NCBI RefSeq assembly: GCF_035934735.1
Contig: NZ_CP142396.1
Coordinates: 124,001-188,000 of the forward strand
Direction of reading: 5' to 3'
Length of the DNA stretch: 64,000 nucleotides
Source: Sedimentibacter sp. MB31-C6
GTDB taxonomy: Bacteria > Bacillota > Clostridia > Tissierellales > Sedimentibacteraceae
Part shown: positions 1 to 64,000 of the stretch, piece by piece
How positions within the stretch are numbered: the first letter of the stretch is position 1
Layout of the letters: the number at the start of each line of letters is the position of its first letter
Translations under genes and position numbers: made by a program
Notes under the pieces: generated by a model
The model's input: the letters and a program-made list of their open reading frames with translations, nothing else
Told to the model about the DNA's origin: nothing
Database searches by the model: none

Positions 1-1144
1 TTACATATTTTCTATTCATTGCTCTAGCTATGGATTTTGCTATTGATGTTTTCCCTACACCCGGTGGCCCTACGAAACATAGTATTGGACCTTTCATATT
101 TTTATTTATATGTTTAATAGCTAAATATTCTAATATTCTATCTTTAACTTCCTTCAAGCCAAAGTGATCTTCATCCAGTATTGTCCTTGCCTTTTTTAGA
201 TTTGTATTATCTTTGGTTTTTTTATCCCATGGCATATCTATCAACCAATCCACATAAGTTCTTATAACGCCAGCATCTGGAGAAGATGAAGAAATTTTTA
301 AAAGCCTGTTGATTTCTTTTTCTGCTTTTTCCCTAACTTCCTTTGGCATTTTGGCAGTAGATATCTTTTTCAAATATTCGTCTACTTCTAATTCAATACT
401 TTCTTCTTCTCCCAATTCTTTTTGAATAGCCCTTAATTGTTCTTTAAGATAATAATCTTTTTGAAACTCATTTATTTGCTTTCTAACTATCTCACTTATC
501 TCATCTTCAATTTGTAATATTTTTGTCTCTTTTACAATAAAAGTATTTAAAATTTCCAATCTTTTATATGGATCGAAGGTTTCAAGTATTTCTTGCTTTT
601 GCTCAGGTTTAATATAAATATAAGAAGCTATTACATCTGCTAATTTATCTGGGTTTTTAATTTCTTTTAAAGATGTTATTGTATCTGTAGCTATTTTTGT
701 ATGAATTGATGCATATTCTTCAAACTTTTCTAAAGATAATCGAACCATTGCTTCAAGTTTTTCTTCTAAAGGTAACACACTACTATAAATATACTCATCT
801 AAAACTACTTCAAAAAAAGGATCTTCCTGTGATATTGATTTTATTTTTCCTCTATTTATACCTTCTACTAAAACCCTTATATTATCTCCAGGCATTTTTA
901 TCATTTGTTTTATTTTACATATTACTCCTACTTCATAGAAATCTTCGTCTTTAGGTTTATCTACTTCTGGTTCTTTTTGAACAGTAAGAAAAATATCTGA
1001 ATCTTCAAGCATTGCCTCTTCTAATGCATTTATTGATTTTTCTCTTCCTATATCAAAATGAATTACTGTATTAGGAAAAATTCCAATACCTCTGATAGGT
1101 ATCAAAGGTAGAATTCTGTTTTCTATACTATAGTTTAAAATCAT
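1..1144 (-). CDS. lon: ATP-dependent protease La (Lon), 5' part only
   Basis: N-terminal 381 codons of a LonA-type protease; the gene runs off the left edge, so the rest of the AAA+ domain and the Ser-Lys protease domain are not visible. The start is an ATG at 1144 preceded by AGGGAG. The first ~200 residues look like the Lon substrate-binding domain (it opens with an ILPLIPIRG-type strand). A helical linker follows, and the visible end carries the Walker A motif GPPGVGKTS. Lon degrades misfolded and regulatory proteins in the cytoplasm. It lies 62 bp downstream of clpX on the same strand, behind a terminator hairpin, so some separate regulation is likely. Confidence 0.95.
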   Translation of the reverse strand, partial: MILNYSIENRILPLIPIRGIGIFPNTVIHFDIGREKSINALEEAMLEDSDIFLTVQKEPEVDKPKDEDFYEVGVICKIKQMIKMPGDNIRVLVEGINRGKIKSISQEDPFFEVVLDEYIYSSVLPLEEKLEAMVRLSLEKFEEYASIHTKIATDTITSLKEIKNPDKLADVIASYIYIKPEQKQEILETFDPYKRLEILNTFIVKETKILQIEDEISEIVRKQINEFQKDYYLKEQLRAIQKELGEEESIELEVDEYLKKISTAKMPKEVREKAEKEINRLLKISSSSPDAGVIRTYVDWLIDMPWDKKTKDNTNLKKARTILDEDHFGLKEVKDRILEYLAIKHINKNMKGPILCFVGPPGVGKTSIAKSIARAMNRKYV

Positions 1145-1175
1145 ATTTTTCTCCCTATCTTAAAACAAGCAATAT

Positions 1176-1211
1176 CATAAAAACTGCCTACAAAGGCAGG
1201 CAGTTTTTATG
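1176..1211 (-). terminator. Intrinsic terminator between clpX and lon
   Basis: A perfect 14-bp inverted repeat (arms 1176-1189 and 1198-1211, 8-nt loop) with core ACTGCCT/AGGCAGT. On the minus strand the second arm runs into TTTTT, and the first arm covers the clpX stop codon. It should end or reduce clpX transcripts before lon. It could also give partial read-through, since only 62 bp separate the genes. Confidence 0.7.
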
Positions 1212-2466
1212 ATGCATTTTCTTCTTTATCAACTAAGGCCTTTTTAGTTAATACTAATTTCGGCTCACTTTTATTAACAATTGTATCTTTCGTTATCAGA
1301 CATTTTTTAACGTCATTTCTTGAAGGTATTTCATACATTACATCAGTCATTGTGCTCTCAAGAATACCTCTTAACCCTCTTGCTCCGGTGTTGATTTCTA
1401 AAGCTTTATTTGCAATTTCTTCTAATGCTTCTTTTTCAATTTCTAAATCAACATTATCTATCTTGAACAATTCTTTATATTGTTTCAATAAAGCATTTTT
1501 AGGTTCTGTCAAAATAGTAACTAAAGCTTGTTTATCCAGTTTTTCTAGTGTTACTAGAACTGGCATTCTACCAATAAATTCGGGAATTAATCCAAATTTT
1601 AATAAATCGTTGGCCTGCACCTTCTTTAGCAATTCATCAGTATCTTTGAAATTATTTCCTTTTATATCAGCACCAAAACCTATGCTTTTCTTACCTATTC
1701 TTTTTTGTATTATTTTTTCTATACCATCAAAGGCTCCACCTAAAATAAATAAAATATTAGTAGTGTCTATCTGTATAAAATCTTGGTGTGGATGTTTCCT
1801 TCCACCTTGTGGAGGTACATTAGCTACTGTACCTTCTAATATTTTCAAAAGAGCCTGCTGAACGCCTTCACCACTTACATCTCTTGTTATAGATGGATTA
1901 TCTGACCTACGTGATATTTTGTCTATTTCATCTATATAAATAATACCCTTTTCTGCTTTTTCAATATCAAAATCTGCTGCTTGTAAAAGTTTGAGAAGTA
2001 TATTTTCAACATCTTCTCCTACATACCCAGCTTCAGTAAGTGATGTCGCATCTGCTATTGCAAATGGTACGTTTAATAGCCTTGCTAAAGTTTGAGCTAA
2101 ATATGTTTTTCCACTTCCAGTAGGTCCCATAAGTAGAATATTACTTTTTTGAATCTCTACTTCTTCTTTTTTAGTTTTATGATTAATTCGCTTGTAGTGA
2201 TTGTATACTGCCACAGATAAAGATTTTTTTGCTTGTTCTTGCTGTATAACATATTCATCAAGCTTTTCTTTAATCTCTTTTGGTTTAGGAAGCTCGGTAA
2301 AATCATATTCCTCGTATAAATCTATATCATCATCAACTATATTATAACACAGTTCAATACATTCATCACAAATATATACATCTGGTCCCGCAATAAGTCT
2401 TCTTACTTGTTCTTGAGATTTTCCACAAAACGAGCATTTAATTTGTTTTTCATTATTTTTGCTCAT
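1207..2466 (-). CDS. clpX: ATP-dependent Clp protease ATP-binding subunit ClpX
   Basis: AAA+ unfoldase (419 aa) that feeds substrates to ClpP. Residues 1-45 form the zinc-binding domain, with CxxC pairs starting at C11 and around C33. The Walker A motif GPTGSGKT is at about 114-121, and a Walker B (IIYIDEID) and the GYVGED motif follow. The length is normal for the family. The start has a GGAG ribosome site. It is 12 bp downstream of clpP, so tig-clpP-clpX reads as one transcription unit with a hairpin overlapping the clpX stop. Confidence 0.97.
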
Positions 2467-2478
2467 TAAAACACTCCT

Positions 2479-3063
2479 TTATTTTCTTTTGGCAATAATT
2501 TCATCAATTATACCATACTCTTTAGCTGCCTCCGCTGTCATAAAATTATCTCTATCAGTATCTTTTTCAACCTGTTTTAATGGTTGACCTGTTTTTTCGC
2601 TAATTATATTATTTAAGGTTTCTCTTATTTTTATAATTCTGTCTGCATGTATCTTAATATCTGAAGCCTGACCTTTCATGCCACCTAAAGGTTGATGTAT
2701 CATTATTTCTGAATTTGGAAGAGCTAGTCTTTTTCCCTTTGCACCAGATAGCAATAAAAATGCACCCATACTTGCAGCCATTCCAACACAAATTGTTGAA
2801 ACATCAGGTTTAATATATTGCATTGTATCGTAAATTGCCATTCCTGATGTTATAGATCCCCCAGGACTATTTATATATAACTGTATATCTTTATCAGGAT
2901 CCTCAGATTCTAAAAATAAAAGTTGTGCTACTATAACACTTGCAGTTGCATCATTTACTTCATCGCTTAAAATTATAATTCTATCTTTTAAAAGTCTTGA
3001 ATAAATATCGTAAGATCTTTCTCCTCTACCTGTCTGTTCTACTACATATGGTACTAAAGCCAT
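2479..3063 (-). CDS. clpP: ATP-dependent Clp protease proteolytic subunit ClpP
   Basis: Serine peptidase of the ClpP family (194 aa, normal length) that forms the tetradecameric chamber docked by ClpX. The catalytic triad is visible at the classical positions: S98 in [10 protein letters not shown]123 in MIHQPLGG and D172 in DTDRDNFM. The start has AGGAGG 8 nt upstream. It lies between tig and clpX on the same strand. Confidence 0.97.
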
Positions 3064-3128
3064 TATTCATTCCTCCTATATTATATTTTTATCTTACCTT
3101 TATTGTATCAATAAATCTTAATTTTATC

Positions 3129-4496
3129 TTAATTATTTTCCTTATTTTCCTTTGAATCATCTGAATCAGCATTTTCTTTTTTTTCTTCTGTTTCAACTTT
3201 TTCAACAAATTTAGCATTTTCTACAAGCATCTCGATTGCTTTTCTTTTTTGAAGAGTTTCTTCAATATAACTTTTGCTTGATTCAATCATACTTTCTTTA
3301 AAAGTTTCTAATCTTTCTTCTTCTACATTATATGATTCTGCTATTTTAGAAATTTCTTCTTTTAAATCATCATCTGAAATTTTAATGTCTTCTTTTTTAA
3401 TGATTTCATTTAAAACTAATTCAGCTTTTACATTAAATTCAGCTTGTTCTTTAGCACTGTCCTTATATTGATCTACAAAGGATTTTATTATACTATCATA
3501 TTCCTTACCAACAAATCCTTGAGAACGAAATTGTTCCTCATAATTCCTTGCTAAGTAATTTATTTCTCTTTCTATTAAAACTTCTGGTACTTCTACTGTT
3601 GATTCTTTTACAACTTTAGTTATAACATTATTATCATTTGTAACTTTTTCTTGATCTTCAGCTTTTTTTTGAAGTGTTTCTTTAGTTGATAATTTAAGCT
3701 CCTCTAAAGTGTCAAATTCACTTACATCTTTAGCAAATTCATCATCAATTTCTGGAAGTTCTTTTGTTTTTATTTCATGTATTTTAACTTTAAAAGTTGC
3801 ATCTTTTCCTTGTAAATCCTCTGAATGATATTCTTCAGGGAATTTAACATTTACTTCAACTTCCTCACCCATTGACTTTCCAATAAGTTGTTCTTCAAAT
3901 CCAGGTATAAATGAATTTGAGCCAATTTCTAAAGATTGATTTTCTGCAGTACCGCCTTCGAATTGTTCTTCACCTACAAACCCTGTATAATCTATAGTTA
4001 AAAAATCTCCATTTTGTACTGGTCTATCTGATACTTCAATAATCCTAGCATTTTTTTCTTGAATACCCTTAATTTCTTTATCCACATCTTCATCACTTAC
4101 AGACATTTCAAACTTTTCAACTTCAATTCCTTTATATTCGCAAAGTTTAACATCAGGCATAACCTGAACTTCAGCACTTAAAACTATATCTTCACCATCT
4201 TCAAATTTTTCAATATTTATATTTGGACTATCAATAACATTAAGTTCTAATTCAGTTACTGCTGCTGGATATGCATCTTTTATTGCAATATCAAGTGCAT
4301 CATCATAAAAAATACTCTTTCCATATTTTTTCTCTATAATGTGTCTTGGCGCTTTTCCTTTTCTAAAGCCTTGGACATTAATATTATTTTTAGCTTTTAA
4401 ATATGCTTTATTCACAGCTTTTTCAAAGTCCTCTTGAGATACTGTAAATTCAATTGTTACTATATTATTATCTTTTTTTTGTAATTTGGAATTCAT
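3129..4496 (-). CDS. tig: Trigger factor, ribosome-associated chaperone and prolyl isomerase
   Basis: 455 aa with the three expected parts. The N-terminal ribosome-binding domain has the signature GFRKGKAP (about residues 43-50). An FKBP-type PPIase domain spans about 150-240 (DFLTIDYTGF and later FPEEYHSEDLQGK). A long helical substrate-binding C-terminus follows. The last ~25 residues are a highly charged E/K/N tail, a common feature of clostridial trigger factors. An AGGAGG site precedes the ATG. It is the first gene of the tig-clpP-clpX unit, with a good promoter about 85 bp upstream. Confidence 0.96.
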   Translation of the reverse strand: MNSKLQKKDNNIVTIEFTVSQEDFEKAVNKAYLKAKNNINVQGFRKGKAPRHIIEKKYGKSIFYDDALDIAIKDAYPAAVTELELNVIDSPNINIEKFEDGEDIVLSAEVQVMPDVKLCEYKGIEVEKFEMSVSDEDVDKEIKGIQEKNARIIEVSDRPVQNGDFLTIDYTGFVGEEQFEGGTAENQSLEIGSNSFIPGFEEQLIGKSMGEEVEVNVKFPEEYHSEDLQGKDATFKVKIHEIKTKELPEIDDEFAKDVSEFDTLEELKLSTKETLQKKAEDQEKVTNDNNVITKVVKESTVEVPEVLIEREINYLARNYEEQFRSQGFVGKEYDSIIKSFVDQYKDSAKEQAEFNVKAELVLNEIIKKEDIKISDDDLKEEISKIAESYNVEEERLETFKESMIESSKSYIEETLQKRKAIEMLVENAKFVEKVETEEKKENADSDDSKENKENN

Positions 4497-4579
4497 TATT
4501 TCCTCCTATAATCCTTATTTAGTTTATGTAAAAAAGTCAAAATTGTTTCATTTTAATCAATTTCATAATTAACCATTCT

Positions 4580-4607
4580 ATTATAACATAATCAATTTTA
4601 AAATCAA
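4580..4607 (-). promoter_or_regulatory. Predicted sigma-A promoter of tig-clpP-clpX
   Basis: On the minus strand, TTGATT (4602-4607) and TATAAT (4580-4585) are separated by 16 bp, upstream of tig. Both boxes are close to consensus. No CtsR-like repeat was recognised here. Confidence 0.6.
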
Positions 4608-4645
4608 TAATTTATTGAGGATTTTTGCATTATTTTAGTAGTATA

Positions 4646-5215
4646 TTACTCTTTATAGTCATATACACAACAATTTACTATTAATTTTTCTGAATTCAAA
4701 AATATTTTTTTTTCATTTTTTATATATACCATACCTGCCTTTTCCATTACTCTACCAGAAGCCTTATTTCTAACATCATGTAATGCTCTTATAGTAATAA
4801 ACCCTACCTCATTTATCAAATAATCTATAACATCTTTTAAAGCTTCTGTGGCTATTCCTTGATTCCAATATTTTCTCGCAACTGTATATCCTATTTCGCA
4901 ATACTTTTTTCTTGTCTTAATATTAGATAATGATATAGAGCCAATTACTTCTTCAGTTTTTTTGTCAGTTATTGCCCAATGATAATACTTTAACTTATCA
5001 TATTGTTTAATCCATTCATATAAATATATCTTTGTAGTTTCTATACTATCGTGTACCTTCCACGCGTTATACTTTGCTGCTTCTACATCACTAGTCCAAT
5101 TTGTATAAACATCATAGACATCTATGGTCTGAAATTTTCTTAATATAAGTCTTCTAGTTTCAATTAATTGAGTACCTTTATGTATCAAATTAGATTTATT
5201 TCTACACAAATACAT
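4646..5215 (-). CDS. GNAT-family N-acetyltransferase (RimJ/RimL type)
   Basis: Acetyl-CoA-dependent acyltransferase of about 189 aa. It opens with the typical IETRRLILRKF strand of the RimJ/RimL subfamily, has a central GSISLSNI strand, and carries the acetyl-CoA loop in RKYWNQGIATEAL. The end (MEKAGM) is also typical. The chosen ATG at 5215 has GAGGAG 10 nt upstream; an in-frame ATG 18 bp earlier has a poorer site. The substrate (protein N-terminus, antibiotic or metabolite) cannot be told from sequence. It follows nothing co-directional nearby and is probably monocistronic. Confidence 0.85.
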   Translation of the reverse strand: MYLCRNKSNLIHKGTQLIETRRLILRKFQTIDVYDVYTNWTSDVEAAKYNAWKVHDSIETTKIYLYEWIKQYDKLKYYHWAITDKKTEEVIGSISLSNIKTRKKYCEIGYTVARKYWNQGIATEALKDVIDYLINEVGFITIRALHDVRNKASGRVMEKAGMVYIKNEKKIFLNSEKLIVNCCVYDYKE

Positions 5216-5435
5216 TAGATTTTTTCTCCTCATATATTTATAACATCCACTTTGTATATATTAACTTGAAAGTACTTATCTTCTTTATAAGTTATAAACT
5301 TACCTCATTAGAATTATTATATAATTTTACAGTACATTTGCATAGAAAATTTTACAATTTATCAAGATATAATTTATTGTATTTTTACATCAAAAATTAT
5401 ATAATTATATAAATATAAAATCAGGAGGTATATAT

Positions 5436-6176
5436 ATGGAGAAATTATATAGTAATGAAATTATTGATGACAATTACAGCCAAGATGTTAAAAATAATAC
5501 TGAAAAAAGAGATAGAAAATTCATACCTACCATTGAATCAGTTTTAAAAAAGAAACCAATACAAATGCCTAAAGAAATATATAAAACTAGTGGAATAAAT
5601 ATCTTTGGTAAAAGAATAAAGTCATTAATATTTTCAACTGATTTAGCGATTATCAAAAATCATAATGCCGATGGTGTAATAGCTGTTTATCCCTTCACAC
5701 CACAAATCGCTATTAACCAAGCTATCATAGAAATCTCATCTTCTCCTGTATTTGTTGGTGTTGGAGGTGGCATAACCACTGGTCAAAGGTCAATAGATAT
5801 TGCAATTAATGCGGAATTAAACGGTGCATTTGGAGTTGTTATGAACGCTCCCACACCTAATGAGCTAATCAGCGAAATGAAAAAAAGACTTGATATACCA
5901 ATAATTATTACAATTGTATCTGCAAAAGAAGATTTTGAATCCAGAATTCAAGCTGGTGCTTCAATATTTAACGTTTCTGGAGGTAATAAAACATATGAAA
6001 TTGTTAAAACAATAAGAGAAAGACATCCATTATTTCCAATTATAGCTACAGGAGGTCCAACAGCAAAAGATATATCTAATACTATTCAAGCTGGAGCAAA
6101 TGCAATTACCTTTACTCCTCCTACAACTGGAGATTTATTCTCCGAAATAATGGACAACTATAGAGATAAAATGTAG
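5436..6176 (+). CDS. Predicted TIM-barrel protein of unknown function
   Basis: 246 aa, with SD AGGAGG 7 nt before the ATG. After a charged N-terminal extension of ~35 residues, the sequence alternates strands and helices as in a (beta/alpha)8 barrel. It has glycine-rich phosphate-loop-like turns: VFVGVGGGITTG, FNVSGGNK and IATGGPTAKDI near the C-terminus. The last resembles the phosphate-binding end of KDPG-aldolase, ThiG or HisA-like barrels. I do not recognise a specific enzyme. The gene stands alone, divergent from the acetyltransferase and convergent with the next operon. Catalytic residues could not be assigned; aldolase, isomerase or hydrolase remain open. Confidence 0.7.
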   Translation: MEKLYSNEIIDDNYSQDVKNNTEKRDRKFIPTIESVLKKKPIQMPKEIYKTSGINIFGKRIKSLIFSTDLAIIKNHNADGVIAVYPFTPQIAINQAIIEISSSPVFVGVGGGITTGQRSIDIAINAELNGAFGVVMNAPTPNELISEMKKRLDIPIIITIVSAKEDFESRIQAGASIFNVSGGNKTYEIVKTIRERHPLFPIIATGGPTAKDISNTIQAGANAITFTPPTTGDLFSEIMDNYRDKM

Positions 6177-6178
6177 TA

Positions 6179-6201
6179 CTGGGAGGATATTTACCTCCCA
6201 G
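6179..6201. terminator. Hairpin between convergent genes, possible bidirectional terminator
   Basis: CTGGGAGG/CCTCCCAG arms with a 7-nt loop, flanked by further GTAC pairing, lie between the convergent TIM-barrel gene and the coaD operon. The stem is GC-rich for this AT-rich region, but the T-tracts on both sides are weak, so termination is inferred from position and stem strength. Confidence 0.45.
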
Positions 6202-6214
6202 CTTGTACAAAAAT

Positions 6215-6655
6215 TTAATTTTTTAAAGCTTCCCTGTTATCTTCAATAATATTATTTATATCTCTAATCTTTTCTTGAAGCTTAGAAAGTATTTCATCAC
6301 TATAATTAAAAGCACTTAATTTCATCTCATTAGCTTTTTCCTCAGCTTCTTGAATTATTTTCTTTGCATAGCTTTGAGCTTCTTTTGTTATTTCACTATC
6401 TTGAATGAGATATTGTTGTTGCTCTTTTACTTTTGCAATTAATTCCTCAGCTTCTTCATGTGCCTCTGATAAAATTCTTTGACGTTCTTTTGCAACCCAC
6501 GATGCTCTGTTTATTTCATCCGGTAATTTTAACCTTATATCATTAATTACCTCTAATACTTCCTCTTTATCAATCATAACTTTATTCGACAAAGGAAACT
6601 TTGAAGCATCCTCAATAATATCTTCTATTCTTTCTAATAAATTCAAAATATCCAT
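6215..6655 (-). CDS. Coiled-coil protein of unknown role (often annotated ATPase) next to coaD
   Basis: 146 aa and almost entirely helical. Heptad-like, Glu/Lys/Ala-rich stretches (RILSEAHEEAEELIAKVKEQ) resemble DivIVA or the F0 b-subunit stalk. No Walker motif is visible, so an ATPase label would be unsupported. The gene follows coaD by 7 bp and has a GGGAGG site. Genes of this type commonly accompany coaD in Clostridia. A structural or cell-division scaffold role is possible but is only inference. Confidence 0.7.
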   Translation of the reverse strand: MDILNLLERIEDIIEDASKFPLSNKVMIDKEEVLEVINDIRLKLPDEINRASWVAKERQRILSEAHEEAEELIAKVKEQQQYLIQDSEITKEAQSYAKKIIQEAEEKANEMKLSAFNYSDEILSKLQEKIRDINNIIEDNREALKN

Positions 6656-6662
6656 TTAGACT

Positions 6663-7139
6663 TTACCTCCCTAGTTTTTTTTCTATTGCATTAAATACAT
6701 TTTCCGGTACTAAATCCTTATAGTTACCATTAAATCCAGCTACCTCTTTAACCATGCTTGAACTAATAAAAGAATATTCTGATGAAGCAACTAAGAATAT
6801 TGTTTCTAATTCACTATTTAAATGCCTATTAATAGCTGATATAGATAATTCGTATTCATAATCTGATACAGCCCTCAAGCCTCTCACAACCATATTTATT
6901 TTATTTTTTCTACAATAATCAACAACTAATCCTTCAGCTACATCAACTTGAACATTTTTTAATTCTGATACAGCTCCCTTAACAAGTTCATATCTTTCTT
7001 CTTTTGAAAACATGTATTTTTTTGAGCTATTATTAAATACAGTTACAAGCACCTCATCAAATTTATTAGCACATCTCTTTACTAAGTCAAGATGTCCACA
7101 AGTAATAGGATCAAAGCTACCAGTATATAAAACTTTCAT
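6663..7139 (-). CDS. coaD: Phosphopantetheine adenylyltransferase
   Basis: Makes dephospho-CoA from 4'-phosphopantetheine and ATP, the fourth step of CoA synthesis. 158 aa, the usual size. The nucleotidyltransferase motif GSFDPITCGHLD is at residues ~7-18 with the catalytic T/GH element, and VVRGLRAVSDYEYE and SSEYSFISSS match the family. SD GGAGG overlaps the end of rsmD, which lies 1 bp upstream, so the two are translationally close. Confidence 0.96.
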   Translation of the reverse strand: MKVLYTGSFDPITCGHLDLVKRCANKFDEVLVTVFNNSSKKYMFSKEERYELVKGAVSELKNVQVDVAEGLVVDYCRKNKINMVVRGLRAVSDYEYELSISAINRHLNSELETIFLVASSEYSFISSSMVKEVAGFNGNYKDLVPENVFNAIEKKLGR

Positions 7140-7140
7140 T

Positions 7141-7698
7141 TCAGTCCTCCAAATACTTTACTATGCTGATTCTAGTTCTTCCATATAATTTTTCTTTATA
7201 TTTTATTATATTATCTTTATATTCAATTTCCTTTTCGGTTTTATCACCTTCTATTATTAATAAACCATCCGGCTTAAGAATATTATACTTCAATACTTTT
7301 TCTACTATATTATAACTACAATTTAAATCATAAGGTGGATCTGCAAATATAAAATCAAATTGCTTTTTTTTATTATTTAAATCTATTATTGCTTTTTCAT
7401 AATTACTTTGTATTATTTTAGAATTACTTATAAAATTGCATAGTTCTAAATTTTTCTTAACATAGCTTAAACTTTTTCGAGAATAATCGACAAATATACA
7501 TTCTTTAGCGCCTCTTGCTAAAAACTCAATCCCTACGCTACCTGATCCGGCAAATAAGTCTAACACTATTGATTCTTCATCAATATAACCAATCATATTA
7601 AATATAGCTTCCTTAATTTTATCAGTTGTAGGTCTAACAGAAACACCATCAGGTGCATAAAGTTTTTTGCCTTTATTTTTTCCTGAAATAATTCTCAA
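7141..7698 (-). CDS. rsmD: 16S rRNA (guanine-N2-)-methyltransferase RsmD
   Basis: SAM-dependent methylase of G966 (E. coli numbering) in 16S rRNA. It starts MRIISGKNKGKKL as in the family, then has the SAM loop DLFAGSGSVGIEFLARGA and the catalytic DPPY motif. The chosen start is a TTG at 7698 with AGGGG 9 nt upstream. A TTG three codons earlier directly abuts the SD and would be too close. About 185 aa, the normal length. It lies immediately upstream of coaD, an arrangement conserved in Firmicutes. Confidence 0.93.
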   Translation of the reverse strand: MRIISGKNKGKKLYAPDGVSVRPTTDKIKEAIFNMIGYIDEESIVLDLFAGSGSVGIEFLARGAKECIFVDYSRKSLSYVKKNLELCNFISNSKIIQSNYEKAIIDLNNKKKQFDFIFADPPYDLNCSYNIVEKVLKYNILKPDGLLIIEGDKTEKEIEYKDNIIKYKEKLYGRTRISIVKYLED

Positions 7699-7768
7699 AA
7701 TTTTCAACCCCTAATTATAGTTTATTTCAAACAATCATCCTACACTATCCCTCTAAGTGACAACTGCA

Positions 7769-9823
7769 TTAATTAAACACAACATCTTCATTTTTAAATA
7801 GTTTAATTATTTCTTCTTTTAAATTTATATATTCTTCTTTATCAAGAAATGGATTTTCATTAATGATTTTTTTAGATAGCAACTGAACCTTTTGAACAAT
7901 ATTAACATCATTAATTATATTTTGTACTTCATATTTAGATAATCCATGTTGTTTTGTACCAAAAAATTCACCTGGTCCTCTATTTTTCAAATCTTCTTCA
8001 GCTATAATGAAACCATTGTTTGTGTTTTTCATTATGTTCATTCTATCTGATGATTTTTTTGACTTACTGCCATTTACCAATATACAATAAGACTGATATT
8101 TTCCTCTTCCTACTCTACCTCTTAATTGATGTAACTGAGCAAGTCCAAATCTTTCTGCACTAAGAACCATCATCACAACGGCATTTGGAACATTAACTCC
8201 AACTTCAATAACAGTAGTCGAAACAAGTACCTTTATTTCGTCATTATAAAATCTATTAATTGTTTCTTCTTTGTCTGAACTTTTCATTTTTCCATGCAAT
8301 AATCCTAATTTGCATTCAGAAAAATATGTATTACTTAATTCATTAAATATTTTTTCTGCAGAATCAATTTCTAAATTTTCTGATTCTTCTACTAAAGGAG
8401 CAACAATATACCCTTGTCGACCACTTTTAATCTGTTTTTTAATAAAACTATATGCTTCGTTTTTTTGATTTTCATTTAACACATATGTAATAACTTCATG
8501 CCTGCCAGGAGGCATTTCATCAATAACAGAAATATCTAAATCTCCATATACTATTAGAGCTAAAGTTCTTGGTATAGGCGTCGCTGTCATAACTATCATA
8601 TCTGGGTTATTGCCTTTATTAGATAACATTGCTCTTTGTCTTACCCCAAATCGATGCTGTTCATCTGTAACTACAAGTCCAATATTACTAAATTCTACAT
8701 TATTCTCTATGAGTGCGTGAGTTCCAACAATTATATCTATTTGACCATTTTTTAATTCATCTAATATTTTCCTTTTGTTTTTAGCATTTGTTGATCCTGA
8801 TAGAAAAGCAACATTCAAATTAATATTTGCAATTTTAAAATAACCTTTAATTGTATCATAATGCTGTAATGCTAAAATTTCTGTTGGTGCCATCATAGAA
8901 GCCTGATAACCAGATTTTATTGCTATTAACATAGCATAAATTGCTACTATAGTTTTACCAGATCCTACATCCCCTTGTACAAGTCTATTCATAGGTTTAC
9001 TTAATCTCATATCTTCTTTAATTTCTTTTATTACTTTGAGCTGCGCATTTGTAAGTTTATACGGAATAGAAGCTATAAGTTTATCACCAAGTGATGAATC
9101 ATTAATTTTTAGACCTTGGGAACTTGTTCTAAGTCTATTCTTTATAGTTAATAGCCCTAATTGCATTATCAAAAGTTTTTCAAAAGCGATTGACTTTTTT
9201 GCAAGAGAATATATTTTATTATTTTCTGGAAAATGAAAATATTTAATTGCATCTCGCCTTGATATCAACTGGTATTTGTTTTTTATTTCAATTGGAATAA
9301 TATCTTCAATTTTACTATAATATTCATCAAGAGCATTTTTCACAGCTTTTGTAATTTCATTATTTGAAAGACCATAAGTTAAACCATAAATAGGCATAAT
9401 TCTTCCAGCTTTTTTATCTTTACCTACCTTTTCTATATCAGGATTAGTCAATTCATATTTACCATAAGCATATTTTACTTTTCCAAAAACATAAAACCAA
9501 TCTTCTAAATTTAGTTTTTGAAGCAAGTAATCTTGATTAAAAAAAGTAAGAGTAACAAAGCCTGTATCATCTCTGCCTGCAACTTTTATTATAGTCATAT
9601 TTTTTTTAATTACTTTTTTTTCAGGAGTATTAAAGAGCTTAATTTTTAGTAAGACTTTTGTATTATCTACCATTTCATTAATTTTACTTACTGTTCTCCT
9701 ATCTTCGTACTTAATAGGATAATAATTCAACAAATTCTCTATGGTAAATATTCCTAGCTTTTTAAATTTTTTTGCTTTTTTTGGTCCAACTCCTTTTAAA
9801 TACTGTATATCAGAATTTAACAT
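7769..9823 (-). CDS. recG: ATP-dependent DNA helicase RecG
   Basis: 684 aa. It has a helix-hairpin-helix-like start (YLKGVGPKKAKKF), then an OB-fold wedge domain that binds branched DNA. The superfamily-2 helicase core follows, with Walker A GDVGSGKT, box DEQH and motif TATPIPRTLAL. The C-terminal part has the RGRVGRG motif VI and the RecG-specific end. RecG reverses stalled forks and processes Holliday junctions. It lies in the usual asp23-fakA-recG-rsmD-coaD order. Confidence 0.96.
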   Translation of the reverse strand: MLNSDIQYLKGVGPKKAKKFKKLGIFTIENLLNYYPIKYEDRRTVSKINEMVDNTKVLLKIKLFNTPEKKVIKKNMTIIKVAGRDDTGFVTLTFFNQDYLLQKLNLEDWFYVFGKVKYAYGKYELTNPDIEKVGKDKKAGRIMPIYGLTYGLSNNEITKAVKNALDEYYSKIEDIIPIEIKNKYQLISRRDAIKYFHFPENNKIYSLAKKSIAFEKLLIMQLGLLTIKNRLRTSSQGLKINDSSLGDKLIASIPYKLTNAQLKVIKEIKEDMRLSKPMNRLVQGDVGSGKTIVAIYAMLIAIKSGYQASMMAPTEILALQHYDTIKGYFKIANINLNVAFLSGSTNAKNKRKILDELKNGQIDIIVGTHALIENNVEFSNIGLVVTDEQHRFGVRQRAMLSNKGNNPDMIVMTATPIPRTLALIVYGDLDISVIDEMPPGRHEVITYVLNENQKNEAYSFIKKQIKSGRQGYIVAPLVEESENLEIDSAEKIFNELSNTYFSECKLGLLHGKMKSSDKEETINRFYNDEIKVLVSTTVIEVGVNVPNAVVMMVLSAERFGLAQLHQLRGRVGRGKYQSYCILVNGSKSKKSSDRMNIMKNTNNGFIIAEEDLKNRGPGEFFGTKQHGLSKYEVQNIINDVNIVQKVQLLSKKIINENPFLDKEEYINLKEEIIKLFKNEDVVFN

Positions 9824-9900
9824 GAAACCACCTATTTATAATTATAAATTCAGAATACAAATACACCCTGTTTATATCAATTTAAAATAAAGCGAAGGAT

Positions 9901-11520
9901 TTATTCCACAGATATTATATAATAATAAAGAGGTTGACCACCATATATTATTTCAACATCGCATTCTTCTGCAGCTTCTTCAACTCTCGATTTTAAATTT
10001 TCTGCAATCTTTTTATCAACGCCTTCACCATAAAAAAGAGTTATTAAAAAACTATCTTCATCTACCATCTTATTAATAAGCTCTATTGTTTCATCTTCAG
10101 CATTATTTCCATGAGCAACTATCTCCCCATCATATAATGCAATAATTTCATCCTTTTTAATTTCCATATCATTAAATACAGTATCTCTTACTGCATAAGT
10201 TATTTGACCAGTTTTTACTTCCTTTACAGCCTCAGTCATAGCTTCAATGTTTTGTTCAACATCATTTTCTTCTTTAAATACAAGCATAGCAGATATACCT
10301 TGAGGTATACTTTTACTTGGTACTACATGTAATTGTTTTTGTGATACTTTCTTAGCTTGATTTGCAGCTAAAATAATATTGCTGTTATTTGGCAATATTA
10401 TAATGTTATCAGCATTGATATTTTTTGTCGCTTCAATAATATCTTCTGTACTAGGATTCATTGTCTGTCCTCCAGACAAAAATACATCAACACTTAAATC
10501 ATCAAAAACTTTTTCAATTCCTTCGCCCATTCCTATTGCAACGAACCCATATGGCTTCTTTTCTTCGCTTTTTTTAGAGGAATTCTTATATCTTTCTCTA
10601 AACTGTTCCTTCATATTATCTATCTTTATTTTAATTAATTCACCATACTTTACAGCGATTGCTAAAATTTGACCTGGATTATTTGTGTGTATATGTACTT
10701 TAATAATATTGTCATTACCTACACAAACTATAGAGTCACCTTTATCAAATATTTTACTTAAGAAATCTTCAGCAGTTTTTTTCGCATTATTAATAATAAA
10801 TTCTGTACAATACGCATATATAATTTCATCTTCACTGCTGAATTGCTGTATTTCCTTTTCAGTCTCTACTACTTTTTTATCAACTTCTTCTTGCTTAATT
10901 TCAACACCTTTTAAAGAAGCCAACGCGCCCTCTAAAAGAAATATTAAACCCTTACCACCTGCATCAACAACATCTGCCTGCTTTAATACCTTAAGCATTT
11001 CTGGAGTTCTATCTAAAGTATCCTTAGCCTGCTCTATTAAAATTTCTAAAAATTCTATAGTATCTTCATAGTCTATATATGATTCCATTGCCCTTTGAGC
11101 TGTTTCTCTTGCAACCGTTAAAATCGTACCTTCAACTGGCTTCATAACTGCCTTATAAGCTGTATCTGAAGCAGATTTACAAGCTTCAGCTATAGCCTTT
11201 GTATCAATTTTATGTGTACTTTCCAACCCTTTAGCCATACCTCTAAACAATTGTGATAATATTACACCAGAATTACCTCTCGCTCCCATTAAAGATCCAT
11301 TTGCAGCAGCTTGAGATAGTTTTTCTATAGTACTTTCAGTTAAATTGTTTATTTCTTTCATAGCTGCTTGAACTGTCAAGTTCATATTTGTACCTGTATC
11401 CCCATCTGGTACAGGAAAAACATTTAAAGAATCTACTATAGCTTTGTTATTTTCTAAATTGACAGCGGCTCCTAAAAGCATTTTTTTAAATGTAATATTA
11501 TCAATATATTTTACAAACAT
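9901..11520 (-). CDS. DAK2/DegV-type kinase-like protein (YloV, fatty acid kinase FakA family)
   Basis: 539 aa. The N-terminal DhaL (DAK2) domain carries the Mg-ATP motif FPVPDGDTGTNM at about 35-46 and GARGNSGVILSQL. A central and a C-terminal DegV-like region follow (LSGGQTMNPSTEDI, LYYYIISVE end). In staphylococci FakA phosphorylates fatty acids presented by FakB. No FakB is visible here, so the substrate is inferred. It lies 13 bp downstream of an Asp23-family gene, and its SD is GAGGAAAA. Its place upstream of recG is conserved in Firmicutes. Confidence 0.9.
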   Translation of the reverse strand: MFVKYIDNITFKKMLLGAAVNLENNKAIVDSLNVFPVPDGDTGTNMNLTVQAAMKEINNLTESTIEKLSQAAANGSLMGARGNSGVILSQLFRGMAKGLESTHKIDTKAIAEACKSASDTAYKAVMKPVEGTILTVARETAQRAMESYIDYEDTIEFLEILIEQAKDTLDRTPEMLKVLKQADVVDAGGKGLIFLLEGALASLKGVEIKQEEVDKKVVETEKEIQQFSSEDEIIYAYCTEFIINNAKKTAEDFLSKIFDKGDSIVCVGNDNIIKVHIHTNNPGQILAIAVKYGELIKIKIDNMKEQFRERYKNSSKKSEEKKPYGFVAIGMGEGIEKVFDDLSVDVFLSGGQTMNPSTEDIIEATKNINADNIIILPNNSNIILAANQAKKVSQKQLHVVPSKSIPQGISAMLVFKEENDVEQNIEAMTEAVKEVKTGQITYAVRDTVFNDMEIKKDEIIALYDGEIVAHGNNAEDETIELINKMVDEDSFLITLFYGEGVDKKIAENLKSRVEEAAEECDVEIIYGGQPLYYYIISVE

Positions 11521-11533
11521 TTTTTCCTCCTCA

Positions 11534-11890
11534 CTATTTCTGCACCCTTATCCCTTGTACAAAAATATTTACTTTGTCAACATTTACCCCTGAAAAAGAC
11601 TCTATACTATATTTAACTTTAGAAATAACATTTTCTGCTACTACTGATATTTTTACACCATATTGAAATACAGTATATAAATCAACATTTAATTTATCAT
11701 CTACTGTAGTTACTTTTATTCCTTTTGTTAATTGTTCTTTCTTCAACAATTCGAAGAATCCTTCAGTAGCATTTTTTGTAGCCATTCCTACTATTCCATA
11801 GCATTCCATAGCAGCAATACCGGCAATTGTGGCAAATACTTGATCATCTATTGAAATATTACCAAATTCATTTGTTATATTTACTGACAT
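11534..11890 (-). CDS. Asp23/Gls24 family envelope-stress protein (YloU-like)
   Basis: 118 aa with the Asp23 fold signature: an N-terminal ISIDDQVFATIAGIAAMECYGIVGM helix-strand unit and a C-terminal VNIFVQGIRV strand. Members are membrane-associated or cytoplasmic small proteins of unclear biochemical role, tied to envelope homeostasis. AGGAGG precedes the ATG. It is the first gene of the asp23-fakA-recG-rsmD-coaD unit, with a promoter candidate about 50 bp upstream. Confidence 0.88.
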   Translation of the reverse strand: MSVNITNEFGNISIDDQVFATIAGIAAMECYGIVGMATKNATEGFFELLKKEQLTKGIKVTTVDDKLNVDLYTVFQYGVKISVVAENVISKVKYSIESFSGVNVDKVNIFVQGIRVQK

Positions 11891-11941
11891 ATACGACCTC
11901 CTATATTTTATTTATTTAAATAATATCTTATAAGTAAACTT

Positions 11942-11970
11942 ATTATAACCTTTTTATCAAAAATTTACAA
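11942..11970 (-). promoter_or_regulatory. Predicted sigma-A promoter of the asp23-fakA-recG operon
   Basis: On the minus strand, TTGTAA (11965-11970), 17-bp spacer, TATAAT (11942-11947), about 50 bp before the Asp23-family ATG. The spacing is ideal. Confidence 0.55.
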
Positions 11971-12208
11971 ATAAAATATGAATGGCGAAATTTAGTTTAT
12001 ATTCTGTCATATTATATTTTATTATACTAATTAAAATTTAATATTGCAATATTTATATTTTAATGGTAAACTAAATAAGTTAAAAAGATAAGCAAGTTAT
12101 TATAACAGTAGCTTATACAAAAAAGGCATATGACGAAATTATCGTTAATACCTTAGATATATTTATGGATACGAAGCTTAATGTTAAAATAAACGGGAGG
12201 TGTAGAAT
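11971..12208 (+). other. AT-rich leader region of rpmB
   Basis: Most of the 318-bp divergent gap between the asp23-like gene and rpmB. For the plus strand I see only weak promoter candidates, such as TTGCAA-17 bp-TAAACT near 12053. There is a possible hairpin (ATAAGC...GCTTAT) around 12090-12116, and GGGAGG just before the rpmB ATG. No known L28 autoregulatory element was recognised. Confidence 0.3.
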
Positions 12209-12400
12209 ATGGCTAAATTTTGTGAGGTTTGTGGAAAAGGTACTATTTCTGGACACAGTATAACACATGCTGATAGAAAAATTAAAAGAACTTGGAAGCC
12301 TAATGTTAGAAAAGTAACTGTTTTAGACAATGGCACTCCAAAAAAAATAACTGTTTGCACTAGATGTATAAGATCTGGTAAAGTACAACGTGCAATATAA
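12209..12400 (+). CDS. rpmB: 50S ribosomal protein L28
   Basis: 63 aa, the normal length. It is the zinc-ribbon form, with CEVC near the start (C5, C8) and CTRC near the end as the likely Zn ligands. The family core GHSITHADRKIKRTWKPN is intact. GGGAGG lies upstream of the ATG. It is transcribed divergently from the asp23-fakA operon, as in other Firmicutes, and is followed by its own terminator. Confidence 0.97.
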   Translation: MAKFCEVCGKGTISGHSITHADRKIKRTWKPNVRKVTVLDNGTPKKITVCTRCIRSGKVQRAI

Positions 12401-12432
12401 AATAGTGGCTATTGAAGCCATTATTTTTTTTA
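12401..12432 (+). terminator. Intrinsic terminator of rpmB
   Basis: Arms AATAGTGGCT (12401-12410) and AGCCATTATT (12416-12425) pair with one G-U, a 5-nt loop separates them, and a run of T follows directly. It begins at the base after the rpmB stop. Confidence 0.8.
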
Positions 12433-12457
12433 TAGTAATATACAAACAATTATTATT

Positions 12458-12646
12458 TTACAAAAGTCTAAACAAGGTACTTCCAAGAACAACTAACAAA
12501 ACGCCTAAAATAAAGAGCCAAATTTTAACTGGCAAAATCTGAACAACAATAATAGCTCCTATAACTGCTATCATAATTCCTAATATTTCAGTAAATTTTA
12601 TTTTTCTGCCTATAGGGTTACATTTCTTTTTACGCTTAAAATTCAT
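12458..12646 (-). CDS. Small two-helix membrane protein, unknown function
   Basis: 62 aa from the ATG at 12646, which has AGGAGTG upstream. An ATG 42 bp earlier is open but has no ribosome site and would cross this one. The N-terminus is strongly basic (MNFKRKKKCNPIGRKIKF). Two hydrophobic segments follow, about 22-38 and 42-60, so a small inner-membrane hairpin with a cytoplasmic basic start is likely. I recognise no family. Confidence 0.6.
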   Translation of the reverse strand: MNFKRKKKCNPIGRKIKFTEILGIMIAVIGAIIVVQILPVKIWLFILGVLLVVLGSTLFRLL

Positions 12647-12728
12647 AGTATCACTCCTAGTAACTGTTAAGGTATTCAATTTTAACATTTGAAGTTACCC
12701 GTTAATACATTCTATTCACTCTTATAAA

Positions 12729-12773
12729 AAAGATACAAAAAAATTAGAAATATCCTTATTTTTTTGCATCTTT
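12729..12773 (-). terminator. Hairpin terminator downstream of the DUF2935-like gene
   Basis: 16-bp inverted repeat (12729-12744 and 12758-12773) with one G-U pair on the minus strand. The second arm contains seven T and is followed by TTTATAAG. It starts 7 bp after the stop of the minus-strand gene at 12780. Confidence 0.6.
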
Positions 12774-12779
12774 GTTCTA

Positions 12780-13238
12780 TTAATAAAAGTTCTTTCTTTT
12801 GTTAGCAGTATCTTGCATAAGTAAATCTAAAAATGCTGATACTATTCCTATAAAATATTCAGACTCTCTTCTTATATGATTTATAACAGTAGTAGAAATA
12901 GGATCATTCATAACTGGATCACTTTCTCTAAGTAACATACTTAAAAAATTTATAAAAACCTGGCTTTGTTTAATTGCTAAATTAATTAATTGAGCATTAT
13001 CTTCATATATTCTAGGTGATATATTTTGATTATTTACAATGTTTTCTATATACTGTGTAATTCTTGATTCGGTAGAATCAAATATTTCCTTATATTCGAT
13101 TAGTTTATTTACATATTCTTCCTCTAAATCTGGTACAACTTCTTGAATAACAACTGTATGTTCACTTTCTTGACGTTTCCAAAATTCTGCTTCTTCTAAA
13201 GCTCTAAGTATATTCATTTCACCATAAATAAACCTCAT
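12780..13238 (-). CDS. Helical protein, probably DUF2935-like
   Basis: 152 aa, all predicted helix. The opening ALEEAEFWKRQESEHT and the later SEYFIGIVSAFLDLL resemble the E-x-x-FW...H pattern of DUF2935 proteins, which are ferritin-like four-helix bundles. Those proteins usually contain two such units (~270 aa), so this looks like a single unit. Conserved E and H residues (E17, E25, H27 region) could bind metal, but that is inference. It stands alone between terminators. Confidence 0.5.
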   Translation of the reverse strand: MRFIYGEMNILRALEEAEFWKRQESEHTVVIQEVVPDLEEEYVNKLIEYKEIFDSTESRITQYIENIVNNQNISPRIYEDNAQLINLAIKQSQVFINFLSMLLRESDPVMNDPISTTVINHIRRESEYFIGIVSAFLDLLMQDTANKRKNFY

Positions 13239-13333
13239 AACATTTTCCTCCGAATTATTTATTTATGTTATTATACGCAAAAATAAATTATTGGTGAGAA
13301 TAAAAAGTGTTCAATAATGCAGAATAAGGAAAT

Positions 13334-13365
13334 CAAAAAAGGATTTGTGTTTTATCACAAATCCT
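13334..13365 (-). terminator. Intrinsic terminator of asnS
   Basis: Perfect 10-bp stem (13340-13349 with 13356-13365, 6-nt loop) followed on the minus strand by seven T. It lies 18 bp after the asnS stop. Confidence 0.85.
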
Positions 13366-13383
13366 ACAATAATTCTATATTAA

Positions 13384-14772
13384 TTAAAATTCTGCATTTT
13401 TTGGTGTTCTTGGGAATGGTATTACGTCTCTTATATTAGTCATACCAGTAAGATACATAATAAGTCTTTCAAATCCAAGTCCATATCCTGAATGTTTTAC
13501 CCCTCCGTACTTTCGAAGTTCCATGTACCACCACATTTCTTCTGTAGCTACACCCATTTCAGCCATACGTTTCTCAAGATAGTCTATTCTTTCTTCTCTT
13601 TGACTTCCTCCAATTAGTTCTCCTATTCCTGGAACAAGTAAATCCATAGCAGCAACAGTTTTATTATCTTCGTTCATTCTCATATAGAATGCCTTAATAT
13701 CTTTTGGATAATTTGTAACAAAAACTGGTTTGCCAAATATCTTTTCAGACAAATATCTTTCGTGTTCTGTTTGAATATCAGTACCCCATTCAACAGGATA
13801 ATCAAAATTATCATTATTTTTCTTTAATATTTCTATAGCATCAGTATAAGTTATTTTTCCAAACTCTGAATTAATTACATTGTCTAGTTTTGAAAAAAGT
13901 TCTTTATCTACAAAACTGTTAAAGAATTCCATTTCTTCTTTTCCATTATCCAATACATAATTAACTACAAATTTAACCATGTCCTCAGCAAGTTGCATAT
14001 TATCGTTTAAATCTGCAAATGCAATTTCTGGTTCAATCATCCAAAATTCAGCAGCATGTCTAGTTGTATTAGAATTTTCTGCTCTAAATGTTGGCCCAAA
14101 TGTATATGTATTTTTAAAAGCTAAAGCAAAAATTTCAGCTTCTAATTGTCCACTAACCGTTAGATTTGCTGATTTTCCAAAAAAATCTTTTGAATAGTCA
14201 ACCTTACCTTCTGACTTTTCTAAATTATCTAAATTAAGAGAAGTAACTCTGAACATTTCACCTGCACCTTCAGCGTCACTTGCTGTAATTATTGGAGGAT
14301 GAGCATATATAAATCCTCTTTCATTAAAAAATTTATGTATAGCATATGCCGCTAGAGATCTCACTCTAAATACTGCTGCGAATGTATTAGTCCTAGGTCT
14401 TAAATGTGCAATTGTTCTCAAATATTCAAATGAATGTCTTTTTTTCTGCAATGGATAACTTGAATCTGATGAAGCCTCCAAATTAACTTCTTTTGCTTTA
14501 ATTTCAAAAGGTTGTTTTGCCCCCTGTGTTTCCTCAAACATTCCTCTAACTGTTATAGCACTTCCTGTAGAGAATTTTTTTATGTCGTCAAAGTTTTTCA
14601 AGCTATTATCAAATACAATTTGTAGATTCTTCAAAAAAGTTCCATCATTTAATTCAATAAAACCAAAATTTTTAGAATCTCTTATTGTTCTTATCCAACC
14701 TTCTACATAAACTTCTTTTCCGTAATATTCCTCAGATTTTTTAAATAAGTCTTTTAAATCAATTACTTTCAT
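13384..14772 (-). CDS. asnS: Asparaginyl-tRNA synthetase
   Basis: Class IIb aminoacyl-tRNA synthetase charging tRNA-Asn, 462 aa from the ATG at 14772, which has GGGAGG upstream. The open frame extends 30 codons further back without a ribosome site. The N-terminal OB-fold anticodon domain ([21 protein letters not shown]) is followed by the catalytic core with motif 2 ([19 protein letters not shown]) and motif 3 ([15 protein letters not shown]). No T-box sequence was found in the leader; only a weak 5-bp hairpin followed by eight T lies just upstream. Confidence 0.96.
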
Positions 14773-14895
14773 ATTTCCTCCCTTGTAAAAAAAACTCCTT
14801 CTATCCTCTAGGAGGGAAAGAGATTTCCATATCATCTCACAACATATTTGATTATAAATCAAAATTCCATCTATTGCAATATTAAATTCATATAT

Positions 14896-15537
14896 TCAAT
14901 CATTAGCTACAATAAGAAATGCCGTTCCACTTCTCAAAGTAACTTCACTAACTTTAACATTTATCTCATTACTAATACAGAGAGTAGAACCTCTTTTAAC
15001 ATTAACTTTATTTAATGGATACTTGAACCCTTTCAAAGTTAAATCATTTATCTCTTCGGTAATAGGTACTATTGATATAAAATAATTTTTTTTATATTGT
15101 AATGTCAATTTTGTATCATCTGAGATAATTTGTATTATATTATTATTATCTATTATTTTAATTTTAATACCTTGTTTATAATACTTTTCCAATAACAGCA
15201 TATTAGCCATAGTATGATCTAATCTAGTTCCTGTAGCTCCTAAAATTATCATATCCTTATAGCCTTTATTCACTGCAAGGTCTATAGCTAATTCCATATC
15301 AGTATAATCTTTTTCCGCCGGATACTTAATTATTTCTACATTCATATCCTCGTATTTTTTTAATATAGAATAATTTACGGAATCAAAGTCACCAATAATT
15401 ATATCAGGTACTAATCCAAGGATTTCTGCTTTTGATAAGCCTCCATCTGCACATATAATTAATTCAATGCTATTAAAGACTTCTTCATTTGAGTATTTAT
15501 TAAAAGAACTACCATTTCCAATAATTAAAACAGACAT
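14896..15537 (-). CDS. thiN: Thiamine diphosphokinase
   Basis: Transfers pyrophosphate from ATP to thiamine to make thiamine diphosphate. 213 aa, the usual size. The motifs ICADGGLSKA, IIGDFDSV, KDYTDMELAID and GATGTRLDHTMAN match the family's metal and substrate loops. It starts at the base next to the rpe stop, so the two are translationally coupled. The rsgA-rpe-thiN order is typical of Firmicutes. Confidence 0.95.
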   Translation of the reverse strand: MSVLIIGNGSSFNKYSNEEVFNSIELIICADGGLSKAEILGLVPDIIIGDFDSVNYSILKKYEDMNVEIIKYPAEKDYTDMELAIDLAVNKGYKDMIILGATGTRLDHTMANMLLLEKYYKQGIKIKIIDNNNIIQIISDDTKLTLQYKKNYFISIVPITEEINDLTLKGFKYPLNKVNVKRGSTLCISNEINVKVSEVTLRSGTAFLIVAND

Positions 15538-16197
15538 TTATTTTCCCGCCATAATTTTTTTAAACTTTTTAGTTTCTTCAATTACATTATTTGCTTTATA
15601 AATAGCTGAGCCTGCAACAATTACATTAGGTCCCCAGCTTAAAATTTCTTCTAAATTTTTTAAAGAAACTCCACCATCTATTTCAATGTCTATGTTTAAG
15701 TTTTTTTCTTTTATTAGTTCTTTTAAATCAGTAAATTTAGATTTAACATTTTTTATTAAACTCTGTCCGCCGAATCCTGGATTTACACTCATTAATAAAA
15801 CCATATCAACATCACCTATTATATCTTTAAGTATTGATATAGGCGTTGCTGGATTTAATGAAACTCCTGCCTTTAATCCTAAAGATTTTATTTTTTGTAT
15901 AGTTCTATGTAAATGTAAGCATGATTCTTGATGTACTGTAATAATATCTGCACCAGCCTTATAAAAGTCATCAATATACTTATCTGCATTTTCAATCATT
16001 AAATGAACATCAAAAGTTAACTGTGTAACTTTACGTATAGATTTAATAACATCAGCCCCTATAGAAATATTCGGAACAAAATGTCCATCCATTACATCTA
16101 TGTGTATATAGTCAGCTCCGCCTTCTTCGACTCGCTTTATTTCCTCTCCTAGTTGAGAAAAATCTGCAGATAATATTGATGGCGATAGTTTATTCAT
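15538..16197 (-). CDS. rpe: Ribulose-phosphate 3-epimerase
   Basis: Interconverts ribulose-5-phosphate and xylulose-5-phosphate in the pentose phosphate pathway. 219 aa TIM barrel. It opens LSPSILSADFSQLGEEI, has the metal site HIDVMDGHFVPN, the loop SVNPGFGGQ and the phosphate end EIDGGV...VAGSAI. SD GGAGG. It is followed directly by thiN. Confidence 0.97.
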   Translation of the reverse strand: MNKLSPSILSADFSQLGEEIKRVEEGGADYIHIDVMDGHFVPNISIGADVIKSIRKVTQLTFDVHLMIENADKYIDDFYKAGADIITVHQESCLHLHRTIQKIKSLGLKAGVSLNPATPISILKDIIGDVDMVLLMSVNPGFGGQSLIKNVKSKFTDLKELIKEKNLNIDIEIDGGVSLKNLEEILSWGPNVIVAGSAIYKANNVIEETKKFKKIMAGK

Positions 16198-16216
16198 ATT
16201 TCCTCCCTAAATCTTA

Positions 16217-17095
16217 TCAGTATAATTTTTTATTTCTTATTTCTTCTAGCAACTTTGTATAATTATTATATCTAGTTTCACTAATTAAGGAATTTGTAAC
16301 TGCTTCCTTAATTACACAATTTGGTTCTTTATAATGCAAGCAATCTGCAAATCTACAACCACTACTATATTTTACTATTTCAGGATAGTAATTGCCTAAT
16401 TCATATTCTGTAATTCCATCAAATTCAAAGGAACTAAAACCAGGTGTATCTACTACATATCCACCAAAACTTAACTTGTATATTTCTGCATGTCTAGTAG
16501 TATGCTTGCCTCTTTTTAGTTTTTCGCTTATTTTACCTGTTTTTAATTCAAAATTTGGTTGTACCGCGTTCATTATAGAAGATTTTCCAACACCAGATGG
16601 ACCTGAAAATACACTTAATTTATCTTTAAGAATACTTTTAAGTTCTTCTAAAGATTTCTCATCTTTAATGCTTGTAAAAATAATTTTATAACCAGTGTTA
16701 ATATAAATTTCTCTTATTTCTTTTTTCTTATCTTCACTGTCAAGATCTGACTTATTAAAACAAATTATTGGTTTTAAATTATTTGTTTCTGCCGCTATTA
16801 ATAGTTTATCAAGAAGTAAGAAGCTTGGTTCTGGATTTGTAGTCGCAAAGAATATTAGCAATTGTTCAACATTTGCAATAGGAGGTCTCTTGATTTCATT
16901 TGTTCTTGTCTTTATTTCCTCAATATAACCACAATGTTCATCTTCAGCTGTAAGCCTAATTATTACATTATCTCCTACTAGTGGTTTAATATTTTGAAGT
17001 CTAAAAATGCCTCTAGCTCTGCATTCAATCTTTTCTTCACCTATATCTACGTAATAATTTCCGCCAACGCCTCTAGTTATAATACCCTCTATCAT
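16217..17095 (-). CDS. rsgA: Small-subunit ribosome maturation GTPase RsgA
   Basis: Circularly permuted GTPase, 292 aa. An N-terminal OB fold comes first, then the G4 motif NKSD before the G1 P-loop GPSGVGKSS and the G3 DTPG. A C-terminal zinc knuckle follows (CRFADC.H...PNC). It checks late 30S assembly. It sits 8 bp downstream of prkC, and its SD is AGGAG. Confidence 0.96.
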   Translation of the reverse strand: MIEGIITRGVGGNYYVDIGEEKIECRARGIFRLQNIKPLVGDNVIIRLTAEDEHCGYIEEIKTRTNEIKRPPIANVEQLLIFFATTNPEPSFLLLDKLLIAAETNNLKPIICFNKSDLDSEDKKKEIREIYINTGYKIIFTSIKDEKSLEELKSILKDKLSVFSGPSGVGKSSIMNAVQPNFELKTGKISEKLKRGKHTTRHAEIYKLSFGGYVVDTPGFSSFEFDGITEYELGNYYPEIVKYSSGCRFADCLHYKEPNCVIKEAVTNSLISETRYNNYTKLLEEIRNKKLY

Positions 17096-17103
17096 AAATT
17101 CTC

Positions 17104-19158
17104 CTACTCAAAAGTAATTTCAGCTCTATCATATAACTCATTATCTATATAAATATCAAAAATTTGAGTTCCCTTTCCTTCAATATTTATAATAATACTT
17201 TTTTCTGATGTATTTACTTCTTCTGAATATAATATTTCTATTCCAGAATCAGTAACCCTTTGAACTACAACGAGAACTTTTTCCTTATCTGACGGTAGTT
17301 TAATTGTAAGTGGATAAGTTCCGATTGCTGGCTCGTCAGGTTTTTCATTGTCTTCATTATCTTCAGAATCATTACCTTCATTTTCCGTTTCCTTTGGACC
17401 TAAGCTTACAGTCATCCATATTGATGAGCCTTGCTCCACATCTTGACCAGCAGGAACACTTTGTTTAATAACTAATCCCTCTGCAATATTTTCATCATTT
17501 TCCTCAGTAATTTGTCCTACAGTCAAACCATATTGTATAATCATTTGTTTTGCTGTTTCTAATTCAAGACCTTCTACATTTGGCATTGTAGTGTAAATAA
17601 TTTCTGGACCTTTACTTATAACATAATCTACAGAATCATTTTCATTAGCAGAAGTTTCTGCTACAGGAGACTGGTCGATTATCTGACCAGAAGGTACATT
17701 TTCAGAATAATCTTCTGTTACACGACCTTCTTCTAACCCTGCTTCTGATAGGATTAGTCCAGCTTCTATAGCGTATTTCCCAATTAAATTTGGAACCTTA
17801 ATTTCTCTTTGACCTTTACTTATAATTACATCAACAGTATAATTTTCTTTAAGTTTAGTTCCTTCTTCTTCACTTTGATCTACAACCTTGCCTTCTTCAA
17901 AATCATCATTATATTCTCTTTCTGAAATATTGAATACTAATCCAAGATCTTCAATTATTTTTTCAGCCTCTTCTTCATCTCTTCCAATTAAATCAGGCAT
18001 TGTTACTTCAGGAACATAAAGCATGGCTCTAAATCCAATTAAACCACCAATAATTGCTACGGCTAATGCACTTAAAATAGCAGCTAAAGTAATTTTTAAA
18101 TTCTTACTTTTCTTGCCATCTTCATCTTGCTCTTGATATTCATCAAATAAATTATCTTCTTCATTACTTTCCTTTTCTCCAAAAAAGGTTTTGAAAGCAT
18201 TGTCAGAATTTTTATCAAATAAATCTATATCTATAACCTTTTTATTTTCTTCAGGATTTTCTGCATTGGAATTAATTTTAGGCATGACTATTGTTGGACT
18301 ATCGATTATTTCTTCTTCATGATTTTTAGTTGGTATTAGTTCGCTTAAATTATCTAATTTCTTAATTAATTCATCAACACTTTGATATCTAAAACTCTGA
18401 TGTTTTTCTAAACATTTCATTATAATATCTTCAAGACTTTTTGATATTTTTAAATTCTTTATGCGTGTTGTCGGTAACTCAGCATTCTCTTGAATTTGTT
18501 TCATAGCTACAGTAATATGATTATCACCATCAAATGGTACTACCCCTGTTATCATTTCATACATTACAACTCCTAGAGAATATATATCTGACTTATCATC
18601 TACATAACCTCCCCTAGCTTGTTCTGGAGAAAAATAATGCACAGACCCGATAACATTTGATGTATTGTTTATTGTTGAACTTGAAGCTGCTCTTGCAATC
18701 CCAAAGTCTGCAACTTTAGCAATACCTTCTTCCGTTAATAAAATATTATGTGGTTTTATATCTCTATGAACTATCTTATTTAAATGTGCATGTTTAAGCG
18801 CTTCAGCTATTTGTTTTGTAATTTTTATAGTTTCCTGCTCGCTTAAGCGATCCTTTCGTTGAATATATTTTTTTAAAGTTTCACCTTTAACATATTCCAT
18901 TACTATATAATATATATCATCTTCTATTCCCGTATCATATATATTAACAATATTAGGATGTGTAAGACTTGCTGCAGACAAAGATTCTTGCTTAAAATTA
19001 GCAACAAAATCTGGGTCAGAAGTTAATTCCTGTCTAAGGACTTTAATAGCTACAAATCGGTTTAATACGTTGCATTTTGCCTTATATACATAAGACATTC
19101 CGCCTCCACCAATTCTTTCTATAATTTCATATCTATTACCTAATATTTTACCTATCAT
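17104..19158 (-). CDS. prkC: Ser/Thr protein kinase with PASTA repeats
   Basis: 684 aa. The cytoplasmic kinase domain (~10-270) has the glycine loop GGGGMSYVYK, K39, the catalytic HRDIKPHN (D133) and DFG (D151). A long acidic juxtamembrane linker follows. A single membrane helix (~355-380) leads to three extracellular PASTA repeats (starting ~384, ~453, ~524) that bind muropeptides or lipid II. After an acidic linker the last ~75 residues form an extra beta-rich domain, not part of the minimal PrkC. The start overlaps the phosphatase stop by 4 bp. It likely couples cell-wall state to growth and spore germination. Confidence 0.95.
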   Translation of the reverse strand: MIGKILGNRYEIIERIGGGGMSYVYKAKCNVLNRFVAIKVLRQELTSDPDFVANFKQESLSAASLTHPNIVNIYDTGIEDDIYYIVMEYVKGETLKKYIQRKDRLSEQETIKITKQIAEALKHAHLNKIVHRDIKPHNILLTEEGIAKVADFGIARAASSSTINNTSNVIGSVHYFSPEQARGGYVDDKSDIYSLGVVMYEMITGVVPFDGDNHITVAMKQIQENAELPTTRIKNLKISKSLEDIIMKCLEKHQSFRYQSVDELIKKLDNLSELIPTKNHEEEIIDSPTIVMPKINSNAENPEENKKVIDIDLFDKNSDNAFKTFFGEKESNEEDNLFDEYQEQDEDGKKSKNLKITLAAILSALAVAIIGGLIGFRAMLYVPEVTMPDLIGRDEEEAEKIIEDLGLVFNISEREYNDDFEEGKVVDQSEEEGTKLKENYTVDVIISKGQREIKVPNLIGKYAIEAGLILSEAGLEEGRVTEDYSENVPSGQIIDQSPVAETSANENDSVDYVISKGPEIIYTTMPNVEGLELETAKQMIIQYGLTVGQITEENDENIAEGLVIKQSVPAGQDVEQGSSIWMTVSLGPKETENEGNDSEDNEDNEKPDEPAIGTYPLTIKLPSDKEKVLVVVQRVTDSGIEILYSEEVNTSEKSIIINIEGKGTQIFDIYIDNELYDRAEITFE

Positions 19159-19901
19159 AAATTGTCACCTCTATAATTATTATCAACAATAATTAAAGTA
19201 ATGTTATCTGTTCCTCCATTATCGTTGCTGAGATCTATTAACCTTTGTACACTTTTTGAACAACCATATGTAACTATAGTATTCAATATTTCTTCGTCGT
19301 TAATATGAGTTGTAAGCCCATCTGAGCAAATAAGCAAAGCTTCGTTTTTTAAGAACTCAATTTCAAAGATATCGACTTGCATATCTTCTTCACTGCCTAC
19401 TGCTCTCGTAATAATATTTCTTTTAGGATGTTTTTTTGCTTCTTCTGTCGTTATTCTTCCATCTTTTAATAACTCATTTACATATGTATGGTCTTCTGTA
19501 AGTTGTATTATCTCATCATCTTTTAATAAATAAGCTCTACTATCACCTATATTTCCTATATATGCTATGTTATGCTCCAAGTCAACTACTGCCATAGTCA
19601 CGGTTGTTCCCATACCATTGTACTCTTCTTTTTCAAAAGATTCTTCTCTTATTTTCTTATTTGCTAATTGTATACTGTCATTAATAAATTTTGGAACCAT
19701 GAAATTCTCTGACATACAATCGCTATCGAAGCATTGCTTAATTGTATCTATGGCCAAAGAACTTGCGACTTCTCCAGCTTTATGACCACCCATACCATCT
19801 GCAACTGCATAAAGGTTAAATCTTTTGGTTTCTTGAATCAAAAAATTATCTTCATTTATTTCTCTCAACAACCCTTTATTTGTTTCAAAGTATACCTTCA
19901 T
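19155..19901 (-). CDS. prpC: PP2C-family Ser/Thr protein phosphatase, partner of PrkC
   Basis: 248 aa, metal-dependent phosphatase. It carries the PP2C motifs RE.NEDNF, VADGMGGHKAGEVAS (metal-binding Asp), IGDSRAYL, TEDHTYV, LLICSDGLT and GGTDNITLI. It dephosphorylates PrkC and its targets. It overlaps prkC by 4 bp and follows rlmN by 9 bp, the standard Firmicutes arrangement. Confidence 0.95.
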   Translation of the reverse strand: MKVYFETNKGLLREINEDNFLIQETKRFNLYAVADGMGGHKAGEVASSLAIDTIKQCFDSDCMSENFMVPKFINDSIQLANKKIREESFEKEEYNGMGTTVTMAVVDLEHNIAYIGNIGDSRAYLLKDDEIIQLTEDHTYVNELLKDGRITTEEAKKHPKRNIITRAVGSEEDMQVDIFEIEFLKNEALLICSDGLTTHINDEEILNTIVTYGCSKSVQRLIDLSNDNGGTDNITLIIVDNNYRGDNL

Positions 19902-19910
19902 AAAGATACC

Positions 19911-20939
19911 TCACCTCTTCAAAAAATTATTACGCAATTGTCCACATGCTGCATTGATGTCGCTTCCTAATTCTCTTCTGACAGTTGCATTAATCCCATT
20001 TTGAGTTAATAATTTTTTGAACTTCTCAATATCAAAATTTGATGAAGGACTAAGATTAGCTTCCTTCACATAATTACATGGTATTAAATTAACATTAACT
20101 AATTTATTTTTTAAAAGATTACTAAGTAAAATTGCATCTGATGAACTGTCATTAAAACCTTTAATCATTATATATTCAAAAGTAAGTCTTCTTCCTGTTT
20201 TACTTATATAATAGTCACATGATTTCATCAATTCTGGTAACTTGTATTTATTAGATACCGGCAATATTTTTTCTCTTTTTTCTTGAGTAGGTGCATGTAA
20301 TGAAATAGCAAGGGTAATTGGAATATTTTCATCTGCAAGTTTATATATATTAGGAATAATTCCACATGTAGACAATGTGATTTTCCTCATAGATATATTT
20401 TGACCTCTCTCATCATTGATTATATTTAAAAACTTGATTATATTGTTATAATTATTAAGAGGTTCTCCAGAGCCCATTATGACTATATTTGTTATTTTTT
20501 CACATATATCCTTTTGGATTAAATAAATTTGCTTAAGCATTTCAGCAGATGTTAAATCTCGTATATAACCATTTTTTGTAGATGCACAAAAAGCACAACC
20601 CATTTTACATCCTACTTGTGATGAAATGCAAGCAGTATTTCCATATTTATATTTCAAATAAACACTTTCTACAATATTTGAATCTTCAAATTTTATAACA
20701 TACTTCCTAGTATCATCTATTTTTGATTCAAGCTTTAAATCAATTGAAGATTCAGTAAATTCTAAATATTTAGATAAATTTTCTTTAGTTTTTTTTGAAA
20801 TATTACTTATCTCATCAAAACTATCTACTGTTTTATTATGCAACCATTCAAATAATTGTTTTGCCTTGAATTTTGGTTCCTTAAGTTCTATAATTTTTTT
20901 TTCTAGTTCATTAAAGCTTAAATTATCTATTTTAATCAT
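19911..20939 (-). CDS. rlmN: 23S rRNA (adenine2503-C2)-methyltransferase, radical SAM
   Basis: 342 aa. The radical-SAM cluster motif is in QVGCKMGCAFCAS (CxxxCxxC). GSGEPLNNY and the resolving Cys in the C-terminal end (INAACGQLR) match the dual-specificity methylase family that modifies A2503 in 23S rRNA and A37 in some tRNAs. The chosen ATG at 20939 has AGAAGG 7 nt upstream; a TTG six codons earlier overlaps that SD and is unlikely. Confidence 0.95.
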   Translation of the reverse strand: MIKIDNLSFNELEKKIIELKEPKFKAKQLFEWLHNKTVDSFDEISNISKKTKENLSKYLEFTESSIDLKLESKIDDTRKYVIKFEDSNIVESVYLKYKYGNTACISSQVGCKMGCAFCASTKNGYIRDLTSAEMLKQIYLIQKDICEKITNIVIMGSGEPLNNYNNIIKFLNIINDERGQNISMRKITLSTCGIIPNIYKLADENIPITLAISLHAPTQEKREKILPVSNKYKLPELMKSCDYYISKTGRRLTFEYIMIKGFNDSSSDAILLSNLLKNKLVNVNLIPCNYVKEANLSPSSNFDIEKFKKLLTQNGINATVRRELGSDINAACGQLRNNFLKR

Positions 20940-20973
20940 AAATTTACCTTCTCGCAAATAATACTGTATTATA

Positions 20974-22305
20974 TCATACCCTTGTCATTTTAGCAATAAA
21001 AAAGCCGTCCATATTATGCATATGAGGGTATATTTCTACATACCCTAGCTTTGCTGTAGTAAAATAATTTCCAACTTCATTTGATATATCCACCAATGCA
21101 AAATTCTTATTTTTATTTAAAAACTCATTTACTAATTCAATATTTTCCTTTTTATTAGTAGTACATGTAGAATAAATTAAAAATCCTTTATGTTTTAAAT
21201 ATTTTGATGCATTTTCCAATATTCTATACTGAATTTTAGAAATATCTTCTAAGTCACTTTCTAATTTATACTTAATTTCTGGTTTTCGTCTAATTATTCC
21301 AAGCCCAGTACATGGTACATCTACTATACAATAATCTGCCTTGCTTATTAAATTTTCATCTAGTTTTGTTGCATCATATACTTGTGTAAATATATTCTTT
21401 ATACCGAGTCTTTTTACTTCCTTGTTAATAAGTGGAAGTTTTCCTTCATAAATATCTCTAGATATTATTTTTCCAGTATTGTTCATAATTTCTGCAGCAT
21501 TTAAGGACTTACCTCCAGGTGCAGCACACAAATCTATAATTAAACTGTTTTCATTAGGATTTAGTATTTGCCCAACAATCATAGAACTTTCGCTTTGTAT
21601 TGAAAATAACCCACATTTATATTCTTCTATTGTATCAATTTCAAATGGATTTTTAATAATTAAACCCTTTTCAGCTATTTTACATTTATTTGAAATAATT
21701 CCTTTTTTACTAAACTTGTCTATTAACTCTTCTCTAGTAGTTTTTAAGGTATTTACTCTTACTTCTAAAGGAGCTTCTACATTATTTGCTACTAATACTT
21801 CCTCTAAGTTATCTTTACTAAATTGATTTTTCCACATTTCAACTATCCATTTTGGATATGAATATTTAATACTTAACAAATCTATATATGGTAACTTATT
21901 CATGTCATTTATTATATTTTCTTTATTTCTTATTATGTTTCTCAAAACAGCATTAACTAATTTAGATGCTCTAATATTTTTTCTATCTTTTAAATATTGA
22001 ACACTTTCATTTACTACTATATTTTCACGAGAGATATCAAGAAAAAATAATTGATATACTGCAAGTCTTAAAACAGCTAATACATCAAATTCCATTTTTT
22101 TAGTTTTTGTTTTAGAAATTTGATTAATAACCCAGTCTATAAATATTAAATTTTCAATTACACCGAATACTGATTTTCTATATATACCCTTATATTTATT
22201 ATTTATGTTATTTATATTATTATTTATAATTATATTTGAATATGACTTATCTCTAAATATTTTTTTAAGAGATTCAAGTACTATGACTCTATAACCATTA
22301 TCCAT
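20974..22305 (-). CDS. rsmB: 16S rRNA (cytosine967-C5)-methyltransferase RsmB
   Basis: 443 aa. An N-terminal NusB-like RNA-binding domain (~1-140) precedes a SAM-dependent RNA m5C methyltransferase domain. Key motifs are LCAAPGGKSLNAAEI (SAM loop), VDVPCTGLGIIRRKPE (PC catalytic Cys) and IYSTCTTNKKEN (TC Cys). The ATG at 22305 has AAGGAG upstream; an ATG five codons earlier has no SD. It has its own promoter between fmt and rsmB. Confidence 0.95.
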   Translation of the reverse strand: MDNGYRVIVLESLKKIFRDKSYSNIIINNNINNINNKYKGIYRKSVFGVIENLIFIDWVINQISKTKTKKMEFDVLAVLRLAVYQLFFLDISRENIVVNESVQYLKDRKNIRASKLVNAVLRNIIRNKENIINDMNKLPYIDLLSIKYSYPKWIVEMWKNQFSKDNLEEVLVANNVEAPLEVRVNTLKTTREELIDKFSKKGIISNKCKIAEKGLIIKNPFEIDTIEEYKCGLFSIQSESSMIVGQILNPNENSLIIDLCAAPGGKSLNAAEIMNNTGKIISRDIYEGKLPLINKEVKRLGIKNIFTQVYDATKLDENLISKADYCIVDVPCTGLGIIRRKPEIKYKLESDLEDISKIQYRILENASKYLKHKGFLIYSTCTTNKKENIELVNEFLNKNKNFALVDISNEVGNYFTTAKLGYVEIYPHMHNMDGFFIAKMTRV

Positions 22306-22333
22306 TAACTTCTCCTTCATTTATTTTTAAAAA

Positions 22334-22358
22334 AAGGGTTGATTCCAAATCAACCCTT
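22334..22358 (-). terminator. Strong hairpin plus T-tract upstream of rsmB
   Basis: Perfect 11-bp stem (22334-22344 and 22348-22358) with a 3-nt loop, then seven T on the minus strand. By form it is an intrinsic terminator for the fmt-side transcripts. It also lies at or just after the predicted +1 of the rsmB promoter, so it may form the 5' end of the rsmB mRNA. Confidence 0.7.
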
Positions 22359-22362
22359 GTTA

Positions 22363-22391
22363 ATTATAATACACTGTAATATATAATTCAA
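22363..22391 (-). promoter_or_regulatory. Predicted sigma-A promoter of rsmB
   Basis: On the minus strand, TTGAAT (22386-22391), exactly 17 bp, TATAAT (22363-22368). The expected transcription start is at about 22355-22358, the first base or bases of the hairpin. It would drive rsmB-rlmN-prpC-prkC-rsgA-rpe-thiN. Confidence 0.65.
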
Positions 22392-22455
22392 CTCAATTAA
22401 TTAAAAATTAAGATTACTCAACTAAAAATTAAGAATCTATAATGAGACTTTCCAC

Positions 22456-23385
22456 TTATTTCAGAATTATTTTTTCTGGAAATTTATTTCCTCTTAAATA
22501 TGATTCTATGGACATTCTTTTTTTACCAGGCATTTGAAATTCTTTTATAACAACAATACCATTCTTTGCTACTACATATATTCCTTCATTAACAGTCTTA
22601 ATTATATATCCTTCTTCATAGTCAGTTTTTTCCTTGATGTATGAAGATTTATATACCTTAATATTCTTATCCTCATACCTAAAATATGCAGTAGGCCATG
22701 GTGATAATCCTCTAATTAAATTATGAATACTTTCTACATTTTCATTCCAGTTTATTTTAGAATTATTTTTATTAATCATTGGAGCATAACTTGATAAGTT
22801 ATGCTTTTGCTTTATTGGCACTATCTCATTTTTTTCTAATTTTTTAAGTGTTTCAATTAGTAATTCTGCTCCTTGAATCATAAGTTGATCATGTAGATAT
22901 CCAACATTCATTTCATCATCAATTTCAATTTCAGACTTCAATAGCATATCACCTGTATCCAAGCCAACATCCATTTTCATAGTTGTAACACCTGATTTCT
23001 TATCACCATTAATAATAGACCAATTAAGAGGAGCAGCTCCTCTTAATTTTGGTAATAGGGATGCATGAACATTAATACAACCATATTTAGGTATATCTAA
23101 TATTTCTTTGCTTAAAATTTGTCCAAATGCTACAACTACAATAACATCAGGATTATAAGATTTTAATATTTCTAGATTTTCTTCTTTTTTAATTTTATCT
23201 GGCTGTAAAATATCAATACCTAATTCTTCTGCCTTTTGTTTAACTTCTGATTTTTTTAATTTTTTGCCTCTTCCATAAGGTTTATCAGGTTGAGTAACTA
23301 CAAGTTGAATGTTATATCCATTTTCATGGAGTTTTTCTAAAGAAGGAACTGCAAATTCTGGAGTCCCCATAAATATTACATTCAT
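22456..23385 (-). CDS. fmt: Methionyl-tRNA formyltransferase
   Basis: Formylates initiator Met-tRNA with 10-formyl-THF. 309 aa, the usual length. Motifs: FMGTPEFAVPSLE start, VVVAFGQILSKEIL, NVHASLLPKLRGAAPLNW (catalytic N/H), MDVGLDTGDML and a C-terminal OB domain. Its start codon overlaps the def stop by one base, so def and fmt, which act at opposite ends of the formyl-Met cycle, are coupled. Confidence 0.96.
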   Translation of the reverse strand: MNVIFMGTPEFAVPSLEKLHENGYNIQLVVTQPDKPYGRGKKLKKSEVKQKAEELGIDILQPDKIKKEENLEILKSYNPDVIVVVAFGQILSKEILDIPKYGCINVHASLLPKLRGAAPLNWSIINGDKKSGVTTMKMDVGLDTGDMLLKSEIEIDDEMNVGYLHDQLMIQGAELLIETLKKLEKNEIVPIKQKHNLSSYAPMINKNNSKINWNENVESIHNLIRGLSPWPTAYFRYEDKNIKVYKSSYIKEKTDYEEGYIIKTVNEGIYVVAKNGIVVIKEFQMPGKKRMSIESYLRGNKFPEKIILK

Positions 23386-23837
23386 TAATCCACCTGCTTT
23401 TCTACTCTATCAATAAATAATATACCATCTAAGTGATCTATTTCATGACAAATACACCTAGCTAAAAGATCCTGCCCTTTAAGTGTGACTTCCTTACCGT
23501 TTTCATCTGTATAAACAACTGTTACATTTTTAGGCCTTTTTATATTTTTTTTTACTTCAGGTACACTTAAACAACCTTCTTGATCTATTTGTTCTCCAGA
23601 GGTTTCAATTATCTTTGGATTAATAATTTTATAAACATTCCCATCTCCAACGTCTATAACAACCATACGTTTTAAAATACCTATTTGAGGAGCTGCAAGC
23701 CCTACGCCATCATTTTCATACATAGTATCAACCATATCGTCTAGTAATATTTTAATTTTGCTATCTACGTTTGTAACTATCTTGCTCTTTTTTCTTAATA
23801 TTTCATCTCCATTAATTCTAATATTTCTTAATGCCAT
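23385..23837 (-). CDS. def: Peptide deformylase
   Basis: 150 aa Fe/Zn hydrolase removing the N-formyl group from nascent chains. All three signatures are present: GVGLAAPQIG, EGCLSVP (metal Cys) and HEIDHLDG (HExxH metal and catalytic Glu). A GGGAGG site precedes the ATG. It lies 18 bp downstream of priA. Confidence 0.97.
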   Translation of the reverse strand: MALRNIRINGDEILRKKSKIVTNVDSKIKILLDDMVDTMYENDGVGLAAPQIGILKRMVVIDVGDGNVYKIINPKIIETSGEQIDQEGCLSVPEVKKNIKRPKNVTVVYTDENGKEVTLKGQDLLARCICHEIDHLDGILFIDRVEKQVD

Positions 23838-23855
23838 ATATCCTCCCTATATATA

Positions 23856-26273
23856 TTAAATAGTATCAGTATTTATATTTATACTAACCTTTATATGTTC
23901 AATATCCTTATCCATATAAATACTTCTCAAAATTTTTTTTAGATTATTAAGACAATAATTTGAAGCCTTAATAAACAAATTAACTCTATACTCATCATTA
24001 ACTTTATAAATATTATGTGGTACAGGTCTATATAATAATAAACTTCTTTCAGTAACCATATCTTGTACTAAAATTTTAAGTTCATCATATTTTTCCCTAG
24101 CTATTTTAGAAACTAACCCTTCATTTCTTGATATTAAACATATATTTATTATATTAATAAATGGTGGAAATGCAAATTCTTTTCTTAACTTTAATTCTTC
24201 GTTTAAAAACAATTTATAATCATTGTTTGTAGCAGCATTTATAATAAAATTATTAGATTCATAAGTTTGAATATAAACATTTCCTTTTTTGCTTCCTCTA
24301 CCCGCCCTTCCGCTAACTTGTGTTAGAAGCTGAAATGTTTTTTCACTAGAATTAAAAAATGGTAAATTTAAAATTGCATCTGCAGACAATACTCCAACCG
24401 TAGTAACATTTGGAAAATCAAAACCCTTAGCTAACATTTGAGTGCCTATTAAAATATCAATTTCACCAGATTTAAAATTATTATATATATTTTCATAATT
24501 TTCTAGATTTTTCATGGAATCAACATCCATTCGTTCTACAGTAGAACTAGGAAATAAATGTTTTATAAGTTTTTCAACATGCTGCGTCCCTGCTCCAAAT
24601 TGTTCTATTTTATCACTTCCACATGTAGGACATACATTAGTCATACTTTTAGTTCTACCGCAATAATGACATCTTAACATATTTCCTTTAACATGATAAG
24701 TTAATGATACATCACAATGATCACATTTAGCTACATAACCACATTTTTTACAAGATACAAAACCAGAATATCCTCTTTTGTTCAAAAATAAGATAACTTG
24801 CTCTTTCTTATTTAACGATAACTTAATACTTTCATATAACTCTTCACTTATTATAGTATTATTACCTTTGTCAAGTTCATTACTCATATCTATTATATTC
24901 ATTTTAGGCATCATCGTATTGTTTACACGACTTTTTATTTCTAACAACTTTATTTGATTCTTTATAGTCATATAATAAGTGTTTAATGATGGTGTAGCTG
25001 TTCCAAGTACAACTTTGCTTTTTAAAATATAAGCCATTTTAATAGCTACTTCTATTGTATCATACTTTGGAGAAGTAGAGGATTTATAGCTATCTTCATG
25101 TTCTTCATCGATTATAATAATACCTAAATCTTGAACCGGAGCAAATATGGCAGATCTTGCCCCCACAACAACATCAACTTCTCTATTATATATCTTACTC
25201 CACTGTATAAATTTTTCTTTTTTACTTAATCGACTATGTATTACAGCAATTTTATTTCCAAATCGTTTTTTAAATCTATCAATTGTTTGAGTTGTCAATG
25301 ATATTTCAGGGACAAGCATTATTGATTGCTTATTCATATTTTGAAAATGCTCAATTACATTCATATATACTTCTGTTTTACCACTTCCTGTTACTCCATG
25401 AAGTAGAAAAGCTCTATCATCAGAACTTATAATTGTATTACATGCTATTCTTTGTTCATTATTCAACTCTATAAATTTCTCTTTTTTTTTCTTTTCTTCA
25501 GTTTGATATAAAACAAACTCTATTGATATAACATCTTTTTTTTCAAGATTTTTTATTACAGATGCAGAAACATTTAAATCTTTAGTAATTGTCTTTATAT
25601 TCGTTTTACCATATTCTTTCAAATAATTGATTATTTTCAACTGTTTAGGTGTTTTTTTTATATTATATTCATCTATAGGCTTATCTTCTTTTAAGCTAAT
25701 TAGTCTTTCATGAGCTACATTTTTATCTGTGTTTTCTTTACTTATAATTTCAATTACTTTTTTATCCTTTAAACTTTCAAGTAATGGATAAAGGTCATTC
25801 CCTTTATATATCTTTTTTAATTTAACTAATTCAAAATCGCCTTTTTTTAGCACTTCTAGCAACTCATTTTCTTTTGAATTTAATGTACTATTAAAATCTA
25901 TATTTTTAACTTTTATAATTATTTTATGTTCATATTTAATCATAGCCGGTATCATTAGCCTAATTGCATCTGAATATTTACATATATATCTTTCACGAAT
26001 CCAAAAAGCAAGTTTTATCATTTCTTCTTTTATAATTGGTTTATCATCTATAACATCAATTATAGGTTTAATTTTATTTAATGGAATATTACATACTCCA
26101 CTTGTAGAAATTACCAATGCATCAACAATATGTTTGTTTCTGCCAAAATTCACAGTAACTCTTTTACCTGTTTGAACTTTATTTTCTAATTCATTGATAA
26201 CACCATAAGTGTATATTTGGTCTGTACTTTTTGAATTATTATTAATAATAACCTGTGCAAATAAATTATACAT
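23856..26273 (-). CDS. priA: Primosomal replication restart helicase PriA
   Basis: 805 aa from the ATG at 26273, which has AGGAG upstream; the open frame starts 16 codons earlier without an SD. It has an N-terminal 3'-DNA-binding domain (YNLFAQVIINN), a winged-helix region, and an SF2 helicase core with GVTGSGKTEVY and DEEH. A zinc insertion holds eight Cys (CKKCGYVAKCDHC and CHYCGRT...CPTCG), and the RecQ-like motif VSGRAGRG is present. It reloads the replisome at collapsed forks. Confidence 0.96.
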   Translation of the reverse strand: MYNLFAQVIINNNSKSTDQIYTYGVINELENKVQTGKRVTVNFGRNKHIVDALVISTSGVCNIPLNKIKPIIDVIDDKPIIKEEMIKLAFWIRERYICKYSDAIRLMIPAMIKYEHKIIIKVKNIDFNSTLNSKENELLEVLKKGDFELVKLKKIYKGNDLYPLLESLKDKKVIEIISKENTDKNVAHERLISLKEDKPIDEYNIKKTPKQLKIINYLKEYGKTNIKTITKDLNVSASVIKNLEKKDVISIEFVLYQTEEKKKKEKFIELNNEQRIACNTIISSDDRAFLLHGVTGSGKTEVYMNVIEHFQNMNKQSIMLVPEISLTTQTIDRFKKRFGNKIAVIHSRLSKKEKFIQWSKIYNREVDVVVGARSAIFAPVQDLGIIIIDEEHEDSYKSSTSPKYDTIEVAIKMAYILKSKVVLGTATPSLNTYYMTIKNQIKLLEIKSRVNNTMMPKMNIIDMSNELDKGNNTIISEELYESIKLSLNKKEQVILFLNKRGYSGFVSCKKCGYVAKCDHCDVSLTYHVKGNMLRCHYCGRTKSMTNVCPTCGSDKIEQFGAGTQHVEKLIKHLFPSSTVERMDVDSMKNLENYENIYNNFKSGEIDILIGTQMLAKGFDFPNVTTVGVLSADAILNLPFFNSSEKTFQLLTQVSGRAGRGSKKGNVYIQTYESNNFIINAATNNDYKLFLNEELKLRKEFAFPPFINIINICLISRNEGLVSKIAREKYDELKILVQDMVTERSLLLYRPVPHNIYKVNDEYRVNLFIKASNYCLNNLKKILRSIYMDKDIEHIKVSININTDTI

Positions 26274-26341
26274 TTTCTCTCCTAGCTTATGGATAAAAAC
26301 TAAAATTAAATAATCAGCCATAAGACTGATTATAATTTTTA

Positions 26342-26677
26342 CTATTTTTCTGTTTCTGCTGATTCAGATTCTTCTGTTTCTGCTAATTCTTCTAATTCTT
26401 CTATTTCTTCTATTTCTTCTAATTCTTCTAATTCTGTTTCTTTTTGTTTGCTTAGTTCAGAAATCTGAGCCTTACTATACTGATCTAAATTATATATAGC
26501 CTCGTATTTTTTTGCATAGAATTCCTCAATCGCAACAGCTACAGGTTTTATTGTATTTGTCTCAACCAATGTCTCCTGTCCATCTATAATTTGTCTAGCC
26601 CTTCTAGATATTATCGTAACTAACGAATATCTACTATCTGACATGTCTATTAAATTATCAATAGCAATTTTTTTCAT
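26342..26677 (-). CDS. rpoZ: RNA polymerase omega subunit with acidic C-terminal tail
   Basis: 111 aa. The first ~70 residues match omega (DNLIDMSDSRYSLV, RRARQI, KPVAVAIEEF), which stabilises beta-prime assembly. The rest, about 78-111, is a low-complexity Glu-rich tail with repeated EELEE/EEIEE units, absent from minimal omega proteins. The DNA underneath is a near-perfect GAA/TAG-type short tandem repeat. SD AGGAGG. It lies between gmk (5 bp) and priA, the conserved order. Confidence 0.92.
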   Translation of the reverse strand: MKKIAIDNLIDMSDSRYSLVTIISRRARQIIDGQETLVETNTIKPVAVAIEEFYAKKYEAIYNLDQYSKAQISELSKQKETELEELEEIEEIEELEELAETEESESAETEK

Positions 26678-26682
26678 CTATT

Positions 26683-27288
26683 CTATACCTCCTTTATTCT
26701 GTTTATTAAAGTTTTATTCCTAATAGCTTTGTTTTTCTCTGCTGAAATTATATGTCTAATTTTATCGGTTGCTGCTTCCACTTCATCATTTAATACTACA
26801 TAATCATATTGAAAGGCATAATTTAATTCTTCACAGGCGCTTTCCATTCTTTTAGCTATTACCTCTTTTGAGTCTGTACCTCTTCCTTCTATTCTGTTTT
26901 TTAATTCTCTTAATGATGGAGGCATAATAAAAATAAAAACTCCATCAGGATAATTGTCTTTAACTTGCAATGCTCCTTGTATATCAATCTCCAAAATTAC
27001 ATCATTTCCAGATTCTATCTGCTCTAAAGCTTTTTCTTTTGGAGTACCATAATAATTCCCATACACTTTTGCATATTCTAAAAACTTATTTTGTTCAATT
27101 CTTTTTTCAAATTCTTTTTTATCTATAAAATAGTAATTGACTCCTTCAACTTCACCGACTCTTGGTTTTCTTGTTGTTGCCGATACAGAAATACTTATAT
27201 CTTTCATTTGTTTTAAAAGTCTTTTGCAAATAGTTCCTTTGCCTGAACCTGAAGGACCTGATATTACTATTAGTAATCCTTTGTCCAT
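26683..27288 (-). CDS. gmk: Guanylate kinase
   Basis: 201 aa. Phosphorylates GMP to GDP. P-loop SGPSGSGKGTICK near the N-terminus, the GMP-binding region SVSATTRKPRVGEVEGVNYYF, and the lid segment RIEGRGTDSKEVI are all intact. It lies between remA and rpoZ on one transcription unit. Confidence 0.97.
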   Translation of the reverse strand: MDKGLLIVISGPSGSGKGTICKRLLKQMKDISISVSATTRKPRVGEVEGVNYYFIDKKEFEKRIEQNKFLEYAKVYGNYYGTPKEKALEQIESGNDVILEIDIQGALQVKDNYPDGVFIFIMPPSLRELKNRIEGRGTDSKEVIAKRMESACEELNYAFQYDYVVLNDEVEAATDKIRHIISAEKNKAIRNKTLINRIKEV

Positions 27289-27301
27289 TTTTGTCCCCTT
27301 G

Positions 27302-27559
27302 TTATTTTATATTATGATTATTATGTTCAAACCTTTGAGCCATTGTATCAGGTTGAATTGCAGACAAAATTATATACTCACAATCAGTAACTATTACAGC
27401 CCTTGTCTTTCTTCCATAAGTAGCATCAATAAGTTTACCTTTTTCACGAGCTTCTTGAATAACACGCTTAATAGGTGCAGATTCCGGACTAACAATTGCG
27501 ATTATTCTGTTAGAAAGTGCGATATTTCCAAACCCTATATTAATTGTATTATTTGTCAT
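27302..27559 (-). CDS. remA: RemA-family regulator (DUF370)
   Basis: 85 aa, the normal size. The family core [20 protein letters not shown] and [16 protein letters not shown] is intact. In Bacillus subtilis RemA is a DNA-binding activator of matrix and osmoprotection genes. In Clostridia the gene is widespread beside gmk with unknown targets. AGGAG precedes the ATG. Confidence 0.9.
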
Positions 27560-27570
27560 AATTCTATCTC

Positions 27571-28458
27571 CTACTCTATATTTTGTATTTGTTCTCTTAT
27601 TTTTTCAAGCAAATTTTTCACTTCAATAACTATTTGAGTAATATTTAAATCTCCAACCTTAGACCCTATAGTGTTAATTTCTCTATTTGCTTCTTGAATT
27701 ATAAAATCTAACTTTCTACCAATTGTTCCACCAATTTTCAATGAATTATCTAATTGTTTCATATGAGATTTAAATCTTACTATTTCTTCATTTATATCAC
27801 TTTTATCAGCGTAAAATACTATTTCATTATATAATCTGCCCTCATCTAATTCGTGTTTACTTCCTAAAAGCTCACTAATTCTCAATTCAAGCTTTTCCTT
27901 ATAATCAGAGACTATTTTTTCAGAATATTTACTTATTTCATCAATGAGTTCAACAATTTTTTCCATACTGGATCTTATATCTTTTTCGAGCTGAATACCT
28001 TCGTTTTTTCTCATAATTATTAAATTACTAACTGCTTCATTCATTGCAGCTTCAACACATAGTCGTAGCTCTTCTTCATCTTTATTGTTATCTTTTGACA
28101 CGAGAATATCTTGGAATTTAATTATAGTATCTAAAGAAAGGTTACTATCAATATTTAAATCTTTTTTTATTTCATTAATAGCATTATTATACTGTTGTGC
28201 TAAATATAAATTCGGAACAATGGTTGTATCAGATTCACTTAAATAGTCAATATTAAGATATACGTCTATTCTACCTCTTTGCAAACTGTTTTTCAAGATT
28301 TTTCTTATATTTTCTTCAATAGGTCTTAAATTTCGAGGAGTTTTAATATTTATGTCACAATATCTATTATTAATTGTTTTTATTTCTGCTGTTATACTTC
28401 TTTTACCATCATTATGTATGCCTTTACCATAACCTGTCATACTGATTATATTTGCCAT
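27571..28458 (-). CDS. YicC/YloC-family endoribonuclease
   Basis: 295 aa. Begins [13 protein letters not shown] as in the YicC family and has the typical core [15 protein letters not shown] and C-terminal [21 protein letters not shown], with conserved E and H/K residues. E. coli YicC is a Mn-dependent endoribonuclease. The ATG at 28458 has GGAG upstream; an ATG four codons earlier covers that SD. It is the first gene of yicC-remA-gmk-rpoZ-priA-def-fmt. Confidence 0.9.
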
Positions 28459-28489
28459 CTTATTCTCCAATTTTTTATTCTATTTAATA

Positions 28490-28517
28490 ATTATAACATT
28501 AATTTGAAATTAGTAAA
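28490..28517 (-). promoter_or_regulatory. Predicted sigma-A promoter of the yicC-remA-gmk operon
   Basis: On the minus strand, TTTACT (28512-28517), 16 bp, TATAAT (28490-28495), about 30 bp before the YicC-family ATG. Confidence 0.55.
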
Positions 28518-28634
28518 CAATAAATTTTATTTTACATGACATAAATAAAATTTTGTTGTACAATACTATAATAACAATAGCTAAGCAAGATACAAGCAAA
28601 AGTCTATCTTATTGCTTGTTATAAAGGAGGCAAT

Positions 28635-30386
28635 ATGTCATTAGACGGTATTTTTTTAAATAGTATAAAAAATAATTTATATAACAACTTAATCGGTGGG
28701 CGTGTAGATAAAATTTATCAACCCGATAAAAATGAAATAGTTATATCTATAAGAAATGGAGGTGGAAATTTTAAACTTTTATTAACATGTGCAAGTAGCA
28801 ATCCACGTATTCACTTAACAAATGTTACAAGAAAAAATCCTGATCAACCACCAATGTTTTGTATGCTTCTACGAAAACATCTTACAGGAGCTCATATAAT
28901 CGATATAAAACAAATTAATTTTGATAGGATTTTAGAAATAACTTTTGAATGTAAAGACGAACTACAAACTACAATAAATAAATCCATTATTATTGAAATT
29001 ATGGGCAAACACAGTAACATAATTTTCTTGAATACAGAGTCTAAAATAATAATTGATTCTATTAAGAGAGTTGCAGAAAATGTTAGTAGTATAAGACAAA
29101 TATATCCTGGGTTAACTTATATTACACCTCCATTAACTATTAAATTAAATCCTACAAAAATAATAAAAGAGGATTTCATAAACGCAATAAAAAACGCTAA
29201 TGCAGGAGTTTATATATATGATTTTATCTATAAAACCTTCACTGGAATAAGTCCCTTTATCAGTAGAGAAATATGTTTTCTTTCAAAATTAAATGAAAGT
29301 ACATATTTAGGAGAATTAAAAGATGAAGAAATCGAACTACTTTGGCATTCATTTTTTATGATAATGAATAAAATTAAAGAAAGAGATTTTTCATTTCATA
29401 TATATTCAGATGAGAATTTTAACAATTTTGGATTCTATTGCTTTGATTTAGAATGTCTTAACACCTATGATAAAAAGACTTTTGAAAATCCCGGTGACTT
29501 ATTAGATACTTATTATTATGAACAAGATAATAAAAATAAAATAAAACAAAGAGTATCAAGTTTAGTAAAAAGTTTGAATACAAAAATTGACCGAGATAAA
29601 AAAAAGGTTGAAAAGCAAAGAAATGAACTATTAAATGCCGAAAACAGAGAAAAATATAAAATATATGGTGAATTAATTTTAGCTAATTTACATATTGTAC
29701 CTGAAAATAACAAACTCAAGGTTATAAATTACTATGATTCTGAACAAAAGCATATTTATATTCCACTAAATCCTAGACTTAATTTAACACAAAACAGTCA
29801 AAAATTTTTTAAAAGATATAATAAACTTAAAAAAGCAGAAGAAGAACTTCTAAAGCTAATAGATTCATCACTAAATGAAATACGGTATTTGGAAAATGTT
29901 CTATTCTCTATTGAAGAATGTGAAACAATAGAAGACTTAAATGATATTTACAAAGAACTAATAAGTGAAGGTTTTATGAAAAAAAAGAGTAAATATAAAA
30001 AAACCAAGGAGCAAAAGCCGAATATATTGACTTATATGTCATCTGAAGGTCATGAAATAATGGTTGGAAAAAATAACTTACAAAATGATTTTTTAACATT
30101 CAAATTAGGTAAAAAAGATGATTTTTGGTTCCATGCTAAAAACATACCTGGTTCTCATGTAATTTTGAAAACTAATAATGAGGAATTGACAGATGAGGAA
30201 TATGTAGAAGCAGCAAAAGTTGCAGCATTTTACAGTAAAGGCAAAAATTCAAGTAGTGTTGAAGTTGACTATACTAAAAAAATAAATGTAAAAAAACCTT
30301 CTAATTCAAAACCAGGATTTGTAATATATGATACAAATTTTTCTATGTTAGTTAATCCTGATATATCATCTGTTAAATTAAAGTAA
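28635..30386 (+). CDS. rqcH: RqcH, NFACT-family ribosome-associated quality control protein
   Basis: 583 aa. NFACT-N domain at the start, a coiled-coil middle (~310-450), and an NFACT-R domain with DFWFHAKNIPGSHVIL near 490-510. Residues D97 and R98 (in NFDRILEI) correspond in position to the pair needed for tRNA-Ala recruitment in Bacillus subtilis RqcH, so it probably adds alanine tails to stalled nascent chains on free 50S subunits. SD AAAGGAGG. The gene is alone on the plus strand. Tails of this kind are degraded by ClpXP, also encoded in this window. Confidence 0.93.
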   Translation: MSLDGIFLNSIKNNLYNNLIGGRVDKIYQPDKNEIVISIRNGGGNFKLLLTCASSNPRIHLTNVTRKNPDQPPMFCMLLRKHLTGAHIIDIKQINFDRILEITFECKDELQTTINKSIIIEIMGKHSNIIFLNTESKIIIDSIKRVAENVSSIRQIYPGLTYITPPLTIKLNPTKIIKEDFINAIKNANAGVYIYDFIYKTFTGISPFISREICFLSKLNESTYLGELKDEEIELLWHSFFMIMNKIKERDFSFHIYSDENFNNFGFYCFDLECLNTYDKKTFENPGDLLDTYYYEQDNKNKIKQRVSSLVKSLNTKIDRDKKKVEKQRNELLNAENREKYKIYGELILANLHIVPENNKLKVINYYDSEQKHIYIPLNPRLNLTQNSQKFFKRYNKLKKAEEELLKLIDSSLNEIRYLENVLFSIEECETIEDLNDIYKELISEGFMKKKSKYKKTKEQKPNILTYMSSEGHEIMVGKNNLQNDFLTFKLGKKDDFWFHAKNIPGSHVILKTNNEELTDEEYVEAAKVAAFYSKGKNSSSVEVDYTKKINVKKPSNSKPGFVIYDTNFSMLVNPDISSVKLK

Positions 30387-30392
30387 GCACTA

Positions 30393-30422
30393 TTAAAGAG
30401 CCTTAATTTTAAGGCTCTTTAA
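30393..30422. terminator. Bidirectional terminator between rqcH and pyrR
   Basis: A 30-nt perfect palindrome with 14-nt arms, core AAAGAGCC/GGCTCTTT, fills the space between the convergent rqcH and pyrR stop codons. It has A/T runs on both flanks. Confidence 0.75.
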
Positions 30423-30974
<552 letters not shown>

Positions 30975-31883
30975 TTATTGCTTCTCTATTATTCTTAATA
31001 CTTTTTTAAAGTAATCTGGTAATTCCGAATCAAATTCCATATATTTTTTCGTTGTTGGATGATTGAATCCAAGGATTTTAGAATGAAGCAACTGACCTTT
31101 TAATTTAAATTTATTCGTTTTGCATCCATATACATCATCGCCAACTACGGGATGACCTATATATTTCATATGCACTCTAATTTGATGTGTTCTGCCAGTT
31201 TCAAGTTTTAACTTAACTAATGTATACTTTCCGTAGCGTTTTAAAACCCAAAAGTTAGTTATTGCTTCTTTACTGTTTTTCTTTGTAACTGTACGTTTTT
31301 TTCTATCTTTCTCATTTCTTCCTAATGGAGCATTTATAATTCCATTATCTTCTTTTATATTTCCTTCAACCAAAGCATAATAAATCCTATAAATAGAATG
31401 TTCCTTTAAGCAATTAGCTAAATAATTATGCGATTTGTCATTTTTTGCAACCAACATAAGTCCTGAGGTATTTTTATCTAGTCGATGAACAATTCCTGGT
31501 CTCATAACTCCATTAATTGATGATAAATTCTTTAAATGAAACATTAATCCATTCACTAAAGTACCTGTATAATGACCTGGAGCTGGATGAACTACCATGC
31601 CTTGAGTTTTATTAACTACAACTAAATCTTCATCTTCATAAATTATATCTAAATCTATATTTTCAGCCTTTACATCAAGAATTTCTGGTTCAGGTATAAT
31701 CATTTTTATAATTTCATTTTTTTTTATTTTATAATTTGATTTTATATTTTTTTCATTAACCGTAACATTTCCATCCTCAATAATTTTCTGAATAGAATTC
31801 CTAGACATATCTTGTAATTTACTTGATAAATAAGAATCTATTCTTTCACCAACAGTATCTGAAATCAATATTATTTCATTCAT
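30975..31883 (-). CDS. rluD: RluD-family 23S rRNA pseudouridine synthase (YlyB-like)
   Basis: 302 aa. N-terminal S4 domain (YLSSKLQDMSRNSIQKII), then the catalytic motif HRLDKNTSGLMLVAK with the nucleophilic Asp, and GRTHQIRVHM. The exact uridine target cannot be fixed by sequence, so the symbol is by family. Its 5' end overlaps lspA by 8 bp. Confidence 0.9.
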   Translation of the reverse strand: MNEIILISDTVGERIDSYLSSKLQDMSRNSIQKIIEDGNVTVNEKNIKSNYKIKKNEIIKMIIPEPEILDVKAENIDLDIIYEDEDLVVVNKTQGMVVHPAPGHYTGTLVNGLMFHLKNLSSINGVMRPGIVHRLDKNTSGLMLVAKNDKSHNYLANCLKEHSIYRIYYALVEGNIKEDNGIINAPLGRNEKDRKKRTVTKKNSKEAITNFWVLKRYGKYTLVKLKLETGRTHQIRVHMKYIGHPVVGDDVYGCKTNKFKLKGQLLHSKILGFNHPTTKKYMEFDSELPDYFKKVLRIIEKQ

Positions 31884-32352
31884 TCAATCCACTCTTTTCA
31901 AATTTATTAAAAAGTATTAATATTACCATTAGGAATGAACCAACAACTACAAAACTATCTGCAAAATTAAACACTGGAAAATTATATATATTACCAAATC
32001 TCACATCAATAAAATCAACAACATATCCCAATTTTATTCTATCAACAAAATTACCAATTGCTCCTCCTCCAATTAATGTTATTGATAGTCTAGACAACAT
32101 CGTAATATTTTTAAACTTAATAAAAATATATAGCAATATTGACATCATAACTATTGTTGCAATAACAAAAAACCAAAGTTGATTTTGTAGTATTCCAAAA
32201 GCTGCCCCCCGATTTTCTACATAAGACAACATTAAAAAATCTCCTATTATTTTTATAGAACTACCATCCTTTAACACATTGACCGCCCACAACTTAGTAA
32301 TTTGATCAATGAAAATAGAAAATATAAAAACAACACCAAAAAATATATTCAT
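31876..32352 (-). CDS. lspA: Lipoprotein signal peptidase (signal peptidase II)
   Basis: 158 aa, four-helix membrane aspartyl protease that cleaves prolipoprotein signal peptides. The family boxes are visible: NRGAAFG, GGAIGNFVDRI with one catalytic Asp, and FNFADSFVVVG with the other. The ATG at 32352 has GAGAGG upstream; the frame opens 11 codons earlier without an SD. Confidence 0.95.
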   Translation of the reverse strand: MNIFFGVVFIFSIFIDQITKLWAVNVLKDGSSIKIIGDFLMLSYVENRGAAFGILQNQLWFFVIATIVMMSILLYIFIKFKNITMLSRLSITLIGGGAIGNFVDRIKLGYVVDFIDVRFGNIYNFPVFNFADSFVVVGSFLMVILILFNKFEKSGLNE

Positions 32353-32432
32353 AATTATTTCCTCTCTTTTGCAATTAACAACCACTTATCAGCTATCGTT
32401 TCATAAATGTTCAAAATTATATATATAATTAA

Positions 32433-33218
32433 CTAAACATAATGTTTTATTTCAATTTTATGCTTACCACTTTTTGTAACACCTAAGTATCTATGAACTT
32501 TAAATCTACCATATTTGCTTATTGAAATAATGTCACATTCTTTTATATTTTTAGAAATTCTATCCTCTACTTGCCAATTAATTTTAACATGACCTGATTT
32601 AATAATATTACATGCTAACTCTCTGGATTTATTAATTAAGTTTTTTACTAAATTATCAAGTCTCATGGAAGAAATATTAATTGTCAATAATATATGTTCC
32701 TGTTCTTTAAAATTAATATCATTTATGTCTATACTTTCCGTTTCAATTTTATTATGACCAATTTTGTCTAAATTGAAAATTATATAATCTAATATATCTC
32801 TATGAATAACAATATCAGCATAGTCTTCATATACAAAGATATCACCAGTCTTGCTTCTATCTATACCTAATGACATTATTGTTCCTAAATAATCTTTATG
32901 ACTTAAATCCCTAAATTTAGACTTATTCTTTATTCTTAATCCTGTAATAAATTCACTTTCATCAATGTTTTCGAAATAACTAGGTGCGAAAATGAAAACT
33001 TTCCTCTCACCATCTTCAAATGAGGGGAAAAGTTCAAAATTAATATCATAATATTTAATAATAGGTAAACTTAATTCTGCCACATAAGGATTGATAAATT
33101 CCGTTGTGGCAGAGACATAGTTTTTTTCTACATAAGCTGCTTTATCAGCTATTTTTTTTACTGTAACTTTCGTTTCTTCATCTTTTATATAATCATAATA
33201 TTTTTCAATATTTTTCAT
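32433..33218 (-). CDS. ylmH: YlmH-family S4-domain RNA-binding protein
   Basis: 261 aa. The C-terminal S4 domain (SSMRLDNLVKNLINKSRELACNII...GHVKINW) follows a YlmH-type N-terminal region (SLGIDRSKTGDIFV). It sits in the sepF-yggT-ylmH cell-division cluster. Bacillus YlmH binds stalled 50S complexes in an RqcH-independent quality-control path, an interesting link to rqcH here. SD GGAG. Confidence 0.9.
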   Translation of the reverse strand: MKNIEKYYDYIKDEETKVTVKKIADKAAYVEKNYVSATTEFINPYVAELSLPIIKYYDINFELFPSFEDGERKVFIFAPSYFENIDESEFITGLRIKNKSKFRDLSHKDYLGTIMSLGIDRSKTGDIFVYEDYADIVIHRDILDYIIFNLDKIGHNKIETESIDINDINFKEQEHILLTINISSMRLDNLVKNLINKSRELACNIIKSGHVKINWQVEDRISKNIKECDIISISKYGRFKVHRYLGVTKSGKHKIEIKHYV

Positions 33219-33231
33219 GTTTTCTCCACAG

Positions 33232-33483
33232 CTATATTATTGATTGTAATATATTCAAAAGAACAAAAGCCAATATAGGAGAAAAGTCAAACATTCCCAT
33301 GCCTAATCCTAGTTTATCTAAAATTGCCCTGCAAGGTGCCAATATTGGCTCAGTCATCTGATAAATAAAGTAGGCTATTCTTGAAGATTGTAGGGTTGGG
33401 AAAAATGATAATAGTACTCTCACCAATATTAAAGAATCAATAATTCTAAATAATATACTGAGAGATAATCTTATTAAATACAT
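33232..33483 (-). CDS. YggT-family membrane protein
   Basis: 83 aa with two hydrophobic segments and the family signatures RVLLSFFPTL and YQMTEPILAPCRAIL. It lies between sepF and ylmH, the conserved place. The role is unknown; a cell-division or osmotic function has been proposed for the family. AAGGAG precedes the ATG. Confidence 0.88.
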   Translation of the reverse strand: MYLIRLSLSILFRIIDSLILVRVLLSFFPTLQSSRIAYFIYQMTEPILAPCRAILDKLGLGMGMFDFSPILAFVLLNILQSII

Positions 33484-33492
33484 ATATGCTCC

Positions 33493-33933
33493 TTACTTGC
33501 TGTAATAAAAATTCCTTTCAAATCTATCACTTAAACGGCCATCAATTTGCACATTACAAGGTGCGATAACAAATATTCCATTAGATACCTTTTGTATACT
33601 TGCTTCTAATGCATATACAGCTCCCTTAATAAATTCGAATACTTGTTTTTGATCTTCTAGTTCCATTTCCTCAATATTAAGAACTACAACCTTACGATTT
33701 TTCAGTTCATCAACTGCTTTAGTACAGTCTTCGTACTTTTCTGGCTCACATATAAAGACTTTCATATCAGTGTTAGAATGAACCTTTATTACATTATTTT
33801 TCTTTGAATAGGCTTCCAATCTTTCTGGTTTGCTGTTTTCATATCTCGCATCAACAGCATCCTCCTCATCATATTCTTCATCATCATACTCAGTAATACC
33901 AATAAAATCCTTAACCTTATCCATTACTCCCAT
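33493..33933 (-). CDS. sepF: Cell division protein SepF
   Basis: 146 aa. An N-terminal amphipathic membrane-binding helix (MGVMDKVKDFIG) leads to an acidic linker and the SepF globular domain (about 55-140, with NRKVVVLNIEEM and FVIAPCNVQI). It bundles FtsZ filaments and tethers them to the membrane. The ATG at 33933 has AAGGAGG upstream; the longer frame would overlap yggS. It begins 1 bp after the yggS stop. Confidence 0.93.
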   Translation of the reverse strand: MGVMDKVKDFIGITEYDDEEYDEEDAVDARYENSKPERLEAYSKKNNVIKVHSNTDMKVFICEPEKYEDCTKAVDELKNRKVVVLNIEEMELEDQKQVFEFIKGAVYALEASIQKVSNGIFVIAPCNVQIDGRLSDRFERNFYYSK

Positions 33934-33934
33934 T

Positions 33935-34639
33935 TTAGTTTTCCTCCTTATAATTTCTTGCTCCAAATATAGCTGTTCCAATTCTAACTATATTCGAGCC
34001 TTCTTCGATAGCAATTTCAAAATCATTTGTCATACCCATTGATAAATATTTCATGTTAGTATTTTTAATTTTCATTTTAGAAATATCATCATAAATTTCT
34101 TTCATTTTTTTAAAAACCCATCTAATTTCTTCAGGATTTTCACAATAAGGTGCAACTGTCATAAGCCCTAAAATTTCTATGTTGTCATATTGTTCTAATT
34201 CTTTAACAAAGGAACGAACATTTTCAGAATTTATTCCGAATTTGCTCTCTTCTTCGCCAATGTTAAGTTCAATTAAAACCTTAGCTGTTAAATTATGTTG
34301 TTTGGCTCTCTTATTAATTTCGTTGGCTAAATCTTTACTTTCAACAGAATGAATAAGCTCAACCTTATCTATTATGTATTTCACCTTATTTTTTTGTAAA
34401 TGTCCAATCATATGCCAATTTAAGTTATAATCAGACAGTGTTTCATATTTACTTACTAATTCTTGGACTCTGTTTTCTCCGAGATTTGAAATTCCCCCTT
34501 CTATTGCTTCCTTCGCTTTATCAGCATTGACCGTTTTAGATACTGCAATAACTTTTATATCATCAGCTTTTCTACCAGATTTTTCTGCTGCTTTAGCTAC
34601 TCTTTGAAATATATCGCTAATATTTTCTTTAATACTCAC
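33935..34639 (-). CDS. YggS/PROSC-family pyridoxal phosphate homeostasis protein
   Basis: 234 aa TIM-barrel PLP carrier. The PLP lysine is in VIAVSKTVNADKA, and later motifs GENRVQE, WHMIGHLQKNKVK, GLMTVAPY and LSMGMTNDFEIAI(E)EG are typical. The start is a GTG at 34639 with GGAGG 6 nt upstream; the frame is open further, but the ATGs there lack ribosome sites and fall in the next gene. It lies upstream of sepF as in most Firmicutes. Confidence 0.93.
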   Translation of the reverse strand: MSIKENISDIFQRVAKAAEKSGRKADDIKVIAVSKTVNADKAKEAIEGGISNLGENRVQELVSKYETLSDYNLNWHMIGHLQKNKVKYIIDKVELIHSVESKDLANEINKRAKQHNLTAKVLIELNIGEEESKFGINSENVRSFVKELEQYDNIEILGLMTVAPYCENPEEIRWVFKKMKEIYDDISKMKIKNTNMKYLSMGMTNDFEIAIEEGSNIVRIGTAIFGARNYKEEN

Positions 34640-34649
34640 CTCAAGCCTC

Positions 34650-35906
34650 CTATTTTGCAATTTGTCCCTCATATACATTTTCTGGTTCAATTATTACTTT
34701 ATCAAAAATCTTTATAGTGTAATATGTATTATCATCTATATTAATTGTTCTTCTTTCTTTTTCACTTACATAACTTCCTATTGAAACCACAGTATACGTA
34801 TCATCCTGACCTAATATTTCAACAGGGAAAAATTTAATTATATTACTTGCATCCTCAATATAAACACCTGTTATGCCGTCCTTTTGAGTTATAGCTTTTG
34901 TTTTTATTTTTATACCCTCATGAATATCTGTAATAAGTTCTATATCTATATATCTTTTATCATAAATTTTATAAAAATAATCATCAAAGTATAATATTAA
35001 TACCGATTCTTCACTACCATAATTAATTTTTTCAATATAACCCCATACTTCGTGTTGAGTACCATCATATAAAATTCTCGTTTTAATATACTTATTTTCA
35101 TTAAATAATTTAGCATATTCGTTATCTACAGTTATAGTTATGTAATAGTTAAAATTACGAATTATTTTATATAGATTGTCTCCTTTGAAAATTTCTTGTT
35201 TCTGGCTACTATCTGTTAATGTATAGTCTTTTTTAATTGTCGTACTAGGTGTCATGTCTAATACATTTTCATATCTATAAACATCTTCTAACCCATCAAT
35301 TTTATATGTAATAATACCAGGTTGTGCCGAATAATATGGTATTTTATTAGTTTCAATACTTTTACTTAAATTATCCTTCATAGATTCAAGTTGTTCAACA
35401 TCATAATCCTCATACTTATTGTCTGAAAAAACCATTACCCCATTATTATTTACTTGTCCAAAAATCTTATACATATTTTCTATATCATCATTTAAAATAC
35501 TTGATTGTATCTCTAATTGATAAGTTGTTATATCTTCACTAGACAATTTTTGACCTTGAGGCATAAGACCTTTATTATTTTTTAAATCTATTACATTTTG
35601 CAATTCAGTAATTTGACTATTTATTTGAGTTGCATTTAAATCAGAGTTTAATTCTGCTACCAAATCGCCTTCTTTTATCTTATCTCCGTCTTCATGATAA
35701 TATGTTACATTACCATCTAAGTTTGCGCTGTAAACCTCTTCATCTTTAACAACAATTCCATTAGCTTTAATTATATCTTCTAAGGTGCCTATCTCTGCAA
35801 CTATAGTTTCTGCAGAACCATTGCTGTTTTGAAAAATATATAAAACAATGCACACTGTGACAAAAGAAAAGAAAAAATTTTTTATACCAAAGTTTCTTCT
35901 TGACAT
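34650..35906 (-). CDS. HlyD-like membrane-anchored protein of unknown role
   Basis: 418 aa. An N-terminal membrane helix (NFFFSFVTVCIVLYIF) is followed by a lipoyl/barrel-sandwich half (IVAEIGTLEDIIKANGIVV, DGDKIKEGDLVAEL), a helical hairpin of ~80 residues, the other half, and a C-terminal beta-barrel-like region. This is the layout of HlyD/RND periplasmic adaptors, but no transporter gene is nearby. The ATG at 35906 has GGAGG 10 nt upstream. It precedes yggS-sepF, so a part in division or envelope assembly is possible; this is inference. Confidence 0.7.
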   Translation of the reverse strand: MSRRNFGIKNFFFSFVTVCIVLYIFQNSNGSAETIVAEIGTLEDIIKANGIVVKDEEVYSANLDGNVTYYHEDGDKIKEGDLVAELNSDLNATQINSQITELQNVIDLKNNKGLMPQGQKLSSEDITTYQLEIQSSILNDDIENMYKIFGQVNNNGVMVFSDNKYEDYDVEQLESMKDNLSKSIETNKIPYYSAQPGIITYKIDGLEDVYRYENVLDMTPSTTIKKDYTLTDSSQKQEIFKGDNLYKIIRNFNYYITITVDNEYAKLFNENKYIKTRILYDGTQHEVWGYIEKINYGSEESVLILYFDDYFYKIYDKRYIDIELITDIHEGIKIKTKAITQKDGITGVYIEDASNIIKFFPVEILGQDDTYTVVSIGSYVSEKERRTINIDDNTYYTIKIFDKVIIEPENVYEGQIAK

Positions 35907-36105
35907 TCTTTCTTTGCCTCCACAATTCATTGATATAATATTATGTTAAAGTAGCCTTCTTAGAATGTTAGGTTATAATATTATAACATGGATTTAATTT
36001 GTATTGCAAGGAATATATACTTAATTTCTAATAATATTACACCATTTTTATATAAAATAATATAAAAATATGACAAATTACTATTTATAGTATTCGAAAA
36101 AATAC

Positions 36106-36135
36106 AAAAAAAAAAGGGTGTCATTATGACATCCC
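36106..36135 (-). terminator. Intrinsic terminator of spoIVA
   Basis: A hairpin of GGGATGTCAT with ATGACACCC (one bulged base, 36116-36135) is followed on the minus strand by ten T. It starts 11 bp after the spoIVA stop. Confidence 0.85.
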
Positions 36136-36145
36136 AATTTTTCCC

Positions 36146-37624
36146 TTAAATTATTAAGAATATTATACTTCCTGAACCGTCATTTACAATTTTTTCAATA
36201 GTCTTTTTAAGTTTTTTTCTTGCATTTTCTGGCATAGCAGTTAATTTAGATTCAAGCTGTTCCTCAACTAAGCTATATAAAGTTTTGCCAAATATTTCAG
36301 CATCCCAAATACATTGAGGATTATCTTTACTTTGCTCTATAAGATGATTCATTAAATCTTCACTTTGAATCTTACTTCCTATAACAGGTGATACTTCTGT
36401 ATTTAAACTTGCATTAAAGATATGCAGAGACGGTGCCTGTGCTTTAATTTTAATACCATATCTGCTACCTTCTTTAAACACTTCTGGTTTATCAATTATC
36501 ATGTCAGAAATACCAGGTGTTACATAACCGTATCCTTTATTTCTTGCATCATTAATAGCATCTTCTACTCTTCTATATTCATCTTTTGCGCTTGCTAAAT
36601 CACCAATAAGTTTCAATATTTGATGCTCTCCAGTAATTTCCTCACCAGATAATTCACTTATAACTTTATAATAATAAGAATCATCTATATCAATTCTCAT
36701 ATTGATACTACCTTTGCCTAACTCTATATCTTTTACATAGAAATCTTCCACATAATCATTATCATCAGAAAAGATTTTCGTAGCATCAAAATCGCTAATC
36801 TTATAGCAACTATCAAAATCTTCTTTTAAAACTTGAATTAAGTCATGTTTTAATGTATAGTCATAAGTCAACCCATCAAACCACTTAGGCAAATCGACAT
36901 TAATTTCTTTTATTGGAAATTCATAAAGCACATCTTCAAGTACATTTTCTATATCTTCAGTTTTTAAATTTAAGCAGTCCACAATTTGTACGGGAGCTTC
37001 ATATTTTTCATTTAATTGTGAAGCCAATGCAACGGTATTTTCGTTTTGCGGCTGTGTAGTATTTAAAATAATTACAAATGGTTTGTTTATTTCTTTAAGC
37101 TCTTTTACCACTCTTTCTTCAGCTGTAATATAGTTGTCTCTATTTAAGTCCGTTATACTTCCATCTGTCGTAACTAATACTCCTATTGTTGAATGTTCTT
37201 TTATAACTTTTCTTGTTCCAATTTCTGCTGCTTCAGCAAATGGTATAGGAGCCTCATTCCAAGGAGTGCTTACAAGTCTAGGAATTTCACCCTCCATATT
37301 TCCAATTGCACCTGGTATCATATAACCTACACAATCAATAAGTCTTAAATTTGCATTTATATTATCTTTAAATGTTACTTTTACTGCCTCACCAGGAACA
37401 AATTTAGGTTCCGTAGTCGTAACAGTTTTGCCTGTACCGCTTTGAGGCATTTCATCTTTAGCTCTTTCCCTTATGTACTCATCCTCAATATTTGGAAGCA
37501 TTACATTTTCAGAAAATTTTCTAATAAATGTTGACTTACCTGTTCTAACTGGACCAACAATTCCTAAATATATTTCGCCCTTTGTTCTTCTAGCTATATC
37601 TTCATATATATCTAAATTAGTAAT
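36146..37624 (-). CDS. spoIVA: Stage IV sporulation protein A, ATPase of the spore coat basement layer; ATT start
   Basis: 492 aa if started at the ATT at 37624. SpoIVA polymerises on the forespore surface using ATP and anchors coat assembly. The frame upstream of the first ATG (37501) stays open and encodes 41 residues (ITNLDIYEDIARRTKGE..., then the P-loop GPVRTGKST) that the family requires. No ATG, GTG or TTG is in frame before the upstream stop. GGGAGG lies 7 nt before the ATT. Starting at 37501 would delete the Walker A. The total of 492 aa equals the Bacillus subtilis SpoIVA length as I recall it. In the C-terminal part only general family similarity is seen. It has its own terminator. 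Confidence 0.92.
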   Translation of the reverse strand: MTNLDIYEDIARRTKGEIYLGIVGPVRTGKSTFIRKFSENVMLPNIEDEYIRERAKDEMPQSGTGKTVTTTEPKFVPGEAVKVTFKDNINANLRLIDCVGYMIPGAIGNMEGEIPRLVSTPWNEAPIPFAEAAEIGTRKVIKEHSTIGVLVTTDGSITDLNRDNYITAEERVVKELKEINKPFVIILNTTQPQNENTVALASQLNEKYEAPVQIVDCLNLKTEDIENVLEDVLYEFPIKEINVDLPKWFDGLTYDYTLKHDLIQVLKEDFDSCYKISDFDATKIFSDDNDYVEDFYVKDIELGKGSINMRIDIDDSYYYKVISELSGEEITGEHQILKLIGDLASAKDEYRRVEDAINDARNKGYGYVTPGISDMIIDKPEVFKEGSRYGIKIKAQAPSLHIFNASLNTEVSPVIGSKIQSEDLMNHLIEQSKDNPQCIWDAEIFGKTLYSLVEEQLESKLTAMPENARKKLKKTIEKIVNDGSGSIIFLII

Positions 37625-37752
37625 ATTAATCCCTCCCCCTAAAAATATGCACTTTCGTATACAATTAATTTATATGCCTTTAATTCTATCATTATTACTA
37701 AATATATAAAAAAATATATTATAAAACAATCTATCTACAGCAACTTATAGAA

Positions 37753-37793
37753 TATAAAGCCTTCTATCAAATATATGATAAAAGGCTTTATAA
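37753..37793 (-). terminator. Hairpin downstream of gpsA
   Basis: Inverted repeat TATAAAGCCTT...AAGGCTTTATA, extended inside by ATCA/TGAT with a small internal mismatch. It lies 23 bp after the gpsA stop and before spoIVA. The T-tract is weak. Read-through into spoIVA is possible but not expected if spoIVA is under sporulation control. Confidence 0.5.
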
Positions 37794-37815
37794 TATGATT
37801 TATTCATTTGTAATA

Positions 37816-38814
37816 TTATAGTTTTTCTTCTTTTTTATCTCTTAGCATTAATTTATTTACTGTTTCCTTTACTTCTGCACTATTTTCTAATATATGATAC
37901 ATTGCATCTACAATAGGCATTTCAACTTTTAACTTTTTAGCAAGTTCAAATGCTGCATATGTAGTTGATATTCCTTCTACAACCATACCAACTTTTTTAA
38001 TAGCTTCATCCTTTGAATATCCTTGACCAATTAAATTTCCTGCATTCCAGTTTCGAGAATGCTTACTAGTACAAGTTACTATTAAATCTCCAATACCTGA
38101 CAAACCAAAAAATGTTTTAACATCAGCACCCATTGCAACTCCAAGTCTAGCTATTTCAACGATTCCCCTGTTTATCAACGCTGCTTTTGCATTATCACCA
38201 TATCCTATACCATCTGAAATGCCTGCTCCTAAAGCAATAATATTTTTAAGCGCCCCACCAAGTTCTGCTCCAATTACATCATCATTTGTATAAACTCTGA
38301 AATATGTTGACATAAAAACATCTTGGATCTTTTCTGCAACATTTTTATCTTCACATGCTACTGTAATAGCAGTAGGCATTGATAACCCTACCTCTTCAGC
38401 ATGAGAAGGACCTGTAAGAGCTGCAAAAGTACAATTAATTGTTTCTTCTCTAACTATATCTGAAACTAAATTCATAGTTCCAATTTCAATACCTTTAGAT
38501 GCGTTAATGATTATTTTATTTGATTTGTTTTCAGTGCGGATTTTCTTTAAAACCCCTCTTATCATTTGAGTAGGTATTACAACTAAAATGATTTCTGCAC
38601 CCTTTACTGCTTCATTTATATTTGAAGTAAAAACCACATCTGACGGTATTTTAACATTAGGTAAATACTTTTTATTTATTCTTTCCTTACCTAATTCTAT
38701 GCATTTTTTTTCGTCTCTTAACCAAACAGTAACATCATTTTTATTCTCAGAAAGAAGTTTTGACAATGCAGTTCCCCAACTACCTCCACCAAGCAAAGTA
38801 ATTTTAGCTTTCAT
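37816..38814 (-). CDS. gpsA: Glycerol-3-phosphate dehydrogenase [NAD(P)+]
   Basis: Reduces dihydroxyacetone phosphate to sn-glycerol-3-phosphate for phospholipid synthesis. 332 aa from the ATG at 38814 (AGGAG 7 nt upstream); the longer frame lacks an SD. N-terminal Rossmann loop LGGGSWGTAL, then NASKGIE, LTGPSHAEEV and ELGGALKNIIALG with the catalytic Lys. It follows plsY, which uses its product. Confidence 0.96.
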   Translation of the reverse strand: MKAKITLLGGGSWGTALSKLLSENKNDVTVWLRDEKKCIELGKERINKKYLPNVKIPSDVVFTSNINEAVKGAEIILVVIPTQMIRGVLKKIRTENKSNKIIINASKGIEIGTMNLVSDIVREETINCTFAALTGPSHAEEVGLSMPTAITVACEDKNVAEKIQDVFMSTYFRVYTNDDVIGAELGGALKNIIALGAGISDGIGYGDNAKAALINRGIVEIARLGVAMGADVKTFFGLSGIGDLIVTCTSKHSRNWNAGNLIGQGYSKDEAIKKVGMVVEGISTTYAAFELAKKLKVEMPIVDAMYHILENSAEVKETVNKLMLRDKKEEKL

Positions 38815-38824
38815 AAAGAATCTC

Positions 38825-39406
38825 CTATAATTTATTTTCTTTACCTTGTAATAATCTTTTAATATTTTCCTTATGCCTATAAATTGACATTGAAGCAATA
38901 ATTAATCCAAATATAAATAGCTGAACATTAAATGGTCTAACGAAAAGTAATATAACAATAGGCGCTAAAGACATACCTATTATTGAACCAATAGATACTA
39001 TTCTTGTAAATATAGCTATTAATATACCGATTACAAAGCATATAAAAGTAACAAAGGGATTAATTATTAACACAACTCCTATTGTAGTAGCAACGCCTTT
39101 ACCTCCTTTGAATTTTAAAAGTACCGGCCAATTATGTCCAATAATCACACAAATTCCTGCTAAATAACAACCTATTTCACCACCAATACCATTTCCAATA
39201 TAAACTGCTATAACTCCTTTTAATACGTCTCCAATAAACACCATTACACCTATCTTTTTACCAAATGTCCTAATTGCATTTGTTGCTCCAGAATTACCAC
39301 TACCATATTCACGTACGTCTTTTCTAACTAATAACTTTCCTAGTATATAGGCAAAAGATAAATTACCTAAAAAATAAGATATAATTGCAATAATAAAATA
39401 ATTCAT
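38825..39406 (-). CDS. plsY: Acyl-phosphate:glycerol-3-phosphate acyltransferase PlsY
   Basis: 193 aa, polytopic membrane enzyme that starts phosphatidic acid synthesis. Motifs: YFLGNLSFAYILGKLL, GSGNSGATNAIRTFG (catalytic loop) and LLKFKGGKGVATTIG, with HNWPV. SD GGGGAG. It lies between der and gpsA, so two consecutive lipid-synthesis steps are adjacent. Confidence 0.95.
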   Translation of the reverse strand: MNYFIIAIISYFLGNLSFAYILGKLLVRKDVREYGSGNSGATNAIRTFGKKIGVMVFIGDVLKGVIAVYIGNGIGGEIGCYLAGICVIIGHNWPVLLKFKGGKGVATTIGVVLIINPFVTFICFVIGILIAIFTRIVSIGSIIGMSLAPIVILLFVRPFNVQLFIFGLIIASMSIYRHKENIKRLLQGKENKL

Positions 39407-39435
39407 ATGTCTCCCCTCAATAAATTCTGTATTAA

Positions 39436-40755
39436 CTATTTTTCACTTCTGTTTCTAAATTCTATTATAATAGGTGTACCTTTATATTCAAATGCTTCAC
39501 GAATTTTATTTTCTAAATATCTTTCATAAGAAAAATGGACAATATTACTATCGTTTACAAATATTAAAAATTTAGGTGGATTAACAGCCACTTGCGTTCC
39601 ATAAAATATTTTTAATCTTTTTCCTTTTACTGTACGAGGTTGATTCATCAATACTGCTTCCGTTAAAATGTCATTTAAAACACCTGTAGAAACTCTTAAG
39701 TTCCTAAAACTATATACTTCATTCACAGTATCTAATATTTTATTTACCCTTTGTCCTGTAAGAGCAGATACCGTTAAAATAGGTGCATAACTAGCATAAG
39801 CAAAACTGTTTCTTATATTATCATGAAACTCACTAAAAGTTTTTGGTTCCTTTTCTATTAAATCCCACTTATTAACAATTATTATCATGCCTTTATTGTT
39901 ATCATGAGAGTAACCTGCAATTCTAATATCTTGATCAGTAACACCTTTATCTGCATCAATAACAAGTATGCAAATATCAGCCCTTTCTACAGCAGTAAAA
40001 GCTCTTAAAACGCTATATTTTTCTACCGCTAAACTAACTCTGCTCTTTTTCCTAATACCTGCTGTATCTATTAATGTGTATTTTTGTTCATTAATTTCAA
40101 ACTTTGTATCTATAGCATCCCGTGTAGTACCAGGAATATCACTAACAATAACTCTGTCTTCACCAATTATGCGATTAATTATAGATGATTTACCTGCATT
40201 CGGTTTACCAATAACAGCAATCTTTATACTATCATCTTCTTCTGCAGTATCTAGACTTTCATCAAATTTTGATATAATAATATCTAAAAGATCTCCTAAT
40301 CCTAAAGCTTCTGAAGAAGAAACCGGTATAGGTTCACCAAGTCCTAAATTATAAAATTCAAAAATATTGTTGTTGTTTACATATTTATCCATTTTATTAA
40401 CTACAAGGACTATTTCCTTTTTAGCTTTTCTAAGCATTTGTGAAACTTCCATATCAGAAGCAGTTATTCCTTCTTTACCATCAACCATAAACAATACAAC
40501 GTCAGCCATATCAATTGCTATTTCTGCCTGTAATCTCATTTGTGCAAATATAGTGTCTGTTGTATTTGGTTCAATTCCTCCTGTATCAATCAATGTAAAG
40601 TAGTTATCCAACCATTCACATTCTGCATAAATTCTATCACGAGTAACGCCTGGTGTATCTTCAGTAATTGATATTCTTTTACCGGCAATTCTATTAAAAA
40701 GTGTAGATTTACCTACATTAGGCCTACCTACTATAGTTACAACTGGTCTTGCCAT
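39436..40755 (-). CDS. der: Ribosome biogenesis GTPase Der (EngA)
   Basis: 439 aa with two tandem GTPase domains. The first has GRPNVGKST and DTGGI, the second [14 protein letters not shown] and NKWD, followed by a KH-like C-terminal domain. It acts in 50S assembly. SD GGAGG. It is downstream of the DUF512 radical-SAM gene, the usual Clostridia pairing. Confidence 0.97.
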
Positions 40756-40773
40756 TTTTGATCCTCCGTATTT

Positions 40774-42072
40774 TTATTCTACAATTAAATTAAGCAAAGC
40801 TTCTCCATTTACTTCACAAATAATCACTTCTGTATTAAGTTTATTTTTTAATTCATCTATAGTTAAATCATCTAACATAACATTATTATCATTAATCATA
40901 TTTTGAGGTATAATTATATTCTTACAGTCTTTGTTTCTAAGCTGTTCTATTATATCATTTCCTGTTATTAATCCAGATACAGTTATTTTCTCCCCAAAGA
41001 AATTATTAACAATTTTTTCTACTTTTATTTTTATATTTATTTTACTCATTATAGTTTCAACTAATGAATTTAAGAAATTATATGCAGAAACTCCTGTCAC
41101 TATAGTTACTTCATCTAGTATAGGCTTAGAATTATCACTTAAATTATCCAAATATTTTTCTATTTCCCATTGAAAAAGCCTGCACATACCTATTCCATTT
41201 TCAAGCTGGTCAAATTCTTCATACTTTTCATAAGAAGGAAAATCCATTTTACTTAACAAATAAAATTCATCAGCAATAAATATGAATCTTGTATTTATTT
41301 TTTTATATAATTCTTCTTGTAATGTAGACACTTGATTTACAACACTTAATGCACTATCATAATCAAACGGTGTTAATTTAGTCAATTTTTCTCGATATTT
41401 TGTCAAACCTACTGGAACTACAGCAACACTTCTAAGTCCTGGATGAAGTGATGATAAATCTTTTATAGTCTTTTCTAATTGAAGACCATCATTAACACCT
41501 TTAACTAAGACTATTTGACAGTCAACAGTTATACCTGCGTCAATTAATTTTTTTAAATATTTCAAAATGTCTATATCTTTATTGTTACCCATCATATATT
41601 TTCTTAAACTTGAATCAGTTGTATGAACAGAAACCTTAATTGGACTAATCCTATATTTTACTATTCTATTTATTTCATCATCTGATAAATTAGTGAGAGT
41701 TATAAAATTTCCATATAAAAATGACAATCTAGTATCATCATCCTTTAAATACAAAGACTTTCGCATACCTCTAGGCATTTGATCAATAAAACAAAAAATA
41801 CAGTTATTAGAACATACTTTAATATTATCCATAAGTGGATTTTCAAAAACAATTCCTATATCTTCATCATAGTCTTTTTCAATTTCAAGTTCCCAAATTT
41901 CTCCGTTTTGCCTTTTTATTTCTATTGTAATTTCATCATCTGATATTTGAAATTTATAATCTATATAATCAGAAATTTTACAGTTATTTACAGACAACAA
42001 CTCGTCTCCAGGTTCTAGTTCGAATTCATCAGCAATACTGTTTTTTAATACCTTTACTATAATATTTTTCAT
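40774..42072 (-). CDS. DUF512 / TIGR03279-type putative radical SAM protein
   Basis: 432 aa. A PDZ-like N-terminus (ELEPGDELLSVNN) precedes the radical-SAM motif CSNNCIFCF (CxxxCxxC) at ~87-95 and a C-terminal DUF512 region (VTGVSAYNFL). The family is widespread in Clostridia and cyanobacteria beside der. Its substrate is unknown, and a role in ribosome or rRNA modification is only suggested by the neighbour. Confidence 0.9.
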   Translation of the reverse strand: MKNIIVKVLKNSIADEFELEPGDELLSVNNCKISDYIDYKFQISDDEITIEIKRQNGEIWELEIEKDYDEDIGIVFENPLMDNIKVCSNNCIFCFIDQMPRGMRKSLYLKDDDTRLSFLYGNFITLTNLSDDEINRIVKYRISPIKVSVHTTDSSLRKYMMGNNKDIDILKYLKKLIDAGITVDCQIVLVKGVNDGLQLEKTIKDLSSLHPGLRSVAVVPVGLTKYREKLTKLTPFDYDSALSVVNQVSTLQEELYKKINTRFIFIADEFYLLSKMDFPSYEKYEEFDQLENGIGMCRLFQWEIEKYLDNLSDNSKPILDEVTIVTGVSAYNFLNSLVETIMSKINIKIKVEKIVNNFFGEKITVSGLITGNDIIEQLRNKDCKNIIIPQNMINDNNVMLDDLTIDELKNKLNTEVIICEVNGEALLNLIVE

Positions 42073-42085
42073 ATTTTATTCCTTT

Positions 42086-42113
42086 ATTTTATACTATATA
42101 ATATACTTGCCAA
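42086..42113 (-). promoter_or_regulatory. Predicted promoter P2 of the DUF512-der-plsY-gpsA unit
   Basis: On the minus strand, TTGGCA (42108-42113), 16 bp, TAAAAT (42086-42091), just upstream of the radical-SAM ATG. Confidence 0.4.
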
Positions 42114-42146
42114 AATTCATATGTTATCTCTCTTAACAGTCATCAC

Positions 42147-42176
42147 ATTATATCATATTGATTTAATATACTGCAA
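42147..42176 (-). promoter_or_regulatory. Predicted promoter P1 of the DUF512-der-plsY-gpsA unit
   Basis: On the minus strand, TTGCAG (42171-42176), 18 bp, TATAAT (42147-42152) with a preceding TG as in extended -10 elements. Confidence 0.5.
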
Positions 42177-42217
42177 TCCTATTATCAATTATTTTATTTA
42201 TATCCAATGTAAACAAA

Positions 42218-42251
42218 TACATGCCCCATTATTCCATTAAAGAGGCATGTA
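42218..42251 (-). terminator. Hairpin at the 3' end of the HutD-like gene
   Basis: TACATGCC (42218-42225) pairs with GGCATGTA (42244-42251), and TTTGTTT follows on the minus strand. The upstream arm is inside the last codons of the gene. The loop is long (18 nt), which lowers confidence. Confidence 0.5.
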
Positions 42252-42825
42252 ATATATTTACTGTTTTTTGTGTTAATATTTTAACGTTAATTTTTGTATT
42301 AGAGCTTAATTTAATGATTAAAAGTTCATTTTTATTTAAAAGTATTTCTTCATCATTAATCAAAAAAACTAATGGTTTGTAATAAGAATAAAATATTTCA
42401 AATTTTTTTGTTTTTCCTTCATTTGCAAATTCTAAAATATGCTCAATTTTATTATTTAGGTTTCTCAATTTTCCTTTTGCTTCGTTTGATAGCATCAGAT
42501 TAAAGTCTTTTACTTGTCCGAAACTATGTGTCCTAATGTCTCCACAGAATTCATAAATATCAAAGGGTTTTAATTCAATGTATTTTTTATAGTCATGTGT
42601 CAATTTCAAATTATTATCTAAAGAAGTAATAAATCTATAAACACCTGCTAATTCTGTAAAATCAGATTCTTTTAAATCTACTGTTGCCGAACTTATTCTC
42701 CATTTAAAATTTAATTCTTTATAAGAAGATTCCTCAGGATATATATACATTTGTGTAGTTTTTCCACCTGACCACTCTGATGTTATAAAATCCTTTTCTT
42801 TTATTATTTTAATATCATAAGCCAC
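42229..42825 (-). CDS. HutD-family protein (DUF886)
   Basis: 198 aa cupin-like protein. It starts with a GTG having GGGAG 6 nt upstream. WSGGKTTQMYIYPEES near the start and WRISSATVDLKESDF match HutD. HutD accompanies histidine-utilisation genes and may limit pathway flux, but no hut genes are in the window. The role here is therefore open. Confidence 0.85.
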   Translation of the reverse strand: MAYDIKIIKEKDFITSEWSGGKTTQMYIYPEESSYKELNFKWRISSATVDLKESDFTELAGVYRFITSLDNNLKLTHDYKKYIELKPFDIYEFCGDIRTHSFGQVKDFNLMLSNEAKGKLRNLNNKIEHILEFANEGKTKKFEIFYSYYKPLVFLINDEEILLNKNELLIIKLSSNTKINVKILTQKTVNILHASLME

Positions 42826-42871
42826 CTTAATCTCCCTTTTATTAAATCATTCATTTAATCAGTTTTCTCCT

Positions 42872-43448
<577 letters not shown>

Positions 43449-43477
43449 TTGACAAGCATATAGTACATTGTTATAAT
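43449..43477 (+). promoter_or_regulatory. Consensus sigma-A promoter of the AGCS symporter
   Basis: TTGACA (43449-43454), 17-bp spacer, TATAAT (43472-43477): a perfect consensus in both boxes and spacing, 31 bp upstream of the start codon. It predicts strong constitutive expression unless a repressor acts. Confidence 0.85.
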
Positions 43478-43508
43478 ATTATCAATCACAAGAAAGGAGA
43501 TATTCGAA

Positions 43509-44912
43509 TTGACAGTATTAGAAAATTTTGTAAGTACAGTTAATAGTATTTTATGGGACTATGTATTAGTAGTCGGCCTAGTGGGAATAGGTATATATAC
43601 CTCTATAAAACTAGGATTTCCACAAATTAAATGTTTCGGAGCGGCAGCAAAAAAGGTTTTTGGAGGTATCTTTAAAAAGGAAACCAATAAAGAAGGAACA
43701 ATGTCTTCTTTTCAAGCCTTAGCAACGTCAATTGCTGCACAAATTGGTACTGGAAACATAGCTGGTGTAGCAACAGCAATCTCATTAGGAGGACCTGGAG
43801 CCGTATTCTGGATGTGGATATCTGCATTTTTTGGAATGTCAACAATATTCGTTGAAGCTACCATGGCTCAAAAATACCGTGAAACGACAAAAGATGGACA
43901 ACTAGTTGGTGGTCCAGCATATTACATCAAAAATGGATTGGGTTCTAAAGGTTTAGCATCATTTTTTGCCATTGCACTTATTATCGCATTAGGCTTCATT
44001 GGAAATATGGTACAATCTAACTCCATAGCTGATGCAGTAAGCAGATCATTTAATATTCCACAATTGGCTATTGGTATTATCTTAGCTGTTTTTGCTGGCT
44101 TAATCTTTATTGGGGGAATGAAAAGGATTGCTTCTTTTGCGGAAATGGTAGTTCCTATAATGGCTGCAATTTATATTTTAGGTGCAATAGTTATTATGGT
44201 TATATTTAGAGCAGATCTAATACCAACAATAAAAGGAATCATTATAGCTGCATTTTCTGCAAAATCTGTATTAGGTGGTGCAGCTGGAATTGGTGTACAA
44301 CAAGCCATAAGATTTGGAATTGCTAGAGGTCTCTTTTCAAACGAAGCAGGTATGGGTTCTACTCCAAACTCACACGCAGTTGCAGATGTATCTCATCCTG
44401 CTGAACAAGGACTTTCTTCAATGATTGCAGTATTTATTGATACAATATTAGTATGTACTTCAACAGCTGTTGTAATCTTAGCTACTGGAGCTCATAATTC
44501 AGGTGCGATAGGTGTCGGAATGACTCAAGAAGCTTTCAATATAGCTTTTGGTCCAATAGGAGGTATGTTCTTAGCAATTTGTTTAACATTCTTTGCTTTT
44601 ACAACTGTAGTAGGATGGTATTATTTTGGAGAAAACAATATTCGTTTTTTATTTAAAGGTAAAAATGCAATTCACATATACCAAATAGTTGTTTTGATTT
44701 TTATCATTCTAGGTTCCTACCAAAAAGTAGACTTTGTTTGGAGTTTAGCAGATATGTTCAACGGAATAATGGTAATTCCAAACTTAATAGCTATCTTCTG
44801 TTTATTTAAAGAATCTAACGCTATTCTACAAGACTATAACAATCAAATTCATAATAATGAAAGATTACACTATGAATATAAATATCAACAAACAAAAACA
44901 AATTTGTCATAA
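43509..44912 (+). CDS. Alanine/glycine:cation symporter (AGCS family)
   Basis: 467 aa with about ten membrane helices. Family signatures: ATSIAAQIGTGNIAGVATAISLGGPGAVFWMW, GGPAYYIKNGLG and GLFSNEAGMGSTPNSHA. It imports alanine or glycine with Na+ (or H+). The start is TTG at 43509, 9 nt after AAAGGAG. A Na+-coupled transporter fits a cell with a Rnf pump, though the coupling ion is not readable from sequence. Single gene with a terminator. Confidence 0.93.
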   Translation: MTVLENFVSTVNSILWDYVLVVGLVGIGIYTSIKLGFPQIKCFGAAAKKVFGGIFKKETNKEGTMSSFQALATSIAAQIGTGNIAGVATAISLGGPGAVFWMWISAFFGMSTIFVEATMAQKYRETTKDGQLVGGPAYYIKNGLGSKGLASFFAIALIIALGFIGNMVQSNSIADAVSRSFNIPQLAIGIILAVFAGLIFIGGMKRIASFAEMVVPIMAAIYILGAIVIMVIFRADLIPTIKGIIIAAFSAKSVLGGAAGIGVQQAIRFGIARGLFSNEAGMGSTPNSHAVADVSHPAEQGLSSMIAVFIDTILVCTSTAVVILATGAHNSGAIGVGMTQEAFNIAFGPIGGMFLAICLTFFAFTTVVGWYYFGENNIRFLFKGKNAIHIYQIVVLIFIILGSYQKVDFVWSLADMFNGIMVIPNLIAIFCLFKESNAILQDYNNQIHNNERLHYEYKYQQTKTNLS

Positions 44913-44944
44913 TTAGAACTATTAATTTAATTATTATAAACTAA

Positions 44945-44987
44945 AAAACCTCCTAAAGGATAGTATGATTTATCCTTAGGAGGTTTT
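44945..44987. terminator. Bidirectional terminator between the symporter and ricT
   Basis: Arms 44945-44962 and 44971-44987 pair over 17 bp with one bulged base, core AAAACCTCCT/AGGAGGTTTT. A and T runs on either side suit both strands of this convergent pair. Confidence 0.8.
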
Positions 44988-44994
44988 CATTTAC

Positions 44995-45876
44995 TTAGTC
45001 TTCTAAATCTTTTAATTCATCAATATTAATATCATCATGTTTATGTTTTATAGATCCTTCTTCAACTACTTTAATATCACATCCGTTAAATTCTTCTATT
45101 TCGTTAGTTCCATCTTCTTTCCTTATTTTAATTTTTGCAGTTTTAAATAAAGGATTTATATCAATAACTACTCCTGATTTATTAGTGTCATTAATAGTTA
45201 CTCTATCTCCAACATCAGGTAAATATTTTATATTTTCATCATAAACATGATGTTCATAATTCAAACAACACATAAGTCTAGAACATATTCCCGATATTTT
45301 GGCTGGATTTAATGATAGTTTTTGTTCTTTTGCCATTTTTATAGAAACAGGGTAAAATTCTCCTAAAAATGATGAACAACACATTGGTCTGCCACATGGT
45401 CCTAATCCACCAATCATTTTAGCTTCATCTCGAACTCCAATTTGCCTTAATTCTATTCTAGTTCTAAAAATAGCAGCTAGATCCTTTACTAGTTCTCTGA
45501 AATCTATTCTACCATCTGCTGTAAAATAAAATATAACTTTATTATTATCAAAAGTATATTCTATATCAACAAGCTTCATATCTAATTTATGTTCTTCTAT
45601 TTTTTGTAAACAAATGTCGAAAGCTTGTTTTTCTTTATCTTTATTTTCCTGATTTATTTTTATGTCTTCTACTGTAGCTATTCTTAAAACTTTTTTTAAA
45701 GGTTGTACTATATTTTCTTCTTTTACCATTTTAGGTCCTACAACTACTTGACCATATTCTATTCCTCTAACAGTTTCAACAATAACAAAGTCTCCCTCTT
45801 TTATCCATTTCTTATCAGGATCAAAATAGTATATTTTCCCAGCCTTTTTGAATCGAATGCCGACTACCTTAATCAT
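44995..45876 (-). CDS. ricT: PSP1-domain protein RicT (YaaT)
   Basis: 293 aa. PSP1 domain with the Cys cluster GPCGRPMCCSSFL and CSRLMCCLNYEH that ligates an Fe-S centre in Bacillus RicT. There RicT works with RicA and RicF in RNase Y control and sporulation phosphorelay; RicA and RicF are not in the window. Overlaps holB by 4 bp, the conserved holB-yaaT pairing. Confidence 0.92.
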   Translation of the reverse strand: MIKVVGIRFKKAGKIYYFDPDKKWIKEGDFVIVETVRGIEYGQVVVGPKMVKEENIVQPLKKVLRIATVEDIKINQENKDKEKQAFDICLQKIEEHKLDMKLVDIEYTFDNNKVIFYFTADGRIDFRELVKDLAAIFRTRIELRQIGVRDEAKMIGGLGPCGRPMCCSSFLGEFYPVSIKMAKEQKLSLNPAKISGICSRLMCCLNYEHHVYDENIKYLPDVGDRVTINDTNKSGVVIDINPLFKTAKIKIRKEDGTNEIEEFNGCDIKVVEEGSIKHKHDDINIDELKDLED

Positions 45877-46856
45877 ATTTTAAAGACCTCCTGAATTTTG
45901 AGTAACATATTATCTATAATTAATTTATAGTTTACGTTACTTTTTATATTGTTTCTTGCAGATTGTAGATATTGTATTAACTCTGAGTCAACTTTTATAC
46001 CTGTCCCATGTAAATTTGCAAGTTCTACTAAATCCTTGTTTATTACTAATGATTCTATATTGTGATTAACATATATTATATCTCTTATCCATACCATAAA
46101 TATTTCTATAACTACATCTATATTATCTTTTTGAACTTCAAAGTAATTTTCAACTTCAAATATTATTTCTGAATCCGATTTAATAATTTTATTAAAAATA
46201 TCTATTACTTCCATACGCTTTTCTAATATATTATCTTTTCCATTTATAATATTAACAGCTTTGTTTAAAATACCATTTGAATAATTAGCCGCTAAAATAA
46301 TTTTTTCTTCATCTTCATTATATTTTTCTTTTAAATATTTTATAATTATACCAGTATTTACATTTTTAAATTTAATTATTTGACATCTTGATATTATTGT
46401 AGGTAGAAGCAAATTAATATTATTAGTCAATAATATTATTATTGAATCTCCCGGAGGCTCTTCTAAAGTTTTTAAAAAAGTATTAGCTGCCTGAATAGTC
46501 ATTTCATGAGCATTATTTATAATATAAACTTTTTTATTTGATTCGTAAGGTTTTTTATTAATTGATTCGATTAATTCATCTATATCTTCCCTTTTAATAG
46601 AGTTTTCACCATTATTAACTATATGCATATCTGGGTGGTTCATAGAATTTACCTTAATGCAATCACTACAAACATTGCAAGGATCAAGTTCAAAGTCTTT
46701 GCAAAGTAAAGACTGGGCAAATACCAATGATAAATCATATTTGCCCATACCTTTAGGACCCTCAAAAATATAACAATGAGATATTTGATTATTATTAATA
46801 GAATTGACCAAAAAATTTTTGATTTCATCTTGTCCAGCTACATCTTTATAAAGCAT
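45873..46856 (-). CDS. holB: DNA polymerase III, delta' subunit
   Basis: 327 aa clamp-loader subunit. N-terminal AAA+ fold with the P-loop GPKGMGKYDLS, a zinc module (C-x8-C-x2-C-x2-C in the CKDFELDPCNVCSDC region) and the SRCQ sensor motif LPTIISRCQII. It forms the clamp loader with delta and tau/gamma. GGAGG upstream. It is 11 bp after darA. Confidence 0.94.
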   Translation of the reverse strand: MLYKDVAGQDEIKNFLVNSINNNQISHCYIFEGPKGMGKYDLSLVFAQSLLCKDFELDPCNVCSDCIKVNSMNHPDMHIVNNGENSIKREDIDELIESINKKPYESNKKVYIINNAHEMTIQAANTFLKTLEEPPGDSIIILLTNNINLLLPTIISRCQIIKFKNVNTGIIIKYLKEKYNEDEEKIILAANYSNGILNKAVNIINGKDNILEKRMEVIDIFNKIIKSDSEIIFEVENYFEVQKDNIDVVIEIFMVWIRDIIYVNHNIESLVINKDLVELANLHGTGIKVDSELIQYLQSARNNIKSNVNYKLIIDNMLLKIQEVFKI

Positions 46857-46867
46857 TAGATGCCTCC

Positions 46868-47200
46868 TTAAATTTTTTCAAACCTATCAACAGTAGTTAC
46901 AAACACTACAGCACCTCCTACTGTTACTTCTATAGTTTGTGGCAAATATCCACCAACAGTACTAAAAGAACTTGGTGGAATAGCAGCTGTTATCTTTTTT
47001 TTAGTTTTGCATATTTTTCTTATAATTTCAATTCCATTATCTACTTTATCATCTTCAACTACTGATAAAATAGTTGTATTTCCTGAGCTTAGGAAACCAC
47101 CGGTTGATGACATCTTCGTTGAAGAGAACCCATTTTCTCTTAAAGCTGTAATTAATTTATTTGCGTCATCATTTTGTACAATTGCAGTAATTAACTTCAT
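46868..47200 (-). CDS. darA: Cyclic-di-AMP receptor DarA/PstA (PII-like, YaaQ)
   Basis: 110 aa, the family length. PII-like trimer; the conserved MKLITAIVQNDDANKLITALRENGF and TKMSSTGGFLSSGNTTIL loops contact c-di-AMP in structures of homologues. The downstream target is unknown. It overlaps tmk by 4 bp. The tmk-darA-holB-ricT order matches Bacillus. Confidence 0.95.
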   Translation of the reverse strand: MKLITAIVQNDDANKLITALRENGFSSTKMSSTGGFLSSGNTTILSVVEDDKVDNGIEIIRKICKTKKKITAAIPPSSFSTVGGYLPQTIEVTVGGAVVFVTTVDRFEKI

Positions 47201-47823
47201 ATAGTTTCCTCCTTTTTTAAATTTATAATTTTTTTAATATCATTGAAAATTTCGTCAATTGTTCTTTCAGCATTGATAGTTTTTATTTCAGGATAAGATT
47301 TTGTTAATGTTTTATATCCAGCATATACTTCCTTGTGAAAAGAAATATTCTCCTTTTCCATTCTATCTCCACCATCAATACTGAGTTTTCTTTTTAATGC
47401 TCTTTCTGGATTAATATCAAATAACAAAACTAAATCAGGCTTTAGTCCAGTTGTTCCGAAATTATTTATTTTATTTATCTCATCAATGCCTAATCCTCTC
47501 CCTAATCCTTGATATACAAGACTTGAATATACATATCTTTCACTTATTACTATCTTGCCAGCTTCAAGCCATGGTATTATTTTCTGTGATACAAGCTGAG
47601 CTCTAGCTGCAGCATACAATAATGCTTCAGTTCTGTAATTCATTTCTATATTGTTATTATCAAGTATAAGTTCCCTGATTTTTTCGCTTATATTAGTTCC
47701 TCCAGGTTCTCGAGTAAATTCAATTTCTCTTCCTTGTTCCTTAAAGTATTCTCCAATTTTTTTTGCCATTGTACTTTTTCCTGAACCATCTGGTCCTTCT
47801 AATACAATAAATAAACCTTTCAT
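47197..47823 (-). CDS. tmk: Thymidylate kinase
   Basis: 208 aa. Phosphorylates dTMP to dTDP. P-loop EGPDGSGKSTMAKKI, DR(E/Y) region ERYVYSSLVYQG, and FTREPGGTNISEKIRE are intact. It overlaps both the decarboxylase (4 bp upstream) and darA (4 bp downstream), so the three are translationally coupled. Confidence 0.96.
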   Translation of the reverse strand: MKGLFIVLEGPDGSGKSTMAKKIGEYFKEQGREIEFTREPGGTNISEKIRELILDNNNIEMNYRTEALLYAAARAQLVSQKIIPWLEAGKIVISERYVYSSLVYQGLGRGLGIDEINKINNFGTTGLKPDLVLLFDINPERALKRKLSIDGGDRMEKENISFHKEVYAGYKTLTKSYPEIKTINAERTIDEIFNDIKKIINLKKEETI

Positions 47824-49250
47824 ATAACCACTCTCAATTTATTATTTTTATCTACACCATTTACATTTATACCATTTTCAAGCATTGTTTTTACATAATC
47901 TATAGTATCTTGAACAATTATTTCTCCAGGACAAACTAATGGGATTCCTGGTGGATATGGAATAATTGATTCTGCAGCAGTTCTTCCTATAGATTTATTT
48001 ATATCTATTAATTCATTTTTTGCATAAAAAGCTTTTCTCATTTTCACAGCATGTTTCAATACAGGAAATGCTTCTATTTGTATAATTTCTTTTTTATCTT
48101 TACTTTTACTTTCTTCAAAATATATTTCCTTTACTGCATCAAATAATCTTTCAATATCTTCTGGTTCATCAGTTGCAGTAATATATCCTACAGTATACAT
48201 TAAATCTGCCATTTCCATTTGAATTTTATATTTTTCTCTTAAAATTTCCTGTAGTTCAGTACCAGTTATACCTAGTTCACTCATGCTTATAACAGCTCTT
48301 GTTGCATCAAAATCATAACATCCTTCATTTATAAGAAAATCATCTTCTAATACATTTATACCCATGTTCCTCAATTCTGAAGTTTTTCTTTTAAATACAT
48401 CTATATTTCTTAACAATCTATCTTTTCCATATTCATTCATCCAATGAATTGAATTTTCTATCGAAGACATAAGTACATATGAAGGAGATGTTGTTTGTAG
48501 CATTCTTAACATCGCCTCGATATTGCTCAGTTCTACTCTGTCTGAACAAATATGCAAAATTGAACCTTGGGTTAAACAAGGTAATGTCTTATGCGTGCTT
48601 TGTGTAACAATGTCCGCTCCTGAACTTTCTGCTGAAGGTGGAAGCAAATCTTGACAAAAATGAAGATGTGATCCATGAGCTTCATCTATCATCAATATTT
48701 TTCCATACTTGTGGACAATTTCCGCAGCCTTCTTAACATCAAAACAAATACCATAAAAAGTGGGATACGTCAATACAACCATTTTAATTTCAGGCTCATC
48801 AATCAGCATCTGCTCTAATTTTTCTAAGCTAATACTAAAATTTAATCCATATTTTTTATTGAATTCCGGATATAGATAATCTAGCTTTAAATCCCCTAAT
48901 ATACAAGCATTGTAAACAGATTTATGACAATCTCTTTGTACAAGTATTTTATCTCCAGGACTTGTACAAGCCATTATGGATGAAATAATTCCACAGGATG
49001 TTCCATTTACTACCATGTAGGATTTCTTTACCCCGTAACTTCTTGCAATAAAATTCATAGCATCTTTTAAGAAGCCGTTAGGATAATGTAAATTATCTGT
49101 TCCTAGGGTTTCTGTAATATCATAAAAATTAAGATCATTTCCTAAGTCTCCTAAAATACCATATTTTCCTTTATGACCGGGCATATGAAAATTTGTCTCT
49201 ACTTCACTTCTATATTGTTTAATACCCGAAATTATATTTTTTTTTTCCAT
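47820..49250 (-). CDS. Orn/Lys/Arg decarboxylase family protein (YaaO-like)
   Basis: 476 aa, fold-type I PLP enzyme. FHMPGHKGK near the start, the PLP Asp in DEAHGSH (D189) and the Schiff-base lysine K221 in QSTHKTLPCLTQGS are visible, and the C-terminal lobe with YPPGIPLVCPGE is complete. Substrate preference (arginine, lysine or ornithine) cannot be set from sequence. Located upstream of tmk, like yaaO in Bacillus, where it may make polyamines. SD AGGAG. Confidence 0.92.
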   Translation of the reverse strand: MEKKNIISGIKQYRSEVETNFHMPGHKGKYGILGDLGNDLNFYDITETLGTDNLHYPNGFLKDAMNFIARSYGVKKSYMVVNGTSCGIISSIMACTSPGDKILVQRDCHKSVYNACILGDLKLDYLYPEFNKKYGLNFSISLEKLEQMLIDEPEIKMVVLTYPTFYGICFDVKKAAEIVHKYGKILMIDEAHGSHLHFCQDLLPPSAESSGADIVTQSTHKTLPCLTQGSILHICSDRVELSNIEAMLRMLQTTSPSYVLMSSIENSIHWMNEYGKDRLLRNIDVFKRKTSELRNMGINVLEDDFLINEGCYDFDATRAVISMSELGITGTELQEILREKYKIQMEMADLMYTVGYITATDEPEDIERLFDAVKEIYFEESKSKDKKEIIQIEAFPVLKHAVKMRKAFYAKNELIDINKSIGRTAAESIIPYPPGIPLVCPGEIIVQDTIDYVKTMLENGINVNGVDKNNKLRVVI

Positions 49251-49335
49251 TTACAACTCCTGTTAATAATTAAGTTTTTAATACTTTTTCATCCATAAAT
49301 TTCTTTTCATAAATTCTTAAATAAAATGAAATACA

Positions 49336-49467
49336 CTATTTTGAAACATTTCTTTGCCTTTTTTTAATTATACTCTTAGTAGTATGAACAGTTTCAACAG
49401 TCAATATTATCATTATTGAAATAACCATAATTACTATTGAAAATAGTACAATATATTCTAATAACAA
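49336..49467 (-). CDS. Possible 43-residue single-helix membrane protein
   Basis: A short ORF in the 327-bp gap between the decarboxylase gene and bofA. It starts at a TTG with AGAAGGTGA upstream. The first ~25 residues are hydrophobic (LLEYIVLFSIVIMVISIMII), followed by a basic tail (KSIIKKRQR). That pattern suits a small membrane protein, but AT-rich DNA can produce such ORFs by chance. No family recognised. Confidence 0.45.
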   Translation of the reverse strand: MLLEYIVLFSIVIMVISIMIILTVETVHTTKSIIKKRQRNVSK

Positions 49468-49577
49468 TTTATCACCTTCTGCAATAATAATTAAATATAT
49501 TATATAACAGCATAACCTCTATGTCCAATAGAAATTCATAAATACTAAATATAAAACAGTTGATTTTGTCTTAGAAT

Positions 49578-49847
49578 CTAAATTATTAGTTTAATAATTA
49601 ATATGGCAATGAAACCTGGCACCCCTAATAGTCCAACCGTCAATGCAGTAATTTCATTTACACCAATATACACACCTGTAAATTGCCCAAAAAAATTAAA
49701 TATTATTATAAGTAATCCTCCTAGTATTGAGTTCAATACTATTTTTCCTATGAATTTTAAAGGTTTTACAAAAATCCACGACAACATGAATATTAACATT
49801 ATTCCGGCAGTATATGCAAGAATAATTCCTATATCAGCTCCTACCAC
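49578..49847 (-). CDS. bofA: Pro-sigma-K processing inhibitor BofA family protein
   Basis: 89 aa with two to three hydrophobic segments. The BofA pattern WIFVKPLKFIGKIVLNSILGGLLI and the C-terminal GVPGFIAILIIKLII are present. In Bacillus BofA restrains the SpoIVFB protease that activates sigma-K. Start is a GTG with AGGAGG 7 nt upstream. Clostridial BofA homologues also occur where the SpoIVFB checkpoint is absent, so the role here is inferred. Confidence 0.88.
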   Translation of the reverse strand: MVGADIGIILAYTAGIMLIFMLSWIFVKPLKFIGKIVLNSILGGLLIIIFNFFGQFTGVYIGVNEITALTVGLLGVPGFIAILIIKLII

Positions 49848-49935
49848 TAGACAACCTCCTATATAGTTTTTATTAATATTATGAAGTTGTCCTTAAGTTT
49901 ATGTCTACTAGGCTATATCTTTAAAATTAAATAAA

Positions 49936-50442
49936 TTATTCTTCTTCTTCATCATTATCCTTCTGAAATCTTTTAGGCTTTTTTATATATTTATTTACAA
50001 TAAGTGCAATAAAAATACCAATTGAAGTATCAATTATTCTGTCAATTGTATAAATTAAATAACCGCCTTCTTGTCTTTTAGTTATTAATATACTTAAATA
50101 TACAACACAACATATTGAAACAGCATCCTTTTTATTAATTGCGACACAAATTTCTATCAAAACTATAATTCCTATTGGAATAAATAAAAAGTAAGCATCC
50201 TCGATAATATATGTTTCTAAAAATATCAGAACAATAATTGCAACAAAACCGCCAATGGCTGTTCCTATTATTCTAGAAATACTTTTCTGCATTGAATTAT
50301 CAACTGTATTTTGCATGCAAATAACTGCAGCAATACAAGCATAAAATGAATTTTCTCTATTTATTATTTCAAATAGCAATAAACAAAAAAATACTGCTAT
50401 CGTAGTTTTAATATTTCTCATCCCAATTTTAGGAATATTCAT
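49936..50442 (-). CDS. FUSC / aromatic acid exporter-type membrane protein
   Basis: 168 aa with about six hydrophobic segments. The opening IGMRNIKTTIAVFFCLLLF and the motif SRIIGTAIGGFVAIIVL fit the N-terminal module of the FUSC/ArAE_1 family, with DRIIDTSIGIFIALIVN later. Only the membrane half is present; the cytoplasmic C-terminal domain of larger members is missing, and the protein ends in an acidic tail (NDEEEE). Substrate unknown. Confidence 0.8.
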   Translation of the reverse strand: MNIPKIGMRNIKTTIAVFFCLLLFEIINRENSFYACIAAVICMQNTVDNSMQKSISRIIGTAIGGFVAIIVLIFLETYIIEDAYFLFIPIGIIVLIEICVAINKKDAVSICCVVYLSILITKRQEGGYLIYTIDRIIDTSIGIFIALIVNKYIKKPKRFQKDNDEEEE

Positions 50443-50515
50443 CTTTTCACCCCATAAAAAATCGTTACTTTTAATTTTTCTCTTAATGTTATATTATAAA
50501 AATTTAATATTATAT

Positions 50516-50544
50516 TTTACTTATAGTATTTATTGTATTATAAT
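50516..50544 (+). promoter_or_regulatory. Predicted promoter of the F420-ligase homologue
   Basis: TTTACT (50516-50521), 17 bp, TATAAT (50539-50544), about 43 bp before the start codon. Confidence 0.55.
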
Positions 50545-50586
50545 ATATTACGTTATAATAATAAAGTAATTTTTAAGGAGAGTTAT

Positions 50587-51777
50587 ATGGAAAGAATGTT
50601 AGGAACTGTCGCAAGGGGATTAAGAGCTCCTATTATCATCAAAGGTGATGACATAGCACAAATTACTGTTGATACAGTATTAAAGGCTTCAGAATATGGT
50701 AATTTTGAATTAATGGATAATGATATAGTGGCAATAACAGAAGCTGTAGTTGCAAGAGCACAAGGTAACTATGCGCATATTGATGATATTCAATATGATG
50801 TAAAGCAAAAATATAAATATAATACAATTGGATTAGTTTTCCCAATATTAAGTAGAAATAGATTTGCTATATGTTTAAAAGGTATTGCTAAAGCTGCAAA
50901 AAAAATAGTATTAATGTTTAGTTATCCTTCAGATGAAGTGGGTAATTCTATAGTGGATTTAGATATGCTTGATAAGGCAGGTATTAACCCATGGAAAGAT
51001 ACCTTAAATGAAAAGCAGTTCAGAGAGCATTTTAAAAATACAAGTCACTTATTTACTGGAGTTGACTATATAGAATATTACTCTAATCTTATTAAGGAAA
51101 GCGGTGCAGAAGTTGAAGTAATTTTTTCAAATAATCCTACAAGTATACTAAAATACACTGATTCTGTTTTAACCTGTGATATTCATACTAGAAACAGAAC
51201 TAAGAGGTTATTAAGAGAAGGTGGAGCTAAAATAGTATACGGGCTAGATGATATTTTGACTACGTCGGTTAACGGAAGCGGTTTTAATGAAAATTATGGA
51301 CTTCTTGGTTCTAATAAAGCTAAAGAGGATACTGTAAAATTATTTCCAAGAGACTGCGAATCATTAGTTTTGAAAATTCAACATATGCTTAAAGAAAAAA
51401 CAGGAAAAACTATAGAAGTAATGGTATATGGTGATGGTGCCTTTAAGGATCCAGTAGGTAAAATATGGGAATTAGCAGATCCAGTTGTTTCTCCTGGATA
51501 TACAAAGGGACTTGCAGGTACCCCTAATGAACTAAAATTAAAGTATCTTGCTGATAATCAATTTGGTAATTTAAAAGGTGAAGATCTTAAAATTGCAATA
51601 TCAAAATACATTGAAAATAAATCTGACAACTTAAAAGGAAGTATGGAATCTCAGGGTACTACACCTAGAAGACTCACAGACCTAATTGGTTCCCTTTCTG
51701 ATTTAACTTCTGGAAGTGGAGATAAAGGAACTCCTATAGTTTATATACAAGGATATTTTGACAATTATTCTAATTAA
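50587..51777 (+). CDS. Coenzyme F420-0:L-glutamate ligase homologue (CofE-like)
   Basis: 396 aa from the ATG at 50587 (AAGGAG 6 nt upstream); the open frame begins 18 codons earlier without an SD. The CofE-like fold is suggested by the start RGLRAPIIIKGDDIAQI and by DNDIVAITEAVVARAQG, with TNGSGFNENYGLLGSNKAKED later. Clostridia of this type are not known to make F420, and no other F420 gene is here, so the true substrate (perhaps another glutamyl acceptor) is unknown. The gene stands before the hydrogenase operon but has its own terminator. Confidence 0.75.
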   Translation: MERMLGTVARGLRAPIIIKGDDIAQITVDTVLKASEYGNFELMDNDIVAITEAVVARAQGNYAHIDDIQYDVKQKYKYNTIGLVFPILSRNRFAICLKGIAKAAKKIVLMFSYPSDEVGNSIVDLDMLDKAGINPWKDTLNEKQFREHFKNTSHLFTGVDYIEYYSNLIKESGAEVEVIFSNNPTSILKYTDSVLTCDIHTRNRTKRLLREGGAKIVYGLDDILTTSVNGSGFNENYGLLGSNKAKEDTVKLFPRDCESLVLKIQHMLKEKTGKTIEVMVYGDGAFKDPVGKIWELADPVVSPGYTKGLAGTPNELKLKYLADNQFGNLKGEDLKIAISKYIENKSDNLKGSMESQGTTPRRLTDLIGSLSDLTSGSGDKGTPIVYIQGYFDNYSN

Positions 51778-51885
51778 TAAAATACGCATTTATTTCATCC
51801 TGAACATAGCAAGAGATTTTTTTGAGTTAAAAACACTTAAATGTGCTTTTTTATTTAAAACATTTAATTAAATAAGTATATATTA

Positions 51886-51921
51886 AAAATGGCATATTTC
51901 TTTTAACAAATATGCCATTTT
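51886..51921 (+). terminator. Terminator after the F420-ligase homologue
   Basis: Perfect 14-bp stem (51886-51899 with 51908-51921), 8-nt loop, A-run before and T-rich stretch after. A weaker hairpin (AAAACAC...GTG-TTTTTT) lies at about 51830-51852. Confidence 0.65.
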
Positions 51922-51962
51922 GTTTAATTTAATAACATTTTTTTAATATATTAAAATTCTTC

Positions 51963-51991
51963 TTGATTTTATATTTGAATTGTTATAAAAT
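51963..51991 (+). promoter_or_regulatory. Predicted promoter of the hydrogenase operon
   Basis: TTGATT (51963-51968), 17 bp, TAAAAT (51986-51991), 44 bp before the hydC ATG. No Rex-type operator (TTGTTAAN6TTAACAA) was clearly recognised, although TTAACAAG follows at 51991. Confidence 0.5.
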
Positions 51992-52035
51992 TAACAAGTC
52001 CCACCCTATTTTGTAATGAAAGGAAAGGTATTTTT

Positions 52036-52518
52036 ATGTTCAATGAGGTTTTTAAGGAAAAGGTAAACGAAATCATTACCCGTCATAATAGTGATAAGAA
52101 AAAGCTTATTAGTATTATACAGGACGTACAAAAAGAATATCATTATCTGCCCGAAGAAGTTTTGATTTATATTGCTGATACCCTTGATATTAGTCATGCA
52201 AAAATCTATGGTATAGCTACCTTTTATGAAAATTTTTCTTTAAATCAAAAGGGCAAAAATATTATAAAAGTATGTGATGGAACTGCATGTCATGTAAGAA
52301 AGTCTATTCCAATTCTTAATGCTATTTATAAAGAATTAGGTTTAAATGATGAAAAAAACACAACTGATGATATGATATTTACTGTGGAAACAGTCTCATG
52401 CTTAGGTGCTTGTGGACTAGCTCCAGTTATAACAGTCAATGATTATGTATATCCAAAAATGACACCTGAAGCTGTTATAGAGCTTCTTAATAACATTAAG
52501 AAGGAGGAATTCAGATGA
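52036..52518 (+). CDS. hydC: NuoE-like subunit of the trimeric [FeFe] hydrogenase
   Basis: 160 aa, thioredoxin-like [2Fe-2S] protein. Ligands C80, C85, C122 and C126 are visible in CDGTAC and SCLGACG. It carries electrons between the NuoF-like and hydrogenase subunits. It overlaps hydB by 4 bp, so stoichiometric synthesis is likely. Gene symbols for these trimeric enzymes vary (hydC, hndA). Confidence 0.92.
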   Translation: MFNEVFKEKVNEIITRHNSDKKKLISIIQDVQKEYHYLPEEVLIYIADTLDISHAKIYGIATFYENFSLNQKGKNIIKVCDGTACHVRKSIPILNAIYKELGLNDEKNTTDDMIFTVETVSCLGACGLAPVITVNDYVYPKMTPEAVIELLNNIKKEEFR

Positions 52519-54392
52519 TAATTAGCAATTATAACGATTTAGTATCTACAGCAAATAAATATAAAGAATCTTTAGACAAGCAAACTAAAAAAGTTCTAAT
52601 TTGTGCTGGAACAGGATGCCTTGCTGGAGGTTCTTTAGCTATTTATGAGAAAATCAAAAGTCTTATTAAAAAGAGAGGGCTTTTAGTTGAAATAGATTTG
52701 ACTAAGGAAGATGAAGGTATTGGTGTAAAAAAAAGTGGTTGTCATGGGTTTTGTGAAGCGGGTCCTCTTATACGTATAGAACCATATAACTATTTATATT
52801 TACATGTCAAATTAGAAGATTGTGAAGAAATTGTAAGTAAAACTTTAATTGAAGGTAAGCCAATTGAAAGATTAATGTATTTTAACAATGAAAAGTTATA
52901 TAAAACTCAAGAAGAAATTCCTTTCTATAAAAGACAAACAAGATTAATTCTTCATAACTGTGGTCATATTGATGCTGAAAATATTCAAGAATATATTAGC
53001 AGAGGTGGATATAAAGCTACTGCCATAGCTTTAAATACTATGAAATCTAAAGAGATATGCACCATAATAACAGATTCAGGTTTAAGAGGCCGAGGTGGCG
53101 GTGGTTATTTTACGGGAAAAAAATGGAGTCAGGTTTTGTCTCAAGATAACCCTGTAAAGTATGTAGTATGTAATGGCGACGAAGGTGACCCCGGCGCTTT
53201 CATGGATAGAAGTATCATGGAAGGTGATCCCCATAAGGTTATTGAAGGTATGATTATAAGTGGTTATGCAACTGGGGCTAACAATGGTTATATATATGTA
53301 AGAGCTGAGTATCCAATGGCAGTTAATAGATTAAAAATAGCCATTAATCAAGCTTTGGAACTTGGACTTTTAGGTAATAATATTTTAGATTCAGGATTTA
53401 ATTTTAATATACATATAATCCAAGGAGCAGGAGCTTTTGTATGTGGAGAAGGTAGTGCTCTTACTGCCTCTATAGAGGGCGAAAGAGGAATGCCCCGTGT
53501 TAAACCTCCAAGAACAGTTGAGAAAGGGTTATTTGAATGTCCAACAGTTTTAAACAATGTTGAAACTTTTGCAAATGTACCTATCATTATATTAAACGGT
53601 TCAGATGAATACAAAAAATATGGTACTTCAAACAATTCTGGAACTAAAGTCTTTGCACTAACTGGTAATGTAGTTAATACTGGTTTAATTGAAGTTCCTA
53701 TGGGAACAACATTAAGAGAAGTAATATTTGATATAGGCGGTGGAATTCCAAATAATAAAAAATTTAAAGCTGTGCAAATTGGAGGACCTTCAGGTGGTTG
53801 CTTAACATTTGATAAAAACCATTTAGATTTACCTCTTAGCTTCGACTCCCTCAAATCTGTTGGGGCAATGATTGGTTCAGGAGGAATGGTAGTTATGGAT
53901 GAAGATACGTGTATGGTTGAAGTTGCAAGATTCTTTATGAGTTTTACACAAAGGGAAAGCTGTGGTAAATGTATCCCATGTAGAGAAGGTACCAAAAGAA
54001 TGCTTGAAATTCTAGAAAAAATAACTTCTGGAAATGGTTCTTTAGAAGATTTACAACTACTTAAAGAAATTGCAGACACTGTCAAAAATACTGCTTTATG
54101 TGGACTCGGAAAAACTGCTGCCAATCCAGTATTAAGTACTTTAGAATATTTTTACGATGAGTACCTTGCTCACGTTAAAGACAAAATATGCCCCGCTAAA
54201 ATTTGCAAGGGATTATCAACTATAACTATAGATCCTAATATGTGTAAAGGATGCAGTAAATGTGCTAAAAGCTGTCCCGTCGAAGCAATATCAGGAACAA
54301 TTAAAAATCCTTATGTTATAGATAAAAATAAATGTATTAAATGTGGTGCTTGTATTGAAGTTTGTCCTTTTAAGGCAATCAAGGAGGTATAA
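52515..54392 (+). CDS. hydB: NuoF-like NAD(H)-binding subunit of the [FeFe] hydrogenase
   Basis: 625 aa. An N-terminal [2Fe-2S] ferredoxin-like domain (C30, C35, C76, C80) comes first. The NuoF FMN/NADH domain has GLRGRGGGGYFTGKKW and NGDEGDPGAFMD. The [4Fe-4S] motif ESCGKCIPCREG is followed by two C-terminal 4Fe-4S motifs (CKGCSKCAKSCP and CIKCGACIEVCP). This is the electron-bifurcating core in homologues such as Thermotoga HydB. SD AAGGAGG. Confidence 0.95.
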   Translation: MIISNYNDLVSTANKYKESLDKQTKKVLICAGTGCLAGGSLAIYEKIKSLIKKRGLLVEIDLTKEDEGIGVKKSGCHGFCEAGPLIRIEPYNYLYLHVKLEDCEEIVSKTLIEGKPIERLMYFNNEKLYKTQEEIPFYKRQTRLILHNCGHIDAENIQEYISRGGYKATAIALNTMKSKEICTIITDSGLRGRGGGGYFTGKKWSQVLSQDNPVKYVVCNGDEGDPGAFMDRSIMEGDPHKVIEGMIISGYATGANNGYIYVRAEYPMAVNRLKIAINQALELGLLGNNILDSGFNFNIHIIQGAGAFVCGEGSALTASIEGERGMPRVKPPRTVEKGLFECPTVLNNVETFANVPIIILNGSDEYKKYGTSNNSGTKVFALTGNVVNTGLIEVPMGTTLREVIFDIGGGIPNNKKFKAVQIGGPSGGCLTFDKNHLDLPLSFDSLKSVGAMIGSGGMVVMDEDTCMVEVARFFMSFTQRESCGKCIPCREGTKRMLEILEKITSGNGSLEDLQLLKEIADTVKNTALCGLGKTAANPVLSTLEYFYDEYLAHVKDKICPAKICKGLSTITIDPNMCKGCSKCAKSCPVEAISGTIKNPYVIDKNKCIKCGACIEVCPFKAIKEV

Positions 54393-54396
54393 AATA

Positions 54397-56088
54397 ATGA
54401 GCGGTATTATGATTATAGACGGAAAAAAAGTGGATTTCGAAAATCAAAAAAATATTTTAAGTGTAATTAGAGATTCAGGTATTGACTTACCTACATTTTG
54501 CTATCATTCTGAACTAAGCATTTATGGAGCTTGTAGAATGTGTTCTGTAGAAACATCTAGTGGAAATATTATTGCAACATGTTCAGAAAAACCAAAAGAT
54601 GGTATGGAAATATATACTAATTCTCCAAGAATCAGAAAATACAGAAAAATGATATTAGAACTATTATTAGCAAACCATGATAGGGATTGTACTGTATGCG
54701 AACGAACAGGAAAGTGTCAATTACAAAAACTTGCTAAAAGATACGGAATAAATAAAATTAGATTCAATCAGTTAAATGAAGAAAACGAAATTGACTATTC
54801 CAGCCCAAGTATAATTAGAAATCCTAACAAATGTATTAAATGTGGAGATTGCGTAATGGTATGCGAAGAAATACAAGGAGTTGGAGCTTTAGGCTTCTCT
54901 CATAGAGGTACTGAAGTAAAAATAAAACCCGCATTCAATAAAAATCTTAATGAAACTAATTGTGTTAATTGTGGTCAATGTAGAATTGTATGTCCTACCG
55001 CAGCCATAACAATTAAAAATGAAACTCAAAAAGTATGGGATGCCATTTATGACAAAAACACAAGAGTTATTGCACAGATTGCCCCAGCTGTACGTGTTTC
55101 ATTAGGAGAAGAATTTGGAATGGACCCTGGTGAAGTTACTTTAGGTAAAATAGTTGCAATTTTGAAAAAACTTGGAGTTGATGAAGTATTTGATACAGCA
55201 CTTTGCGCAGATTTAACAGTAATAGAAGAAAGTAACGAATTCTTAGATAGATTTGCTAAAAATGAAAATTTACCTCTTTTTACTTCATGCTGTCCTGCAT
55301 GGGTTAAATTCGCTGAAAACAAATACCCTAACTTAGTTAAAAATATTTCTACATGTAAGTCTCCTCAACAGATGTTTGGAACTGTTGCAAGAGAAGCATA
55401 TAATAAACAAGATAAAATAGATGGAAAAGAAACATTTATAATTTCAATTATGCCATGTACTGCAAAAAAAGCAGAAGCAGCACGACCAGAATTTAGTCAT
55501 AATAATATAAGGGAAGTTGATGTTGTATTAACTACTCAGGAACTAGCTATAATGATTAAAGAAATAGGAATAAACTTTGATAATACCGAAGAAGAAGCAT
55601 TAGACATGCCTTTTGGATTAGCCTCTGGAGCAGGAATAATCTTTGGTACAACTGGTGGTGTTACGGAAGCTGTTCTACGAAGAATGCTAAAAAATAAATT
55701 TGGTAAAGATGATTGTGAAATAATATATAACAGCGTTAGAGGTTTAGATGCCGTTAAAGAAGCTACAATAGAGGTAGATGACAAAAGTATTAGAATAGCC
55801 GTTGTTCATGGTTTAAAAAATGCTGATACGCTTGTTAAACTAATTGAAAATGGTGAAAAACATTATGATTTAGTAGAAGTTATGGCTTGTAAAGGTGGTT
55901 GTATCGCTGGAGGTGGACAACCTGTACCTAAGATTATAACAAAAGAAACTAGAGCACTAAGAGCGCAGGGTTTATATAATATAGATAAAACTAACCAAAT
56001 TAAAAGTTCAGATGATAATTATATAATAAGGACAATTTATGAAGATATATTAAAAGACAAAAACCATATCTTACATGTTCATAAATAG
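54397..56088 (+). CDS. hydA: Catalytic [FeFe] hydrogenase subunit of the bifurcating hydrogenase
   Basis: 563 aa from the ATG at 54397 (AGGAGG 9 nt upstream). The N-terminal [2Fe-2S] domain has C35, C46, C49 and C62. A His-Cys [4Fe-4S] site lies in HDRDCTVCERTGKC (H94, C98, C101, C107), then two 4Fe-4S motifs at ~146 and ~189. The H-cluster domain shows L1 TSCCPAW (C298 ligand, C299 proton transfer), L2 MPCTAKKAE (C353) and L3 MACKGGC (C498, C502). With HydB and HydC it should oxidise or produce H2 using ferredoxin and NAD(H). Maturases HydE, HydF and HydG are not in the window. Confidence 0.95.
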   Translation: MSGIMIIDGKKVDFENQKNILSVIRDSGIDLPTFCYHSELSIYGACRMCSVETSSGNIIATCSEKPKDGMEIYTNSPRIRKYRKMILELLLANHDRDCTVCERTGKCQLQKLAKRYGINKIRFNQLNEENEIDYSSPSIIRNPNKCIKCGDCVMVCEEIQGVGALGFSHRGTEVKIKPAFNKNLNETNCVNCGQCRIVCPTAAITIKNETQKVWDAIYDKNTRVIAQIAPAVRVSLGEEFGMDPGEVTLGKIVAILKKLGVDEVFDTALCADLTVIEESNEFLDRFAKNENLPLFTSCCPAWVKFAENKYPNLVKNISTCKSPQQMFGTVAREAYNKQDKIDGKETFIISIMPCTAKKAEAARPEFSHNNIREVDVVLTTQELAIMIKEIGINFDNTEEEALDMPFGLASGAGIIFGTTGGVTEAVLRRMLKNKFGKDDCEIIYNSVRGLDAVKEATIEVDDKSIRIAVVHGLKNADTLVKLIENGEKHYDLVEVMACKGGCIAGGGQPVPKIITKETRALRAQGLYNIDKTNQIKSSDDNYIIRTIYEDILKDKNHILHVHK

Positions 56089-56102
56089 CAATGACAAATG
56101 TA

Positions 56103-56178
56103 GGGTATGCATACCCCGGGACGCATACAATGCGTCACTACAAATGACAATTATACGGAACGCAATGCGTTCCGTATA
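56103..56178. repeat. Cluster of GC-rich palindromes between hydA and the nicotinate phosphoribosyltransferase gene
   Basis: Three palindromes stand in a row: GGGTATGCATACCC (56103-56116), GACGCAT-ACA-ATGCGTC (56120-56136), and a 13-bp perfect repeat with 1-nt spacer (56152-56164 / 56166-56178, core ACGGAACGCA/TGCGTTCCGT). They are much richer in G+C than the flanks, and the first two are flanked by ACAAATG direct repeats. This resembles interspersed palindromic (REP-like) elements of Clostridia. It may also act as terminator for the convergent genes. Confidence 0.65.
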
Positions 56179-56180
56179 GA

Positions 56181-57638
56181 TTATTTAAAACTATATTGAT
56201 TAATCATATTTTGTTTGCAATCCCATAATTCTTTAGACAAATCAACAAAATAGTTATGTGGATTTGTAAATCTTTTTACTTCATTCCAAACATTATCAAC
56301 TTTTGCTTTGCAATAAGACCTTATATCATTAAGTTTAGGACTTTCATACACACATTCACCATTTAAAAATACTGGTACTTGAAGATTTTTAGCATAAAAA
56401 TTAGTTACTTTTTTCTTTTTCCATACATGAACTTCATCAAATATTATATATGGTTTAGTATCATTTATAATTTCGTTAGCTAATGTTATGACATCTGCTA
56501 TTGGACTGTTTGTTTTCTTATCATACAATCTCCAAACCTTCTTATACCCTGGATTTGTTATTTTCTCCTCGTTCTCTGAAAGTTTAATTTTCGGCATGAT
56601 TTTACCATCTTTTTCAATAGCCGCAAGTTTATAAACACATCCAAAAACGGGTTCTGATTTTGCTGTTATAAGTCTTTCTCCTACACCAAATGAATCTATT
56701 TTAGCTCCCTGACTTAATAAATCAGTTATAATATATTCATCTAAACTGTTTGATGCAACTATGCTACAATCGTGAAGTCCTGCTTCATCTAACATCTTCC
56801 TGCATTTTTTACTTAAATATGCAATATCACCACTATCTAATCTTACTCCCTGTAACCTTTTACCCATCGGTTCCAAAACTTCTTTAGAAATTCTTATAGC
56901 ATTAGGGATTCCACTTTCTATTACATTGTATGTATCTATAAGTAATGTACAATTATCTGGATAGTTTTCAGCATACAATTTAAACGAATCATATTCATTA
57001 TCAAACATTTGTACCCATGAATGAGCCATTGTTCCTAAAGCAGGAACTCCAAATACTTCATCTGCCAATGTTGTTGCTGTTCCAACAACACCTCCAATAT
57101 AAGCAGCTCTAGCGCCATAAATAGCACCATCATACCCTTGACTTCTTCTAGCACCAAACTCCATTATCGGTCTTCCTTTTGCTGCTCTAACAATCCTGCT
57201 AGCTTTAGTTGCTATAAGACTTTGATGATTGATAGTCAATAATAACATTGTTTCTATTAGTTGTGCTTCTATTGCCTTTGCCCTTACAGTTATTAATGGC
57301 TCACTAGGAAAAACTGGAGTTCCTTCAGGTATAGCAAAAATATCACCGGAAAATTTAAAATTTTTAAGATATTGTAAAAAATCTTCTTTAAATAAATTTT
57401 TGCTTCTAAGATATGCAATATCCTCTTCTTTAAAATTCAAATTTTTTATATACTGAATTACTTGTTCTAATCCTGCAACTATCGAAAATCCTGCTCCATC
57501 GGGATTCTTTCTGAAAAACAAATCAAAATAAACAATAGAATCCTTTTGTCCATTTGAAAAATATCCATTTGCCATTGTTACTTCGTAAAAGTCCATAAGC
57601 ATAGATAAATTTCTTTCTCCAAAATTATTATATTCCAT
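56181..57638 (-). CDS. pncB: Nicotinate phosphoribosyltransferase
   Basis: 485 aa. Forms nicotinate mononucleotide from nicotinate and PRPP in NAD salvage. It starts LSMLMDFYEVTMANGYF and has the family elements EFGARRSQGYDGAI, GTMAHSWVQMFDNE and VRLDSGDIAYLS. Longer than the short E. coli type, as usual in Firmicutes. The ATG has GAGGAG upstream. It lies 11 bp downstream of the nicotinamidase-like gene, so the two form a salvage pair. Confidence 0.94.
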   Translation of the reverse strand: MEYNNFGERNLSMLMDFYEVTMANGYFSNGQKDSIVYFDLFFRKNPDGAGFSIVAGLEQVIQYIKNLNFKEEDIAYLRSKNLFKEDFLQYLKNFKFSGDIFAIPEGTPVFPSEPLITVRAKAIEAQLIETMLLLTINHQSLIATKASRIVRAAKGRPIMEFGARRSQGYDGAIYGARAAYIGGVVGTATTLADEVFGVPALGTMAHSWVQMFDNEYDSFKLYAENYPDNCTLLIDTYNVIESGIPNAIRISKEVLEPMGKRLQGVRLDSGDIAYLSKKCRKMLDEAGLHDCSIVASNSLDEYIITDLLSQGAKIDSFGVGERLITAKSEPVFGCVYKLAAIEKDGKIMPKIKLSENEEKITNPGYKKVWRLYDKKTNSPIADVITLANEIINDTKPYIIFDEVHVWKKKKVTNFYAKNLQVPVFLNGECVYESPKLNDIRSYCKAKVDNVWNEVKRFTNPHNYFVDLSKELWDCKQNMINQYSFK

Positions 57639-57649
57639 TAAACTTCTCC

Positions 57650-58285
57650 TCAGTTAATTTTATCAACTATCTCAATGCCACTAGTATGCATATTGTATAA
57701 AGCAAATAAATTCATTAAGTATCCGTCATGCGATCCACCATCATATGTCTCCACTGCATTTATCGGTACTAAAATCCTTTTATTTATATTTCTATCATTA
57801 AAATAAGCCTTTAAACTTAAAGTAAATTGAAGTACACATATATCTGTAACACAACCCATAATTATATAATTGTCTATAATATCTATATATTTATTCAACC
57901 ATTCTTGAAAATTGTCGTTATTAAACCCATTAGTACTATTCTTCTCAATACATATAGACTCTTGCCCTTTTGTAAAGGGTATAAGCTCTTGAATTAAATT
58001 AGCTTCCTCTGTGTTTCTAAGACAGTGTAACGGAAAACTATTAAATTCAGCACATTCTTCATCGTGACTATCTATAAAAAATACTTTTTTATAACCTTTA
58101 GTTCTTTCATTCAAAGATACTATATTATCAACAATACTAGCAACTCTTGGTGACGATAATGGTCCTGTATAAACAAAACCATTTACCATATCAATAGTAA
58201 TAAGCGCAGTTTTCTCTTTTTTTAAAGAAGTAAGTTCAACAGATTTTCCTTTTATTTCATTTTCAATTACCTTTAAAGCATCCAT
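57650..58285 (-). CDS. Nicotinamidase-like cysteine hydrolase (isochorismatase family)
   Basis: 211 aa. The catalytic triad of the PncA group can be placed at D32 (ITIDMVNGF), K115 (IEKNSTNGF) and C150 (GCVTDICV). Metal-site residues D72 and H74 (IDSHDEE) and H87 (FPLHC) also fit nicotinamidase rather than a general isochorismatase. Its product, nicotinate, is the substrate of the next gene. Assignment is strong by motif and context but not absolute. Confidence 0.85.
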   Translation of the reverse strand: MDALKVIENEIKGKSVELTSLKKEKTALITIDMVNGFVYTGPLSSPRVASIVDNIVSLNERTKGYKKVFFIDSHDEECAEFNSFPLHCLRNTEEANLIQELIPFTKGQESICIEKNSTNGFNNDNFQEWLNKYIDIIDNYIIMGCVTDICVLQFTLSLKAYFNDRNINKRILVPINAVETYDGGSHDGYLMNLFALYNMHTSGIEIVDKIN

Positions 58286-58428
58286 AATAATTTCCTTTAT
58301 TTATTTTAGTTATAATGCAATTTAACAAATACATTATAATGTCTATTTAATATTTTGTCAAAAATAATTACTAGATTACTACTCAACTAATACTCATAAG
58401 AAAATTGATTGGTTTAATAAAAAAAGAA

Positions 58429-58446
58429 GAAGCTATTAATAGCTTC
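58429..58446 (-). terminator. Terminator after the rnf operon
   Basis: An 18-nt palindrome (GAAGCTAT/ATAGCTTC) followed on the minus strand by TTCTTTTTTT. It lies ~110 bp beyond the rnfB stop. A second hairpin (10-bp stem TTATAAGCTA, 58517-58540, loop ATAG) without a T-tract is closer to the gene. Confidence 0.65.
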
Positions 58447-58555
58447 TCGACTATTGACAAAACATAAATATAATAACTTAAAAGATTTTCATATGTTTAT
58501 AAGTTTGTCTTTAAGCTTATAAGCTAATAGTAGCTTATAAAACCTTAAATTTAGA

Positions 58556-59527
58556 TTATTTTAATTCAATTGCATCTTTTGGGCATTTTGTTGCACATAC
58601 TCCACAACCTATGCATTTATCCTTGTCTACTTTGTGAGTTTTTTTAACTTCTCCTTCAATAGCATCAACCGGACAATTTTTAGCACAAATTGTACATCCA
58701 ATGCATTTTTCATCTATTATATTAGCTTTCTTTCTAGTAGATAAATCTCCCTCTATTGCTTTTGTAGGGCATTTCTCTACACATACCATACATTCAGTAC
58801 ATTTGTCGTAATCTATTTTTGCTATATTGTTTTCAACATGAATAGCATCAAAAGGACAATTCTTTTCACAAATTTTGCATCCTATACATCCAACTTTACA
58901 TACTACCTTTACATCTTTTCCAAAATCTCTATTATTACATCCTACAATAACATCTTGAGAATAAGGAACTAATTCTATTACAGCTTTAGGACATTCTTCA
59001 ATACATTTTCCACATGAAGTACATTTCTCTTTATCTATTACAGCTATACCATCTTCAATAGTAATAGCATCAAAATCACATACATCAACACAATTTCCAA
59101 AACCTAAACAACCTTTATCACAAGATTTGTTTCCACCTGCTACAGCTGCAGCAGCTTTACAGTCTGTAACTCCTTGATATTCATATTTCTTAGTTGCTAC
59201 AGTATCACAACCTTGACATAATACATGAGCTACTTTCTTTTCCCCAGCTGTTGCTGTTACACCCATTATTGCACCTATTTTATCATAAGCTTCATCATTA
59301 GCAACTGGACAACCATTAACTGGCGCTTCTCCTTTTGCTATTGCATTTGCCATTCCATCACATCCTGGAAATCCACATGCACCACAGTTAGCGCCTGGAA
59401 GGGCATTTCTTACATCAATAATCTTTTGATCTACTTCTACATGGAATATCTTTGAAGCTACTGCTAATAAGGCACCAGCTAACACTCCTAATCCACCTAA
59501 CATTCCTACTGCTTTTACTATAACCAT
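58556..59527 (-). CDS. rnfB: Rnf complex subunit RnfB, polyferredoxin
   Basis: 323 aa. An N-terminal membrane helix (~1-25) comes first. A [4Fe-4S] domain has GANCGACGFPGCDGMA, and then come six CxxCxxC-type motifs. This number of clusters matches the long RnfB of acetogenic and amino-acid-fermenting anaerobes. It is the likely entry point for ferredoxin electrons. It is the last gene of rnfCDGEAB. Confidence 0.95.
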   Translation of the reverse strand: MVIVKAVGMLGGLGVLAGALLAVASKIFHVEVDQKIIDVRNALPGANCGACGFPGCDGMANAIAKGEAPVNGCPVANDEAYDKIGAIMGVTATAGEKKVAHVLCQGCDTVATKKYEYQGVTDCKAAAAVAGGNKSCDKGCLGFGNCVDVCDFDAITIEDGIAVIDKEKCTSCGKCIEECPKAVIELVPYSQDVIVGCNNRDFGKDVKVVCKVGCIGCKICEKNCPFDAIHVENNIAKIDYDKCTECMVCVEKCPTKAIEGDLSTRKKANIIDEKCIGCTICAKNCPVDAIEGEVKKTHKVDKDKCIGCGVCATKCPKDAIELK

Positions 59528-59542
59528 TTATCTGCACCTCCC

Positions 59543-60115
59543 TTATATTTGTAATCCTGAAAACCCAAGGAATGCAATAGACATTAAGCCTGCAGCTACT
59601 AATGCTATAGGTGAACCCTTTAATGCTTCTGGTACATCAGCTGAATCAATTTTTTCTCTTACTCCTGCAAATAAAACTATTGCAAGTAAAAATCCACCTG
59701 ATGTAGCAACAGAATTTACTATTGCTTCAATAAAGTCGTATTCTTTTGTTATATTTAAAATTACTACTCCTAAAACAGCACAATTTGTAGTAATCAACGG
59801 CAAATATACTCCTAATGCTTGATATAAGCCAGGACTTGATTTTTTCAAAAACATTTCAACAAATTGAACTAATGCTGCTATTATCAATATAAAAGCTATT
59901 GTTTGTAAATATCCAATTTCAAAATAATCCAATAAAATTTGTACCAAAAATGTTATAACAGCTGACAAAGTTATAACAAATATAACTGCAATACCCATGC
60001 CTGCTGCTGTTTCTATTTTCTTTGAAACGCCGAGGAATGGACAAACTCCCAAGAACTGTGAAAATATAATATTATTTACTAAAAACGATGCTATAAATAA
60101 ACTAACTAATTCCAT
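59543..60115 (-). CDS. rnfA: Rnf complex membrane subunit RnfA
   Basis: 190 aa with six hydrophobic segments. FLVNNIIFSQFLGVCPFLGVS and LITTNCAVLGVVILN are family hallmarks; Cys residues here and in RnfE ligate an intramembrane [2Fe-2S] cluster in solved Rnf structures. SD GGAGG. RnfA and RnfE are inverted-topology paralogues. Confidence 0.95.
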   Translation of the reverse strand: MELVSLFIASFLVNNIIFSQFLGVCPFLGVSKKIETAAGMGIAVIFVITLSAVITFLVQILLDYFEIGYLQTIAFILIIAALVQFVEMFLKKSSPGLYQALGVYLPLITTNCAVLGVVILNITKEYDFIEAIVNSVATSGGFLLAIVLFAGVREKIDSADVPEALKGSPIALVAAGLMSIAFLGFSGLQI

Positions 60116-60128
60116 CTATCCTAACCTC

Positions 60129-60725
60129 CTACGCTTTCTTTTTTCTAGTTAAAAAATTTACGAGACCTATTAACAATCCAAGTGCTATAAAAGCTCCTGG
60201 AGGCTGTACCATTATCATCATAGGTTCAAATGATTCTCCCATTATCTGAAAACCAAAAATAGTTCCGTTACCTAAAAACTCTCTAATCGCAGCTAGAAGA
60301 GTTATAGCAAAAGCAAATCCTATACCCATACCCAAACCATCAAATATAGAATCAGCAACTCCATTTTTTGATGCAAAAGATTCAGCTCTACCAAGTATAG
60401 TACAATTAACAACTATAAGTGGTATAAAAACACCAAGAGCCTTATATAAGTCATAAGTATAAGCATGCATAAACATATCAATAATTGTAACAAATGTTGC
60501 TATTATTATAATAAAAGCAGGTATACGTACTTCATCAGGTATAACTTTTCTCAATAAAGAAATTACTATATTTGAACCTACTAACACCACGGTAACTGCA
60601 ACTCCCATTCCTATTCCATTAATAGCTGATGTTGTTATGGCAAGTGCAGAACACATTCCAAGCAATTGAACAAAAATAGGATTTTCTTTCAAAAGACCAT
60701 TTTTAAATACTTTTATCTTATCCAT
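60129..60725 (-). CDS. rnfE: Rnf complex membrane subunit RnfE
   Basis: 198 aa, six membrane segments. Matches RnfE by NPIFVQLLGMCSALAIT near the start and by FIPLIVVNCTILGRAE, the Cys-bearing counterpart of the RnfA segment. Basic cytoplasmic end (RKKKA). Confidence 0.95.
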   Translation of the reverse strand: MDKIKVFKNGLLKENPIFVQLLGMCSALAITTSAINGIGMGVAVTVVLVGSNIVISLLRKVIPDEVRIPAFIIIIATFVTIIDMFMHAYTYDLYKALGVFIPLIVVNCTILGRAESFASKNGVADSIFDGLGMGIGFAFAITLLAAIREFLGNGTIFGFQIMGESFEPMMIMVQPPGAFIALGLLIGLVNFLTRKKKA

Positions 60726-60734
60726 TTTTACCTC

Positions 60735-61310
60735 CTATTTATTCAAATATTGATTATAGATATTAATTGCATTATTTACAGCACTTGTAAAAGATACTGA
60801 GGATTTTGTCGCTCCTGTAATGGCATCATAACCATCATCAGGTATTTCAGCATTGGCATCCATATCTATAAACTGATTTTTAAATTCAGGTTCTGCTACT
60901 TTACTACCAAGACCTTGTGTTTCTTGTATTGTTGTAACAGCTATTCCAGTAATTTTACCCTCTGGAGAAACGCCTACAAATAATTCTATATCTCCACCAT
61001 ATCCTGAAATAGTACTAAAAGTTTTTATTGCATATCCTAATTGATTACCTGAACCATCAACAGCTGTCATTAAATCTACAAATTTTGTATTATCTGTTTT
61101 AATTGATTCAACTAATGCCGTATCTTCATACGGTTCAAAGATTTCTGAACCTGGCATTACAGCTTCTAATATTGCAGGATCCATACTAGCTTTTGCTTCA
61201 ACTTCAGCAATTTTATCTTTAGTGAAATCATTTGTAAAAGCCAATACCCCACCAGCTATAGCTGAAATCAAACACAAAACGCCACCTAATTTAACTATGT
61301 TATTTTTCAT
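60735..61310 (-). CDS. rnfG: Rnf complex FMN-binding subunit RnfG
   Basis: 191 aa. One N-terminal membrane helix, then the extracytoplasmic FMN-binding domain. The covalent flavin site is the Thr in DAITGATKSS (family motif S/T-G-A-T). GYGGDIELFVG and TQGLGSKVAEP are also typical. Its start overlaps the rnfD stop by one base. Confidence 0.95.
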   Translation of the reverse strand: MKNNIVKLGGVLCLISAIAGGVLAFTNDFTKDKIAEVEAKASMDPAILEAVMPGSEIFEPYEDTALVESIKTDNTKFVDLMTAVDGSGNQLGYAIKTFSTISGYGGDIELFVGVSPEGKITGIAVTTIQETQGLGSKVAEPEFKNQFIDMDANAEIPDDGYDAITGATKSSVSFTSAVNNAINIYNQYLNK

Positions 61311-62242
61311 TATTTAGCACCTCCAAAAAGCTTAGGTGTTACATACTTATCTATTAAAGGAGTTAAAATATTCATAAGTAGTATTGAATATGATACACCT
61401 TCTGGATATCCGCCAATTTTCCTTATTATCATTGTTAGAATTCCTGCACCTATTGCATAAATAACTTTACCTCTATCAGTTATAGGACATGTTACATAAT
61501 CTGTAGCCATGAAAAATGCTCCAAGCATTAATCCTCCACCTAAAACATGATATAACATCATACTTCCGCCATCTACAAAAAGAGCTAATATTGCAACAGT
61601 TCCTATATAAAATACAGGGATTATCCACTTAATTACACCTCTGTAAATCAAATAAATTCCACCTGCTAATAATAGCAACGCTGAAGTTTCTCCTAAAACT
61701 CCTGGTATATTTCCAACAAGCATATCAAACAATGATGGCAATTCACCTGTAGCACTCCCTTTTATAATTGATAATGGAGTAGCTGAACTTACTGCATCAG
61801 TTACTGGATCTATCCATCCAGTAGTTAAATGAGGATTCCATGAAGCCATTAAAAAAGCTCTACCAGCTAATGCTGGGTTTATGAAGTTAAAACCTATACC
61901 ACCAAAAATTTGTTTTGCAATTGCAATTGCAAAAGCAGAACCTAATACTGGAATCCACCATGGTGCTGTTGGCGGTATATTAAATGCCAATAATATTCCT
62001 GTTACAACTGCACTTAAATCAGTTACAGTTATTGGTTTTTTCATAATTCTTTGACAAATATATTCAGTTACAACTGCTGAAACTACAGAAGCGATAACTA
62101 AAATCAATGAATTAAATCCAAAATAAAAAATACTTGCCACTAATGCCGGTAGCAATGCAATAACTACATCTAGCATTAATTTCTGGGTCGTCTCATCTGT
62201 TCTAATATGAGGTGATGATGAACCTATCAATTTATTTTCCAT
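61310..62242 (-). CDS. rnfD: Rnf complex membrane subunit RnfD
   Basis: 310 aa, about nine membrane helices. A covalent FMN Thr is likely in SSATPLSIIK. This reads SSAT rather than the common SGAT, but the Thr is kept. NFINPALAGRAFLM and FFMATDYVTCPITDRGK match the family. It should form part of the ion path. Confidence 0.95.
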   Translation of the reverse strand: MENKLIGSSSPHIRTDETTQKLMLDVVIALLPALVASIFYFGFNSLILVIASVVSAVVTEYICQRIMKKPITVTDLSAVVTGILLAFNIPPTAPWWIPVLGSAFAIAIAKQIFGGIGFNFINPALAGRAFLMASWNPHLTTGWIDPVTDAVSSATPLSIIKGSATGELPSLFDMLVGNIPGVLGETSALLLLAGGIYLIYRGVIKWIIPVFYIGTVAILALFVDGGSMMLYHVLGGGLMLGAFFMATDYVTCPITDRGKVIYAIGAGILTMIIRKIGGYPEGVSYSILLMNILTPLIDKYVTPKLFGGAK

Positions 62243-62254
62243 CTATTATTCCTC

Positions 62255-63586
62255 CTATTTAGCCTTTTTGCGTTTAGTTAAAATTTCTTTTTTTGCAACA
62301 CGTATCGTTTCAACCAAAGGTCTCTTTGCTGGACATATAAATGAACAAGATCCACATTCGATACAATCAGTTGCATGAAACTTATCAGCTTCTTCAAAAT
62401 TATTTAATATTGCTTGTCTGCTGATCATATATGGCTGTAAATTAACGGGACATATACTTACACATTTTCCACATCTAATACAATTAGATGGTTCTGGAAC
62501 TTCTGCATCCTTTTTATTAAGTACAAGTATACCTGAAGTTCCTTTGATAACTGGTACCTCATCAGTATATTGAGCTATTCCCATCATAGGTCCACCGTTA
62601 ATTAATTTACCAGGCTCCTCAGAATAACCACCACATTGTTCAATTACATCTTTAAATAATGTTCCAATTCTAATATATAAATTTTTAGGATTTTGTATTG
62701 CACTTCCTGTAACTGTTGTTACTCTTTGAATAACGGGCATTCCTGTTGCAATAACATTTCCTATAGTTGCAACAGTCCCTACATTGTCTACTATACAGCC
62801 AACATCCATTGGAAGTCCGCCAGAAGGTACTTCTCTGCCAGTTATAGCATTAATAATTCTTTTTTCATCACCTTGTGGATATTTTGTTTCTAGAGATACT
62901 ACCTCTATTCCTTCATAATCAGCCACAATTTTCTTCATAACCTCAATTGCATCAGGTTTATTCTTTTCTATAGCAACGTAAGATTTATTCACTCCTACTG
63001 CCTTCATAATTGCTCTTAACCCTAACAATACTAAATCTGGTTTTTCTAGCATTATTCTGTGGTCAGCTGTTAAGAAAGGTTCACATTCTGCTCCATTAAC
63101 TATTATAGTATCAATTGGCTTATCTTTCGGTGGACTTAGTTTTACGTGAGTTGGAAAACCTGCTCCACCCATTCCTGTTAAGCCAGCTTCTTTAATAATT
63201 GCCAAAACTTCTTCCTTAGATAAGTCTTCAAGTTTTCCCTTTGGCCTTACAGATTCGTGAATTTCAAATAAACCATCAGACTCAATAGTAATGCAACTTA
63301 CTTTAGCACCTGTTGTAATTTGATGCACATCAATTTTCTTTACAGTTCCAGATACACTTGAATGTACTGGTGATGAAACAAAAGCTTTAGATTCTCCAAT
63401 CTTTTGTCCTACTTTTACTTTTTCTCCTACTGTAACTAAAGAATCACAGGGGGCTCCTATATGCTGTGATAATGGAATCACAACTATATTAGGTTCTAAA
63501 GCATTTTCAATTGCTACATTCTCAGTTTTCGTTTTATGATGAGGGGGATGTATTCCGCCCCTGAATGTAAACACCTTTGCGCTCAT
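62255..63586 (-). CDS. rnfC: Rnf complex subunit RnfC, NADH-interacting
   Basis: 443 aa, peripheral subunit related to NuoF. The N-terminal RnfC barrel-sandwich region is followed by the FMN/NADH domain (GLTGMGGAGFPTHVKL and INGAECEPFLTADHR). Two 4Fe-4S motifs lie near the end (CIRCGKCVSICP, CIECGSCSFICP). First gene of the operon; SD GAGGTG. Confidence 0.95.
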   Translation of the reverse strand: MSAKVFTFRGGIHPPHHKTKTENVAIENALEPNIVVIPLSQHIGAPCDSLVTVGEKVKVGQKIGESKAFVSSPVHSSVSGTVKKIDVHQITTGAKVSCITIESDGLFEIHESVRPKGKLEDLSKEEVLAIIKEAGLTGMGGAGFPTHVKLSPPKDKPIDTIIVNGAECEPFLTADHRIMLEKPDLVLLGLRAIMKAVGVNKSYVAIEKNKPDAIEVMKKIVADYEGIEVVSLETKYPQGDEKRIINAITGREVPSGGLPMDVGCIVDNVGTVATIGNVIATGMPVIQRVTTVTGSAIQNPKNLYIRIGTLFKDVIEQCGGYSEEPGKLINGGPMMGIAQYTDEVPVIKGTSGILVLNKKDAEVPEPSNCIRCGKCVSICPVNLQPYMISRQAILNNFEEADKFHATDCIECGSCSFICPAKRPLVETIRVAKKEILTKRKKAK

Positions 63587-63609
63587 AATATCACCTCTTG
63601 TTTAAGTTT

Positions 63610-63638
63610 ATAATATAATTAACAATCCTAAAAATCAA
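63610..63638 (-). promoter_or_regulatory. Predicted promoter P1 of rnfCDGEAB
   Basis: On the minus strand, TTGATT (63633-63638), 17 bp, TATTAT (63610-63615), 24 bp before the rnfC ATG. The leader would be very short. Confidence 0.5.
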
Positions 63639-63646
63639 ACAAATTG

Positions 63647-63675
63647 ATTATATCAGATTTACATTTATTTTTAAA
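63647..63675 (-). promoter_or_regulatory. Predicted promoter P2 of rnfCDGEAB
   Basis: On the minus strand, TTTAAA (63670-63675), 17 bp, TATAAT (63647-63652), 37 bp upstream of P1. Tandem promoters would allow two levels of control of the energy-conserving complex. Confidence 0.45.
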
Positions 63676-63747
63676 TACCTATTTTAAAATTTTTATCATT
63701 TATTTAATTTTTTTGCAAGGTTTTGTTATAAAATTTCAAATATTATG

Positions 63748-63999
63748 TTAATAATTATATAAATTCTTAATATTTTCATTAATATATTCTTTAATCCAAA
63801 GTAATACACTGCTTTCGTTTATATCAACATTTTCTAATATTTCTTTAATTTCAGTTGTACTTACTGAAAATGTTAACATATCTACCTTATGTTTATATAT
63901 TAACTCACAATCTACTAAAGAATTAATAATTGTCATAATTGTATCACCAATATTTCCCAAAGGTGCTCTATCAATATTACTTCTTTCAAAGCAGCATTC
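63748..63999 (-). CDS. C-terminal part of an unknown protein, cut by the window edge
   Basis: The frame is open from the right edge to a stop at 63748, at least 83 residues. It begins ECCFERSNIDRAPLGNIGD and ends YINENIKNLYNY. It looks globular and mainly helical, with no signature I recognise. A TTG inside the frame (63960) could be mistaken for a start, but the frame continues upstream with a plausible sequence, so it is treated as truncated. Confidence 0.55.
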   Translation of the reverse strand, partial: ECCFERSNIDRAPLGNIGDTIMTIINSLVDCELIYKHKVDMLTFSVSTTEIKEILENVDINESSVLLWIKEYINENIKNLYNY

Positions 64000-64000
64000 T

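Follow-up and report, generated by a model that had tools for sequence, protein, structure and literature searches.

The window analysed here is a stretch of 64,000 nucleotides from Sedimentibacter sp. MB31-C6 (contig NZ_CP142396.1, positions 124,001 to 188,000), and all positions below are counted from its first letter. On its minus strand, a reading frame of 492 codons opening with ATT (36146 to 37624) was identified as spoIVA from its translation and from its match to the TIGR02836 (spore_IV_A equivalog) profile, which scored 663.3 bits, above the curated cut-off of 459.9. Residues 3 to 492 of the 492-residue reading align to positions 3 to 492 of the 492 in the profile, and the start is therefore predicted at the ATT at 37622 to 37624, referred to below as codon 0. 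Profile matches place gpsA and der upstream of spoIVA. Just past the spoIVA stop codon, an inverted repeat containing a bulged base, with a T run behind it, was seen by eye at 36106 to 36135 on the minus strand, and this is apparently an intrinsic terminator.

The Walker A motif GPVRTGKST is encoded at 37529 to 37555 (minus strand), upstream of the first in-frame ATG, which is codon 41 (37499 to 37501, minus strand) and would give a product of 451 amino acids lacking the motif. The SpoIVA product has its N-terminal Walker A motif only if translation begins before codon 23. The upstream in-frame stop is a TAA at 37670 to 37672 (minus strand), 16 codons before the ATT, and from this TAA to codon 41 the spoIVA frame of the window contains no ATG, GTG, TTG or CTG. 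Automatic gene calling would probably settle on codon 41, and annotations in the Sedimentibacter family probably contain a shortened SpoIVA. In minus-strand order, the Shine-Dalgarno (SD) sequence AGGGGGAGGG (37640 to 37631) is followed by an ATT (37630 to 37628), an AAT (37627 to 37625) and the ATT of codon 0 (37624 to 37622). The hexamer GGGAGG occupies 37637 to 37632 and ends 7 nt before codon 0, a spacing that belongs to the second ATT and not to the one at 37630 to 37628. The predicted pairing of the SD sequence with the anti-SD is -12.5 kcal/mol, stronger than approximately 93% of 375 comparison sites (median -8.5), each lying upstream of the first ATG in a long ORF and not of a verified start. 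A sequence-only reading of this DNA had described a frame with no ATG, GTG or TTG between the TAA and the P-loop, a GGGAGG 7 nt before an ATT at the family start position, a protein of 492 residues from that ATT, and a Walker A motif left out of the 451-residue ORF that opens at 37501; the minus-strand coordinates and the profile alignment bear out all of this, and CTG is absent as well.

A search of the order, which we take to be Tissierellales, yielded 25 genomes with spoIVA in the family of the window genome, presumably Sedimentibacteraceae (f1): the window genome itself (G000), 22 other members of the genus, and G191 and G192, which each represent a further genus. The start could be read in 24 of the 25, G007 (locus L020) being left out because its contig ends before the start. 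These 24 loci, from three genera and with SpoIVA proteins that diverge from that of the window by up to approximately 31%, start with ATT in 14 cases, ATC in nine and ATA in one, and none starts with ATG. Among them is the cultured isolate S. saalensis DSM 13558 (L034, apparently the same genome as G018/L006), whose SpoIVA is 87% identical to that of the window and whose start codon is ATT. The predicted SD pairing before codon 0 lies between -11.3 and -13.3 kcal/mol in all 24 loci. The sequence-only reading had proposed a genuine AUU start that would limit translation, the start to be checked by aligning its region across relatives, and the conservation of the ATH class (ATT, ATC or ATA) in this alignment supports such a start.

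Outside the family, all 64 spoIVA starts read were canonical (35 GTG, 24 ATG and 5 TTG); spoIVA was matched in 66 such genomes of the order, of which G207 (a fragment) and G246 were left out. A record search gave a further set of 40 non-family loci, some of which may repeat genomes of the order survey, and 39 of these were judged by eye to have a canonical start at the site or within one codon of it. The alignment of L084 begins at residue 150, so that it could not be aligned at the start, and L026 and L041 were left out since their starts lie off the contig.

Upstream of the SD sequence, a predicted -10-like element, GCATATAAAT, lies at 37668 to 37677 on the minus strand and contains the in-frame TAA, and a predicted -35-like element, GTAATAA, lies at 37692 to 37698 on the same strand, with a spacer of 14 nt here and 13 to 14 nt in relatives. 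The motifs were picked by eye from the family loci and then scanned in those same loci, where GCATATAAAT was found in 22 of 24, GGAATAA in 20 of 24, and the pair (GGAATAA or one mismatch, 13 to 14 nt, GCATAT) in 22 of 24. Locus L012 has no -35 match, L112 has no -10 match, and the -10 element of L021 reads GCATATATAT. Judged by consensus, the pair is a putative sigma-E-like promoter.

Several features of the family alignment mark codon 0 as the beginning of the coding sequence. Among the 24 loci, codon 0 varies at its third base only and the variation downstream is mostly third-base as well (codon 3 is an exception, varying at its first base), while codons -1 and -2 vary at the first or second base and never at the third, as a spacer would. 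This wobble-type variation from codon 0 onward argues that coding begins there. Codon -1 cannot itself be the start, since the window has AAT there and L112 has ACT. As ATT, ATC and ATA are all isoleucine codons, codon 0 taken alone is indistinguishable from a translated isoleucine, and upstream stops are needed to exclude that. Such a stop lies in frame 5 codons before codon 0 in L111 (G191) and 6 codons before it in L012 (G009), and the only alternatives between stop and codon 0 in these loci are glycine, glutamate, ATT and GTT codons; there is therefore no canonical upstream start in either. Nine further loci have a stop at codon -10. None of the 24 loci has an NTG in codons 1 to 18, and in the window, L016 and L111 there is no canonical start anywhere from the upstream stop to the conserved N-terminal domain. 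The Walker A residues (23 to 31) are invariant in all 24 loci, and threonine is the second residue in 23 of them. The SpoIVA chain would begin with fMet, and this initiator methionine, standing before threonine, would probably be removed. The use of an ATH start for spoIVA translation is well supported by the compared sequences.

We consider it likely that spoIVA of this family is translated from AUU, AUC or AUA, that the strong SD places the ribosome on this codon, and that the inefficient start holds down SpoIVA synthesis. The unusually strong SD would position the 30S subunit on the near-cognate codon, where the fMet initiator tRNA, with anticodon CAU, would pair with a third-base mismatch; IF3 would disfavour the mismatched pairing and make initiation inefficient, and SpoIVA, a self-polymerising ATPase, would be kept scarce or late in the mother cell, possibly in an IF3-dependent manner. 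The low yield, the IF3 dependence, the regulatory role and the developmental benefit of such a start are what we infer from its form. The coat requires large amounts of SpoIVA, and a weak start sits oddly with this demand unless the mRNA is abundant. A tentative and rather doubtful extension is that spoIVA is wired to IF3 in the manner of infC, so that its synthesis follows the ratio of IF3 to ribosomes in the mother cell and the coat platform is laid only when the stringency of initiation falls late in sporulation; if true, this would be an unreported layer of timing in spore-coat assembly. More generally, an AUH start shared by the whole family on the ATPase that founds the spore coat points to selection on the dosage or timing of SpoIVA at translation initiation.

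Near-cognate starts of this kind have precedents. In E. coli, the AUU start of pcnB limits translation, in a gene and a lineage unrelated to those of spoIVA. The sequence-only reading had named infC as the known case, which is too narrow, since PMC13009471 names the pcnB start together with ccpN and cvfC1, and PMC5472188 that of sigR. The infC gene, which encodes IF3, starts at AUU, AUC or AUA and is autoregulated by IF3 (PMC5472188); it shares with spoIVA a near-cognate AUH codon and a strong SD, but there the feedback acts on the gene's own product, whereas SpoIVA, an ATPase of the spore coat, has no known role in initiation. In Staphylococcus, the starts of ccpN (AUA) and cvfC1 (AUU) are conserved and have an extended SD, and AUU and AUA starts with extended SD in S. 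aureus gave approximately 10% of the AUG level in poor medium and, for ccpN, up to 30% in rich medium (PMC13009471). These genes resemble spoIVA in their conserved AUH start, extended SD and Gram-positive host; they differ in encoding a transcriptional repressor and a small protein, whereas spoIVA is a structural morphogenetic gene in which three AUH codons interchange. The Streptomyces sigR gene starts at GTC and is repressed by IF3, and such repression can be indispensable to a regulatory circuit (PMC5472188). As in spoIVA, the sigR start is non-canonical and mis-annotated, has an extensive ribosome-binding site (AGGAGGTG in sigR) and is conserved in its genus, and it keeps one protein scarce; the codon is GTC rather than ATH, and IF3 repression is demonstrated for sigR, whereas for spoIVA it would be the expectation. 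In C. butyricum and C. sporogenes, AUU starts introduced by engineering are translated (PMC11040787). The natural non-canonical bacterial starts named so far in the literature found amount to a handful (infC, pcnB, ccpN, cvfC1, citZ and sigR), and the titles and abstract openings listed by searches of open-licence PMC literature gave no description of a non-canonical spoIVA start. The same searches turned up no N-terminal peptide, ribosome profile or reporter measurement for this gene. Conserved non-canonical starts are thus already known, and in these searches a spore structural gene among them appears to be new.

The most durable rival reading accepts the AUH start and denies it a regulatory role: the ancestor of the family would have lost AUG, its absence would be compensated by the strong SD, and the codon would have drifted among AUU, AUC and AUA. 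We regard this as unlikely, although several observations fit it. The strong SD is compensatory in kind, and no common hairpin was seen by eye among the 12 leaders that were folded. The family spoIVA tree, which was built without codons 0 to 3, has several weak forks and includes a G192 sequence (L112) that fills 14% of columns, accounts for the start codons with only three changes, all of them among ATT, ATC and ATA; no change to ATG is called for. G is in the minority at 13 fourfold sites within codons 1 to 39 of the 24 loci, with 53 of 312 letters (17%), ranging from 0 of 24 (codons 10 and 15) to 9 of 24 (codons 22 and 24). With so few changes at codon 0 and so little G at nearby sites, the fact that ATG is missing does not carry much statistical weight on its own. 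Against drift, a single base change would restore AUG, the better start, yet it appears in none of the 24 loci over the divergence of three genera, and infC, in which the same pattern is functional in other bacteria, looks alike. The missing G at codon 0 is suggestive of selection against AUG.

Translation could instead begin at another upstream codon, such as a GTG or TTG near the presumed transcription start, with codon 0 read as isoleucine, and the isoleucine-type wobble at codon 0 would suit this. In-frame canonical codons do occur further upstream in nine of the 24 loci (L003 to L007, L010, L011, L014 and L112), but the other 15, including the window, have none, and the stops 5 and 6 codons upstream exclude this reading for L111 and L012. 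The frame upstream of codon 0 is not conserved among species, GGGAGG would become coding sequence, and much of the upstream region precedes the predicted promoter. A canonical upstream start was rejected on the strength of these stops and the unconserved frame, and we consider an upstream start of any kind very improbable.

Just as improbable is that the functional product is the 451-residue protein without Walker A. All 24 family loci have an ATG at codon 41, but in the window no SD match precedes it, and codons 0 to 39 show constraint at the protein level, with an invariant Walker A throughout. In B. subtilis, moreover, a SpoIVA mutant that is impaired in ATP hydrolysis is sporulation-defective (PMC13317604). 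A minor second product from this ATG may accompany full-length SpoIVA.

There is slighter reason still to favour an internal NTG start in codons 19 to 22, just before Walker A, which would shorten the protein by approximately 20 residues and keep the motif. Such a codon is present in 21 of the 24 loci, most commonly as TTG at codon 19, and the predicted SD pairing before it ranges from -2.4 to -11.2 kcal/mol, the strongest being in L017. In each of the 21 loci, however, this pairing is weaker than that at codon 0; the codon varies among species and is absent from the window, L016 and L111, and codons 0 to 18 are under protein-level constraint. Finally, a single T-for-G error of sequencing or assembly at 37622 to 37624 would have turned an ATG into the ATT of the window, but the chance of this is negligible and it was ruled out, since the same codon class is common to all 24 readable loci, including the cultured isolate and the single-contig genomes G021 and G192.

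The initiation machinery was examined for changes that might favour AUH starts. Initiator tRNA genes were sought with the pattern GGGCTNATAACCC, which gave matches in only 13 of 31 genomes, and nothing is said here of the rest. The six genus initiator tRNAs read, three from G000 and one from each of three other genomes, all have the anticodon CAU. No initiator with another anticodon was found among the matches, and the off-anticodon pattern matches (L171, L176, L178 and L179) were not called tRNA genes. An altered initiator tRNA reading AUH as cognate was rejected, the three pattern matches of G000 being CAU initiators. The Sedimentibacter initiator tRNAs read (L181, L186, L188, L177, L180 and L185) are 76 nt long, one D-loop base fewer than in most of the order relatives read (77 nt), and have a T at position 72 by our own count. 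G026 has both the 76-nt length and T72 and G027 has T72 only; neither genome has a spoIVA match. Loss of RsmH or RsmI raises initiation at AUU in E. coli (PMC13317604). Each of the two proteins was found in 15 of 16 genus genomes and in 24 of the 25 genomes searched overall, the misses being G015 for RsmH and G004 (62% complete) for RsmI. G000 has both, and their loss, which would relax discrimination against AUU, was rejected as an explanation.

To gauge how particular the spoIVA start is, a screen was run over 844 kb of G000, made up of the window plus 39 other stretches, giving 697 coding ORFs that passed the filter; the screen is blind to genes whose SD is weak or that have any canonical codon in frame upstream. 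By the script rule, 571 of these ORFs start with ATG, 85 with TTG and 35 with GTG, and six have no such codon in their first half. An SD-preceded ATH codon without a near canonical start gave six raw matches, of which spoIVA, infC and fliO were kept; two of the others were dropped for an ATG 2 or 10 codons on, and one as an antisense-looking ORF by eye. In 400 kb of G021, deliberately chosen to contain the spoIVA stretch, the only one of 323 ORFs to be kept was spoIVA itself, for which the screen picked the ATT two codons before codon 0. The other three of the four raw matches were dropped because of an ATG or TTG two codons on. With three of 697 ORFs in G000 and one of 323 in G021, a genome-wide relaxation of start codons was not seen.

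By eye, all 15 Sedimentibacter infC starts read are ATT (eight) or ATA (seven), and outside the genus eight of ten infC starts were read, all ATT, L089 and L108 being left out of the count because the motif was not found. The alternation of ATT and ATA in infC of the genus reads as the same signature as that of spoIVA. The fliO gene of the window genome (L195:2735-3076, equivalent to G000:C1:842735-843076, minus strand) was compared with the genus loci L229 to L247. In 15 of these 19 loci, ATT, ATC or ATA stands directly before the first conserved lysine or its equivalent, and in the other four an ATT stands one codon earlier. The GGAG before the ATH codon usually overlaps a stop codon, and in L230, L232 and L233 a TAA immediately precedes the ATT. 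Sedimentibacter fliO appears also to start at ATH, although this is less certain, since TTG, CTG or ATG codons abut the SD in several species and the predicted SD strength is ordinary (-8.2 kcal/mol).

The starts of two other sporulation genes were read in the same way. In the family, spoIIID starts with ATG in all 10 loci read and spoIVB with ATG in all nine; outside it, spoIIID starts with TTG or GTG in 29 of 30 loci (L304 to L333) and spoIVB with TTG in 30 of 30 (L274 to L303), the latter calls coming from the script rule and not being checked individually. Loci L334 to L352 also belong to this comparison, and the start of L353 was not read. Since family spoIIID and spoIVB start with ATG, the sporulation starts of the family are not weak in general, and among spoIVA, spoIIID and spoIVB the weak start is particular to spoIVA. 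The contrast with the rest of the order, where GTG or TTG is found on spoIIID, on spoIVB and in many cases on spoIVA, suggests that sporulation genes may commonly be tuned through the strength of their start codons. A 952-codon SpoIVB frame in G192 (953 codons in G191) was dropped; in G192, the one of the two that was checked, SpoIVB reads as a 366-codon ORF. In G000 the spoIVB family exceeds its cut-off twice, at G000:C1:94-1071, close to an end of the large contig, and at G000:C2:3139-4128, on a small contig of 13.7 kb; either the contig ends overlap or there has been a duplication.
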